Below, piece after piece: positions 1 to 64,000 of a stretch of DNA of 64,000 nt; within the stretch, counting starts at the first letter, position 1, and each line of letters starts with the position of its first letter. The DNA is from Liolophura sinensis (Eukaryota > Mollusca > Polyplacophora > Chitonida > Chitonidae): NCBI RefSeq assembly GCF_032854445.1, contig NC_088296.1:27461064-27525063 (forward strand), in the 5' to 3' direction. The position numbers and the translations under genes were made by a program. Below the pieces are notes generated by a model. That model did no database searches, was not told the DNA's origin, and worked only from the letters and a program-made list of their open reading frames with translations.

Positions 1-154
1 AAGCAGATTTAAGACATCAGCATGTAGCAAAATGAACACAGTAGAACATACAAAGTGTTCACCAAGTCACAACATTTCTTATATTTTTCAAAAGATATCT
101 TAACAGGAGATGTCTATTAAATCCCCACTGTTAGGGGGTTATGATTCCTCTTAC

Positions 155-2689
155 CACTTGGAGTTTTCCTAACCGTATCCCCGGCCCGGTGATGTCGACA
201 GCAATGGCAATTTGACGCGGGGAGGACAAGAAAGTCGCCGCCTCCTTGATGTTCTTGATTACTAGAGCGTGGTACTGAAACAAACACAAATAAACAGACG
301 TTAGCGGAGGACAGTGTTGACAGTGTTAGCGGAGGACAGTGTTGACAGTGTTAGCGGAGGACAGTGTTGACAGTGTTAGCGGAGGACAGTGTTGAAAGTG
401 TTAGCGGAGGGTCATATCTTAAGATAATTAAATTTGGGTCAAGATTTGGTCCAACATTTAGTACACATAGGTGTATCGGTACAAACAGGTGTGCTGGTAC
501 ACACAGCTATATTGACAAATACAGCTGTACTGTTATGTACAGGTGTACTGGTACATAGAGGTGTACTGTTATGTACAGGTGTATTGGTACACACAGGTAT
601 ACTTGCCCATACAGGTGTACTGTTATGTACAAGTGTACTGCTCTGTACAGGTGGTGGTGGTACATACAGGTGTACTGGTACATACAGGTGTAATGGTACA
701 TACTGGCGTACTACTACATACAGGCATACAGGTACAAACAGGTGTGGTGGTACACTCAGGTGTACTGGTTCATACACTTGCACTGGTACATACAGGTGTA
801 CTGGTACATACAGGTGGACTGTTATGTACAGGTTTTACTATTATGTACAGGTGTGGTGGTACATACAGATGTACTGGTACACACAGGTGTGGTGGTCCAT
901 ACAGGTGTGGTGGTACACACAAGTGTACTTTCACATACATGTGTACTGGCACATACAGGTGTACTGTTATGTTCAGGCATACTGGTACATACAGGTGGAC
1001 GGTTATGTACAGATGTGCTGGTATATACAGGTGTGGTGGTACATTCTTCTGTATTGGTACATACAGGTGTACTTGTACATAGAGATGTACGGGTTCATAC
1101 TGGTTTAGTGGTACATAAAGGCGTACTGTTTTGTACAGGCGTACTGTTGTGTTGAGGTGAACTGTTATGTAGAGGTGTGGTATGTACAAGTGTGGTGCAT
1201 ACAGGTGGACTGGTACACACAGGTTGACTGTTATGTACAGGTGTGGTAGTATATAAAGGTGTACTGTTATGTACAGGTGTGGTGGTGCACACAGGTATAC
1301 TGGTACTCAGAGGTGTACTGTCACATACATGTACCTGTACCAGTGCAGGTACAGACAGCTGTACTGTTATGTGCAGGTATACATGTGTATGTAAGCCATC
1401 TTCCTCACCTCATAAGAACCATGAGCCAGGTTAAGTCTACAGATGTTCAAACCATTCTCCATCATTGTCCTCAGACATCTGACTGAATCGCACGCAGGAC
1501 CTGCAAACACAAACACAGGTACAAACCAGCATTACACACCTTCGTCCTGCAGTTTTTTACTCTCCATTTTCTTCCTTCATTGGTGATTTTTCCTGCACCT
1601 TTTTTCCCATGATTCTCCTGTTTTCCTTTGCATAATTTCTCACACTTTGTTCTTTTCATTCACATTGCTGTATCGTTCACCACTAATGAATGTAATACAG
1701 CTGAATAAACCGTGGTTTTTATTAATAAAATATGAAGAAACTTGAAACTTGAGCCAGTGAGTTTACATATATATCAGTATGTGCCTAACCCTCTCCCAGT
1801 GCTGAGTTACTGTATCCAAGGGGAGACAGCTTTAGTTAGGAAAAATTGAGCTAGCCCATACCTGCAAAACAATTTATTTATTTATTTTATTTATTTGACT
1901 GGTGTTTTTCGCTACTTTTTATTAATAAATTTATTTTTATTAATAAAATATGAAGAAACTTGAAACTTGAGCCAGTGAGTTTACATATATCTCAGTATGT
2001 GCCTAACCCTCTCCCAGTGCTGAGTTACTGTATCCAAGGGGAGACAGCTTTAGTTAGGAAAAATCGAGCTAGCCCATACCTGCAAAACAATTTATTTATT
2101 TATTTTATTTATTTGACTGGTGTTTTTCGCTACTTTTTATTAATAAATTTATTTTTATTAATAAAATATGAAGAAACTTGAAACTTGAGCCAGTGAGTTT
2201 ACATATATATCAGTATGTGCCTAACCCTCTCCCAGTGCTGAGTTACTGTATCCAAGGGGAGACAGCTTTAGTTAGGAAAAATCGAGCTAGCCCATACCTG
2301 CAAAACAATTTATTTATTTATTTTATTTATTTGACTGGTGTTTTTCGCTACATTCAAGAACATTTCACTTATACGACAGCGGCCAGCATTATGGTGGGAG
2401 GAAACCGCGCAGAGCCTGGGAAAACCCACGACCATCTGCAGGTTGCTGCCAGACCTTCCCACGTACAGCCTGCAAAACAGAATTCATTCTCCTGTAAAAC
2501 CAAAAAAATGATGCTAGTATGGCCTAAAGGATAACCCATACCTATAGTGCAGACAATCCCCGACATTCTGTTAGTGTTGGGCTCTGTGTCAATGTCCAGA
2601 TCACAGATGTGTTCCAGTGGTGTCACAGCCTTCTGGGGCATGCCCAAAGTTTCGCTGGTCAGCCCGAACTTTGACCTCACAACCGGCAT
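155..2689 (-). CDS. Pyruvate kinase-like protein, N-terminal 120 residues in three exons (partial, continues off the left edge)
   Basis: Pyruvate kinase makes pyruvate and ATP from phosphoenolpyruvate and ADP in the cytosol. Three minus-strand exons join in frame: 2689..2542 (ATG at 2689; exon edge probably 2709 after a CTGTTAACAG acceptor), 1500..1409 and 274..155. Introns are GT-AG with phases 1, 0 and 0. Recognisable blocks are PLEHICDLDIDTEP, SGIVCTIG-PACDSV, NICRLNLAHGSYE, then YHALVIKNIKEAA and AIAVDITGPGIRLG. These match family segments 'EHMCxLDIDSEP', 'IICTIGPAS', 'NVARLNFSHGxHE-YH' and 'ALDTKGPEIRTG', including the usual exon boundary between HE and YH. Unusual changes: FSHG has become LAHG, and DTKGPEIR has become DITGPGIR, so several residues around the potassium and active site differ. 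I infer a divergent paralogue, possibly with altered metal dependence or no activity. The remainder lies left of base 1. A possible 5' noncoding exon edge (donor GTGAGC) is at 4122. Confidence 0.85.
300..409. repeat. 25-bp tandem repeat, about 4.4 copies
   Basis: The unit begins GTTAGCGGAGGACAGTG and repeats head to tail with few changes. It lies in the intron between the second and third pyruvate kinase-like exons, right beside the third exon. Confidence 0.9.
455..1390. repeat. Degenerate 18-bp minisatellite, about 50 copies, intronic
   Basis: The unit is close to GGTGTACTGGTACATACA. It is stop-poor in several frames on both strands, which gives long spurious open frames rich in VLVHTG or YRCTGT. 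It fills nearly all of the intron between pyruvate kinase-like exons 2 and 3. Confidence 0.93.
1717..2335. repeat. 218-bp tandem repeat, about 3 copies, including a SINE tail
   Basis: ATTAATAAAATATGAAG recurs at 1721, 1939 and 2157, an exact 218-bp period. Each unit ends in the T-rich 3' tail of the common SINE family (GACTGGTGTTTTTCGCTAC), so a genomic segment next to a SINE tail was amplified. It lies in pyruvate kinase-like intron 1. Confidence 0.92.
2310..2480 (-). mobile_element. SINE family 1 copy, 3' part
   Basis: Read on the minus strand, this has the family's 3' half: the 'CCACCATAATGCTGGCC..TATAAGTGAAAT' core, then the GTAAAACACCAATCAAATAAAT-type tail, here diverged. The tRNA-like head is missing. 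Confidence 0.8.
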
Positions 2690-3072
2690 CTTGGCTATAG
2701 ACCCTTAAACTGTTAACAGAAAAACACAGGCACACATGTACATGGTCAATGACTAGGGCTTGGCTGGTCAGCCCGAACTTTGGCCTCACAACCGGTCTCT
2801 TGGCTAGAGACCCTTTACAAACTGTTAACAGAAGAACACAGGCACACATGTACATGTATATGGTCAATGACTAGGGCTTGGCTGGTCAGCCTGAACTTTG
2901 ACCTCACAACAGCATCTTGGCTATAGACCCTTAACAACCTGTTAACAGAAGAACACAGGCACACATGTACATGGTAACTGACTAGGGCTTGGCTGGTCAG
3001 TCCGAACTTTGACCTCACAACCAGCATCTTGGCTACTGACCCTTAACAAACTGTTAACAGAAGAAAACAGAT
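2690..3072 (-). repeat. Tandem copies of the pyruvate kinase-like start exon edge (112-117 bp units)
   Basis: The palindromic acceptor CTGTTAACAG occurs at 2710, 2822, 2939 and 3051. On the minus strand each is followed by a short leader (AAGGGTC..AGCCAAG) and the first codons of the protein (VVRSKFGLTS). Only the copy at 2710 continues into the real exon. The copy at 2822 has lost its ATG. The copy at 2939 has lost a base and stops at once. The copy at 3051 has an ATG and gives a 70-codon frame running into the next unit. The units could act as decoy acceptors or upstream ORFs. Confidence 0.88.
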
Positions 3073-5304
3073 AAATGACCATATTTGAATGATAGTGAAG
3101 GCTCTACACTTATCTTTGAAAGAGGTTGCAGCATTTATTGGGAAGATAAACTGATATCCTACAGGAATGTTAGTATGCATGTCAATAGGCTTCTGTTTAA
3201 AATGCTTAACATGCAGTACACACATCCCCTTGCCCCCCTGGACCCCTACCCCAAAATCCCACCCCCAGGGTCCCACACCCCTTCTTCATTTTGAGAGCTC
3301 TCAGGCCGTAATCTAAGAACTGCTGTGCACATACATGTACATTTTTTCACCCCAGAGTACACTCTGTGAGGTCAAAGACAATTTGGGGTCAATATCTGTA
3401 TTAAAAGCCACTATTTTGATCAACACTTGGAAGAACATCCTACATGGTCGTAGAACTCCTGTATCAGTCTAAACATTTAGCCCAGGACTAATTAGAATCT
3501 ACTTTAACATGCAAATTAACTTAACTGAACTTTTTAGATTTCATGAAAAATACATTTAACAAAGTGCACTTTTCTGTAGGCCTAGCTATGCGAATTTCTT
3601 ATACAGAGAGAGAGTTTAAGTGAAAAACATTCGACTTTCTATTTAAAATGAAAAATATTTAAAAAAAAATATTTTTTTTTGGTTAAATTACAGCGTAAAA
3701 GTTAAACTGGGACATCCATAGATTTGAACTTATAATAGGCCTACTGATAGACCTAGACCAGGTCATCTAGTACCTACAGGACGAAATTCTATATTATCGA
3801 TTATAAACTTATTATTGTCGCTTAAAAACTGTCACAATTATCTCATTACTAGCCCATATCCATCCATGTCAAGGTTGGTTAACAAACACCTGACATCACC
3901 AATCCTAAAAGCACGAAAACTGGACACCTAGTAATGCTAAATGAGTATAAAACGCTGAAACTGTGCAATTATATTCTTGTTCACTTAGGTAACATTTCAT
4001 GATACACGCTACGCTTCGAAAGTCTAAAGGAGGTTGTCCATGATGTCCCAATTTACCAGCAGACAATTACGTCATGCAGCATACGATGCTGCCAAACTTC
4101 GGTATCGGCTCTTCCGCTCACCTCGTCAAGGTCTTTTAGGTCAAACCTTCATGCATATGGAATTAGGTCAATGTTGGGGCGTGGCGTTCTGCTGCCAATC
4201 AAACTAATATAACGACCTAATATTTTTCTTTCGTCAAATGCTTTTGCGAAGTGCTGACATTTTAATTAGTTAGGACTAGAGTTACAAGTATTCCCCGCCT
4301 TTGACGAATCTGCATGGTGTGTGTGAGCATGGAGGTACATCTCGAAGGAGGTACAACTCGGGCTCTGCGAAGTGTTCAAGGTACAATACCGACACAGCAG
4401 GACAGAAGACGATGGTGGACGTGGTCTGGAGACCAGCAACTTTTGACACTGGTTGCGAAAGGTACTCAGACCCCAGTAGTATATACCTCCATGGTGTGAG
4501 TGTGTGTCGGAGGGTGGGGTGGGAGGCGTCACTGGTAGTGCTGGAGGGAGATTAAGACCTCAGCCTGTACCTTGTATTAATTAGTGACATCTCGGATTAA
4601 TATGGTCTCAGGTGATATAGGCCTATAGGCCCAATCCTATTAGACCTGCTGGAGAGGCGGGTTGGCCCCTAAGGATAATTTTCTAAAGAATTTTTGAGAC
4701 CTTACAATTCTCCCGGCGTGGACAAATTTCCAAAGATCTAAACTCTTCTTAAGCTTTTCCCGAATTTGACAAAACGTACATGTTTCAAAACATATCCCTA
4801 TTTCGATGACATTATACATATATTTGTGGGCTATATGTTCATATACGTGTAGGTCTACATGTATACAACTATAGGCCTATATAAATAATAAATAAATATT
4901 GTCTTGTTAAATTGTTAAAGTTTTTGGTTTATATGTCTTCTAACTAGTGCATATAATTAAACTGAAACCAAACATAGGCAAGGTTAAAATATATTAAAAC
5001 GTGCGAATACTGCCCAATGTCTAATCCAACTGATGCTGGGAAAGACTGCCAAAATGAAGCGCTGAGAAAGGACTTTGATAAACGGTGTTTAGACAGCTTG
5101 TTCAGGACGGGAGGATGTATCTCTTTAAGACGTCACCATTCTCAGAAGGATGCTGGCAGACGGTGTTCGAGCGGTATAATTAGGACATTGAGCTAAAACA
5201 AATCAAGTGTGTTGACAAATGGTGTTCAACACAAATAGTGAAGGTCTCTTCTAAACACCGTTTCAAGGTTGGTGGCGTCAATACCGTTTTTCTGTGTACA
5301 TAAA
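3073..5304. other. Non-coding stretch, probable 5' region of the pyruvate kinase-like gene
   Basis: No exon is convincing here. Overlapping frames of up to 88 codons near 4266-4555 lie on both strands and match nothing I recognise. A good minus-strand splice donor (CTTGACGAG|GTGAGC) at 4122 and a nearby GC-richer patch would suit a 5' noncoding exon and promoter. The rest is AT-rich and unremarkable. Confidence 0.4.
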
Positions 5305-7393
5305 TCTGGTTTTAAAAACATGAACCCTGTTATGGGAGAGTCGTAAGAAGACATGAAGCTTGTTATGGGAGGATCTTCAAAACATGAACCTTGTTATGGG
5401 ATTGCCTTACGAAAGCATGAACCTTGTTATGGGGGAGTCTTAAGAAAATATGAACCTAATTATGGGTGAGTCTTAGAAAAAACATGAACCTTGTTAAGGG
5501 AGGGTCTTCAAAACATGAATCTTGTTGTGGGAGAGTCTTAGGAAAACATTAACCTAATTATGGGTGAGTCACAGAAAATCATTAACATTGTTATGGGGGT
5601 GTTTTAGGAAAACACGAACTTTGTTATGTAAAAGTCTTAGAGAAACATTAACCTTGTTATGGGACGGTCTTCGAAAACATGAATTTTGTTGTGGGAGAGT
5701 CTTAAAAAACATGAACCTTGTTAAGGGAGGGTCTTGAAAAACAAAAACCTTGTTATGGGAAGGTCTTGAAAAACATGAATCTTGTTGTGGGATAGTCTTA
5801 AAAACATGAACCTTGTTATGGGAGGGTCTTAAAAACAAAAACCTTGTTATGAGAAAATCTTACGAGAACATGAACCTTGTTATGAGAGGGGGTTTAAAAA
5901 CATGAACCTTGTTATAGGAGAGTCTTCAAAAAAGAGAACCCTGTTATGGGATAGTCTTAACAAACATGAACCTTGATTTGGGATACTCTTAAGAAAACAT
6001 AAACTTTGTTATAGGAGAGTCGTAAGAAAACATGGACCTTGTTATGGGAGGGTCTTAAAGAAACATGAACCTTGTTATGGGAGGGTTTAAAAAATATATG
6101 AAGCTTGCTATGCGAAAATTTTAAAAAATACAAACCTTGATATAAGAGAGTCTTAAGAAAACGTGAACCATATTATGGGTGAGTCTTAAAAACATGAACC
6201 TTGTTATGGGGGTGTCTTACGAAAACACGAACCTTGTTATGTAAGAGTCTTAAGAAAACACGAACCTTGTTATGGAAGGGTCTTCAAAAAAAAAGAACCC
6301 TGTTATGGGATAGTCTTAACAAACATGAACCTTGATTTGGGATACTCTTAAGAAAACATAAACTTTGTTATAGGAGAGTCGTAAGAAAACATGGACCTTG
6401 TTATGGGAGGGTCTTAAAAAACATGAACCTTGTTATGGGAGGGTTTAAAAAATATATGAAGCTTGCTATGCGAGAATTTTAAAAAAATACAATCCTTGAT
6501 ATAAGAAAGTCTTAAGAAAACGTGAACCTTATTATGGGTGAGTCTTAAAAACATTAACCTTGTAATGGGGGTGTCTTAGGAAAACACGAACCTTGTTATG
6601 TAAGAGTCTTAAGAAAACACAAACCTTGTTATGGAAGGGCCTTCAAAAACATGAACCTTGTTGTGGGAGAGTCTTAAGACAACATGAACCTTGTTATGGG
6701 AGAGTCTTTGACAAACAGAAACCATGTTATGGGATAGTCTTTAGAAAACATGAACCTTATTATGGGCAAGTCTTAAAAAAAGATGAACTTTGTTATGGGG
6801 GTGTTTTAGGAAAACATGAAAGTTGTAGTGGGAGAGTCTTAAAAACACGAACCTTGTCTTGGGAGGGTCTTAAGAAATCATGAACCTTGTTATGGGAGGG
6901 TCTGAAAAATATACGAACCTTGTTATGGGAGGATTTTAAAAAAACATGAACCTTGATATTGGAGAGTCTTAAGACAACATGAACCTTGTTATGGGAGTGT
7001 CTTCAAAAATATGAACCTTGTTATGGGATAGTCTGAAAAAACGTGACCCTTGTTATTGGAGAGTCTTAAGAAAACAAAAACATTGTTATCGGTGAGTCTT
7101 AGAAAAACATGAACCTTGTTATGGGTGAGTCTTATAAAAAACATGAACCTTGTTATGGGTGAGTCTTTGAAAAACATGAACTTTTTTAAGGGAGAGTCTT
7201 AAGGAAACATGAACCTTGTTATGGGAGGGTCTTAAGAAAACATGAACCTTGTTGTGGGGGGAGTCTTAAAAACATGAACCTTGTCATGGGAGGGTCTTCA
7301 GAAAACAAGAACCTTGTTATAGGAGGGTCTTAAAAACATGAACCTTGTTATGGGATAGTCTTGTGAAAACATGAACCTTGTTATGGGAGAGTC
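5305..7393. repeat. ~33-bp minisatellite, left arm (about 60 copies)
   Basis: The unit contains AACATGAACCTTGTTATGGG followed by AGAGTCTTAAGAA, with much substitution and small length drift. The same unit resumes at 10173. Open frames inside (for example the SHNKVHVF repeats on the minus strand) are by-products. Confidence 0.95.
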
Positions 7394-10172
7394 TGTTGGG
7401 AAGACCACCCAGAAACTACGGGTGAACGGGCACCGTAAGTCCGTGCGCAAGAAACAATTGCTAATAGGCAAGCATTTCTCCGCCTCCGACCATTACTGGG
7501 ACCATTTCAGCATTCAAATAATAGAATCGGTTTATCCATCAACAAATGAGACTGATGTCGAATTTGAACGTACAATCCGTGACCGTGAGGTTTTCTGGAT
7601 GCTAAAGATTGGTTCAGTCTTCCCATATGGGTTGAATGATAACGTTATGGGAATCGGCAATGTAACATCTAGCCAACCATATGACTCCATCGTAACAAAT
7701 TTATTCAAATACCATAAACGTAGACCTCGCAGTCACAGTAGGAGGAAGTTCAACAGAAACGTGATTCACAAACACGTTACAGTTAGCTATTTAGTAGGAT
7801 TGTCGTATGACACCAATAGCATGCATGCTCTACACACAGTATTATGTGCACTGCCATTGAACTTGCTAAAACAGGTCGTTCAAGACGTATCCAATAACAT
7901 ACACAATTTTAATGTTCCACCTCACCTTGTACGTCTGTGTCAAGACATATCGTATTTTCGATTGTATCGCCCTGTAACTACAATTGAAACTCAACACGGT
8001 CGACTCTTTCTGAAGATAAAGTATTTAGACAGAGACCTTGATTTAATTAACCTACCACGCATCTTTGATGAACCTGATGTTCGTAGTGCTGTGCCTAATT
8101 ATTTTAATATCCAAGAGCCACCTTGCATATCCTATGAGTATACAAAGCCTATCGCTTCCAAAATTTTCAATTATTCCCAGGCCATCAAGGAGTTCGATTT
8201 GGCGACGTATACTTCTGGCGGCTATAACTGATTGTGAATCCTCTGTTTTTACCTACGACAAATGTAAACGTGTCCAGACTGGTGACCTTAATATTATTAA
8301 AAATCATGATCTAAGGAATCTATTTGTGAGGGGTCCTAAGTATAGAGAAAAGAGTAATGTCAATATTCGATCAAACAAAAAAATATCATCTTGGCCCTTG
8401 AGGAGTATGTTAAAAAATGGTCAAAACGGGAGAAAGTGGATTCTTCGGTACTTAACGATTGGCTCGAGATTGTCAAAAAGAAAGTTAGTTTAACTATACA
8501 CCGTCTAGACATTGATGCTCTACCCAAAGTTGAACAGGTTCTGAAGGATCCCACTGTGCAAGAAACACTCGCTGACCTTCATAGTAAATTTGTCATCACT
8601 ATAGCAGACAAGGCTCCTAATAATGTCATCTTTATTTGCAAGAATTATTATTATCAAATTCTTGTTCAAGAGCTATGTACATCTTCAACGACATCCACAT
8701 CCACAAAGACGTATCCACATGGGATTTCTCTACTCTCTATACTACGATTCCTCACAAAGATCTTATTGAAAGAATATCGTCCTTAATTGTCTCGGTATTT
8801 ACTAAAACTGGTCACCGTTACATTAACGTCAGAAGCAATAAGGCTTTCTTTAGTTCTACACTTTATAAAGGTTACCACTCATGAGATGTTACATTATTTA
8901 TTGAATTACTTGAATTTCTCATTAATAACATCTATGTGAAATTCGGAGACACCGTTTACCAACAGTGCATAGGTATTCCAATGGGTACCAATTGTGCGCC
9001 TCTTTTGGCAAACCTATACCTGTTTTCATATGAATACGACTATATGCAGAAATTACTTAAAAGTAATATCTTTAAAGCTCGATCCTTTTCATTTACCAAG
9101 CGGTATATTGATGATCTACTGGCGTTAAATAATCCCCATATTGCTGAAGCAGTGAAGGAAATCTATCCGTCTTCATTGGGTTTAAAGGAGACAACAGATA
9201 GTCCTGATGGTACATCTTATTTGGATCTCTATCTGTACAAAGACGAACAAGCTCTCCTTTCACGCCGCCTTTACGACAAAAGGAATAATTTCAATTTTGA
9301 TATTAATTTCTTATTTAGACAGCAATATACCAAAGGGTCCTGCATCTGGCGTATACATATCGCGCCTTGTAACATTTGTCAGATCTTGCGTTAATTGTGA
9401 TGACTTTAATCTGCGTCACAAGTTGCTAGTTCAAAAACTAGTTTGTCAAGGATACGCCATCAAACGCCTTCATTCTAAGTTCCTCAAATTTTACAATGAG
9501 TATAACACTCTCGTTGGCAGGTATGGACAGAGCGTTCAGAATCTCTGGAGATCTGCATTGTGATCAACCACATAGACGGCGCTGTTATCCCAATGTACAG
9601 AACTATCACGTACATGGTATTTAACAACATAGATGGCGCTGGTTGCCCAGTGTAACCGTCTATCTTGTATGTCATGTGTAACATCATAGATGGCGCCTCT
9701 TGTAGCATGAGATATTTACATATTAACGAGAAAAACGTAATCGTCCGTTACTTTTGAATCATAATCTGATCGGTTAGGAACTGTAACGCTCGTCATTTTC
9801 AAACTGTATCTAATACCGCTTAACCTGGGGCTAGTTGCCGTAAAGGTAGCCATGCTAATTACATCAGCATGATGCCTTTATGAACAGTTGCAATTAAAGC
9901 GCGACTGAGATACTTGTTTAATTGTTATTTGACATGGAACTCATTCACGGACTACGAATTTGAACTTTGATATGGAATTCATGCCTGGAATATTCATTGT
10001 CTGCCCGGCATCATTGAAAACTGGTGACCCCTTCTCTCTTGTGTGTTACCGGCTTTATTTCCTATTTGTATAATTTCTTACATACCTTTGTCTTTGGGAG
10101 TTAATGTTAAACGTTGTTTTGGAAATGGATCTTGCGATTATCGACTTGGAACGCCCTTTACGGACTACGAAT
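7371..10172 (+). pseudogene. Penelope-like retroelement (N-terminal GIY-YIG plus reverse transcriptase), broken copy
   Basis: Diverged element sequence starts near 7394, inside minisatellite DNA that supplies the apparent ATG. Order: the second half of a GIY-YIG nuclease (VGKTTQKLRVNGH, HFSASDHYWDHFSIQIIE, FWMLKIGSVFPYGLN; about 7394-7680), a basic linker, a conserved middle region (KPIASKIFNY), then the reverse transcriptase. RT motifs are ADKAPNNVIFICK, WDFSTLYTTIPH (Asp codon 8723), GIPMGTNCAPLLANL and RYIDDLL (Asp-Asp codons 9110-9115), followed by the GVYISRLVTFVRSC thumb-side block. The frame changes at about 8200, 8390, 8680 and 9340, and there is a TGA at 8882, so it cannot be translated whole. 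The 5' end is truncated within the nuclease. Nuclease upstream of RT is the permuted order described for the Chlamys/Naiad clade. The 3' region (9565-10172) has three 'ACATAGAtGGCGC'-like copies and a 13-bp direct repeat. Confidence 0.85.
9947..10172 (+). repeat. 13-bp direct repeat ACGGACTACGAAT at the retroelement 3' end
   Basis: Copies lie at 9947-9959 and 10160-10172. The second abuts the point where the minisatellite resumes, so it marks the 3' terminus of the insertion. Partial tandem terminal repeats are common in Penelope-like elements. Confidence 0.6.
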
Positions 10173-11835
10173 GGTAGTCATAACCTTGTTATGGGAGGGT
10201 CTTAAAAAACAAAAACCTTGTTATGGGATAATCTTACGAAAAACGTGAACCTTGTTATGGGAGGGTCTTCAAAAACACGAACCTTGTTGTGGGAGGGTTT
10301 TAAAAAACATGAACCTTCTTATGGGATGGTCTTAAAAACATGAACCTTGTTATGGGATTGTCTTAAAAACATAAACCTTGTTATGGGATACTCTTAACAA
10401 TACATGAACCTTGTTATGGAAAGGTCTTCATAAACATGGATCTTGTTATGGGATATTCTTAAGAAAACATGAACCTTGTTATGGGAGAGTCTCAAGAAAA
10501 CATTAACCTTGTTATGGGAGGGTCTCAAGAAAACATGAACCTTGTTATGGGAAAGTCGTAAGGAAACATGAACCTTGTTATGGGAGGGTCTGAAAAATAT
10601 GTGAACCTTGTTATGGGAGCATTTTATAAAACACGTACCTTGATTCATGTTTTCTTAAGAAAACATGAACCTAATTATGGAAGGGTCTTCATAAACATGA
10701 ACCTTGTCGTAAGAGGGTCTTAAGAATACATAAACCTTGTTATGAGAGAGTCTTAAAAAAACATGAGCCTTGTTAAGGGTGAGTCTTAAGGAAACATGAA
10801 CCTTGTTATGGGAGTGTCTGAAAAACAAGAAAGTTGTTATGGGATAGTCTTAAAAAAACACGAACGTTCTTATGGGATAGTCTTAAGAAAACATTAACCT
10901 TGTTATGGGAGGGTCTTCAAAAACATGAACCTTGTTGTGGGGGAGTCTTAAGACAACATAAACCTTGTTATGGGAGGGTCTTAAAAACATGAACGTTTTT
11001 ATGGGAAAGTCTTAAAAAACATGAACGTTGGTATGGGATAGTCTTAAGAAAAACATGAACTTTGTTATGGTAGGGGCTTCAAAAAGATGTATCTTGTTAT
11101 GGGTGAGTCTTAAAAAAACATGAACCTTGTTATGGGAGGGTCTTAAAAACCCGAAGGTTGTTATGGGATAGTCTTAAAAAACATGAACGTTGGTATGGCA
11201 TAGTCTTAAAAAAACATGAACTTTGTTATGGGAGGTTGTTAAAAAAACACGAACCTTGTTGTGGGATAGTCTTAAAAAACACGAACCTTGTTATGGGAGA
11301 GTCTTTAAGAAACATGAACCTTGTTATGGGAGGGTCTTAAAAACATGAACGTTGTTATGGGATAGTCTTAAAAAACACGACCCTTGTTATTGGAGAGTCT
11401 TAAGAAAAACATGAACTTTGTTATGGGAGGGTCTTCAAAAACATGAACCTTGTTATGGGAGGTTCTTAAAAAAACACGTTCCCTGTTTATGGGAGAGTCT
11501 TTAAAAAACATGAACCTTGTCATGGGATAGTCCTAAGAAAACATATTATGGGAGAGTCTTTAAAAGTGTGAACCTTGTTATGGGAGAGTCGTAAGGAAAC
11601 ATGAACCTTATTTTGGTTGAGTTCTAGAAAAACATGAACCATGTTATGGGATAATTTAAAGAAAACATGAACCTCGTTATGGGAGAGTCTTTAAAAAAAA
11701 CATGAACCTTGTTATGGGAGAGTCTTGAAAAAAAAAACATGAATTTTGTTATGGGATAGTCTAAAGAAAACATTAACCTTATCATGGGTAAGTCTTAAGA
11801 AAGCATCAATCTTGTTATGGGAGGGTTTTAAAGTG
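10173..11835. repeat. ~33-bp minisatellite, right arm (about 50 copies)
   Basis: Same unit and orientation as 5305-7393. The retroelement therefore sits inside one formerly continuous array of about 3.7 kb. Confidence 0.95.
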
Positions 11836-13477
11836 AAGAGAATGTCAGCCAATAGAGCTGAATTAGTTAATAAAGTAATATTCCAGAAATGTTCAAAGGT
11901 CTTTTTAAAATTCTACACCGCTTATCAACAAAACTTTTGCCATGTTATAGCTATTACAGTGACGTCACAAAACCTAGGCGCTCTCCCGTACCATCGCTAT
12001 TAAACACTATGCCAATGAGAAAATACAAACATAAACGCCTAATATTCAACCAAAGAGCATCAGCTCTGTTCCATGTTCAAAGGGCCGATGTTTCTTTTAG
12101 TCTTCTCGGTCAGGGCGATGTTCGTGGACACCAGCGTCGTGTTTTAGCGGCCTTGTTCATACTCGTCCTGCATGAGTTTAAGCATTTAACCTAGCTGAAT
12201 GTGCCGGTTTCAGGGAATGTACCGAACATAGCAGGACCATCCAATCGATAAAACTGATAACAAACCCTGTCATTTAGATTATGGATGATATTTCGTGATA
12301 ATTCTGACTTTGCTAAGGAAAATAATGCAAAGTCACATCCAGGTCATCTGCCACGGCGCGTAGTTAATTTATTAAAAGCGTTTGCCGTGTAACGTGATAG
12401 GGCCTCATTCTTGTTTTGTGCCGAATAAAATCCCGGAAATAAGCTGCAGCCAAAAAAATTAATAACATAAAAAAAACACAAGATAACACAGTATTTGAGA
12501 ATGTAAATACGGAAGCAAATCCAAGATAAGTGTCGTCCATCGCTTTGGCAACCTGTGTTCAGTCAATGCACATGTCGAGTCACAAGTGACAAAAGCTGTG
12601 GAAGAGCATTTCGATCAGTTGGCTATAGACCAAGTTCGCTAGACACCATTTGATGTAGGCCGGCACAGTCCTCGTCGTCAGAATAATTTATGGACGGTCG
12701 TTTGGACATATTATACGAGGATCTATTATTTTTTCTATGACGTGTGTTAATAATGCTGCCATTTAATTGTATGAAATTGAGGAGAGTCAAGCCTCAGAGA
12801 CAAAAACCCATATACATGTATGTGCAGGTGGTCGACGGGTCTGTCACTTGGTTATATACCTCTGTAAAATAAAAAAAAAGCTCAACGTGGAAGTTCTAAA
12901 ATGACGTCATGATTAACTAGGTGACATCACGTAATGACGTCATATTTTATGACCTTATTGTGATGTTGAAAGCGTAACATCTTCATTTAATATGGAATCC
13001 GTAAAACTCCTTCACGCCTTTAATAAAGAGATCCAAAGCTATGAGCTTTTTCCCTTATTACGTCACAATTATCGGTGTAGGTGTGTTCATAAAACACCTA
13101 TGTTCACCAGCACTACCGTGTCACAGCAGAAAGCGATCTGTTCTTTATTGATCGATGTCTTCTGGGTGACCTGGCCACACGCTCCAAACGGTCTTCCATA
13201 GTTGACTGATAACGTACCGATTGGTTTTCGACACGCCTTACTTTAGCCAGGCCGTAGAATATGACCTAGATGTGTCAGCAAAACCACTAATGCTAACTAA
13301 AAGGCGGCGGTCAGTATACAGTACTATATTCTTAAACAGAATTGGGCATTGTTGCAAGAAGGGTGCCTTATGTTATACAACAGCCAGCATCCTGCTTGAT
13401 TGCAATTAGACAGGTACGCGAGACCTGGCTACAGCACGTGGGTTATCTTCCTGGACGCGGAAATCAAGACTTGTGCA
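11836..13477. other. Non-coding region with three CRE-type octamers
   Basis: TGACGTCA occurs at 11960, 12902 and 12935, the last two 33 bp apart. No exon is convincing. The segment 13411-13480 is flanked by an acceptor-like ACAG and a donor-like ACAA|GTAAGT and is open, but I recognise nothing in it. Confidence 0.4.
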
Positions 13478-13695
13478 CAAGTAAGTCATTTACATATGGT
13501 TTTATAACAAGTCAGTTCTTTGCGTGTGGTGTTATAACAAGTACGTTTTTTACATGTGGCTTTATAACAAATTCTTTATGCGTGGCCTTATGACAAGTAA
13601 ATTCTTTACACGTGATCTTATAACAAGCAACTTCTTTAGACGTTGTCTTAAAACAAGTAAGTTTTTTACACCTGGTTTTGTAACATGACGTCTTC
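13478..13695. repeat. ~37-bp degenerate tandem repeat, about 6 copies
   Basis: Units share TTATAACAAGTAAGTTCTTT followed by ACACGTGG-like sequence. Several carry a consensus splice-donor-like ACAA|GTAAGT. Confidence 0.8.
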
Positions 13696-14054
13696 ACAAT
13701 GCTCATGTTTGTTTTAATTTTTTGGCAACAGTGTCAGATTTATGCATTGATTGACTGATTATAGCTAAGGCCACACCCGAGAACCTGTCACCTTAATATA
13801 CAAGGAATCTAGAAAATGATGCTGACTTCTGTAACACAGTTAGCATAGAGATTACAAAGACCAGACCAGCTAGGACATTGTGAATGGTGACATGTCACGG
13901 TAAAATCTGGACTCGTCCTTTACATGTACCTGGGAGTTTTTACTGTAACTGCTCATAGCCATGCTTATAAGTGGTAGCTCCTTATATACGCCACCATATG
14001 CAGAATTAAGTTAAGAAATGCAGGGCTGTTAATATATGTGAGTCTAACTATTAT

Positions 14055-14230
14055 ATAGAGTGAGTGAGTGCTTGTGGTTTAACGTGGTACATAACAAGTT
14101 TTCAGCCATATGACAACGAAGGAATCCGTAGGGTGCATGTAATGTGCCTCCTTGTCGCAGGACGGATTTCCACCGCCCTTTTATCTAGTGCTGCTTCACT
14201 GAGACGACTTACAAAACACTAGAAAATTGT
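14055..14230 (+). mobile_element. Interspersed repeat family 2, partial copy
   Basis: Contains the family's GTTTAACGTgGTAC.., TTTTCAGCCATATGACAACGAAGGA and CTAGTGCTGCTTCACTGAGACG blocks. The same blocks occur in reverse at 53550-53855 and, diverged, at 25383, 48700 and 20186. Confidence 0.75.
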
Positions 14231-15115
14231 GTCAAAGCTGAAAGACGTACATCTACAATCCTTCCTGGTAAACACTGGTTTTCAGCGCTCTTTTGAACAC
14301 TGTCAACGCCCTCTTTGAACACCATTTACCTACACCCTTCTGCAAATTAAAAAAAGACCTACTCTCTTTCTTAACATTATTTCTGCACATGGTATAACAC
14401 TACACTTCGACCCTCTTTCTCACCTTCGTTAAGTGGTGAAATTGAGCCTTTAACATGTCTGTCTGAACTTTGATTCATAAAAAGTGACCTAGATGACAAG
14501 ATAAGACATACGATCTCGATAGGCTGTAAGTAAACACTGGCAAGTTTATTAACTACCCACGGGTAAAATGTTACTTAAATAATGTTCACAAAAACGGCCT
14601 CTTCGAACGACTTGTTCAGTTATAACAATGTGGCAATGTTAAGGCTAAACTCCACCCATAATACACTCAGACAATTAATAAATATATTGTGAATCGTGTG
14701 TTTTCACATTACCTCATCATCGTTCAATATGGTGACCCAAAAGTCAGCACATGTATATGCACTATAGTCTATTTCTTTTAGAGAGTCGCCCATATACATT
14801 ATGAATTAGAAAAAGTGTTTTAACCTCAATTTTGGTAGCGCGTATGACTGATTTAACAGACAGCTGAATAACCTAAAAGAAATAAACCACTAGTATAAGT
14901 CAGTATGATTGACGACATGTACATGTAAGCCGAGTTCAAACAATGCAATATTTCGTATCGTATCAACTTCGTCGTATCATCTCGTTGAATTTGTCAAGTG
15001 GAATGAGAGTAGGACAAGTCTTTTTCATAAGCCGCTTTCAGCCAGTGAGATTTGTTGAATGCAACAATCCCATGCTATAGCGACATGTTCTGTGATTAGT
15101 GATTTAGAATGTTTC
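14231..15115. other. AT-rich intergenic DNA, nothing recognised
   Basis: There is no splice-flanked open frame or repeat structure beyond short A/T tracts. Confidence 0.4.
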
Positions 15116-15117
15116 AT

Positions 15118-15310
15118 GTTTTACACGACGGCGGCCAATATTTGATGGGAGGAAACTGGGCAGAATCGGGTGGGAACTCACGATTATCCGCAGGTTGGTG
15201 CAGACCTACTCTATATAGCCGGAGAAGACGCGAGCATGATCTGGACTTGAACTATCGGCAACCGCATTTATGATAGGCTCCTGGATCATTGCGCCGTGCT
15301 GGTCTAGTCC
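15118..15310 (-). mobile_element. SINE family 1 copy, old and diverged
   Basis: The minus strand reads tRNA-like head to core. On the plus strand it shows CGACGGCGGCCAATATT..GGGAGGAAACTGGGCAGA, then ACTTGAACT and the 'GGCTCCTGGATCATTGCGCCG' head region. It ends 250 bp upstream of esterase A. Confidence 0.8.
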
Positions 15311-15556
15311 AGTTCAATGGGTTCATTTGTCAATGGCACCGCGTGAACGAGGATTTACAAAAACATGATCATCGTGGTTAAGAATACGTGTAAAATATTA
15401 AAGTTTTCGTTTTAATTGCAGGCAAGATCTGAGAACTTACAAGAAAGTCTGTCAACTCGGTGTGATCGAAGAAAAAGAAAAAATACCATAGTTCCTTCCT
15501 AGGCAAACGGTCAACATACGCGGTCACAGGCATCCTTTGACCTACAGTCTACCAGC

Positions 15557-17747
15557 ATGCCGTTCCTGGACAAATTTCCTCTGCACCTCTGTGTCAGTGT
15601 TGTTTGTGTTTTGTGCTTCGCGGACCACATCGACGCTGAAAACCCTCGTGTAAACACCACGTCCGGTGCGGTGGAGGGGTTTGTCAAAACCGTGAAGCTA
15701 GAAGGGAACCGAACCGTGGACCTCAACGTTTTTCTAGGAATTCCCTACGCCGAGCCTCCGGTCGGCAAACTCCGGCTAAGAAGAACGGTCACTAAGGTCC
15801 CGATACCAGGAGTTTTCAACGCCACGAACTTTGGTCCTATATGTCCTCAGCCTTCTGGGTGGCCTAACAATTTTGCCATGAAGGAAGACTGTCTTGTCCT
15901 GAATATCTATGCTCCTAGTAACGCTTCTGACGATGATCCAAGATCCACCATGGTTTGGATCCATGGGGGGTCATATATCACTGGCACTGGAAACCTCTAC
16001 GACGGCACCCTGATGTCCGCGCTAGGAGATGTTGTTGTTGTAACCATCAACTATCGCCTGGGTGTGCTGGGATATTTTTCCACAGAGGACACCCATTCGC
16101 CTGGTAACTATGGCGCATATGATCAACAGATGGCGCTGTTGTGGGTTATAAACAACATCCAAAACTTTGGCGGAAATCGTTCCAACATCACGGTCATGGG
16201 GGAGTCCGCTGGGGCATCAAGCGTGTCCCTGTTGACCCTCAATAGTCCCACCAACGTCCTGTTCAAGCGAGTCATCGTGGAGAGCGGGACGGCTCTGGCG
16301 AACTGGGCAATGGTGAAGAATCCGAAAGAGAAGGCGAAGATTTACGCGGCATATGCCCAGTGTCCCCAGGAATCCCAGCCACTCGTGGACTGCGTGAGGA
16401 ACATGTCGGTAGCCGACATCATCAAGTACCAAGCCCAGATGGACGCTATGAGGGCTACCTACGGCGGATTGTCCTTCGGGCCGGTGGTGGACCACCAGTT
16501 CTTCCTGTACAGCCCAGAGGAGATAGCAAAGGGTAAAACAACACCGGAATACCTGGACAAATTCAGGCAAATTGACCATCTGGTGGGGACGAATAGTCAG
16601 GAAGGGGCGTGGATCTACGACTTGCGAATGGCACCGTACCGTCAGAAGCTACACATCAATGATTCCGTCATTGGGTTACCTAAGAATGTCTTCATCGACA
16701 TGGTCAATCGGAGTGCCTACGATTTGCTTCCCGCCCATGCTCAACAGCTCCTACCCGCTCTGGAGTACAAGTACACGGATTTCCGCCACCCCGACGACGG
16801 AATGGGCCGAGCAATTAAGTTTATAGACGCCCTGACGGATAGTGTCTTCTACTCGGGGATAGTTCCTCTGGCCCAGCTACATGCGCGTCTTGTCAACGCC
16901 TCTTCCAGCCCGGTGGACGGCGGCAGCACTTACTTCTACCTCTTTGATCACCGTGGTAGCTGGAGAACACACGAACCCTGGCGGACTGGAGCGGATCACG
17001 GAGACGAGGTGTGGTTTGTGTTCGGCTATCCGATGACCCTCCCCACCAGCCCACCCGAAGAGAAAGCTCTGTCCCTAGCAACCATAAGATTCTGGACGAA
17101 CTTCGCCAAAACAGGGTAAGATTGGATTTTATGCTTTCTCTGCCTTTACAGCAAGAGATTGTGTTTAATGGTAACAGACAATCCATGGGAACTACCTGTA
17201 CCATGTCCTAATCTTCTAAAGCCTCAATTTATATACACAGAGGTCGGGTGAAGTTTGACATTTAAAGATGGACGGCGAACAAAAATGCATTTGATCAAAC
17301 TGACAATTTCAAATTTTAGAATGACCATTTGAAATCACATCCAGATGCTAAATGTATGTAGCCTTTCATGTAGTTTCCATACAAAGTTGTTTTACAAAAG
17401 TCTCAAACTTCTTCGTGAAATCAATACCCAAACTCGTTAATGCTTGCAGAAATCCCAACACACCGGAAGATCCGATGTACTCGACGGGATGGCCCAAGTA
17501 TGAGATCGGTGTAGAAAAGTATATCCGGCTTTCCGCAGATATTGAATCCGGGCCTTTGAATGGTTCAAAACTAGCAGCGGATCGAGTTGCGTTCTGGACG
17601 GACTTCCTGCCCAAATTCTCGGCCTCGTTTCCAACAGCAACGCCTTGTCCATCAGCACCGAAATGCACTGGAGCCGCTACAACTGTTGTTGTTTCAGAAG
17701 TACTTGTGTTGTTGTTGATCAGTTTAACACTCATACCATTGTTATAA
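15557..17747 (+). CDS. Esterase A: secreted, possibly membrane-tethered carboxylesterase/cholinesterase-like protein
   Basis: Type-B carboxylesterase (alpha/beta hydrolase), 618 residues, join(15557..17115,17450..17747). The phase-2 intron restores ..FAKTG-NPNTPED.. and has a GTAAGA donor and TTGCAG acceptor. Residues 1-27 form a signal peptide. The catalytic triad is intact: Ser217 in GESAG, Glu349 in NSQEG and His481 in GADHGD. Cysteine pairs at 96/112 and 269/279 fit the family loops. The oxyanion segment reads HGGSY rather than HGGGF. The last ~17 residues are hydrophobic (VLVLLLISLTLIPLL), after a small-residue stretch. This suits a GPI signal or C-terminal anchor, as in some acetylcholinesterases. 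An acceptor-like TTTTAATTGCAG ends at 15421 and may mark a 5' UTR intron. AATAAA lies at 17750, just after the stop. The substrate cannot be told from sequence; cholinesterase activity is not claimed. Confidence 0.93.
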
Positions 17748-17749
17748 TT

Positions 17750-17755
17750 AATAAA
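17750..17755 (+). terminator. Polyadenylation signal of esterase A
   Basis: AATAAA two bases after the TAA stop at 17745-17747. This leaves an unusually short 3' UTR, if this signal is used. Confidence 0.55.
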
Positions 17756-17759
17756 CACT

Positions 17760-19204
17760 GTTGTTTTTTTTAAACGCACTCCACAGTTTGGGTCTTACAA
17801 TCTCTTTATTATTATTTTGACAGTCATGTGTTTTCACCTGTGAGATAGCTGGATCCTATGGCATGATGACGTTGACGATTAGCTTATACAGGGTCGCAGG
17901 ACGAATTTGAAAAGTTAGGGGGACGGAGACATTGTCCCAACCATTGAGGCGAGGGTACAAGAGCCGCCATGGCCCATGATACTCTTGAATTCTGTGTAAC
18001 ATGACACGCCTTTGAGCGTGTTTCAAGAGAACAAGTATCCATCCTCAAGGTTGTGACTAAGTGTGCTGCACCTTTTGGCACAAATTTCGCAAATTTGAAA
18101 AAAAGACATGCTTGCGTTTCCCAAGAGTGAAATATCTGACCCACGAAATTACAGTGCTTAAACCTGATTGATCAAATTAAACTAGGTAGACTTTTACCGT
18201 GGTATCCACAAACTGTAACCTCTCCAGTCAGAATCCAGAGCAGCACTATAATTTATAAAAAGAACCCCCCCAAAACAAGACAAAAAACAAAACAAAAAAA
18301 ACAAAACAAAAAAGAAAAACAAAAAAAAATACATAACAAAAAATAAAAAAAACATACAAAAAAACATGATTCTTATGTTTTTAGCCCCCCCCCCCCAACT
18401 TAACCAACCAATCAAAATGCTGATATTTCAAATAATAGTTTCTCATTGTTAGCAGACTTATCTCGGTGTTAGTCAGCCAATGACATCACCGCTTGCTTTA
18501 GCAGAGACCAGCTTCCATACTTCACCATTGTTGATGTATGTCCTTCTAAGCTGGATTCTACTAACAGAGATTATTAGCTTATTCATGTGTATTTTGACTC
18601 AGGTCTAACACAAATAACATGGCAAGGTCAACTAGAAAGGTTCACATACATGGTGTGTCTAAGGATGTAGATACGCTCGAGAGAAAGCGAGAGACATAAA
18701 TGTAGGCCTAAAATTAAGGAAATACACCGCATATAGCACATTCAGAACGACTTTATAATGTTAATGGGATATCATTAACGGATAAATATGAATAGCAAGA
18801 TTGTGGGAGTTGATCGGACCATGGAGGTTGGATCTCCATGGTCGGACGCTTTATTCTGGTCACACGATACTGACGTATTGAGATGATCGTTACACAGATA
18901 TTACACATCTATGGACCAAAACGGTGTTTAAAAGAACATTTGTGATTGGCTGGCTAACTCGGGGATAAGTAAGCTAACTCGGGGTAAAATGCTTTCTCCT
19001 GACTAAGTGAACCATTGGGCACGCTGCGTTCTAAGTAACGCCACTTTTGATTGGATCACTAACACTAGGGAAAGTTTTTAATAAATTCTCTTTTTCTTGG
19101 CCGTCGAAAAAAAGGAGAATTACAAAACTATGTCTCTTCCGCGTTTCCCTACAAAACAAGGTGTCCCGAAGAAATTCATTTTGTTATTAAATTTTATCAC
19201 GCTA
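17760..19204. other. Intergenic region: A-rich low-complexity tract, hairpin, nothing coding
   Basis: 18245-18370 is an A/C-rich simple tract followed by a poly-C run near 18386. A perfect 10-bp inverted repeat (GACCATGGAG..CTCCATGGTC, 7-base loop) lies at 18817-18843. No gene is recognised. Confidence 0.45.
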
Positions 19205-20165
19205 AGATCAGGCCTGGCGTCGGTATACTGTGATTGAGTCGATGTGTCAGGTGTTGTGTCAGTATACTGTGACTGAGTCAGAGTATCGGGTCTGGAGTTA
19301 GTATACTGTGATTGAGTCAGAGTGTCAGGTGTGGTGTCAGTGTACTGTGACTGAGTCAGAGAGTCAGGTCTGGCGTCAGTATACTGTGATTGAGTCAGTG
19401 TGTCAGGTCTGGCGTCAGTATACTGTGATTGAGTCAGTGTGTCAGGTCTGGCGTCAGTATACTGTGATTGAGTCAGTGTGTCAGGTCTGGCGTCAGTATA
19501 CTGTGATTGAGTCAGTGTGTCAGGTCTGGCGTCAGCATACAGTGATTGAGTCAGAGTGTCAGGTCTGGCGTCAGTATACTGAGATTGAGTCAGAGTGTCA
19601 GGTCTGGCGTCAGTATACAGTGATTGAGTCAGTGTGTCAGGTCTGGCGTCAGTATACAGTGATTGAGTCAGAGTGTCAGGTCTGGCGTCAGTATACTGTG
19701 ATTGAGTCAGTGTGTCAGGTCTGGCGTCAGTATACTGTGATTGAGTCAGTGTGTCAGGTCTGGCGTCCAGTATACTGAGATTGAGTCAGTGTGTCAGGTC
19801 TGGCGTCGGTATACTGTGATTGAATCAGTGTGTCAGGTCTGGCGTCGGTATACTGTGATTGAGTCAGTGTGTCAGGTCTGGCGTCGGTATACTGTGATTG
19901 AGTCAGTGTGTCAGGTGTGGTGTCAGTATACTGTGATTAAGTCAGTGTCAGGTGGGGTGTCAGTATACTGTGATTAAGTCAGTGTCAGGTGGGGTGTCAG
20001 TATACTGTGATTGAGTCAGAATGTCAGGTCTGGTGTCAGCATACTGTGTCTGGGTCAGTGTTTCGGGTCTGGATAATCTAGTATATTGTGATTGGGTCAG
20101 TGTCAAGTCTGGTGTCAGTATATTGTGACTGGGCCAGAGTGTCAGGTGGGGTGTCAGTATCCTAT
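19205..20165. repeat. 39-bp minisatellite, about 24 copies
   Basis: The unit includes TCAGTATACTGTGATTGAGT followed by CAGTGTGTCAGGTCTGGCG. As 39 is divisible by three, one frame encodes a perfect 13-residue repeat (QVWRQYTVIESVC). There is no signal peptide, splice context or codon conservation, so I treat it as non-coding. Confidence 0.93.
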
Positions 20166-20185
20166 GACTTAGCCAGAGGGCCGAA

Positions 20186-20335
20186 CACAATAGACATCCC
20201 GCACAGTTCCAACCGGTCATGTTTCCTTCCTCTGACCTATCCCTGTTGATCTCCAGGCAGCAGTAACTACCATTTTTAAAGTCTTTGGTATGACTGGAGC
20301 CGGATTTGATCCCGTGGGTACTGACGTCTTCTTAA
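20186..20335 (+). mobile_element. Interspersed repeat family 2, diverged 3' part
   Basis: The segment GGCAGCAGTAACTACCATTT..AAGTCTTTGGTATGACTGG matches the corresponding part of the copy ending at 48995. Confidence 0.6.
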
Positions 20336-20559
20336 GGAATTGAATTAGCCTTCAACAATCCCAAAAACGTATTCTATAAAATGCGTAATCAGGTGGGAGG
20401 GTTTTTTTCTTATGCATGTAATATTTTGAGTATAAAAAGACTTGACATATGCACACAACAGATGACGAGTCTGCACTTCCCTGATTTCAGTGTTCATTGT
20501 TCAGATTTATGGTGTGATTTCTTATTTCTGTCCTCAAAAATCATTTTAAATTGTCAAGT

Positions 20560-21204
20560 CACTGATGTAAAGTTAAGGACGCCCTGCTAAGTTCTGTTAT
20601 TTCCAGTTCTCGGAAATCTTTTAACACTGGCAAGTGACTGACGTAAAGTTAATGACGCCCTGCTAAGTTCTGTTATTTCAAGTTCTCGGAAATCTTTTAA
20701 CACTGGCAAGTGACTGACGTAAAGTTAATGACGCCCTGCTAAGTTCTGTTATTTCCAGTTCTCGGAAATCTTTTAACACTGGCAAGTGACTGACGTAAAG
20801 TTAATGACGCCCTGCTAAGTTCTGTTATTTCCAGTTCTCGGAAATCTTTTAACACTGGCAAGTGACTGACGTAAAGTTAATGACGCCCTGCTAAGTTCTG
20901 TTATTTCCAGTTCTCGGAAATCTTTTAACACTGGCAAGTGACTGACGTAAAGTTAATGACGCCCTGCTAAGTTCTGTTATTTCCAGTTCTCGGAAATCTT
21001 TTAACACTGGCAAGTGACTGACGTAAAGTTAATGACGCCCTGCTAAGTTCTGTTATTTCCAGTTCTCGGAAATCTTTTAACACTGGCAAGTGACTGACGT
21101 AAAGTTAATGACGCCCTGCTAAGTTCTGTTATTTCCAGTTCTCGGAAATCTTTTAACCTTGGCAAGTGACTGACGTAAAGTTAAGGACGCCCTGCTAAGT
21201 TCTG
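20560..21204 (-). repeat. 76-bp tandem repeat made from the esterase B stop-codon/3' UTR junction, about 8 copies
   Basis: GCCCTGCTAAGTTCTGTTAT recurs every 76 bp from about 20581 to 21190. The last copy runs straight into the esterase B terminal codons: its GTTATTT contains the reverse-complemented stop at 21205-21207. The unit therefore arose from the 3' UTR edge of the gene. Internal copies are nearly identical, which implies recent expansion. Confidence 0.9.
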
Positions 21205-24145
21205 TTATTTGGAGAGCTCAGAAGTATTGGTACAGTTCTCGAGAGAAGCGTACAGATCCTTAATTTCCTGTTCATGTTTTGGCACAAGATATGTCCAGAA
21301 TGCCACACGTTCCGGAGATATCCGAGCCTTCACGGAATCCTGCGAAAGGTTCGTGTCCAGCTGTAGGTAAAGCTCGGAGTTAGAATCAAAAGGAGGCCAT
21401 TTAGGTAAAGGAACATCTGCCGATGGTTGGTTTGGATCCCTGAAACATGGATTAAATATGACATAAAAATAATGATTGGCAAATTAGAGAGAACTTTTGT
21501 AGTTGAAGAATGATTTTTTTTACTAATTTCTTAAAATTTTATTTGTGGATTCAGTATTTATTTACAATCTTTACTGGAGTGTAAACTGGCTTTACGCAAG
21601 ACTGCGCATGTGCCGTACGTGTGAACAGATACTTGCTCATCATCGTGTCTTTACACTTACCCAGTTTTGATTAGGTTTGCCCAGTATTTCATCATTTGTC
21701 GTATATAAGTGTGAACAGGAGATTACTCTTCACCGTGCGTTTATATGTTTACCCGGTTTTGATAAAATTTATTCAACATTTCATCCGCCGTACGTGTGAA
21801 CGGAGGGTTTCCTGTCCCGTCTTTTCAATGTTTGTCCAGTATTTCAACATCTGTCGCACATATGAACACATGTTTGCTCATCTTCGTGTCTTTTCACTCA
21901 CCTGGTTTTCACAATTTTTGTCCAGTATCTCATCATCTGTCGCACATATGAAAAGAGGGTTTCCTGTCCTGTCTTTACATTTACGCGGTTTTCACGATGT
22001 TTGTCCAGTATTTCAACATCTGTCGTACATATGAACACAGGTTTGCTCATCTTCGCGTCTTTTCACTTACCCGGCTTTCACAAATTTTGTCCAGTATCTT
22101 ATCATCTGTCGCACATATGAACAGAGGTTTTCTTGTCCTGGTGTGAAGAAAAGTTTGCTTATCATCGCGCCTTTACACTTACCCAGTTTTGACAAAGTTT
22201 GTCCAGTATTTCAACATCTGTCAGGAGAAAACATTTTCTCTTATCATCGCGCCTTTACACTTACCCAGTTTTGACAGAGTTTGTCCAGTATTTCAACATC
22301 TGTCAGGAGAAAACATTTTCTCTTATCGCGCCTTTACACTTACCCAGGTTTGACAAAGTTTGTCCAGTATTTCATCATCTGTCATGAGAAAACATTTTCT
22401 TATATCATCGCGCCTTTACACTTACCCAGTTTTGACCAAGTTTGTCCAGTATTTCATCATCTGTCAGGAGAAAACATTTTCTCTTATCATCGCGCCTTTA
22501 CACTTACCCAGTTTTGACAAAGTTTGTCCAGTATTTCATCATCTGTCAGGAGAAAATATTTTCTTTTATCATCGCGCCTTTACACTTACCCAGTTTTGAC
22601 AAAGTTTGTCCAGTATTTCATCATCTGTCGTGTAAATACTTTCTCTGTCTCCGTGGCGTTACACAAATTCGTTAGCGGTATGCCAAATAAAAAGAACATG
22701 TCATCTCCATGATCTGCCCCAGTTCTCCAAGGACTGGTTTCCATCCAGCTTCCAGGCTGATTAAATTGGTAGAAGAAAGTTCTCCCTCTTGGAGATTGAC
22801 TTCCTGTGCCGTTGCGTGACTCAGCGAGATTCATTCCGGCATGCAGCCGGGCAAACTCGACAGCAGGTACGGAGAACAATACATCAGTCAGAAATCGGAC
22901 GTACATTTTTGTGCGGGACAGCGCGTCGTCAGGGTTTTGCCAGTCCTTGTACAGATACGATATCATAGCCCTTGTGGAGTCCACACTGTCTGATTTTCCA
23001 GCTAACAGCAACGACACATATGATGTGAAAAAATTATTGAAAAGTTCAGAGTTCAGGCCTTGCCCAAAAGGAATGCCATAGTTTTCTTCCAGAAACTTTT
23101 CCATACCTGAATAAAACGAAGCGCCTTCTTCTGAGCAGACGCCGATCATGAGATCGGTGTGGACAAGCTGCTCTCGTAGTTCCGTGTTGTCCACCTTGTT
23201 TTTCAGTTTTTCAATCGTGAATGGAAAAAAGTCGTTATCGTAGATTGGTCCCCATTTTGGTCCGATCGATGTTGGGTGGAACTCCTGAAAGGCTAGGAAA
23301 TCGTTGGCGGTAAAGTGCCTAAGGCACTCCAGGAGGTTTACGGAGTCGTTAGCTGGACATCTGAGGCTGCTGGCCATCTCATGGACGTGGGTAAGAGGAC
23401 TGACAACCCGACTCCACGGAGCGATGGCTGTGCCACTCTGAGCGATCACTCTGTGGAAGAGACCCTTGCTGGCGGGAGTGACGAGTAACTGTGAAACACT
23501 TCCTCCACCGGCAGACTCTCCAGCTATCGTCACCCGATGTTTGTCTCCTCCGAAACTTGCAATGTTTTTCTGAATCCACTGTAAAGCCACAATCTGGTCT
23601 CGAAGGCCAAGATTTCCAGGCGCATGCTCGTCACCCGTGGTGAGGAAACCGAGAACCCCCAAGCGATAGTTGATCGTTACCACGATGACGTCATTCAAGC
23701 CAGCCAATAAGCTGCTGGCAAAGATGTTCTTGAAGCCAAAGTTATATCCTCCTCCATGAATCCAAACCAGAACAGCCTTTGGATTGTCCACGGACGCCAG
23801 TGGAGGAACGTAAACATCCAAGAACAAGCAATCTTCATTCTGTGTGAAATTGTGTCCCACATGAGCACAGTTTTCGCCGAATTCAACATACTGCTGTGGA
23901 CAAACCGCTGTCTGGCTTGTTGCGTCGTACACCTCTGAATGCGGCGATATCAACTTTGTAGGTTTGAAACGAAGTTTCCCAATTGGTGGCTCAGCAAACG
24001 CTATTCCAAGATAACTTACGACACCAATCTCATCCGGAGGAAGGCCTCGGTACTTTCCGTTAGGTGTCGAGAGAACAGGCTCTACGGGCACGCTGACAGC
24101 GGCGAGTTGAGCTAGTAACCGAAGGGAGAATACTACGAACAGCAT
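21205..24145 (-). CDS. Esterase B: secreted carboxylesterase/cholinesterase-like protein
   Basis: Type-B carboxylesterase of 596 residues, complement(join(21205..21439,22590..24145)). Start is the ATG at 24145, aligned with esterase C (MLF..AAVSVPV); the open frame extends to a GTG at 24157, but an acceptor-like TTTACAG lies just upstream. Signal peptide about residues 1-16. The triad is Ser211 (GESAG), Glu340 (CSEEG) and His479 (GADHGD); the oxyanion motif is the standard HGGGY. Cys82/Cys106 and Cys263/Cys274 fit family loops; Cys93 is extra relative to C. The phase-2 intron restores ..FVKTG-DPNQPSAD.. It is 1,150 bp, against 258 bp in C, because about 11 extra copies of the exon end and donor fill it. 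Exon 2 ends ..TNTSELSK with no hydrophobic tail, so the product should be soluble and secreted. Confidence 0.93.
21640..22635 (-). repeat. About 12 tandem copies of the esterase B exon-1 end plus splice donor (~82 bp units)
   Basis: On the minus strand each good unit reads CTCCTGACAG, then the 35 nt encoding MMKYWTNFVKTG, then the donor GTAAGT. Copies nearest the gene (starts about 22183, 22265, 22344, 22426 and 22508) are almost identical with 79-82 bp spacing; copies from 21640 to 22180 are older and diverged. The unit at 22590 is the real exon end. Reading past the first donor meets an immediate in-frame TAA. Confidence 0.93.
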
Positions 24146-24199
24146 ACCGTACAGCACAGATCAAACGACAAGCTGTAAATGTGTAAAAAATTGATATTA

Positions 24200-25229
24200 A
24201 CGTGTATCTGGTTCTAAATATTGAACACATGCAAAGTAATGTGTGTTACGAGTAGGACTTGATCTTTGAAAATGACCAGATATTTTATTTTCCTAAACAC
24301 AAATGTAAAGTAAAACTTTTAGGACAAGAAAGGGAAGGTGCAGACCAAAGTTTTCCACATACCTGTTTCATTTATAATTTAAGACATTTTACATTCTACT
24401 AAAATGATCAAGCCAGAAAGCTTGTTTCAAAAACCCTGAACTCCACATCCACTTTCTAATGGCGTTTAATTCCGCACTTATCACTTATAGAAGAGCTGTC
24501 AGGTTTGAGGGTAGAGTTGGAGAAATAAGGGGGGGGGACCGAGAAAACCGCCCAGCAAAAACAGGTTTCTAAGAAACCTCCTGACTTAAACATCGACAGG
24601 CGCTGGATTTGAACGTACTTTGATCTCATTGATCAAAGGTTAACTGTGAAAACTCGTTAATCCCTTCGAGGAGCAAAATCGCCGCTTCCTTTTTTATTTT
24701 ATTTCATGATAAAAAAATTCCTTTAAAGGTCACATGAAAAAGCTATTATAAAACACAGGCGAGATATGCGAAAAAAGCAGAATATTTTTATTTATTTTTT
24801 TTTTGCGGTATATTTTATAAGTTTTAATAACCATACTTCTTTACACATGTTTTCCGTCAAAGATCAAAAATGTTCGAACATGACGTCATCGATGAACATA
24901 CTGGAAACGTGGGACCAGTTTAGCGCTGCAAATTCGTGCTCTTCCTCCAACAAGGTTGTTTGACAACTAACATCGTTGACGTCATCAAAGCAGGCAACTT
25001 AATTTCCGGAGTGAGGTCATATGAAAAACTGACATATTTACACCCCAAGAAGAAAGCCGAGAAGCTTTTATTTTACTTTTATATGTTAGGCCGTATCATA
25101 TACTCCTTATTAATAATTAATAATAAAACCAACCCTTTTTCTTGTTCTTTAAGTTATTGATAACTCATCTAAATTTTATCTAATAAGCCGATAATTGGCT
25201 TTGTGATTCAGTTTGAGGTGGCTGCTTCA
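24200..25229. other. Upstream region of esterase B with two CRE octamers
   Basis: TGACGTCA occurs at 24881 and 24977, 96 bp apart and about 750-830 bp upstream of the start codon. A G-run lies near 24528. No other gene is seen. Confidence 0.4.
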
Positions 25230-25375
25230 TGGGCCTTAGTGGAATTCGTGGAACATCGTGAAATTACGTGGAGTTTCGTGGAGCTTCGTGGAACATCGTG
25301 AAATTTCGTGAACATTCTAGAACTTAGTTGAGCTCATTAGAACTTTGTGAAACATCGTAGAACTAACAGTTAACG
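25230..25375. repeat. Short degenerate repeat of ~10-bp GTGGAACTTC-like units
   Basis: Successive GTGGAACATCGTGAAATT, GTGGAGTTTCGTGGAGCTTC and GTGGAACATC motifs run without a strict period. Confidence 0.7.
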
Positions 25376-25382
25376 TGCCACA

Positions 25383-25605
25383 AAACAATGTATGTATGTA
25401 TCCTTGGGTTTAATGTCATAAAATTTTTCAGCAATATAACGACCAAGAGTCGTTATGTGTGTGTACATATACTATATCTTCTTGTGGCAAGGCGATTCCA
25501 CGCCGCCAAAGTGCTGCCGTCACTGAAATATCATGCCGAAGACACCAGACACGACACCCCATCCAGTCACATTATACTGACACCGACTTGTAGGCGGGCG
25601 CTGTA
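25383..25605 (+). mobile_element. Interspersed repeat family 2, diverged copy
   Basis: Shares GGTTTAATGTCATAAAATTTTTCAG, CACGCCGCCAAAGTGCTGCC and GACACCAGACACGACACCCC with the copy at 48700-48995. Confidence 0.8.
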
Positions 25606-25749
25606 ACCACTTGCCGCAAACCTCGGATAGATTCTTTTAAACCATCTGTTGTCAGACATTTGCTTACATTTACTTTATTCAGTGCGTCTTGAGTGAATAA
25701 ATAATCTATAATCTGAACGAGATTTAAACTTTGTTACACTACAAGGGGG

Positions 25750-26008
25750 CTTCCTTGTCCGAGGTTGTTAGCATGTCTGCGGGCGCGATGATCCAGGAGC
25801 CTCCAACCAATGAGGTCGTTGTGAGTCCAGCTCATGCTGGCTGTCTCTCCGGCCGTACGTGGGGAGGTTTTCCAGCATCCTGCGGATGGTCATAGATTTC
25901 CCTCGGATTCTGTCAGGTTTCCTCCCAACATAATGCTAGTCACTGTCGTATAAGTGAAATATTCTTGAGTACGGCGTAAAACACCAATCAAATAAAATAC
26001 ATTGTTAG
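25750..26008 (+). mobile_element. SINE family 1, nearly full length
   Basis: The tRNA-derived head (GTTAGCATG.., ATGATCCAGGAGCCTC, box-B-like TGTGAGTCCAGC) is followed by the core CTCTCCGGCCGTACGTGGGG and the tail TATTCTTGAGTACGGCGTAA AACACCAATCAAATAAA. Confidence 0.9.
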
Positions 26009-26807
26009 GCTACAGTGCATTGTCACTGAGACCTTCTCACCTCACCTGAAGGACGTATCATGAAGGTATCTTCATCTGTTCACCCAGCTATTACTTGACC
26101 TAAATCGGAAACGTCTGTGTCTGCGTCTGTGTCCGCTTTAGATATCTCCACCCCCGGGATTATGCCGAGCTTCACCGTCTTCACACTGAACAGAAATGTG
26201 GCCCGTGGTGAAAATGTTTCCCGCAAATGTGAGCAAATGAGATTTTCAGTGAAAAGTTTAAACCAGGTAGATCTCGTTACCATATATCTTCCATTACGCA
26301 ATATGTAAATGAATTAATAAATCAACGAGGTGTGGGGTGGCTTTTTCACAACATCTGGGTGCAAAGACATTAAACCATGTGCTTACACATGTTGCAGACA
26401 GATTCATAATAAGAAAACGATGACTAATTTTCTTTTTTAGAAAAGATGGCCTCTGTTGTCATAAGAGTCATAGTTTATGCATGTTTTGGAGGCACGGTGT
26501 GCAGTAGTTGTAAGTAGCTGTTAACCTAATTCTCAGTCACAGGAAGTCACTTTACTTTCTTCGGCTGCTCGTGACATTTGACCCCGAAAGTGACATCCGG
26601 AGAAGGCCAAGATACTCTGGCCTCTACTGGAGACAACAGGAGGAATGTTACCAGCTGAAAACATTGTAGGTCAGACAGACAAATTAGTCGCCCGAGTGTT
26701 GTACAAAGGGCATTAGTACATCATGTACTAGCCTGACATATGATAAATAGATCATGGAGGAGTGGGCCTTGGAAAAGCGGTTACAGTACGCTTGCCTGGC
26801 AAAATTT

Positions 26808-27000
26808 ATTTATTTATTTGATTTGTGTTCTACGCCGTAATCAAGAACATTTCACTTATACGACGGCCCACAGCATTATGGTGGAAGGAAACCGTGCAGA
26901 GCCTGGGGGAAACTCACGACGGTACTAGGGAAGGTCTGTCAGCAGCCTGCGAATGGGCGTGGGGTTCCTCCGGGCTCTTCCGGCTTTCTTCCCACCATAA
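26808..27000 (-). mobile_element. SINE family 1, 3' part
   Basis: On the plus strand this starts with the reversed tail TTTATTTATTTGATTTGTGT, followed by the core ATACGACGGCCCACAGCATT. Confidence 0.85.
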
Positions 27001-27061
27001 AACTGAAAACCGATATCACCTGAACAGTTGTATTTCGTTCCGATAAACCTATACAATATCG

Positions 27062-27405
27062 GTAGTGTACGGTAGATAAACATACCGGTCAGTTCAGACA
27101 CTCTATACTGTACGGTAGATCACCACACCAGGCCTGTTCAGACAACGCTATAGTGTCTGGTAGATCACAATACCGGGTCACTTCAGACAACTCTATACTG
27201 TACGGTAGATCACCACACTAGGCCTGTTCAGACAACGCTATAGTGTCTGGTAGATCACAATACCGGGTCACTTCAGACAACTCTATACTGTACGGTAGAT
27301 CACCACACCAGGCCTGTTCAGACAACGCTATAGTGTCTGGTAGATCACAATACCGGGTCACTTCAGACAACTCTATACTGTACGGTAGATCACCACACCG
27401 GGCCA
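27062..27405. repeat. 90-bp tandem repeat built of two 45-bp half-units (higher-order repeat), about 4 copies
   Basis: Half-unit a contains GACAACGCTATAGTGTCTGG and half-unit b contains GACAACTCTATACTGTACGG. They alternate strictly, so two diverged 45-bp monomers were amplified as a pair. Confidence 0.9.
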
Positions 27406-27439
27406 CCCGTCTGTAGAAATTCCGAGTGTTGATGTTTGT

Positions 27440-27725
27440 GTCCAGGGAAAAATCGGAAAAATAGGAAAACTGCTCGGAAAAGCCCGGGAAGCCAGGAATT
27501 CCGCACTTTTCTGCATTCTCTGCTCGGAAAACCTTGGACAAACATCAGAAAACCTTGGAAGACATCTCGGAAATTAGCAGAAAAATCAGAAAGTTTAGAC
27601 TTTGAATATTTTCTAGCTCGGAAACCTCGGACTTCAAAATTTTATCAATATCTGTGCATTGGAAATTGTGGACTTTTATTATTTTCAGATTCGGAAAACC
27701 TCGGAAAGTGTTGACTTTGTCAACA
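27440..27725. repeat. Degenerate CTCGGAAAAC-rich stretch
   Basis: The motif TCGGAAAA or TTGGAAAA recurs irregularly, which gives a K/R-rich open frame with no other coding sign. Confidence 0.55.
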
Positions 27726-27892
27726 TTACAGTCAAGCTGAATTTAAAGAAAATAATAAAGCAAACGAAACACATAGTAATGTTATCAACTGAATCATTCT
27801 TAATATATCAAATGTTGATAACAAAAGTATTTTAGATATCAACTTAATCATTGGTTTAGAAACATATTAAATACTGTTTTATTCATCATCGT

Positions 27893-28020
27893 GAAGTGAA
27901 GCTCATGTTGGCTTCCTCTGCAACCATCCAGTGGCAAGGTCTCCTAGAAACCTACGTATGGTCGTGGGTTTCCGCCGGGATCTTGTCGGTTTCCCACCCA
28001 CCAAAAGTCAGAGGCACTGA
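27893..28020 (+). mobile_element. SINE family 1 fragment, strongly diverged
   Basis: The core matches are GAAGCTCATGTTGGCTTCCTCT, the ACCTACGTATGGTCGTGGGTTT segment and CGGTTTCCCACCCACC; head and tail are missing. Confidence 0.65.
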
Positions 28021-28024
28021 ACAC

Positions 28025-29690
28025 CTGCAAAAATGTTTTGGAAAAGCACTGTTATCTAGCACTTAAACATTAGAGAACCTAATATTATGTGAACCATTTC
28101 ATTTTCAGATTAGAGGTATACCAATGGTTACTGTATATGTCCATGCCAGGATTCTTGCATCCACATAGAGAAGTACATGTATATAGATGCTATTTACGAA
28201 TATGTCACAACACCATATGTGCAATCTATTACCCCGTAGCGGTTCAACGCTTACCACACTGTCTATACCCACTTCTCTCATGGCTCTCTTGTTGTCTCCC
28301 ATCGCTTCTTCAACATAAAAAAGTGTGGTCCGCTAACATTCTACAGTCAAGGCATACATGCTACAGGTGCTACATGTCACGATGACATTTTTCCGTGAGG
28401 CCTTCATGTTTTAATTTTAAAATGCTCCTGGATATGGCATAACGCTGTTTTACGCAACTAAATAAGATGAGTTCGACCTGACCTTTCAGCCAAATGATTT
28501 GACGGGTGAGCGAGACAATCAACTGTGTAGATGCCAAGGCTGTGGAATATGTTCGGGTACATTTAAGTAGGTCAGACTTTTTTAAGTCGAAGAAGCAATG
28601 GGAGACAGCAAAAAAAAAAAAAAAAAAAACCTGTCGGAAGCCACTATAGGCCATGTGTAGGTAGGCGTATCACGGGATATAGATTACAGGTATCCATGGC
28701 ATAGCCATGCCTATACTTTGTCAGCCTCCACAGTACTTAGTAAAACTTCATAATTATAGCCCTATAGTCCAAGTAAGCTAGAAACAAAAGCACTTCAAAT
28801 TTATCATTATAAAACTACTACCACTTGATATGATCAACAATCAAATACATATTAAATAATATAAAATCAGGCTGTTTGTTGTTTTTTTTAAGCATAAAAA
28901 AAAACATTTCATATCTCCGAATCCGAGTCTGGGGAGTTAACGCTGGTGTGGAAGAGACAAGATTGGAGGTTCTCGCAAACAAATGAAGCTAACAGGCATG
29001 ATTTCTGGACTAGTCGGATTTGTTGGCTCTTGGCTGCCGCTACCACCTATATGGCAATCTAAGTGCCTCTGGTCTGGCATTGTAACTGGCCCAATTGTGG
29101 AGGGCATCCCATTTCATCAGGTACAGCATGCCGGCAGTGTCTGGTACAACCTAACCTTTGGTCCCCAAGACCAAACAAATCTAACGGACATACAATAGAA
29201 CTATTGGGCAGGTAAACATATCCATTTACCAGTTTACAGATTAAGGAATAGAAATTACAAAGACGTACTATGATAAATACAGTTCAGATACGGTTGAACT
29301 TAAAGGCAATTTCTGTCGAAAAAATTCGTTGTATTATAGAATTTCCAGTTTTCGTGGCTGTCGACTGTTGCTTTTCGATGTCTTTAAAACGGGTTTAAAG
29401 CTTAACTAACCATGACACTGAAAACATTTTACAACAGGAATCAACAAATGTGAGACAGAAAATGATCCGGAAATCGTGTCCACGAAATTCGCAGACTTTG
29501 GATTACAACATCAGTAAACTGGACCAGTTACCCTGGAGGCCGACATGTACGACTTGGTGAAGCGTCCGTGAAGTTACGTTGACTCAGACAACATTTCCCG
29601 AGTGGAAACCAACACCATTGTTCGGAAACTTGCATAAAATCTGAAATGAACACAAGCAGGGGTTCAAAAGAAATAAACTCACGAAAATAC
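28025..29690. other. Intergenic DNA, no convincing gene
   Basis: A 71-codon frame at 28983 starts with a hydrophobic stretch (MKLTGMISGLVGFVGSWLP) but matches no family and has no splice or promoter support. A 20-odd-base A tract lies near 28610. Confidence 0.35.
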
Positions 29691-29694
29691 TTAC

Positions 29695-29739
29695 TTTTTT
29701 GCCTAATCCCCATTCCGACTTCTCAAAATCCGCGGCCAT
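29695..29739 (-). CDS. Putative first coding exon of an unknown minus-strand gene
   Basis: An ATG set in a CAAAATGGCCGCG context opens 15 codons (MAADFEKSEWGLGKK) and ends exactly at a consensus donor GTAAGT in phase 0. The ATG overlaps a YY1-like GCCATTTTG element, a common arrangement at metazoan gene starts. I could not find the next exon on the minus strand below 29690. I do not recognise the protein. Confidence 0.4.
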
Positions 29740-29881
29740 TTTGTCCGCAGCTTTATCGTCCACGAGTGCAATGACACAGCTCTGTTTCCATTGGCTGAAA
29801 ATTATACGGAAACACATTTTCCCGCGTTTAAGGTCCCCGTCTGCTTTTAACGCCTTCATTCAAGAGCACACTGTACTGACG
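29740..29881. promoter_or_regulatory. Candidate bidirectional promoter
   Basis: The 142 bp lie between two outward-facing first exons, are locally CpG-richer than their surroundings, and contain an inverted CCAAT box (ATTGG in CCATTGGCTG near 29788) beside the YY1-like GCCATTTTG at the minus-strand start. Confidence 0.45.
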
Positions 29882-31978
29882 ATGGAGACAATGTTTCGGC
29901 GCTACGCTTTGATCTTATGGTACGAGGATCATCCAGTGAAAGGAAATGTGCTGAGTTTGAGAGAAGTACAAAAGCCAACGAAAGAAATCGAATATTACAA
30001 GGTCGTGGTAGCATCCTGTCCAGGCATGAAGGGGCTGTTTCCCGGTGTGATAGCGATGTTAGGAGGTGTTACGATTTGATCAAGACTAAAATATTTCTTG
30101 TCAGATCTTTCATTTGTTAAATAAATGTTTTTAAATATCTGTACTGGTAAGAAGCAAGATATAATCGCTGCGAGTCTATTTCCGCCGAAAATTATTTTGT
30201 AAGCGTTTTTTTTGTTTCAGATACTTTTAGTTTACCACTTTTTAGTCAGTAGTACCTGTAGGTCTTGATACTCTTGTCCAACTGTATAATGTCTTATTAT
30301 GCCTTACACAAAGAGTACACAAAGTTTGCTAAGGAGAATAAACAGTACTACTGTGGCTTATTTGCAAAATAAGAAAATGACCCTCACGTCGATATTGTTG
30401 AAAAAAACTTTTTTCAATATCGTTTGGAAAAATTTATTTTTACTCTGCTTAATCATACTTTTACAGTGATATTATTTTCCCCTTTGATCCACAATTAAAA
30501 AAAGTAAATGTCATCCCCGCAGCTTCTATTTACCTCTTTTTCGGTGAATGAAATGTGAGTCTAAAAACCCGGAGATGGACTCAGATCCTGTGTTAGCAAT
30601 AAAAAGAATGAACAGTGATTCTGAGCGTGTTAAGTTCAGATCTTGTAGAAAAATGACTGTGTATACCTGTTCTTGATAAACAGAAGATAATTATTCTATG
30701 GACTTATATGTTTGGACGCTAACCATATTGAACAATAAATTTGTAGGTTCAGAAGAGAACGTCTTCTGTCTGCCATTTTGTCAGACTCTGCAAGATTTCC
30801 TCTTTTGGCTCAACAGTCTGGAGAATCTGCAGATTATCAAAATGTAAGTATATTTTTGTAAACTGGGTTATTTCAAAAAGGTATTAGTGTTGACATACTC
30901 CCCCCCCCCCCCCCACCACATTTTTACTTTTCAAAGTACAAAAGTAACTTTCAATTGTAATTATTAATTTTTTACCTGTTTTTGTATTCAATGCAGGCTC
31001 TGTACAAAAGGACATGTACATAATTACGTTTTTACATTAAGCCATTATGTTTTGTTTTTGTTCTTGCAGGAATCTTTTGACTTTACAGCCATGGTTGTAA
31101 CCAGTAAAAATACGCAAATACTAGGGAAGGAGAAGGAAAGCAAAAAAACAGAAGAAAAAAACACTCTAAAAAGGTGAATTTAACCACTTCACTATTTGAT
31201 ACGTAAATGGCTGTTGTACTCTTACAAAATAATTAGGAAACTCTTATCTGCTCCGTTCACACTTGTGTAGTATTTTCACTACGAATGTAATTTTTATTTC
31301 AGGTTTCTGAGACAAAAACTGCGGAACAAAATAAGATGTCTGGCAGTCTTACAAGCCCAGTAAGTCTACACATTATATAATTAAATGATGTCAGAAATGA
31401 AATCAGTCGTCAACTCAAGCTTTTAAAGTAACTACCATTTAGGTGACAGCTTCTATATCCCTGATAGGTAACCACTGAGGATAAATATGGCCAAAATAAG
31501 CATGAATTCTGTTGTAAATTGGATCTTGAATAAGATTTTTGATATGACCAACAGGAAGTTGCTGACTAATGATGTACAAACACCACTGTGTTGCTTCCTT
31601 ACAATGACAGGGTTAACCACCTACTCCACACAAGTGTGGTCAAAGCACACTTGTATAAACAAAAAATTTTGGTCCATGAGAGAATGTTTTCTGACTGTGA
31701 AAAAGTAATAGCCACAAAAAGTTTGTGTGGTACCTCCACTTGCAGCAACATGCAGTGCACGATTTTTCCATTACAGTGGGCATACTTTTGGCTAAGGCTG
31801 TTGCACAAGCAAATTATGTGTACTGATTGTAATTTCAAGTTTTACAATATTTCTGTTGAACAATGGATTTTCTTTTATTGCTCCACAGAATTTTGAAAAA
31901 GCTGCTCAACGTTTAGAGTTGGAAGAGCTTGATAAAGTTGTTGCTGCATTCACAGCAACTAACCAAAACAGTCAAAGG
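29882..31978 (+). CDS. Unrecognised multi-exon gene; partial and tentative exon chain
   Basis: First exon from ATG 29882 (METMFRRYALILWYEDHP..) to a donor at 30065 or 30067. It faintly resembles the small Tudor-like N-terminal domains of some invertebrate BEN-type proteins (..PGMKGLFPGVIAMLGG), a weak guess. Three further segments have good splice sites: 30747-30843 (FRRERLLSAILSDSARF.., donor GTAAGT), 31070-about 31173 (ESFDFTAMVVTSKNTQ.., lysine-rich end) and 31303-31360 (VSETKTAEQNKMSGS.., donor GTAAGT). A fourth, after CTCCACAG at about 31888, runs to a GTAAAT donor at 31978 (NFEKAAQRLELEELDKVVAA). 30747 joins 31070 in frame, and 31303 joins 31888 in frame, but 31070 to 31303 does not. 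An exon boundary is therefore misjudged, a segment is alternative, or the gene is decaying. No later exon was found. Confidence 0.4.
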
Positions 31979-32132
31979 TAAATAAATTCACATGTTATAA
32001 ATCATATTTTAATTATTTTCAAGTGTAAAGTTAAGGCAACGACACGTGATAATCAAGCTGATAATACATTCTTCAGGCATTTAATTGTTTCATGTAAGGA
32101 ATATAATATAATAAGATTTATTATTTGATTTG

Positions 32133-32412
32133 GGGGGGGGTGGAGGGGGGGGGGCTTCATGGCTCAGATGGTTAGCGCGCTCGCGCAGCTTAATGACCCA
32201 AGCGCCTCTCACCAATGCGGTCGCTGTGAGTTCAAGACCAACTCATGCTGGCTTTCTCTCCGGCCGTAAGTGGGAAGGCCTTCCAGCAACCTGCGGATGG
32301 TCGTGGGTGCCCCCAGTCACTGCCCGGTTTCTTCAAACCATAATGCTGGCCGCCGTCGCATAAGTGAAATATTCTTGAGTACGTCGAAAACACCAATAAA
32401 ATAAATAAAAAA
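32133..32412 (+). mobile_element. SINE family 1, full length, preceded by a G tract
   Basis: Head GGTTAGCGCGCTCGCGCAGC with ATGACCCAAGCGCCTC, box-B-like GTGAGTTCAAGACC, core and the tail TATTCTTGAGTACGTCG..ACACCAATAAAATAAATAAA. Confidence 0.92.
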
Positions 32413-32739
32413 AATATTTATTTGATTGGTGTTTTATTACATGGACTGTGTTTGCAACAGAAGTCCTACCACTGGATCTCAGAACCTCAACTTTTGCACA
32501 TAGGTTCAACTCGGACAAACATGTAAAATGTAAAATTGAACAAAATGCAACAAAATTGAACAAAAATTTTAACTTGAAATGGAAGTCATATTTCATTCAG
32601 CAAAGTATTTGAATTCTCAAAAGTGCTTACGGTTGAGGAATATGTTACCTTTAGTGAAATATAAACATGGTACTAAGATTTCATTGAAAAGTCCTCTTAA
32701 TGAATATGTTAAAAACTTGGAGTGGCACTAGCCACCGTA

Positions 32740-32965
32740 TATACACGTATTTGATTAGTGTTTTACGCCGTAATCAAAAACATTTCACAACGGTGGCCAA
32801 CATTATAATAGGAGGGACCTGGGCAAAACCCACGACCATTCTCTGGCAGATCTTCCCGCGTACATCCGGAGGGACACAAGCATGAACTGGACTTGAACTC
32901 GCATTGATGAGGCTCTTAGGTCATTGCGCCGCGCTTGCACGCGAACCACCTCGGCCACATAGGCA
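32740..32965 (-). mobile_element. SINE family 1, full length, diverged
   Basis: Plus strand shows the reversed tail TTTGATTAGTGTTTTACGCC, the core ACGGTGGCCAACATTATAAT and the reversed head GGTCATTGCGCCGCGCTTGC. Confidence 0.88.
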
Positions 32966-32969
32966 CCCT

Positions 32970-34500
32970 CATATGGGATATGTTCTTTCTTACGTAAGAA
33001 TACACAGATAACATAAGAATATACTGGAACAGTCTGTTGAATGTTGTACATGTAAACACTGATCGCACAAAACAAAATAATAATAACGGTAGATTTGTAT
33101 ACAAATTAATACAATATAAAAACTTGTATGCCATGACACCGGGATTAAAATATGTGCAAAGGAGTGTGAAACGTATTGAATAGAAATGTTGCGAGTTTGA
33201 TCATATACACATAAATGTTAATGAATGAATGAATGAGTGACATACAAATAACAGTTCATTAAAATAATGGTCGTTCCGAACCGTTTGGCTGGAACAGAAA
33301 GCACAAAAAGTGTGTAAGAAATGTAACATATTTGGACAGGTTTACCGGCTTGATTTAATTCTTCATTTGGATTCTCCACAACCACTTGGGGATCTCCTAA
33401 AAATCCCCAGAGCATTTACATATAGATATTTACAATATTTCAAAACACTTTCCGGATTCATTAGAAAAGCATAGATTATAAAAGGACACAATATTGGCGG
33501 TATTTGCAGGGGATACCAACACACACCAGTGCGCTGAACATGTTCATTTAGACCGCGGAATCATGGATTTCCAACTATTTTTATGTGAAGGAAAAGTGTT
33601 GTGATATTATAAATACGTGTTATATGGGCGTTTGAGCCACCTGGAATACAAGTACATCTTTGCCTGTTTTCCACTTTAGGGCACTATTTCTAATTTTCTG
33701 TGTACAGATCTGGTTCTTTGTACTGAATATTCAGGTCTCGGCTGGCTAACTGGTTTTCGATGATGACCTTACGGCTGCTATTCTAGAGACCAGATGTCAT
33801 GGAGGTCATCTGGGCCATCTCATGAAGGCAATTCCGGGGTCAGATGTCTTGACTTCCTGTAGGGCAGAATTAGGTTAACACTCAACTATTACTCTAAAGT
33901 ACTACAAAGCCCCTGTCTACAAAATACACGAAAATAAATGGCTCATGTAAAAACAGCGGCCATCTTGTGACAAAAAAAACAAACAAAAACAAAACGAACT
34001 GCTCAATGCTTCGTTATGTAGGCAGGTTTTGTTCCCGTCTGTTTTAAACATGATGTGTTAGATTAAGCAATTGTATCGCACAGAGTGGACCACTCACATC
34101 ACTTCCGTGTCATGCATGCATGGATATACGTTTCACGATCTGATCATGTAATGCATTCTGAGGAAGATCAATCCGCGAGTGAATCGGCGACACCTAATGA
34201 CGGTTATTTAGTAACGAGATGTACTGGCTTGCAGGACTGACGGAAGAACTTATTTCTTGGCGACTGATTCAAAAAATTTTCATCACGAGGTATATCTCCA
34301 CACACTTCGGTGTGAAGACGTAGACAGTTGGAACTCATGCTCACCCAGAGGCAAAGCCGACACCCACAGGACGTTTTGAAACACGGAAAAAGAAGAGAAG
34401 GGCTGAAGACGAGTCGTCCTTTTTACACCATTGAGACGAGGTGAGAAATTATCAACAACAGAGTAATGTTTCAAATTTAAAACATAGTTCCGACTTATAA
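32970..34500. other. Intergenic DNA, nothing recognised
   Basis: Open frames reach only about 65 codons and have neither splice-site support nor family motifs. Confidence 0.4.
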
Positions 34501-34506
34501 AATATA

Positions 34507-34732
34507 GGGGCCTACGTGACCGAGGTGGTCAGCAAGCGATGACACGGGAGTTCAGATCCAGTTCGTGCTGGTTTCCTCTCCGGCCTTACATAGGAATGTC
34601 TGCTAGCAACATGCGGATGGTCGTGAGTTTCCACTGGTCTTTGTCCGGTTTCCTCCCACCATAATGCTGGTCGCTGTTGTATAAGTGAAATACTCTTGAG
34701 TACGACGTAAAATACCAGTCAAATAAATAAAT
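34507..34732 (+). mobile_element. SINE family 1, diverged
   Basis: Core TTTCCTCTCCGGCCTTACAT and GGTTTCCTCCCACCATAATG, with the tail ACTCTTGAGTACGACGTAAA followed by ATACCAGTCAAATAAATAAA. Confidence 0.9.
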
Positions 34733-35017
34733 ATAGATTATTTGTTTCGTTCAACAGAACATTGCCGACAAATAACACATAAATGATCCACATGAGTTTT
34801 GAGTCGCCATGGGAACACCATAAAGCTGCACGAAGTTCTCGACCAAATGTTCGCCTTGTTAGACAAAATTCACGTCATTGTTAAGTTTAGGTATAATCCT
34901 GTCAATGAAATAAAAAAGAAAAAAAAGCAACAACAACAATAAGAAAACCTGGGAAGCTCTTTTTATACCCGTGGATCCCAAATCGTAATTATGCGTTGAC
35001 CGTTGTCTCGATTCCAG

Positions 35018-36240
35018 TGTGTCACGTGCCTGGTGTTACATGCTGTGTAATTTTTCAGGGTGTCACGTGCTTGGTGTTACATGCCATGTAGTTTTTCAGG
35101 GTGTCACGTGCTTGGTGTTACATGCCCTGTAGTTTTTCAGTGTGTCACGTACCTGGTGTTACATGCCGTGTAGTTTTTCAGCGCGTCACGTACTTGGTGT
35201 TAGATGCAGTATACTTTTTCAGTGTGTCACATGCCTGGTGTTACATGCCGTGTAGTTTTTCAGTGTGTCACGTGCCTGGTGTTACATGCCGTGTACTTTT
35301 TCAGTGTGTCACGTACCTGGTGTAACATGCTGTGTATTTTTTCAGTGTGTCACGTGCTTGGTGTTAGATGCCGTGTAGTTTTTCAAGGTGTCACATGCCG
35401 TGTAGTTTTTTCAGTGTGTCACGTGCCTGGTGTTACTTGCCGTGTAGTTTCTCAATGTGTCACTTGCCTGATGTTACATCACGTACTTTTTCAGTGTGTC
35501 ACGTGCCTGGTGTTACTTGCCGTGTAGTTTTTCAGGGTGACACCTACTTGGTGTTACTTGCCGTGTAGTTTTTCAGGGTGCCATGTGCCTGTTGTTACAT
35601 GCCTTGTGTCACATGCCGTGTATTTTCTCAACGTGTCACGTGCCTAATGTTACATGCCGTGTAGTTTTTCAGTGTATCACGTGCATGTTGTCACGTGCCT
35701 GGTGTTACATGCCGTGTAATTTTTTAGTGTGTCACGTGCCTGGTGTTACTTGCCGTGTAGTTTTTCAGTGTGGCACGTTCCTGGTGTTACATGCCGTGTA
35801 GTTTCTCAGTGTGTCACTTGCCTGATGTTAAATGCCGTGTACTTTTTCAGTGTGTCACGTGCCAGGTGATACTTGCCGTGTAGTTTTCAGGGTGTCACCT
35901 GCTTGGTGTTACTTGCCGTGTAATTTTTCAGTGAGTCACGTACCTGGTGTTACATGCCGTAAAGTTTTTCAGGGTGCCATGTGCCTGTTGTCACATGCCT
36001 TGTGTCACATGCCGTGTAGTTTATCAGTGTGTCACGTGCCTGGTGTTACATGCCGCGTAGTTTTTCAGTGTGTCACGTGCCTGGTGTTACATGCCGTGTA
36101 GTTTTTCACGGTGTCACGTGTCTGGTGTTACTTACCGTGTAGTTTTTCAGGGTGTCACGTGCCTGGTGTTACATGCCGTGTAATTTTTCAGTGTGTCACG
36201 TGCATGTTGTCACGTGCCTGGTGTCACGTGCCTGGTGTTG
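35018..36240. repeat. 41-bp minisatellite upstream of esterase C, about 29 copies, rich in CACGTG
   Basis: The unit reads TGTGTCACGTGCCTGGTGTT followed by ACATGCCGTGTAGTTTTTCAG. Because 41 is not divisible by three the frame rotates and long cysteine-rich frames appear; these are artefacts. About 19 units keep the perfect E-box CACGTG; others have CACGTA, CACATG or CACTTG. The array ends about 580 bp before the esterase C start codon. Confidence 0.93.
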
Positions 36241-36790
36241 CATGCCCTATTGGCCCATAAATCGCTCTTATTTAACTGAATAAATGAGCACGGCATTAAA
36301 CACCGATCAAATAAAACCAAAGCACAGCTTAAATCATTTATTGTGTAATTAATTGCTGAGGGATTTAGGACATTTGAAATACGTTTAGTGTTTGACACGT
36401 TCCTTTGACTCTCACTATCTTTACCAGAAAGGGATGAAAGTTTTGAGAAAAAAGGGCTTGTAGACAGGTTTGAACCCTTTTTTTTGGAAACTTCTCGTTA
36501 ACAGCTCAGTTACCCGATCTATAAACCGTGTTTACATTCGCGATTCGCGCAACGCTATTGCAAGGCATGACATCAGTATGTGTTACCATAACAAAACACA
36601 TGCGCAATCTGCACGTGTTGTAGAACAAGCCCCTAATGTGTAATTTCCCAACTTTGCCTTGTTAAGACAAATTGCATTTCCTCCTGCTTCTAGTCCTAAA
36701 AATGTGTCCATTAATTCGTCCTTTAATCCAGCATACTTTACTTGATGTATGTTTGAAGGTTTCACACCTTGCCATTCCCATTTATATTTT
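36241..36790. other. Esterase C upstream region with a SINE family 1 tail fragment
   Basis: 36280-36310 carries a diverged SINE tail (GCACGGCATTAAACACCGATCAAATAAA-like). A good acceptor, TATATTTTTACAG, ends at 36795, so a 5' noncoding exon should lie further upstream. Confidence 0.5.
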
Positions 36791-36817
36791 TACAGCTTGG
36801 ACCTGTGCAGGACCACT

Positions 36818-38881
36818 ATGCTGTTCATAATTATCACCCTTGGGTTACTACCTCACTCGGCCGCCGTGAGCGTGCCTGTAGGGTCTGTTCTCGCGACACC
36901 TAGTGGAAAGTACAGAGGCCTCCCACCGGATGAGGTTGGTGTCATAAGGTATCTTGGGATAGCGTTTGCAGAGCCACCAATCGGGAAGCTTCGTTTCAAA
37001 CCTACAAAGTTGATATCGCCGCATTCAGAGGTGTACGACGCAACAAGCCAGACAGCTGTTTGTCCACAAACTTTCCTTGAATTGAGCGAAAAGTATGACC
37101 ATTTTCGGCAGAATTTCACACAGAATGAAGATTGCTTGTTCTTGGATGTTTACGTTCCTCCACTGGCGTCCGTGGACAATCCAAAGGCTGTTCTGGTTTG
37201 GATTCATGGAGGAGGATATATCATAGGCTACAAGAACACTTACAACGCCGCTTTATTGGCTGGCTTGAACGACGTCATTGTGGTAACGATCAACTATCGC
37301 TTGGGGGTTCTCGGTTTCCTCACCACGGGCGACGAGCATGCGCCTGGAAATCTTGGCCTTCGAGACCAGATTGTGGCTTTACAGTGGATTCAGAAAAACA
37401 TTGCAAGTTTCGGAGGAGACAAACATCGGGTGACGATAGCTGGAGAGTCTGCCGGTGGAGGAAGTGTTTCACAGTTACTCGTCACTCCCGCCAGCAAGGG
37501 TCTCTTCCACAGAGTGATCGCTCAGAGTGGCACAGCCATCGCTCCGTGGAGTCGGGTTGTCAGTCCTCTTACCCACGTCCATGAGATGGCCAGCAGCCTC
37601 GGTTGTCCAGTTAACGACTCCGTAAACCTCCTGGAGTGCCTTAGGCACTTTACCCCCAACGATTTCCTAGCCTTTCAGAATATCGATTTAAAGTCCATCG
37701 GACCAAAATGGGGGCCAATCTACGATAACGACTTTTTTCCATTTACGCTAGAAGAACTAAAAAATAACGTTGATAGCGGGGAGATACAAGAGCAGCTTGT
37801 CCACACCGATCTCATGATCGGCGTCTGCTCAGAAGAAGGCGCCCTGTTTTATTCAGGCATAGAAAAGCTTCTGGAGCAAAAATACGGCATTCCTTTGGGG
37901 CAAGGCCTGAGCTCTGAACATTTCAACAGTTTTCTCTCATTATACGTGTCATTTCTGTTTGCTGAAAAACCCGGTAGTGTAGAGTCCACAAAGACTATGA
38001 TATCGTATCTGTACAAGGACTGGCAAAACCCTGACGACGCGCTGTCCCGCTCGAAAATGTTGATACAGTTTTTGACCGATGCATTGTTCTGCGTGCCTGC
38101 CGTCGAGTTTGCCCGGTTGCATGCCGGGATGAATCTTGATGAGTCACGCAACGGCACAGGAAGTCAATCTCCAAGAGGGAGAACTTTCTTCTACCAGTTC
38201 AATCACCCTGTAAGTTGGCTGGAGACCAGTCCGTGGAGAACTGGGGCAGATCATGGGGATGACGTGTTCTTTGTGTACGGTTTCCCGCTTACGGATATGT
38301 GTAACGCCACTGATAGTGAGAAAGTGTTCACACGACAGATGATGAAATACTGGACAAACTTTGTGAAAACCGGGTAAGTGTGAAGGCACGATGATAAGCA
38401 ACGTTCTACTTGCACGCACGTCAGATAATGACATGGAATCAATATCTGTCAAAACGTGGTAAATCTAAGGTTTACCTAAAGATAGTTTTGAATGTAGCGA
38501 AGATTGTGCAGAAATAAGTTAATGCATTAATTTATAAAAATATGTGTCAATATCCATGCTTAAACCATAAGGTTTCTGCATAATTTGCAAGTGTTTCATC
38601 GACTTGATGCTATACTGAATCCATGTTTCAGGGATCCAAACCAACCGTCGGCAGATGTTACTTTACCCAAATGGCCGCATTTTGAAACGGGCTCCGAGCT
38701 TTACCTAGAGCTTGACACGAACCTGTCGGAAGATTCCGTGAAAGGTCGGATAACTCCGGAACGTGTGGCATTCTGGACGGACCTTCTACCAAAACATGAC
38801 AAGGAAATGAAGGACCTGTACGCTTCTCTCGAGAACTGTACGGATAATTCTGACAACACGAAAAACCAAATCACTTCATAA
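36818..38881 (+). CDS. Esterase C: secreted carboxylesterase/cholinesterase-like protein, paralogue of esterase B
   Basis: Type-B carboxylesterase of 601 residues, join(36818..38373,38632..38881). I prefer the ATG at 36818 over the in-frame ATG at 36749: an acceptor-like TTTTTACAG at 36795 lies between them, and 36818 gives a signal peptide (MLFIIITLGLLPHSAA) aligned with B. Exon 1 has exactly B's length (1,556 nt). The triad is Ser211 (GESAG), Glu340 (CSEEG) and His479 (GADHGD), and the oxyanion motif is HGGGY. The phase-2 intron (258 bp, GTAAGT..TTTCAG) restores ..FVKTG-DPNQPSAD.. The C terminus (..SDNTKNQITS) is hydrophilic, so the protein should be soluble. AATAAA at 39125 is a plausible polyadenylation signal. 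The gene points away from B. Confidence 0.94.
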
Positions 38882-39124
38882 GCCTGAAAGATGAACGCTG
38901 AAATCAGGGATGTTCAGTTACCTCATTTACTGGGTGCAAAAGCCACGTCCAGTATGCGTAATAACAAAACCCCTTTGTACCCGATTACAACATATCGATT
39001 AGTTTTTTCGGATTGTTTAGGGCTATTTCCATTCCTGATAGTGGGTTACTGTGAACAATTCGGTAAATGAAGTGTGAACCATTTTTTGAACTTAATTGTG
39101 AACCAAGTTTTACATTAAGTTGTG

Positions 39125-39130
39125 AATAAA
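39125..39130 (+). terminator. Candidate polyadenylation signal of esterase C
   Basis: AATAAA, 243 bp after the stop codon and on the coding strand. Confidence 0.4.
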
Positions 39131-39786
39131 CTGAATTATGAACGGTCTTTTGATCCTGAATCAAAGAAATAGTTACAAGTACATTCATAATTTTGAACAT
39201 ACTCTTTTTGCTTTGTGATAAAAGTAAACAATTTCACTCGAGCATTATATTAAAGCCCGAATTTATGGAATGGTTTGGGGGTCAAATGTTTTATTAATTC
39301 TATGTCAATTTTAATTTCTCACTTAAAAATTCAATAAGCAAACATGACGCTACTTCCTGTTAATGCCTTTTACACGCACGCGCACAAGTTATTCCTGATT
39401 ACTAATGCTTTACTTCATTCATTATTAACGCTTTTACATCGTATAAATATTTATACCCGTCTCTTATTGCTTTGTTTACATATACCGGATTCACCATACT
39501 GTTCCAGACTAATATAAATAAACACGTTAGGCGGCAACAAAACCTCGCAGAGCTCAACCTGTACTTTGAATTTCTATGGAAACATTTAAGAATATATTGG
39601 AACTGTCAAGCATTAAGAGATTATGTTTATAAAACATGTCATCTAGCTTTGCTACAGAATACGTGTAATTAGCAAAGTGTTTGCAGGAGAATTCAAAATT
39701 AACGGATAAGGACGTTACGGTGATCTACCGTACCGGTTGTTGCCGAGTGTTCTTCCCTGTCTGTGTCAATCCATCTTTACGTCAGG

Positions 39787-39857
39787 ATGTCTCTAAAAAA
39801 AAACTGGTGTTGCTGGGAGATCTTCGTGGTCTCTGCCGTATTTGCCCTTCCCATTTT
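39787..39857 (+). CDS. Possible first coding exon of an unknown secreted or type II membrane protein
   Basis: ATG opens MSLKKNWCCWEIFVVSAVFALPI, a lysine-flanked hydrophobic segment typical of a signal anchor, and runs directly into a consensus donor GTAAGC in phase 2. The sequence just upstream is locally CpG-richer. No downstream exon was identified, so this may be chance. Confidence 0.25.
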
Positions 39858-39899
39858 GTAAGCTTAAACCATGAATGCAGCGGGTTCTTACAATTTACA

Positions 39900-42800
39900 T
39901 TTGTGTTTAAGATATAAAACTACCTAGCAGTACCTAAGTTACCTTAACTGATATCGATTTCACTGTAAACACTGTTTCTCACACTGCCATATTTGAAATT
40001 ATTTACATATTTTAGTATAATATGACCTTTAAAATGAATTTTATTGTATTTCTTGTAGTAACTGATCTCACGGCTGTGTGTGTTTAGAGATGGATGTTTG
40101 GAAGTTAAAACGATGTAGTCTATTCTCAGAAACAGTACTGTAGGCTGTGTTATTGTCTGGAATTTGTTCTTACCGCTTGCTGGTGTAGCAATTGTAAAAC
40201 AAATTACCGTACCTTCTCAATAATTACAGACATCGGCTGGCCCAGCTGGCAGGCCTATAAAGCCTGTCTTTCCTGACAGCAAATACAAGGCAGCTCACGA
40301 TGTCATATTTCAATATACACGCTTGTTTAAAGAAATAAAAAGAAGAAATACTGATACCAGAACGTCAATCTAGTGAAACTATATCTTTGGTATTTCCTTT
40401 CCCAAAACACTCACCATACCGTTTTCCGGTTCGTGTTCTACAAATTATGCTATCCAGTATTTAAAGTTCTGTGACATCAGACATTACATCAGCTGGATTT
40501 GTCTTGAATCTACCCAGCGCTTGTCTTCCTACACTCTCGTGTGTGGGGGTCCATATAAGAATGGAACATGGATGATTGCCGTTCTTTGAACTTTGATCTT
40601 TGAATTAATGAAGCGGCCTTAAACTGGTGGATAAAACACAGTTGTCCGACTTGTAGGCAGACTTTCCACTTGCAACTGACCACGTGTCTACTGTGGCGGG
40701 AAACTGACATAAATCCGAAACCTTGTCCCAATGAGGAGCGGGAACTGGGGGCTACACTCTTTTTAGATTAATTTTATAAGATACTTTGTAACATTTTACC
40801 ACGGGCATTTCATTAAAAGTTAGTAGTACATATTCATTCATGTATTTTATGTATGTCATTAAATTAAACCGTGCTATAAACTTTTATCATACAAATGCCT
40901 TCAATGCCCACTCATATACGTACCGGATGACCTTGCCAGAATATCGAGCTATGAAGAGTACGTATTGCTGTGAAAGGCATCGCTGATTTGACAGAAAGTA
41001 TATAAATAATGTTCAAAGATGAAAGGCCTGATTTCTCAGTTCCCGGACCAGATTACAAGCCATGTAGATTTCATCTGACACCTTCAGGTCTGGGGCATCC
41101 ATGTCGTACGAATCTGGCTCTACTGGTCTAACGATGCTCTGACGTGCAGAGCAGACAGAGCCACACTGACTTGTCGGCTGTGGAACATTAGGTTTTTAAC
41201 GATGTGACCTTGTCCTAACATGCGTAAAACTGGTTTCTGTGAAGGCACAACACGTAAAGCCGGGCGTGGATCGGCCTTGTGACTGGGAGCAACTCGGGTG
41301 CATACGATGAGACGTATGGTTTTTGTCGATCTACGCGCGCTTGCGATCACCGACAACTGCTGAGTCAGCAGTTGCACGGAGTTGAACATGTTCTATTTTT
41401 CTGCGACTCGAAGCATCGACTTGTACCCAACTCCGTCGATCTACGTGTGCTTGCGCCCTGTTGGTCATGGTTGCTCTCAGTGATGCATCACGTGGTGCAT
41501 CACATGCATGAGTTATACTATGAAAATGGCGACCATCAAGTAGACCAACGAGGCAGAAAGTAAGCTCATGGATATGTGGAGGCTTAGCCCGTGCAGATTA
41601 AATCTGTCTGTCCATTCACTCAGTGGGGGTATAAAGTGAAAACTTGAAATAAAAGGACAAGAAAATTTTCCAAGAAACCTCAAATTTTGAAAGAAACGAC
41701 AAATATATTAGACCTTATATCAATAACATCCACGCATCATGTACAAGGGCCTCGCCATCATGAACAGGTCTCGTGACTGTCACGTTATAAGTAGCTACTC
41801 ACATTTGCCGCCAGTCGTACTCGACCCATGCGCACTGAAACTGTATCTGATCAGGCGCTGCCAGTCGGTTTCGTCGAACTTTTCGACATGGGCGCTACGC
41901 GTAGGTCGACTGGGACTGGTTGTACACAGTTGCTTGTATTACGGCGATTGCAAATCGACCAACGCTTTGCTCAAAGGGATGCTTCAAAACAAACACGCAC
42001 GGGTCCTACTCCAATACGCACAATGAAATCAAACGATTTCGGCGCACAAGATGCCTTCACTCCGTCACGTGACCAGGGGATTCCGGCTGGAAACGTCATA
42101 AGCTGTCAAGCTATAAATAGCTCGCGCGTCACACAGGGCTTCATACATATTCACCTCGACTGCAAAGGCTAAAAATAAATTCGCACTTGTACTCTGGATT
42201 GCAAATGAAAAGGCAGGGAGCGCGACCGCAGACACAGTAATGCGTAATATGATGGATAAGGTAAACGTGAAACGTTTATTTAAAGAAATGAAAGAAAATG
42301 AAAGATTTAAATATGATCTACAAGATGGACGGATCCAGGCCCTGGAGTAACGGCGAAAATGTGGCTCAACGGGGTTGGGTAAATCGGACGTGTAAACATT
42401 GTACTATGGTGGCTGATTATTGCCGTGCAATTACATTCGAATTTTCTGGCAGTTTTGTATATGTACTTGCTTGTAAGGCGGCTTAGCAAGCTGTTTTCTC
42501 AGTAACGTTTGTTGTTCGGTTTACTTTTTAACAAAGAAAATTCCTCATTTTTATGAGGAAGTCTTTTTTGCGAGGAAATTAGTTTGAAGAGGAAATTATT
42601 ATTTCACATAGAAATTACCGCGGTGGAAATATTTTTCATCATAAACAATTTCCTTGCAAAAAAAAATGATTTTCTCGTAAAAAAATGATTTCGCATATAT
42701 AAAAAAAATAATTTACTGAAAGAAAAAAAAGAATGCAAGTGCGAAAAAGAATTTTCTTTGTTTAAAACTAATTTTCTGTGCAAACCGATCAACTAACTTT

Positions 42801-44090
42801 ACTAATAAACAGCTTGATAAGCCACCTCATTAATAAGTGTAGGAAAATGCCCAAAAATTCAGATGAAAATGCAAGGCACTAATAAGCCACCGTACTGTAT
42901 CCCACTATTCCTGACATCCATACACCTATGGAAGCCGGCAAACATACAGCCATTGTGATTTTACCCCTGACTGCCCTTGTCAACGATTCACTGAAAAATA
43001 TAACAGGAAATGCATAGAATTGATGATGGTACAAAACCCTAAAGGCATGAGTGACAGGGAGCTGCAAGGTGCTACAGTGGCCAAATGATGGAGTTTGTCT
43101 CTAAGCAATTCCATGTATAATTACTTCTTGCTTTTTGATAGCAGTTTAAATTTTTCCTTGCGTTTGTTGGTATTTTTCCTTTCTTTGTAAATGAAGCTAA
43201 AATCACCTTAGGCGTGAAATGTGGCCTATTTGCATTTTACATCTTAATTCTTCATTCCCTTGTTTTTCCTCCCACTTTAAGTTGAAACCCAAATTCGAGT
43301 TATAAATATCTTAAGTTTGACCAAACGTAGAATTCTTTGTGATCCAAGGCAGCTGTGTTTTCTTAATCCCGGCTAAAGGGAGGGGGGGGGGGGGTCCTGC
43401 TGTGAATACACGTCTCCAGGCTAATATTAGTCAATCATATTGACCAGCCCACCTGGAGAAAGGTTAATGAATACTTTGCAGCAGGTTTTGCTAAGATGAA
43501 GCAGGAATTGTTGCTTCCATCATAAATAGGTCAAAAAAGGTATTTCATCACCCCTGATTAATCATTTCATCTGTTTACAGTAATACAAAATTTTATAACT
43601 TTTGAAAGTAATTTTGAAAAGAAAAAAAAACAATCAAGCTTTCAGACTATTTACACATATAACTATTTGTATCTGATTAATTTAATATATAATTATTTGG
43701 ACATCTGACAGCCCAATACGCATGCGTGCCGAATAGCCAGTAAGCCGTATAAATGGCCCAATTTAGCTGCACGCCGCACGACAGTGCAGGTGACAGTTGT
43801 TAATAAGATGTCAACACCCAGCTAGTGCACTTTAGTCATTGGTGGAGCAGCATGAAGCAATATTCCTAAAAATTTAGGTTAGTCCATGCATGGGACATGT
43901 GTGACATTGTGATTGATTGAAAGATTAGATAATATTCTAAAAGGGTTAAAGCAGTGAAGATGTATGAATATCAAGCAGTCCAAAATATGTTGCCAGTGTC
44001 TTTCTTATAGCTTTCGAAAATGTGCAGTATATCATAGAATTGTTAGATCCCGGTAGAAAGAATTGAAGGATTTGTAAGCTTCTTTCAAAA
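39900..44090. other. Accessory region without a recognised gene
   Basis: Contains a T-MARE palindrome (41354-41374), a near-palindrome around CACGTG (41481-41502), two near-identical GTCGATCTACG(C/T)G(C/T)GCTTGCG segments flanking the T-MARE, A/T-rich GAGGAAATT-like patches at 42535-42760 and a G tract near 43382. Open frames reach about 114 codons without family motifs. Confidence 0.4.
41354..41374. promoter_or_regulatory. Perfect 21-bp palindrome containing a consensus T-MARE
   Basis: The core TGCTGAGTCAGCA (41358-41370) equals the 13-bp Maf recognition element with an AP-1 centre, and symmetry extends four bases on each side (CAAC..GTTG). Maf, NF-E2-related and AP-1 bZIP factors bind such sites. 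Use in vivo is inferred. Confidence 0.55.
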
Positions 44091-44147
44091 ACTGTGCGAA
44101 TACTTCTGAGAACACGAAACAAAATGAACTTAAGTAACGTTAGTAAC

Positions 44148-44306
44148 TTGCCATGGTTGAGTGACTTATGGTTGAGTGACTTATGGTTGAGTGATTTACG
44201 GTTGAGTGATTTATGGTTGAGTGATTTACGGTTGAGTGATTTATGGTTGAGTGATTTATGGTTGAGTGATTTATGGTTGAGTGATTTACGGTTGAGTGAT
44301 TTATGC
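44148..44306. repeat. 15-bp tandem repeat, about 10 copies
   Basis: The unit is GGTTGAGTGATTTAT with T/C changes. It encodes LWLSD in one frame, within a 78-codon open frame that has no other support. Confidence 0.92.
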
Positions 44307-44407
44307 CGGGCACGGAGGTTGGATCAGTGAATAATCACCCTTTTTTGCTGAATTCATAACTCGTAGTGAGAATCAGCTATAATGAATGAGCAAATCATTT
44401 TCAGGTA

Positions 44408-45555
44408 AGTACACGCAACGCTGTGCAGGTGAATGGTCGATCCCTTCAATCGCTGACACACCGCTGTGCAGGTGAATGCTTGACCCTTTCAACCGCTGAC
44501 ACACACACCGCTGTGCAGGTGGCTGTTCGATCCTTCAACTGCTGAAACACCCCTCTGTGCATGTGGGTGCTCGATCCCTTCAACCGCTGACACACACCCC
44601 TGTGCAGGTTAGTGCCCGATCCCTTCAATCGCTGACACACCGCTGTGCAGGTTAGTGCTCGATCCCTTCAACCGCTGACACACACCGCTGTGCAGGTGAG
44701 TGCTCGATCCATTCAATCGCTGACACACCGCTGTGCAGGTGAATGCTCGACCCCTTCAATCGCTGACACACACCGCTGTGCAGGTGGCTGTTCGATCCTT
44801 CAACCGCTGAAATACCCCTCTGTGCATGTGGGTGCTCGATCCCTTCAACCGCTGACACACACCGCTGTGCAGGTTAGTGCTCGATCCCTTCAATCGCTGA
44901 CACACCGCTGTGCAGGTTAGTGCTCGATCCCTTCAATCGCTGACACACCGCTGTGAGGTGAATGCTCGACCCCTTCAACCGCTGACACACACACCGCTGT
45001 GAGGTGAATGCTCGACCCCTTCAACCGCTGACACACACACCGCTGTGCAGGTGGCTGCAATCTCTTCAACCGCTGACACACACTGCTGTGCAGGCGAGTG
45101 ATCGATACCTTCAACCGCTGACACACACCGCTGTGCAGGTGAATGCTCGATCCCTTCAACCGCTGACACACACCGCTGTGCAGGTTAGTGCTTGATCCAT
45201 TCAATCGCTGACACACCGCTGTGCAGGTGAATGCTCGACCCCTTCAACCGCTGACACACACACCGCTGTGCAGGCGAGTGATCGATCCCTTCAACCGCTG
45301 ACACACACCGCTGTGCAATTGGGTGCTCGATCTCTTCAACCGCTGACACACACTGCTGTACAGGTGAGTGCTCGATCCCTTCAATCGCTGACACACGCCG
45401 CTGTGCAGGTGAGTGCTCGATCCCTTCAACCGCTGACACACACCGCTGTACAGGTCAGTGCTCGACCCCTTCTACCCCTGACACACACATCGCTGTGCAG
45501 GCGAGTGCTCGATCCCTTCAACCGCTGATACACACCGCTGTGAGGTGAGTGCTCG
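44408..45555. repeat. ~45-bp minisatellite with AG|GTGAGT in most units, about 25 copies
   Basis: Units read CGCTGTGCAGGTGAGTGCTC then GATCCCTTCAACCGCTGACACACAC. Each places a branch-like CTGAC and a CAG directly before a donor-like GTGAGT or GTGAAT. The flanks carry the same arrangement: TTTTCAG|GTAAGT at 44397-44410 and CTTACCACAG|GTGAAC near 45662. Frames on both strands are open by composition only. Confidence 0.92.
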
Positions 45556-45749
45556 TTTCCTTCACAACTTCAACAGAAAGCGTATATTCTGTATGAGGTA
45601 CATGGAAATCGGCTTTTGGAGAACTTGTTGAAGGACTGCAATTCCTGTGTTTCTTACCACAGGTGAACGATTTTCGGCGGGCAAAAGTCCTTGAAACGAA
45701 GGGTTTTCCAGAGGCAAAACGATCCATTTATGGCAAGGGCACCCTGTCT

Positions 45750-46345
45750 CCATTATCCTTGCCTCCAGGGGATCCTTGCCTCAAGGGGATTCTTGCCTCA
45801 AGTGGATCCTGTCTTCAGGAGATCCTTGTCTCCAGGGGACCGTTTCCTCCAGGGGACCGTTGCCCTGCCTTCAGTGGACCCTTGCCTCTAATGGATCCTT
45901 GCCTCCAGAGGACATTTGCCTTCAAGGGACCTTTACATGTGGATACTTGCATCCACCGGACCCAGGTGGATCCTGGCCCCCAGTGGATTTTTTTTTTGAT
46001 TGGTGTTTTACGCCGTACTCAAGAATATTTCACTTATACGACGGCAGTCAGCATTATGGTGGGTGGAAACCGGGGGAAACCCACGACCATCCGCAGGTTG
46101 CTGAAGAGACCTTCTCACGTACTGCCGGAGAGGAAGCCAGCATGCGCTGGACTTGAACTCACAGCGACCGCATTGGTGAGAGACTCCTGGGTCATTACGC
46201 TGCGCTAGCGCTTTAACCGACTGAGCCACGGAGGCCCCCCCCCCCCCCCCCCCCCCGAGTGGACCCTTGCCTCAAGTTGATCCTCGCCTCCAGGGAACCC
46301 GTGCATCCAGGGGACCCTTTCTTCCAGGAAACTATTGCTCCATGG
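45750..46345. repeat. ~20-bp GGACCCTTGCCTCCAG minisatellite, interrupted by a SINE
   Basis: Degenerate 20-21-bp units run 45750-45985 and resume at about 46258-46345. The unit resembles that at 47090-47475 (GGACCCTTGGCCTTTCATGT). Confidence 0.85.
45988..46257 (-). mobile_element. SINE family 1, full length, young-looking, with a poly-C tract at its head
   Basis: Plus strand: TTTTTTTTTGATTGGTGTTT, GCCGTACTCAAGAATATTTC, the core GACGGCAGTCAGCATTATGG, box-B-like ACTTGAACTC and the head GGGTCATTACGCTGCGCTAG..GAGCCACGGAGG, then about 22 C. It split the surrounding 20-bp array. Confidence 0.93.
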
Positions 46346-46439
46346 GATACTTATGCCACGTGGTGGGTATTTAACCACTCTACATGCTCTAATTTGTAAG
46401 TTTTGACTGTCATTGGATAGTCACACTTTGGCCATTGAA

Positions 46440-47600
46440 AATGCTCACTCATTCATTATTAAAGGCATTACGACATCATGCCAAGATCGGGTGGTTGGTA
46501 TGCCTGCCGCCGGATTAACGCAACAGGAGGTCGCGAGTCGGATGCATTGTCACAGAAACACTATAGCGGGGCTCAGCCTACGCCAGAGAAGTTTTCAGGA
46601 CCTACGGGATTGCCCGTGCTCTGGATGACCACAGGAAACGACCCCTGCGCAAGGTCAGGTGGATCCGTTTGACACACGTCAGAAACAGACGTCTAACAGC
46701 CGCAGAAACCGCTCGTCAGACGAATCATTCCAGAGCACTCAAAAACCGTAAGAAATCTTCTGCGGGAGACTGACCTGCGAGCACTTCGTCCGCCGATACG
46801 TCCGTCAATGACGCCACAACATTGTGAAACAACGTAGCTTTGTCGCCTGTGCTGTCGTTTTGGAGGCGGGTCAGTGATGGCGTGGGGAGGTTTCACATTT
46901 CGCCACTGGACTCCCCATGTTTTTGTTGACGGAAACTTGAATGCTGCAGGTGACCGAGACCACATCCATCAGTCCGTTGTCGTCCCTTCCCTGCAACGTC
47001 ACGCTCCGAGAATCACACTTCAGCAGGACAATGTACGTCTTCATAAGGTTTGGAGGGGGGGGGGGGGCGAGCACTTATGGATGCAACTTTCATCAGAACC
47101 CTTGGTCTTTCATCAGGACCCTTGGCCTTTCATGTGGACCCTTGGCCTTTCATGTGGACCTTGCCTTCATGTGGAACTTTGGCCTTTCATCTGGACCCTT
47201 GGCCTTTATTCCTTGTCCTTTCATGTGGACCCTTGCCTTTCATGTGGACCCTTGGCCTTTCATGTGGACCCTTGGCCTTTCATGTGGAACTTTGGCTTTT
47301 CATCTGGACCCTTGGCCTTTATTCCTTGTCCTTTCATGTGGACCCTTGGCCTTTCATCTGGACCCTTGGCCTTTCATGTGGACCCCTTGGCCTTTCATGT
47401 GGACCCTTGGCCTTTCATGTGGACCCTTGGCCTTTCATGTGGACCCTTGACCTTTCATGTGGACCCTTGGCCTGCAAATTCACCTGATTTAGCACCAGTT
47501 GAGCACGTTGAGGACGAAATGGACTGACGCTTGAGGCGCCAGTGACTCCAGCCCAAGATCTGAGCGGAGATTCAGTAAGCATTCCTTACTCGTCTGTTGA
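46440..47600 (+). pseudogene. Degraded Tc1/mariner-type transposase with internal minisatellite
   Basis: Fragments follow Tc1-type transposase order across several frames. The helix-turn-helix (RVVGMPAAGLTQQEVASRM) is followed by the second DNA-binding part (WIRLTHVRNRRLTAAETARQ), then VRNLLRETDLRALRPP. The catalytic core resumes with GGGSVMAWGGFTFRHW, VFVDGNLNAAGDRDHI and LQQDNVRLHK (second Asp), and ends with WPANSPDLAPVEHVEDEMD (acidic residue after PDLxPxEH). The segment expected between these halves, with the first catalytic Asp (FSDES), is missing. Frameshifts lie near 46490 and 46620 and there are several stops. A 20-bp array separates LQQDN from WPANSPDL. It cannot encode an active enzyme. 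Terminal inverted repeats were not resolved. Confidence 0.82.
47090..47475 (+). repeat. 20-bp minisatellite derived from transposase codons, about 19 copies
   Basis: The unit is GGACCCTTGGCCTTTCATGT. Three units (60 bp) give a 20-residue period (HVDPWPF, MWTLGLS, CGPLAF), open in all three plus-strand frames. The final unit runs without a break into the transposase codons ..DPWPA-NSPDL, where intact relatives have LPWPAxSPDL. Confidence 0.92.
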
Positions 47601-47676
47601 CTTCAGTGTGACGGAGATGAACAAAAACCATCGGCGCTCGTGTTAGACACACCGGTTTATTGAACTTGCCAAGGAC

Positions 47677-47930
47677 CTCCGTGGCCGAGGGGTTAGCACG
47701 CCGGGCGCGGTGCAATCACCCAGGAGCCTCTCGCCATTGCGGTAGCTGTGAGTTCAAGTCTTCGTCTCCGACCGTAAGTGGGGAGATCTCAACAACCTGC
47801 GGGTGGTCGTGGGTTTTCCCTGGGCTCTGCCCGGTTTCCTCCTGTATATCATATGCTGGCCGTCGTCGTATCAGTGAAATATTCTTGAGTAAAACACCAA
47901 TCAAATAAAAATAAATAAATAAATAAAACT
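47677..47930 (+). mobile_element. SINE family 1, full length
   Basis: Head CTCCGTGGCCGAGGGGTTAG, CACCCAGGAGCCTCTCGCCA, box-B-like GTGAGTTCAAGTC, core GGTGGTCGTGGGTTTTCCCT and the tail ACACCAATCAAATAAAAATA. Confidence 0.93.
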
Positions 47931-48699
47931 GTACAGCACTGCTTGTGCAGGTCTCTGCTCATGCAGGTATAGTTTGTGCCTGATATATATGTAATACATG
48001 TTAACAAAAACAAAAAACCTTGAAAACCCGCTTCCCGGTTCCATTGAGGGAGAAGTTTATAAACACATTCCAGCAGGTTTTGCTCAGAAATACCAATTTA
48101 CGTTTCCATGGAGCATTGTTGTTTAGAAATTTCACATGGCAAGGTTGATCTATTTCATTTTGACTGGAGGATGAATATATGCTCTTTAAGATTAATTTCC
48201 TGCTGAACCGAACATAGTATAGATTAGTCTATACATGTAGACACGTCTCCATCCGCGCGCTAGATACATTGTGGAGTGCATGGATGGGACTACTATAGTT
48301 GTAATCCACATTTTTTCTTTCAGTAGCTACAAACGGACGAGTCGTTTTGTATAAAGCATGTAATAAAAACGCATATTTCAGTGTGCGAAAATGACAAAAA
48401 AAAAAACCAAAAAAAAACCAACAACAACAAAGAAATGTGTAACTGCGGTTGTAATGGCTATAACAGTGTTAGTTAAACAACTTTGGCGGTGAATATGTAG
48501 GCCTACTCCGCCTGCTGGGAGTATAAACAACAACATCGCACCATATCAAAACACCGGAGAAATTTCCCATCAAATTTGAAACCTCCGTCGTACCCCAGCG
48601 AGAGCTGGATTCATTCCTGTGACCTCACTGATCCACACGACGGATGGGCTACTTCGAGAACTACCATTTAAAGTAAAAGAAAGCTAGAATATGAACTGC

Positions 48700-48998
48700 G
48701 TTTGTATATTGGTGTCTTACGTGGTAAATAAAAATTTTTCAGTGATATGACAGCCAGGGGCCATTACGAGGTGTACATTTGCTGTGTCTTCTTGTGACTG
48801 GGTTAGTCCATGCCGCCAAAGTGCTGCCTTCACTGAAGTATCATGCCAAAGACACCAGACATGACACCCCATCCAGTCACATTATGTTTACACCAGTCAT
48901 GTTCCCTTGCTCTTACCTCTCACTGCTGAGCGCCAAGCGAGGCAGCAGCGAGTACCATTTTAAGAGACTTTGGTATGACCCGACCCGGAAAATATGAA
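48700..48998 (+). mobile_element. Interspersed repeat family 2, long copy
   Basis: Contains GGTGTCTTACGTGGTAAATA..TTTTTCAGTGATATGACAGC, GCCGCCAAAGTGCTGCCTTC, CACCCCATCCAGTCACATTA, CTGCTGAGCGCCAAGCGAGG and AAGAGACTTTGGTATGACCC, all shared with other copies in the window. Confidence 0.85.
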
Positions 48999-48999
48999 G

Positions 49000-51225
49000 T
49001 AAGTTTCATCATACAGACAACTGAAAACTATGCGTGAAAATATTTTATTTATTTTTTCAGATTTTTTTTTATAAGTGTTGAAAGGCATTGAAATATTTGA
49101 ATACCATGGTGGGTTTTATGAGCCATACTAACGGTACCTAGGAACTTTGACATGACGTCACCCTTTTTTCCTGATGTTCACCAAATGGAAGGATTTCTGG
49201 GGAACATTGTTTCTTCAGTCTTTAACTCATGGATAAAAAGAATTATTCCGACATTCAGTATCGTGATTAGAGTGGGGAAAACTTCATATTACGTCTGAGT
49301 TCGTAAACTCTGATAGTATGGTACATGAGGCCAGCCTTAGAAATGAAATGTTCCAGCTCCTTTAACTCTTTTCACAAAAAAGCTTAAGAAAATAAACGAA
49401 AGTGTATTTATACATAGCTTTATGTGGTGTATTTAATAATACTGAAGCAAAATATCAGGCTCGGCCCAGATTACTTAAGATTGATTATCATCTTTCGCTA
49501 AGTTGAGACAGCATATATTTATGGTCAGAGTTTAGCAGCTTTCCTGTTAGGCCTACACCTCTATATAGTAATCAGTCATTATGCAGACGAATTTGTTGTA
49601 TTAATTGCATGGTATTTATTAATTCGTCGTCAAAAGCTGAGAGGGTACGTGCGCAAACAACTACACCATTACAGGTGTGTAATATCGTTGTGTGTCAATA
49701 TTGAATGTCTGCGTGATGCTTTTTTTCTTCTTCCCATTGAACATTTGAGAGTCTGACTATATTTAGCTGCAATAAATATGTAATACAATAAAGAAAATAT
49801 GAGAGTTTGTAACAGGGCTGTATGTATGGAACTGCACAACAGCATATTTATGGAAGATCATCACTGCCATATTGTTATTGCATCAAGTCAAGTGGTAAAG
49901 TATGGAAGCATAACTGTAACATCACACTAATTGTATACTGGTCTATACACTCACCGACCGGACGAAATGTTGTACAGTTGACTTCACCTTGGGTTTTGTA
50001 TAAAGAAATAAATTCCTACTTGCAAGTAGTAGCTGTATGTCCCGCATGTCTTGGACACCGAAGTTGGCATACGTCATTTTCGTTCACGACATTGAAGAGG
50101 TTCACAACCCGGTTTAAACACAGCCGCGGTGATGTTTACGGGCGAATTCGAACCTTTGGCCTCACTGATCAGCACCGACTGGCCGCATGTGGGGAAACCA
50201 TACGATTAGTGTAGAATGAATCATACAAAGTAGACCTACATTTGAGATCACGCGCCTTTCTACGTGATCCTACGGTACCGAGGCAATCTCAACGGAGGCA
50301 GTAGGTACATGTCTGTTTTAGAATGAGTAGACCTACATATCTTAATCATACATCATACATCTGAGATAGTCCGGTTTCGTACATATAAAATCGGGCCTAT
50401 TTTAGTACATGTAGGCTAGGTAGGTATGAAGTGCATGCAGGCCACGGGATCACGAAGGAGTCTTTGTCTGAACCTCAAAAACAACATATTATGCAAAAAG
50501 TTTGACTTATGTAGGGAAATTTTATTTTCACACAGAGAGTTGTCTGTGTAGGGTGCCGTGTCTGGTGTCTTCGGCACGACGCTTACCCTAAGTCTTCTAA
50601 GTTTTAGGACAGCTATTAGGAGTGTTGAGCGCGGAATATTACATTTCTTTACACGTCTTTTGGAAAAGTAAAGATATTGTTGTTCATTAGATGGTCTAAC
50701 CACGTGAGAAAAAAGAAACTAAATATTCCTGCTACAATTACATGTATATTGGCTAAAATGAGCAGACCAGTATCACAGAAATTAGAAGAAATAGGGTACA
50801 TCAGTGGCCGCAGTAATGTACCGGTAATGCTCATACGTTAATTGTGCCTGAATTAATTTGTGTTTGCGCATCATAGTAAATAGGACAAACATGTTCAACA
50901 TGATCGACATCAGTTCAATATGCAGCTACATTCAATGCCGTTCTAAGGAGAGTTACATCATTGGTAACGTGTGAGGAACGATACCAATTAATGACGTGCT
51001 AGAAATCAACTGAGAGAAAAATATTACCATAACAATGTGTTGCACGTCTAGCTATATACATGTATATGTGGTCATGGAGGCCATTCTTTTCAGTGGAAAA
51101 CTGTTGAGGAGAGAGGCCTAATGAAAAGAAATATCTTTATCCAGTATGGTCAATGTGAGCATGCAGGCTCGCGCGAATAGAAATTTGACGCAGTAGAAAC
51201 AATCAAAACACTGCCACGTGGACCT
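49000..51225. other. Intergenic region upstream of Rab11
   Basis: AT-rich; TGACGTCA at 49153. A 130-codon frame at 49822-50214 overlaps, in reverse, a tRNA-like GGTTCGAATTCGCC segment near 50140-50155, which argues for repeat-derived sequence. A short family-2-like piece (GTGTCTGGTGTCTTCGGCAC) lies near 50550. Confidence 0.4.
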
Positions 51226-51229
51226 GGTC

Positions 51230-51330
51230 GGGTGATGACAGTTACTTGCACTTCCGCCTGCGCGCTGTGACGTCACGCACTGCGCGAAGGGAAGGGGCGT
51301 AAAGGCCGCCATTTTGCCTGTTATTGGTTT
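51230..51330 (+). promoter_or_regulatory. CpG-rich promoter of Rab11
   Basis: TGACGTCA (CRE) at 51268-51275, then GCGCGAAGGGAAGGGGCG and a YY1-type GCCGCCATTTTG at about 51306. The ATG lies about 200 bp downstream. The layout suits a housekeeping, TATA-less promoter. Confidence 0.6.
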
Positions 51331-51517
51331 GTTTTGATACGGCTTTATCGGTCAACATCATCTTTAATTTTGACCAAGTCGTCAAGTAAACAAGTTATTT
51401 GAAATTTCCAATCAGCTCTCTTGCTATTGGGGCCTATATTTGTCGCAGAACTTTGTTGGTTTCGAAGAAAAGGGCAGTTTGTCTGCGGTACCCTCCCTGT
51501 GATATCTACCTTTCAAA

Positions 51518-51557
51518 ATGGGTACCAAAGATGACGAATACGATTACCTCTTCAAAG
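51518..51557 (+). CDS. Rab11: Rab11 small GTPase, first coding exon (rest of the gene lies to the right)
   Basis: The ATG opens MGTKDDEYDYLFK and one base of the next codon, then a donor GTGAGA at 51558. Animal Rab11 proteins start MGTRDDEYDYLFK-V and vertebrate RAB11A has its first intron at this position, so the identification is strong despite only 13 residues. Rab11 directs recycling-endosome traffic and exocytic membrane delivery. Exon 2 would start with the G-box VLIGDSGVGKS; I found no such exon up to 64000, so intron 1 exceeds 12.4 kb. The start context (TCAAAATGG) is good, and the CpG-rich promoter just upstream supports it. Confidence 0.88.
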
Positions 51558-53545
51558 GTGAGATTGACACAAGCTTTAGAGCAAATTTTCTTGCAGGGCA
51601 TGGTAAATCAAAGTCAAGGTAAACATCAAAAATGACACTCTTCGTTGTTGCTCTTGTCACCGTGGTTGCTTTTAAGGAAGTGATTTGTTATGCAGAAACC
51701 CAAAGGCGGAAATGAAGTCTGTTAAAGATACTGCGAGATTTAACAGTTGTACCAAGAAAAGAAATCGACACTTTTTTGTGAATCAAAGGCCTGTTTTCAT
51801 GCCATGACATCGTAGATCGCAGTTTCGTTGTCCTAGATGTTGTAATTTTAACCATAATTCAAACGAGACATAGTTGTCAGTGGTATTTACGACATAAAAT
51901 CATGTATGACAAACTGTCATTGATTTCGGAAGCGTATTTGGTTAAAATGACGATACTCAACGTCGTATTTTATCCATCATGTCTTACTAAGACCCCAGTA
52001 GAAATTTTTAGTTTCACAGGCGTTGTAACTTGTAACAGTTGTGATTGTGGAAGATAAAGGTAGCCCACCACATGTAATCCGGTTCCCAAGGATCAATTGT
52101 ATATTCTGCATTCCACTACAGGGTTTGAAATGTTTGTTTTTAATTTGTGGCCATTGTTCTATTTCGTAGTCAATTTGACTCATTTTTGGGATATTGAAGT
52201 AATGGGGCAACAACATCTTCCAGGAGCCAAACCAGCCATTGCAGCTGCAGCAGCAATTTTAGAAGTAGAAAAAAGAAAAAAAAAACATTGTGAATTTTGT
52301 ACATATTGTTGTAACTAATGGATGCATGGCTTATTTGCATATTTACACAGGAAAATGTAGTTTCAAACCAGGTCTTGAAATTAACACTGGCCCAAGACCA
52401 TAGGAATTTTGTTTTGAACAGTAGAGTTTAAAAACGAAGACTGTAATTTGAGACTGCACACATGAGGGCACATCGTTCATGCAATGCAGCAGCCAGCAGA
52501 GGATGAGGTGAAAGATAAGATAAAATGAGAATGCATAGGGAATAAGAATCCGACATTATAGTTTGTAACACAACTGAACAATGTGCACAGTATATATAAT
52601 TTGTGATCGTCAGCTAAACCTGTTTTTTTTTGTGCAAAGCTGAGTTCTGTATTAACTCCCATGTTATTTAGACAATTTTTTTCACCACAATGTGTAAGCG
52701 TGAGTAAAATGGCAAATGCCCAGATGGCTACAGTCTCGAAGCGAAGCACTTCATGCTTCTGCCAGCCATACAGGCATGAGAATTTTCTGTCTTTTTTTTT
52801 TGGTTGAAAAGATCGTTTCTGAGATTTGTGCAAATGCAAGGAGAAAATTTGGGGTGGGGGAACAAAGTTTGGCAAGAACGGCCGTCATTTAATAATTCAT
52901 TTGACGTACATGTATTTACTCGCGTTGGATGTCTGTGACTTCAGCTGGTCTCTGTGTCGAAAATCCTGTAGTACCATAAACCAGTAATGTTGTCGCGATT
53001 GGCATAAGACTGATGCGAGACTGAACGACACAACTGTGTACCCTTTACACATGTACACGAGACTGTGTGAACAAGATTTTGGTTTTCGGTCGTTGTAATA
53101 CCAGAAGTGGACAATTCGAAGGCCTGAGGCATCATATTTCAGGTACAATAATAATTGATTCTATTATACCACCAGACAGTGTTCCCTTTCCAGGGCTAGA
53201 ATTTAAGCAGAAAGTCTAACGAGCCAGCAGGACGAGTATTCTCAAAGTTCTACTGGTCTGACCGTAGGTTTACTGGTCCTTACAAAATGAAAAGGACACG
53301 CTTGATACCGCCATAACAAGCACTTTAATAAAACGGCTCATTTCTTTGGAAACAAATCATTGGGTGTTACAAGTGTAAGTCTTGCTTGAAACAAAACAAT
53401 TCCTAAGTTTGCATTTACAAATTACACGAGCTCATAAGTACTGTATTTTAGCTTTGGTATGTAAAATGCACTTGCTTCAGCACACGTGCAAACCTTAAAG
53501 TGACAGTTTTGATGCTAACACACCACTTTTACTGACATGAAATTA
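51558..53545 (+). other. Rab11 intron 1, proximal part
   Basis: Begins at the donor. A 73-codon frame ending at 52318 (..GAKPAIAAAAAILEVEKRKKK..) has no splice support. Nothing else is recognised. Confidence 0.45.
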
Positions 53546-53549
53546 GTCT

Positions 53550-53855
53550 GCTTCGGGAGCGGTAGATCCAGGGTCAATCCTGGGTTGAGTGACACCTAAG
53601 ACCTTAAAAGAGAAGTTGTAACTTCCTCCCTTGGTGTTCAGCATGAAGGGGAAAGTGCAACAACTGGTTGACCCGTATTAGTACAATGGCTTAGGCGGGG
53701 TGACTTACTTGCATTCGGTAAGACGTCTCAGAGAAGCAGCACTAGATAAAAGAGCAAGGAGGCACCACGTCCACTCTAAGGATTGCTTCGTCTTCAGATG
53801 ACTGAAAAATGGTTAAGTACGACGTTAAACCCCAAGCACTCGCTCACTTTTAAGA
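53550..53855 (-). mobile_element. Interspersed repeat family 2, longest copy, with tRNA-like end
   Basis: Plus strand starts with GCTTCGGGAGCGGTAGATCC and AGGGTCAATCCTGGGTTGAG, a reversed box-B-like tRNA region. It continues through the core (GTCTCAGAGAAGCAGCACTA, TCTTCAGATGACTGAAAAAT) and ends TACGACGTTAAACCCCAAGC. The tRNA-like end suggests a long SINE. Confidence 0.8.
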
Positions 53856-54924
53856 AATTAATCAAACTTTACACAAAAACTCTATAAAAGTATAAGTCAA
53901 TAACAACCAGGCAAAATTTGTCACTTGAAAAATGCTTGAAACATCCAGTAATACATGTAGCTGATTTTCCCTCATCAGCAAAGCAATTGTCTTGTTATGA
54001 TTAATTAAAACAATGCAAAATCCATAACAAGCGATAATGTATTACTAGTAACTCTAAGCATAATACTTCAGTTATGTCAGCAGACAGTGAGCTGCTGGTC
54101 ATTCAGGTTTAATTGGATAACCCTACGGTGACTGGTCAGTCAATAAATGTCACTTAATGGATGCCTTTATTTTCACACTAAATATGCACAGTCACTACAC
54201 ACAACATTTGTGCTACATTAGTCTACTTAATCGAGGCTTGGCTCCATCTTAGTATCGCCGCATTGTGATGTTGTTGTTGATTTATTGCTGCGGTTAGAGA
54301 CATACATATCAATAATTTGCACAGGCTGTGTGTATGTAATACGATATACATATGGTGAGAGAGGCAGTTTTTTTATCGACTGTACTTGCCTTCCAGTCAG
54401 ATCATTTTTCGGACGCTCCCGATACATGGCTCGGGGGTTTCCGCACATCAAACTTCCTTTTTATAATGATGAAGATTGGAAATCTTCGTACACCGCTCGC
54501 GTCTTTCCCTGTACCAAACTCCGACCAGTGTGGAACAGAATCTCGTCATAATGTGACGAGGGCGACTGCTGTTTTGCAGCAAGCCGCACTCCATGTGCAA
54601 GTGACATTTTTGTTGCCGATGTATGAAGAAAAAAAAATTTCACGTCCCTATTTCTAAAAAAAATAAGACAAAGACTTATCACTGAAAGTGTTTGTATTTT
54701 CTACTGGTCTGTCGGACCAGTGCTTTGCACATTCTTGGATTCTTTAGTAAAACTACCGAAGACCGAAGAATTTCAGCTATGCATCTAGGCAACATTTATT
54801 TACTTTTCATATAATTGGTTAAAAGGTTTAAGTAATTATCATGTCTTTTGATGGACTAACTGTTGAAAGAGGAAAGCAGGATGTGAAGGCTATTGATGGC
54901 AGTGTCAAAAATAAATGGAAAGGG

Positions 54925-55085
54925 AATTGGCTTGATCGCTCTGTGGTCAGCACGTAAGGCTGCCTACCCAGAGGTGCTGGATTCAATTCCTAGTTGGTAC
55001 TGAAATACTGAGCCGTCATCAATTATGTGAAATACTCATTGAGTAGGGCATGGAGCCACAACGGTCAGGGTAATCAAACGCATTG
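54925..55085 (+). mobile_element. Possible third tRNA-headed SINE
   Basis: A tRNA-like head is visible: TGGTCAGCACGTAAGGCTGC (box-A-like) and GCTGGATTCAATTCCTAGTT (box-B-like), spaced as in tRNAs, followed by a tail ending in GTCAGGGTAATCAAAC. Confidence 0.55.
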
Positions 55086-55877
55086 ATGGAAGTAACAACT
55101 GAGAATTTGATAATTGATGTAAAAAATGATTGGTTTTATGTTTTGAATAATCAAGTAAGGTTCAGTAAGATAAGTGTTTTCCTTTCCTCTTTGAGCACCA
55201 AATTCATTTTGATTCATATGATTTTAAGAAAAATTTCATTCAGAAAGAGGGGCCATGCCCTAATTTCAAACATCTCACACATACACGCTCTCGAGTGAGG
55301 CACAAGCACCTTCCATGTTAAGACATTTTGTTTTTTTACCAGTGATTCTCATGCCTGTTCATAGATTTAGCCAGAATTTGAAATCAGACAAGTTTCCAGG
55401 TTTCTCCTAATTTCCCTATCTCCCCTATGTTAATTGTGTCAGAATAGGATGTCTCAAAGACACTGAGACCCCGCTCCCACCTTCCTACCTTCCCACCTAA
55501 TCCTATGCTACCAATCTCTGTGTATTTACATTATGTAGATCACAGTATATTATAGAACAGTTTGAGCATGTTTTGCTGTATTTAACTGAAGCACCAGTTA
55601 ATATGGAGAAAGACCAGTAGATCTCAAGATACTCTAGGACCACTTTCACAAAACTTTGTAAGTCACATTTCTGGGGACTTTTATGCTTGAAATAACGTCG
55701 TCTAGGTTGTTGTGCCATAAGGCACTTACTCTGTTGTCCAAAATGAAGTACCAGTTAGCTGGGAAGAAAATTTATAATTCTGACCCAAAGTGTGACAAAA
55801 TACATCGTAGGACAAATTGCCACTCTGACAGATCAGTTCTTGTGTAGATTTAGTGTTGACAAAATGAGAGGTTTTAT

Positions 55878-55958
55878 GTGTGATCTGTCATGTGTGTTCT
55901 GTCATGTGTGATCTGTCGTGTGTTCTGTCATGTGTGTTCTGTCATGTGTGTTCTTGGT
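55878..55958. repeat. ~15-bp CTGTCATGTGTGTT repeat
   Basis: About six TGTGTGATCTGTCATG-like or TGTGTTCTGTCATG-like units in the Rab11 intron. Confidence 0.8.
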
Positions 55959-56574
55959 GGTGTCCTATTAATGGGATTACTTGTAGTAGAGAGGATAACA
56001 TGTGTCCAAACTGGAAAAAACACTGGCTAGGCGCAGGTGGAGGATATTCTCTGATGCTTTATAACACGGCATGCAGCTTTCTGTTCTCTACGGACATGTA
56101 GGTACTGCCACTTCATAACACCGAGGGGAGTTTTGGGGACCTATCAGATGCCCGGTGATAGGACCTTAATTGATATCATGTTATAGACGTCAAAATATTT
56201 CATTGCAAGCTCATCGTGATGACGTCATATTAGACAAAAGAGAACATCACAATGGAGCACAGGCAGGTTTTCCTCACAAATGGTGGCGCTGGTGCCCAAG
56301 TGCTTGCCTCAAGTCCTTCGTTGCATGCTGCGGTTACATCTGTGATGTATTTGTTGTACTCACTGTGACGTCGCGCTGTTGGCGCTGCAGTGGAATGTCC
56401 AGTGCGACTGAAATGACAAAGTACATGTACGTCCTGCTTCGTGACTTTTGCCGGCATCCCATTGAAACTAATACATTATAACGTTGTAAAGACTCTGCGA
56501 CAATCCAGTTTTGACGTAACAATGGCTCCAGGTCCAAGTGCCACCTCACGGAATTGAACCATATTCTGCCGTCT

Positions 56575-57110
56575 GATTGGTGTCTCGTCTCATTGGTGAT
56601 TGATCTTGGTCTCTTGTCTCATTGGTGATTGATCTTGGTCTCTCGTCTCATTATTGATTGATCTTGGTCTCTCATCTCATTGGTGATTGATCTTGGTCTC
56701 TCGTCTCATTGGTGATTGATCTTGGTCTCTCGTCTCATTGGTGATTGATCTTGGTCTCTCGTCTCAATGGTGATTGATCTTGGTCTCTCGTCTCAATGGT
56801 GATTGATCTTGGTCTCGTCTCATTATTGATTGATCTTGGTCTCTCGTCTCATTGGTGATTGATCTTGGTCTCTCGTCTCATTGGTGATTGATCTTGGTCT
56901 CTTGCCTCATCAGTGATTGATCTTGGTCTCTCGCCTCATTATTGATTGATCTTGGTCTCTCGTCTCATTGGTGATTGATCTTGGTCTCTCGTCTCATTGG
57001 TGATTGATCTTGGTCTCTTGTCTCATTGGTGATTGATCTTGGTCTCTCGCCTCATTGGTGATTGATCTTGGTCTCTCGTCTCATTGGTGATTGATCTTGG
57101 TCTCTCTCTT
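56575..57110. repeat. 29-bp minisatellite, about 18 copies
   Basis: Unit ATTGGTGATTGATCTTGGTC then TCTCGTCTC, with little divergence. Intronic to Rab11. Confidence 0.93.
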
Positions 57111-57117
57111 ATCCTTC

Positions 57118-57215
57118 TGTGCTGATTCCTCCCACCATAATGCTGCCCGCCATCATACAAGTGAAATAATCTGGAGTATGGCATGTAAACACGATCAAAC
57201 AAATAAATCTGTTAC
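57118..57215 (+). mobile_element. SINE family 1 tail fragment
   Basis: TCCTCCCACCATAATGCTGC, CATACAAGTGAAATAATCTG and a diverged ..CACGATCAAACAAATAAAT tail directly follow the 29-bp array. Confidence 0.8.
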
Positions 57216-58025
57216 CCTTCAGCATGTTCCCTATTTAAGTTGGATGCAATTGGGGTCAAATGCAGGCAGTTTTTAGCTTGCCTGTATAAAGCGCAGACGT
57301 AGCTTATATTGTACCCTGAGCGTCGGCGTACTGATATCTTAAAAGTATTGAGCTCAGGACTTGCACCCATGTAGAGAGGGATATTCCATCGCTTACGCAA
57401 TATGTAGATATTAAGTGCCGTAATATACTGAATTCTTGCCTTACTGTATTGTGTAAAACAATCAATGATAAACAAAATATTAGGTTTGTGTCTTAAAACT
57501 TACTGTACGTGTTGACCTGAAATTTTACATGCATGTAAAGCACAATGATGTAAGGGGTATGTTTCATCTCTGGTGCTCTGTGAGCATATTAATTATCCTA
57601 AATTACCAGATTCACAGTTTCTGTTTATGTATTGAGCTGAAGTTGTGCATTCATGTGTTCGTGTGCATTCAATTGCTACCAATTCCAAGTTTAAAACCCA
57701 TGTATGGGTGCTCATAATTAGTTGAAATCTGAAAAAGGCCAAAAGCGGTCACTGACATGATGGGAGTTTCCTTACGTAATGTTAAAGCTCTAGCATACAT
57801 ACATATATTTCATTACTTCAGATGTAGTTTATGTTGAAAATAAGCGATTCATTATCAATTATTAATTCCTCATCACTTAACGTAAATTTTTTAAAGCACT
57901 TTTTCCAGTGGAATTTATGCATACAAATTGTTAAAAAAATGTCGCTAAAACGATTTTTTAACTATTTTGTAATTTTAAAAATTTTTTCAGAGTGAGGAAT
58001 TTCATGTGTCTCAGTTTTTTTTAAG
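57216..58025. other. Rab11 intron, nothing recognised
   Basis: AT-rich DNA without splice-flanked frames. Confidence 0.4.
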
Positions 58026-58027
58026 AC

Positions 58028-58282
58028 AGGGCCTCCGTGGCTCGGTTGGCACGCTAACGCAGCGTAATGACCCAGGAGCCTCTCATTAATGTGGTCGCTG
58101 TGAGTTCATGCTGGACTCTCCCCGGCCGTAAGTGGGAAGGTCTGTCAGCAACCTGCAGATGATCGTGGGTTTCCCCTGGGCTCTGCTCGGTTTTCTCCCA
58201 CCATATTGATGGCTGCCATCTTATAAGTGGAATGTTCTTGAGTACAGCGTAAAACACCAATCGAATAAATAAATAAAATATT
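58028..58282 (+). mobile_element. SINE family 1, full length
   Basis: Head GGGCCTCCGTGGCTCGGTTG, CGCAGCGTAATGACCCAGGA, core CCCCGGCCGTAAGTGGGAAG and the tail AAACACCAATCGAATAAATA. Confidence 0.94.
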
Positions 58283-58284
58283 TT

Positions 58285-60540
58285 TAAGACCACTTTTACC
58301 TGATTATCACAATTCTCATCAACAATTTCACTTTAAAATCACAGATGCTACTGTACAATTACCAGCTGTAGTTAGTCAGATCCACAACCGGTAAATACTG
58401 TTTTGTGAACTTAACCCGTCACAGTCTAAATTCATAAAAAATTTACAAAATATACTATGGGCTGATCTGTAATTTGTTTTACAGGAATATTTAGAACTCA
58501 TGTCTTTTAACAAAGAATACATTTTAATTATTGTTTTTTTTTGGTTGCCTTCTTGCATTGGTGACGGATGAACACATCCACATATGCATAATATTGGTCA
58601 CAAAAATATGCCCAAGACAGCATCATGACAGGTACAACAAGTGGCCATTGGCTTTTACATGGGGATTTCATAAACACAGTTACAAAGGACTTGGAAGGTC
58701 AGGTGAAAAGTAGGCGGGTGATCGGAATGTACAAGTGTAGATTCTGTTGTAATAAACCTTATGGTTAAGAGGCCACAGTATCCAAAGTCTGCAATCAGTG
58801 GAAGGAGAATAGACAATTCTTTGTGGGCTGCCTGCTAAAAGTATGTGCACAGGTACACGTTATGGCTCTGTTAATAGTAAACTACGGATGGTGTATAGCT
58901 TCAGCAGTAACCTTGACCTTTGACACTTTGATACTGATAAAGGAAAGCTTAGTATTAGCCTAATTCATCACCATTATGCAGGAAGTAAATTGGTATTGGA
59001 TTTGTACTAACAAAGCAGCCAGGTTAACTAGATTATGCGGGTTTTTGAGCTATTTAAAGCACCTAATTTGCATAAGAATTTAATTAGCAGCCAGGGGTGT
59101 ATGTACATGCATTTATAGCCTCACAAAGCCTGTGGTTTGCACACCTGACTTCTGTCTGTCAGAATGTATCGAACACTCTGCTGTAATAGTTCATAGTAAA
59201 TCGGAGAAAGAATGGACCCTTGTTTTTATATCTATCGCAGATCTGACCAGAGCATTGAATTCAGTCAAACCTTTAACTTAAATAGAGCAACATCCAAATT
59301 GAACAATTTGCTCTTCACAGGGCTTCCTTAGAGGGCACGGGCACAAAACCTTGTGATTTGATGTCCAGGTGCTGGTCATGCTGTGTAATGTCAGTCTGCA
59401 CCAATAGGTCGGACAAGCATCATGTCATTGAGAACAGTGTTATTAAAACAATCTAGTACATTGGTAAATACTTTTGTCACAAAGCAGGGCCCCACATGGC
59501 ATTTTTGATTTGGTCTGAAATGTATTCAGATGTGAGGAAATTTTACTTTAATGTCCTAAATAGCAAATAATATCGTCAGTAGTATTTAAAAAATGGAAAT
59601 GTCCTTGTATTTGGCCCCTATGAAGCCTTGGCAGTTTGTTACATGTACTTCATCCACAGGTTTGGTCTAGTTGAAGAGGGTATCACGGGGTCTCTGACGA
59701 AATTAACATGGGAGATGTAAGAAAAAGGAGGGGAAAAAAATGAAATGAGACAACCTGATTTTATATTCTGGCCAAATCTCTGATGTATATGTACATGCGC
59801 TGACTTTTAAAGTGCTGGCCCAGATGATCTTTAAATGATGTCTTTCTCCAGCTTCAGGGTATACATCCAAATTTCCACATCCGTTATTTCCGTCTGTTTT
59901 GTTTAACAACCGCTTTCGTCCATAAATCTAGCTGTATTAAATACTCAGCTTTTAAAGTCACCCCTCGTATCTAATGCTATTCAGACTTCCTGTGTGTACA
60001 TACATGGATATACACACATACTTGTGCACATAGACATTTCAGGATGTAAGTGCTGTTACAGTCGCCACGGTAGAGCACGGTCGTGGACAGGGGCTACAGC
60101 TACTTTCTACGGCCAGTAAAATGCCAACATTTCAAAAGTACTAATAACGAATTTCTGCTGGGGCATTTTCAGTTTCTTGGTTGTTTTAACTATATGGTGA
60201 ATGGGCATACGATTTCTAACATAGAATTTCAAAGAAACAGATACTTTTCTGTAGAAGCACTTAGCCAGTAGGTTAAATGCGTAGTGAAAAATTAGCACTC
60301 TATGCTGATGTACTCCGAGATCATTCTGACTAAAAAGTATTGTGCTACATGTAGATGGTGTGAAGTGTCACTGCCACATGTACAGTATACTACAGCTTAA
60401 ACCAGGATGCATGTGTTCACTAGTACATGTTCCCTGTGGTGTTTATTATAAAGTGGGTGGGGCAGGTAGGGAGAAAGGTCATTCACATCTATAAGACTGT
60501 TGGCATAATACTGTGATTGCTTGGGGATTTTAGTGTTATA
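58285..60540. other. Rab11 intron, nothing recognised
   Basis: No repeat array, SINE or exon is evident. Sequence is AT-rich and of ordinary complexity. Confidence 0.4.
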
Positions 60541-60544
60541 ACAG

Positions 60545-61605
60545 GGACTCACTTATCTGCAGAGTATGTGATGCCACGCCCCCACCTATCTGCAGAGTAT
60601 GTGATGCCTCGCCCCCCACCTGTCTGCAGAGTATGTGATGCCACGCCCACACCTATCTGCAGAGTATGTGATGCCATGCCCCCCACCTATCTGCAAAGTG
60701 TGTGATGCCACGCCCCCACCTGTCTGCAGAGTATGTGATGCCATGCCCCCCACCTATCTGTAGAGTATGTGATGCCACGCCCCCAACCTGTCTGCAGAGT
60801 GTGATGCCACGCTCCCACCTATCTGCAGAGTGTGTGATGCCATGCTCCGCACCTGTCTGCAAAGTATGTGATGCCACGCCCCCACCTATCTGCAGAGTAT
60901 GTGATGCCATGCTCCCCACCTATCTGAAGAGTATGTGATGCCACACCCTCCCCCCCACCTATCTGCAGAGTATGTGATGCCACGCCCCCACCTATCTGCA
61001 GAGTATGTGATGCCATGCTCCCCACCTATCTGAAGAGTATGTGATGCCACGCCCTCCCCCCCACCTATCTGCAAAGTATGTGATGCCACGCCCCCACCTA
61101 TCTGCAGAGTATGTGATGCCACGCCCCCCCCCCCCACCTATCTGCAAAGTATGTGATGCCACGCCCCCACCTATCTGCAGAGTATGCGATGTCATGCCCC
61201 CCACCTATCTGCAAAGTATGTGATGCCACGCCCCTACCTATCTGCAGAGTATGTGATGCCATGCCCCCACCTATCGGCGAAGTATGTGATGCCATGCCCC
61301 CTGCCTATCTGCAAAGTGTGTGATGGCACGCCCCCACCTATCTGCAAAGTATGTGATGCCATGCCCCCACCTATCTGCAAAGTATGTGATGCCACGCCCC
61401 CCATCTATCTGCAGAGTGTGTGATGCCATGCCCCCCACCTATCTGCAGAGTGTGTGATGCCACACCCCCACCTATCTGCAGAGTATGTGATGCTATGCCC
61501 CCACCTATCTGCAGAGTATGTGATGCCACACCCCCACCTATCTACAGAGTATGTGATGCCACGCCCCCACCTATCTGCAGAATGTGTGATGCCACGCCTT
61601 CCACC
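60545..61605. repeat. 33-bp minisatellite, about 32 copies
   Basis: Unit TATCTGCAGAGTATGTGATG then CCACGCCCCCACC, with C-tract length variation. One frame encodes an 11-residue repeat (PICRVCDATPP); the opposite strand is also open. Intronic to Rab11. Confidence 0.94.
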
Positions 61606-61609
61606 AAGA

Positions 61610-62390
61610 CAGTGAAATAATGTCTGTTATGTTTTGAGGGTATAGTGTTGTTTGAGGCTACATGCATACATGTACATGTATCTCTGCAGTGGATGGTTTG
61701 ATGTGTTCATTTGTTCATATTGATTGATGACTAATACATTTGTACCATCAGGATAAAGTGAGAGGGACCAAAATTTCTTTTTGCTCGATCCTGTTACAAG
61801 GCTACTGTAAATAAGGCTAGATGTTCTTTTTTCTCTAAGATGAATGCTTAAGAAATGCATGTAGAGAGATAATCTCATAAAAGGCTTTATTAAGGTATTA
61901 CCAATATTGTGGGTTTCCTATACATGTATTAATTGTGTCCTTGGTAATCAGAACTGAATTGCACCTGATCATTATCACTTCATTACTGTAACAACAATCC
62001 CAGTCAGCATTTCAGGAGTCTCATGAGTTTATGCAGGCTGGGAGGAGACAGGGTGGGGCTCTCGTGAACTAACACGGCTAAAATATCTGATTTTATGGTA
62101 CCTGCGACCGATGCTGTTGAGCTGACATAGCCTGCTATGCAAGTTGTATATTCAGTACTGTAAAATCTCGCCTTCTGGGTGGATTAGTTTGTGTGAGCCC
62201 CCACCCTGTCCCATCAATATCTTCGGGACTCCGCTAATAAGAATGCTTCTCATTAATGACTGGTCAAAATTGTGGTGTGGTGTTGTCTGTCCATTCGCCC
62301 GTCTGTAAACTTTTCAGCTGTCACAGTATATCTACAGAGCTGCTTCATTCAGAGCTTTTGAACGAGACATTTGCACCATAAAGTTATTTA
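61610..62390. other. Rab11 intron, nothing recognised
   Basis: Ordinary unique-looking sequence; no exon signature. Confidence 0.4.
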
Positions 62391-62394
62391 TCTA

Positions 62395-62545
62395 CAGCTG
62401 AGCTGTTGAAACGTGTTGAAACTGTATTTAGCCATAGCTGAGCTATTGAAACATGATGAAACTGTATTTAGCCATAGCTGAGCTATTGAAACATGATGAA
62501 ACTGTATTTAGCCACAGCTGAGCTATTGAAACATGATGAAAATGG
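62395..62545. repeat. 40-bp tandem repeat, about 3.6 copies
   Basis: Unit GAGCTATTGAAACATGATGA then AACTGTATTTAGCCATAGCT. Confidence 0.92.
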
Positions 62546-62844
62546 ATACCAACCCCCAACTCTTGAGGCTCCCAATCTTGGGGTTTTCTGTGCTGTGAAA
62601 ACAGAAATATCAACCACAGGTGGTTACCTAGAATTTTTGAAAAAGGGTGTCCAAACATCCCTTTTTTTGAGCCATTTTGTTAAAGCAGTCTGTCTAGATT
62701 TCATTTTCTTCTATCTCTCCCATGTTAAAGGTCCTGAAAACAGGGTGTCTAAATGGATTGGTAGCTGATTAACCCTGTGATCAGTTATGTTTACAGTGGC
62801 TGTACATATTGAAGTGTTATGGTATTTTATTTGTAAGACGGTCG

Positions 62845-63285
62845 GATGCAGCAGAAGGGGTTAATGCCTCTGTGTGGTTTGGATGCAGCAGAAGGGGTTA
62901 ATGCCTCTGTGTGGTTTGGATGCAGCAGAAGGGGTTAATGCCTCTGTTTTGGATGCAGCAGAAAAGGTTAATGTCTCCGTGTGGTTTGGGTATTGCTGTG
63001 GCTGAGAGTGCATAGCTAAAGCCTTCAGGTCAGATCAGCAGAAGGGGTTAATGCCTCTGTGTGGTTTGGATGCAGCAGAAGGGGTTAATGCCTCTATGTT
63101 TTGGGTGACACTATGGCTGAGGGCAGAAGGGGTTAATCCCTTAGTGTGGTTTGGGTACTGCTGTGGCCGAGAGCATGTAGCTAAAGCCTTCAGCTCGGAC
63201 GCAGCAGAAGGGGTTAATGCCTGTGTGTTTTGGATGACACTGTGGCTGAGAGCACATACATGTAGCTAAAGCCTTCAGGTAAAAC
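62845..63285. repeat. ~36-bp AGCAGAAGGGGTTAATGCCT repeat with longer composite units
   Basis: GGATGCAGCAGAAGGGGTTA recurs; simple 36-bp units are mixed with longer ones that add GCTGTGGC..GAGAGCA and AGCTAAAGCCTTCAG, so two levels of repetition are present. Confidence 0.88.
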
Positions 63286-63289
63286 TGGT

Positions 63290-64000
63290 CATTGATTATC
63301 CTTAATGACAGTAAATTTCATCCAAGACTGCCTTACCCATTTTTCCTGATTCTTGGAGTTTTATTGATTTTAGAAATTTGTTTTGAGGTTTACTGGAAAC
63401 ACAGGATGATATTCTACCGTAAAATTGTGTGTTTGGGGACCAAAAATAATATTTTGTGACGTTTATTTGCATCTAACAATGCAGTTCTTGTGGGCGAAAT
63501 TTTAGGTCATTTAGGGTAATTCCATTGGCTTTGACTCGGCCGGCGTGCTCATGGAAGCATTTCAACACACCATTGTGAGGCTCTCTGCTCTTGTCCAAGA
63601 AAGGTTTGCATTAGATTGGCTAATTGAGGTTCAAATGCATGTATGTCCTCTTGAATAGGCCTGCATTTATTGTTAGACTGTCTCTACATGATAAAACTTG
63701 TTTACACAGTTGGTGTAACCAGTAGGCAGACCACAAAGTAGGGATTGAAATACTCGATTTGCACTCTGAAGACAGATATACCCGAATTCTTCCAACTTTT
63801 TGCACATGAAAGAGCAACTTCCAGTACAATTTATGCATATTTATTATTTTTATAATTTGATTTTGAGGCAAAACTATATTTGTTGGATTTACAAATTTTA
63901 GGGCTTAGCAAAAGGCATAATTTAATTAGTCAGTGAATAATGCCTTCAAAGTATGCTTGAATATACACCTTGCAGAGATGCAAAAAGGTTGAAGAATTAC
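63290..64000. other. Rab11 intron to window end
   Basis: No exon for the Rab11 GTP-binding core is visible. Confidence 0.4.

Follow-up and report, generated by a model that had tools for sequence, protein, structure and literature searches.

A splice-donor junction repeated in tandem within esterase B of Liolophura sinensis and recurring in neighbouring paralogues

Esterase B and its junction array

The window analysed here is a stretch of 64,000 nucleotides from the chiton Liolophura sinensis (published as Liolophura japonica and since corrected to L. sinensis, PMC12441733). It encodes three esterases, hereafter A, B and C, whose first exons match the COesterase profile PF00135 at 417-421 bits (cut-off 27) and whose nearest PDB entries are neuroligins and cholinesterases. 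The predicted protein of esterase B has 596 residues and its stop codon lies at 21207-21205 (Table 1). On C2, in the numbering of the assembly copy used, the gene spans 27482268-27485208. Exon 1 ends in phase 2 at ...MMKYWTNFVKT-GG/GTAAGTG and exon 2 resumes with DPNQPS.

Table 1. Features of the esterase junctions (positions in the window, or on C2 where so marked)
Feature	Position	Strand	Details and basis
Esterase B, exon 1	22590..24145	(-)	518 codons + 2 nt; open frame, PF00135 421 bits, junction and translation
Esterase B, exonic unit copy (copy 1), the last 35 nt of exon 1		(-)	
Esterase B, first donor, GTAAGT	22584..22589	(-)	
Esterase B, intron of 1150 bp, most of it filled by the array	21440..22589	(-)	donor and acceptor read; frame across the joint
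Esterase B, exon 2 (last 77 residues and stop codon)	21205..21439	(-)	
Esterase B, junction array, 12 copies of exon tail and donor (copy 1 exonic)	21640..22629	(-)	
Paralogue C, intron of 258 bp, position and phase as in B	38374..38631	(+)	
Paralogue C, decayed second unit copy in the intron, donor lost	~38419..38471	(+)	score 30
Esterase A, junction in single copy, no array	17085..17120	(+)	profile hit; self-scan
Paralogue D, junction array	C2:27.607 Mb		30 copies, 77 bp; TRF 29.7 units
Paralogue E, junction array	C2:27.584 Mb		8 copies, 77 bp; TRF 6.4 units
Paralogue F, junction array	C2:27.435 Mb		decayed, about 6-7 copies

The end of exon 1, together with its donor, is repeated through the intron of esterase B. 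A previous reading of the same DNA from its letters alone (the sequence-only reading) had counted about 12 repeats, and a direct scan, TRF and a repeat search all agree on 12 copies, one exonic and 11 intronic, with a unit of about 82 bp; the donor likewise stands where that reading had put it, at 22589/22590. The copies start (first base of the ATG, minus strand) at 22624 (exon), 22542, 22460, 22378, 22299 and 22217 and, for copies 7-12, at 22105, 22019, 21936, 21850, 21787 and 21695, with successive spacings of 82, 82, 82, 79, 82, 112, 86, 83, 86, 63 and 92. Units measure about 82 bp in copies 1-6 and mostly 83-92 bp in copies 7-12, and TRF splits the array in two, with 5.8 copies of an 82-bp unit and 3.6 copies of an 86-bp one. 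The top self-match scores 116 against at most 28 in 200 shuffles, well beyond chance.

Compared with the exon copy over 46 nt, copies 2-6 show 0, 1, 1, 2 and 1 differences, in keeping with the earlier description of five near-perfect proximal copies, and copies 7-12 show 6, 7, 7, 11, 13 and 5. The exon-like parts of most copies are free of indels. GTRAGT is retained in nine of the 12 copies (copies 1-7, 9 and 12), and these nine donors agree with the consensus CAG/GTAAGT at 7 or 8 of its 9 positions; copy 8 reads GTAAAT, copy 11 reads GTAAAC and the donor of copy 10 is deleted. The acceptor-like sequence that had been attributed to every proximal copy is present directly 5' of four of the five proximal intronic ones as CTCCTGACAG, copy 4 having CTCATGACAG instead. 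Over 61 core positions, copy 1 is identical to copy 2 and differs from copies 7, 9 and 12 at 9, 11 and 7 positions, respectively. The divergence of these three copies falls within the B-C range (dS 0.245), so the distal part of the array appears to date from around the time of the B-C split, whereas the proximal part appears young; the recent expansion proposed earlier is thus retained for copies 2-6 and not for copies 7, 9 and 12.

A search of the single assembly with the B unit found no second version of the B locus. At the other end of the gene, a 76-bp x 8.9 array (window 20538-21210) starts at the end of esterase B and its last unit overlaps the stop codon, so that esterase B carries arrays both at its donor junction and at its stop codon. 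In the young units (window 22145-22629), the acceptor-like pyrimidine tract pairs with the adjacent upstream purines (GAGAAAATGTTTTCTC) in a weak hairpin; taken whole, the unit shows no better RNA fold than shuffles, as tried on three units.

The same junction in other esterases

Paralogue C had been described as having a 258-bp intron and a single copy of the junction. The intron length is correct, but the intron also contains a decayed second copy, visible only when it is searched alone with B-type units. The score of this copy compares with a shuffle mean of 15.7 (reached by 1 of 2000 shuffles) and with a best score of 25 among 402 other 250-nt pieces of the window, and a profile of four older B units matches it at 7.5 bits (E 1.3; best of 2000 shuffles 6.0). 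The exon tail of C itself, scanned over 3 kb, gives at best 23, a score reached by 22 of 200 shuffles. The earlier argument for recency, which used the single copy in C, is corrected by this second copy. In esterase A, a weak self-match (27; 0 of 200 shuffles) situated 476 nt past the exon end was not counted, since by frame reading it lies outside the intron.

A protein search of the genome (632 contigs, 609.46 Mb) gave at least 70 esterase matches, of which 26 reach the exon end, namely A, B, C and 23 others whose downstream DNA was taken. One of them (L023) was dropped because the junction motif is missing, leaving 25 copies with a phase-2 junction at the same position; at least two of the 25 seem damaged, since stops interrupt matches located at L015 and L017 or next to them. 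The own tail of each copy was then searched in its downstream DNA against 200 shuffles. Extra copies beyond all 200 shuffles number 11 in B, 29 in D, 7 in E and 6, diverged, in F. Esterase B and four others (C, D, E and F) are duplicated at the junction, out of 25, and these five lie with the array-less A in one cluster of ~180 kb (C2:27.43-27.61 Mb). The own-tail scan found no array in any of the 19 copies outside the cluster, nor in A inside it; a self-match of 25 in L018, matched by 6 of 200 shuffles, was not counted. Searches of the genome DNA with B, D and F units turned up no other array: units of D and E were found in D and E only, F units in F only, and B units in B, in C and in three short exon-tail matches at other esterases. 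An expansion specific to the lineage of B, as first proposed, does not agree with the amplification of the same junction in D, E and F and with the relic in C.

Array D extends over ~2.3 kb and keeps GTAAGT or GTATGT in 28 of its 30 copies; its commonest unit has no AG where the B units have their acceptor-like AG. In F, GTRAGT is found in one of the five extra copies listed, and the second copy of C is without donor. Within array D (L004:613-1640), units encoding MVYWTNIAKS and MEYWAHFANS alternate as a 154-bp higher-order repeat, the second type resembling E units. The array is followed (L004:2436-2716) by a foreign stretch, a string similar to which occurs again in L004 and in L016, and past this stretch, at C2:27610501-27610615, lies a displaced remnant of a unit, a layout that suggests an array broken up by an insertion.

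HiFi coverage of only 14x and a heterozygosity of about 1.24% might suggest that the arrays are an assembly artefact in repeat-rich DNA, but the mean HiFi read of 8.3 kb is longer than the arrays, D included (sequencing figures given in part of PMC11068029). Moreover, the copies carry individual substitutions with graded divergence, and the decayed copies of F and C are unlike products of mis-assembly. We consider such an artefact extremely unlikely.

The relationships of the array-bearing genes were examined on a tree of 18 proteins with their last 14 residues removed, in which 7 of the 25 copies (L015, L017 and L018-L022) are not included. In the tree, B pairs with C and D pairs with E, F being set apart, and the nearest relative of D/E (C2_19.605) is array-less, without a trace. 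Protein identity is 83% for B-C, 77% for D-E (dS 0.382) and 33-37% between these groups and F. The array label costs 3 changes on the tree, and starred branches make at least 2 of them unavoidable; when the labels are shuffled, 45 of 500 cases get by with 3 or fewer, which means that the label shows no strong clustering. Within B/C, within D/E and within F, the intronic halves of the units resemble one another (shuffles do as well in 0-1 of 500 cases), and no match was found between these three groups (14 pairs tried, 72-485 of 500 shuffles as good). The exonic half is common to the arrays because the exon itself is common, and the duplications look separate. Given the unrelated intronic halves and the three tree changes, three separate amplifications, in the B/C, D/E and F lineages, are the likeliest history, although this is not proven. 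The alternative would be one ancient array in the ancestor, subject to concerted evolution, lost or decayed elsewhere, with intronic halves diverged past recognition. Unit lengths are indeed alike (77-92 bp), the exonic part starts alike in B and D/E, a relic is common to B and C, and the tree changes may also be read as one gain and two losses; nevertheless, with no match of intronic halves between the clades and no trace in C2_19.605, we judge a single origin to be quite unlikely.

Predicted splicing outcomes and constraint on the units

Translation of the sequence bears out that a later B donor leads to an immediate TAA (...KTG-TAA). With read-through, or with exon 1 spliced to the ATG position of whichever of the 11 units, the protein ends with KTG, KTGC or KTGG. 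Every alternative route tested meets a stop just past ...FVKTG, so that, as anticipated, the last residues are lost, although these are 77 rather than ~78. The predicted proteins have 519-520 residues and retain GESAGG and GADHGDD, the motifs with the family's catalytic Ser and His. As up to nine donors are nearly equal, a full-length mRNA would need the outermost one, and the use of a later donor, the inclusion of a unit or retention would give mRNAs ending after ...FVKTG, with either a truncated esterase or NMD as the outcome. Such leaky splicing would be expected as a side effect of the arrays. According to the 50-55-nt rule for NMD, transcripts keeping whole units would be targets, and one into which a single 35-nt unit is spliced might not be degraded.

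Distinct changes in the exon-like part of the units amount to 13 N : 3 S in B (possible 79 N, 14 S and 6 stop; copies 10 and 11 left out), 14 N : 6 S and one stop in D (possible 68, 14 and 8) and 10 N : 4 S in E (possible 70, 14 and 6; last copy left out), which is near neutral in all three. The exon of D encodes WTNF, and this is found in none of its 29 array units (20 WTNI, 6 WAHF and 3 others), as expected with constraint on the exon only. For the donors, mean column diversity in B and D is below that of either other unit part when copies 10 and 11 of B and the last copy of E are excluded. Selection on the donors, as this low mean might suggest, is not supported by a rank test with copy 11 of B and all E copies restored: six-column windows at least as conserved as the donor columns number 13 of 60 in B (11 of the 12 copies, copy 10, a deletion, being out), 26 of 65 in D and 40 of 65 in E, the donor window itself included in these counts. 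In the units of B, D and E, neither N:S nor the rank test thus gave a sign of selection.

These results bear on the proposal that each unit is a 35-nt microexon flanked by an acceptor and a donor of its own and spliced in alone or together with others. The acceptor-like CTCCTGACAG at four of the five proximal intronic B copies and the lack of indels in most exon-like parts would agree with it. However, neighbouring copies leave an intron of 47 nt, below most animal introns, and the 35-nt unit is out of frame, so that its inclusion halts translation. In addition, the acceptor-like AG beside the B units is missing there from the commonest D unit, and the N:S of the exon-like part is near neutral. 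The microexon proposal is therefore weak and we regard it as very unlikely; a recent microexon array in a single gene is not the reading that best fits these data. Tandem duplicated, mutually exclusive exons of the Dscam type also place exon-like copies beside splice sites, but the chiton units are partial exons, out of frame and without detectable coding constraint, and every inclusion tested stops at once, unlike what duplicated alternative exons would show.

Another possibility is that the junction was amplified independently in three or more esterase lineages because repeated donors are useful, the array acting as a decoy, tunable by copy number, that diverts a share of the transcripts to one truncated esterase or to decay. 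If true, this would be a convergent splicing rheostat made of minisatellites. That one junction recurs within a single cluster in units of differing sequence would be in line with such a decoy, as would the nearly identical protein end reached by all routes tested and the donors kept in most copies of B (GTRAGT, 9 of 12) and D (28 of 30). On the other hand, the donor columns do not stand out in the rank counts of B, D and E, GTRAGT persists in one of the five listed extra copies of F and is gone from the second copy of C, and the 19 copies outside the cluster do without an array. We hold this selected decoy to be unlikely: in all likelihood the array in the esterases is tolerated, and a selected splicing rheostat has a minority chance.

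Minisatellite background and known donor-spanning repeats

TRF arrays with a period of at least 7 make up 22.7% of the window, or 21.5% when the junction array is left aside, compared with 8.0% next to 20 esterase matches outside the cluster (67.7 kb), 2.9% at 24 P450 loci (87 kb, two pairs of loci overlapping) and 4.2-10.7% in five 8-kb C2 pieces. No array of at least three copies was found at the edges of the matched stretches of the P450 loci, these edges being those of profile matches and not proven exon ends; two 2-copy repeats of 36-37 bp occur at or beside an edge (L046 and L059). An effect of the chromosome end was rejected, as tandem DNA makes up 5.1% of C2 at 28.2 Mb and 10.7% at 27.7 Mb, which indicates that the richness is local and not a simple end effect. 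By our own arithmetic, which uses the 21.5% coverage and ignores coding constraint, the chance that at least three of the four cluster lineages (A, B/C, D/E and F) are hit is ~0.03. Local array richness explains the recurrence far, but not fully, the hits being somewhat above the coverage prediction. Genome-wide, the triple GGTRAGT with 40-70-nt spacing gives 6932 matches (overlaps counted) against 5948 for the backwards pattern (1.17-fold); donor-like arrays are therefore common in the genome and alone are no sign of splicing.

Comparable repeats are described in human genes. The intron-18 VNTR of ABCA7 includes the donor of exon 18 and has more donors in its units, and RNA data show transcripts that retain one unit and thereby acquire a premature stop (passages of PMC5954066). 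The chiton arrays share with it a tandem structure that contains the donor of the host exon (as found in the units of B) and extra donors in the units. In contrast, the ABCA7 unit measures 25 bp and starts at GT, so that no coding tail is repeated, and the repeat is highly polymorphic and known from one human gene, whereas the chiton units of 77-92 bp repeat a coding tail of ~41-46 nt in several paralogues. The 31-bp VNTR of human CBS (c.1444_1467+7) reaches, by its name, from the end of an exon across the first 7 bases of the intron, as here, but has a 31-bp unit in 16-21 copies in a single gene; CBS 844ins68 also duplicates an intron/exon junction, with which the splicing machinery copes (both from passages of PMC2630376). 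Intron gain by tandem genomic duplication, as outlined in parts of PMC4974935 and PMC2891723, similarly involves tandem duplication that includes splice signals, but there an intron is born, whereas the chiton intron is old, common to 25 paralogous copies and merely enlarged; its phase-2 junction is also present in array-less copies. The MIR137HG VNTR was discarded as a parallel, since its alternative donors, according to a portion of PMC6692358, lie in the pre-miR-137 sequence, outside the repeat. Judged by their sequence, the chiton arrays have a structure of the ABCA7/CBS kind. Among open-licence papers on donor-repeat arrays and on chiton carboxylesterases, we found no report of these arrays or of their recurrence in paralogues.

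We consider it probable that a recurrent donor-spanning minisatellite of the ABCA7/CBS kind occupies the esterase cluster, tolerated and with leaky truncation. Tandem duplication of a segment with ~41-46 nt from the end of the exon and ~35-45 nt from the beginning of the intron would have placed extra donors inside the intron, and unequal exchange would then have expanded and homogenised the copies. Amplification would have occurred independently for B/C, D/E and F, within a minisatellite-rich cluster. The arrays would persist because the exon-proximal donor is intact and the downstream copies are removed with the intron.

Donor-repeat VNTRs have been described in single human genes, where the number of repeats can alter splicing and affect the risk of disease (as for ABCA7, passages of PMC5954066). 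Here, one junction has apparently been amplified three times, with different units, both young and decayed, which amounts to a natural replicate experiment. It raises the questions of how the spliceosome chooses among 8-30 near-identical donors and of whether the arrays are tolerated only. RNA-seq samples of the species are public (SAMN35319765-69, listed in a part of PMC11068029), so the question of donor choice is testable at once.

Two other repeats of the window deserve mention. At 44401-45570, a 45-bp x 25.8 array has 18 CAGGT (4 of them CAGGTRAGT), with TTTTCAG/GTAAGT in front and no open frame of at least 120 aa; it resembles repeated joint acceptor/donor sites, similar to those of recursive splicing. 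Finally, two arrays of one 33-bp unit, at 5315-7394 and at 10182-11832, lie on either side of open pieces (7359-9563), one of which has a weak match to the reverse-transcriptase profile RVT_1 (17 bits, cut-off 29.6), and the whole (5315-11832) is perhaps a Penelope-like element with array ends.
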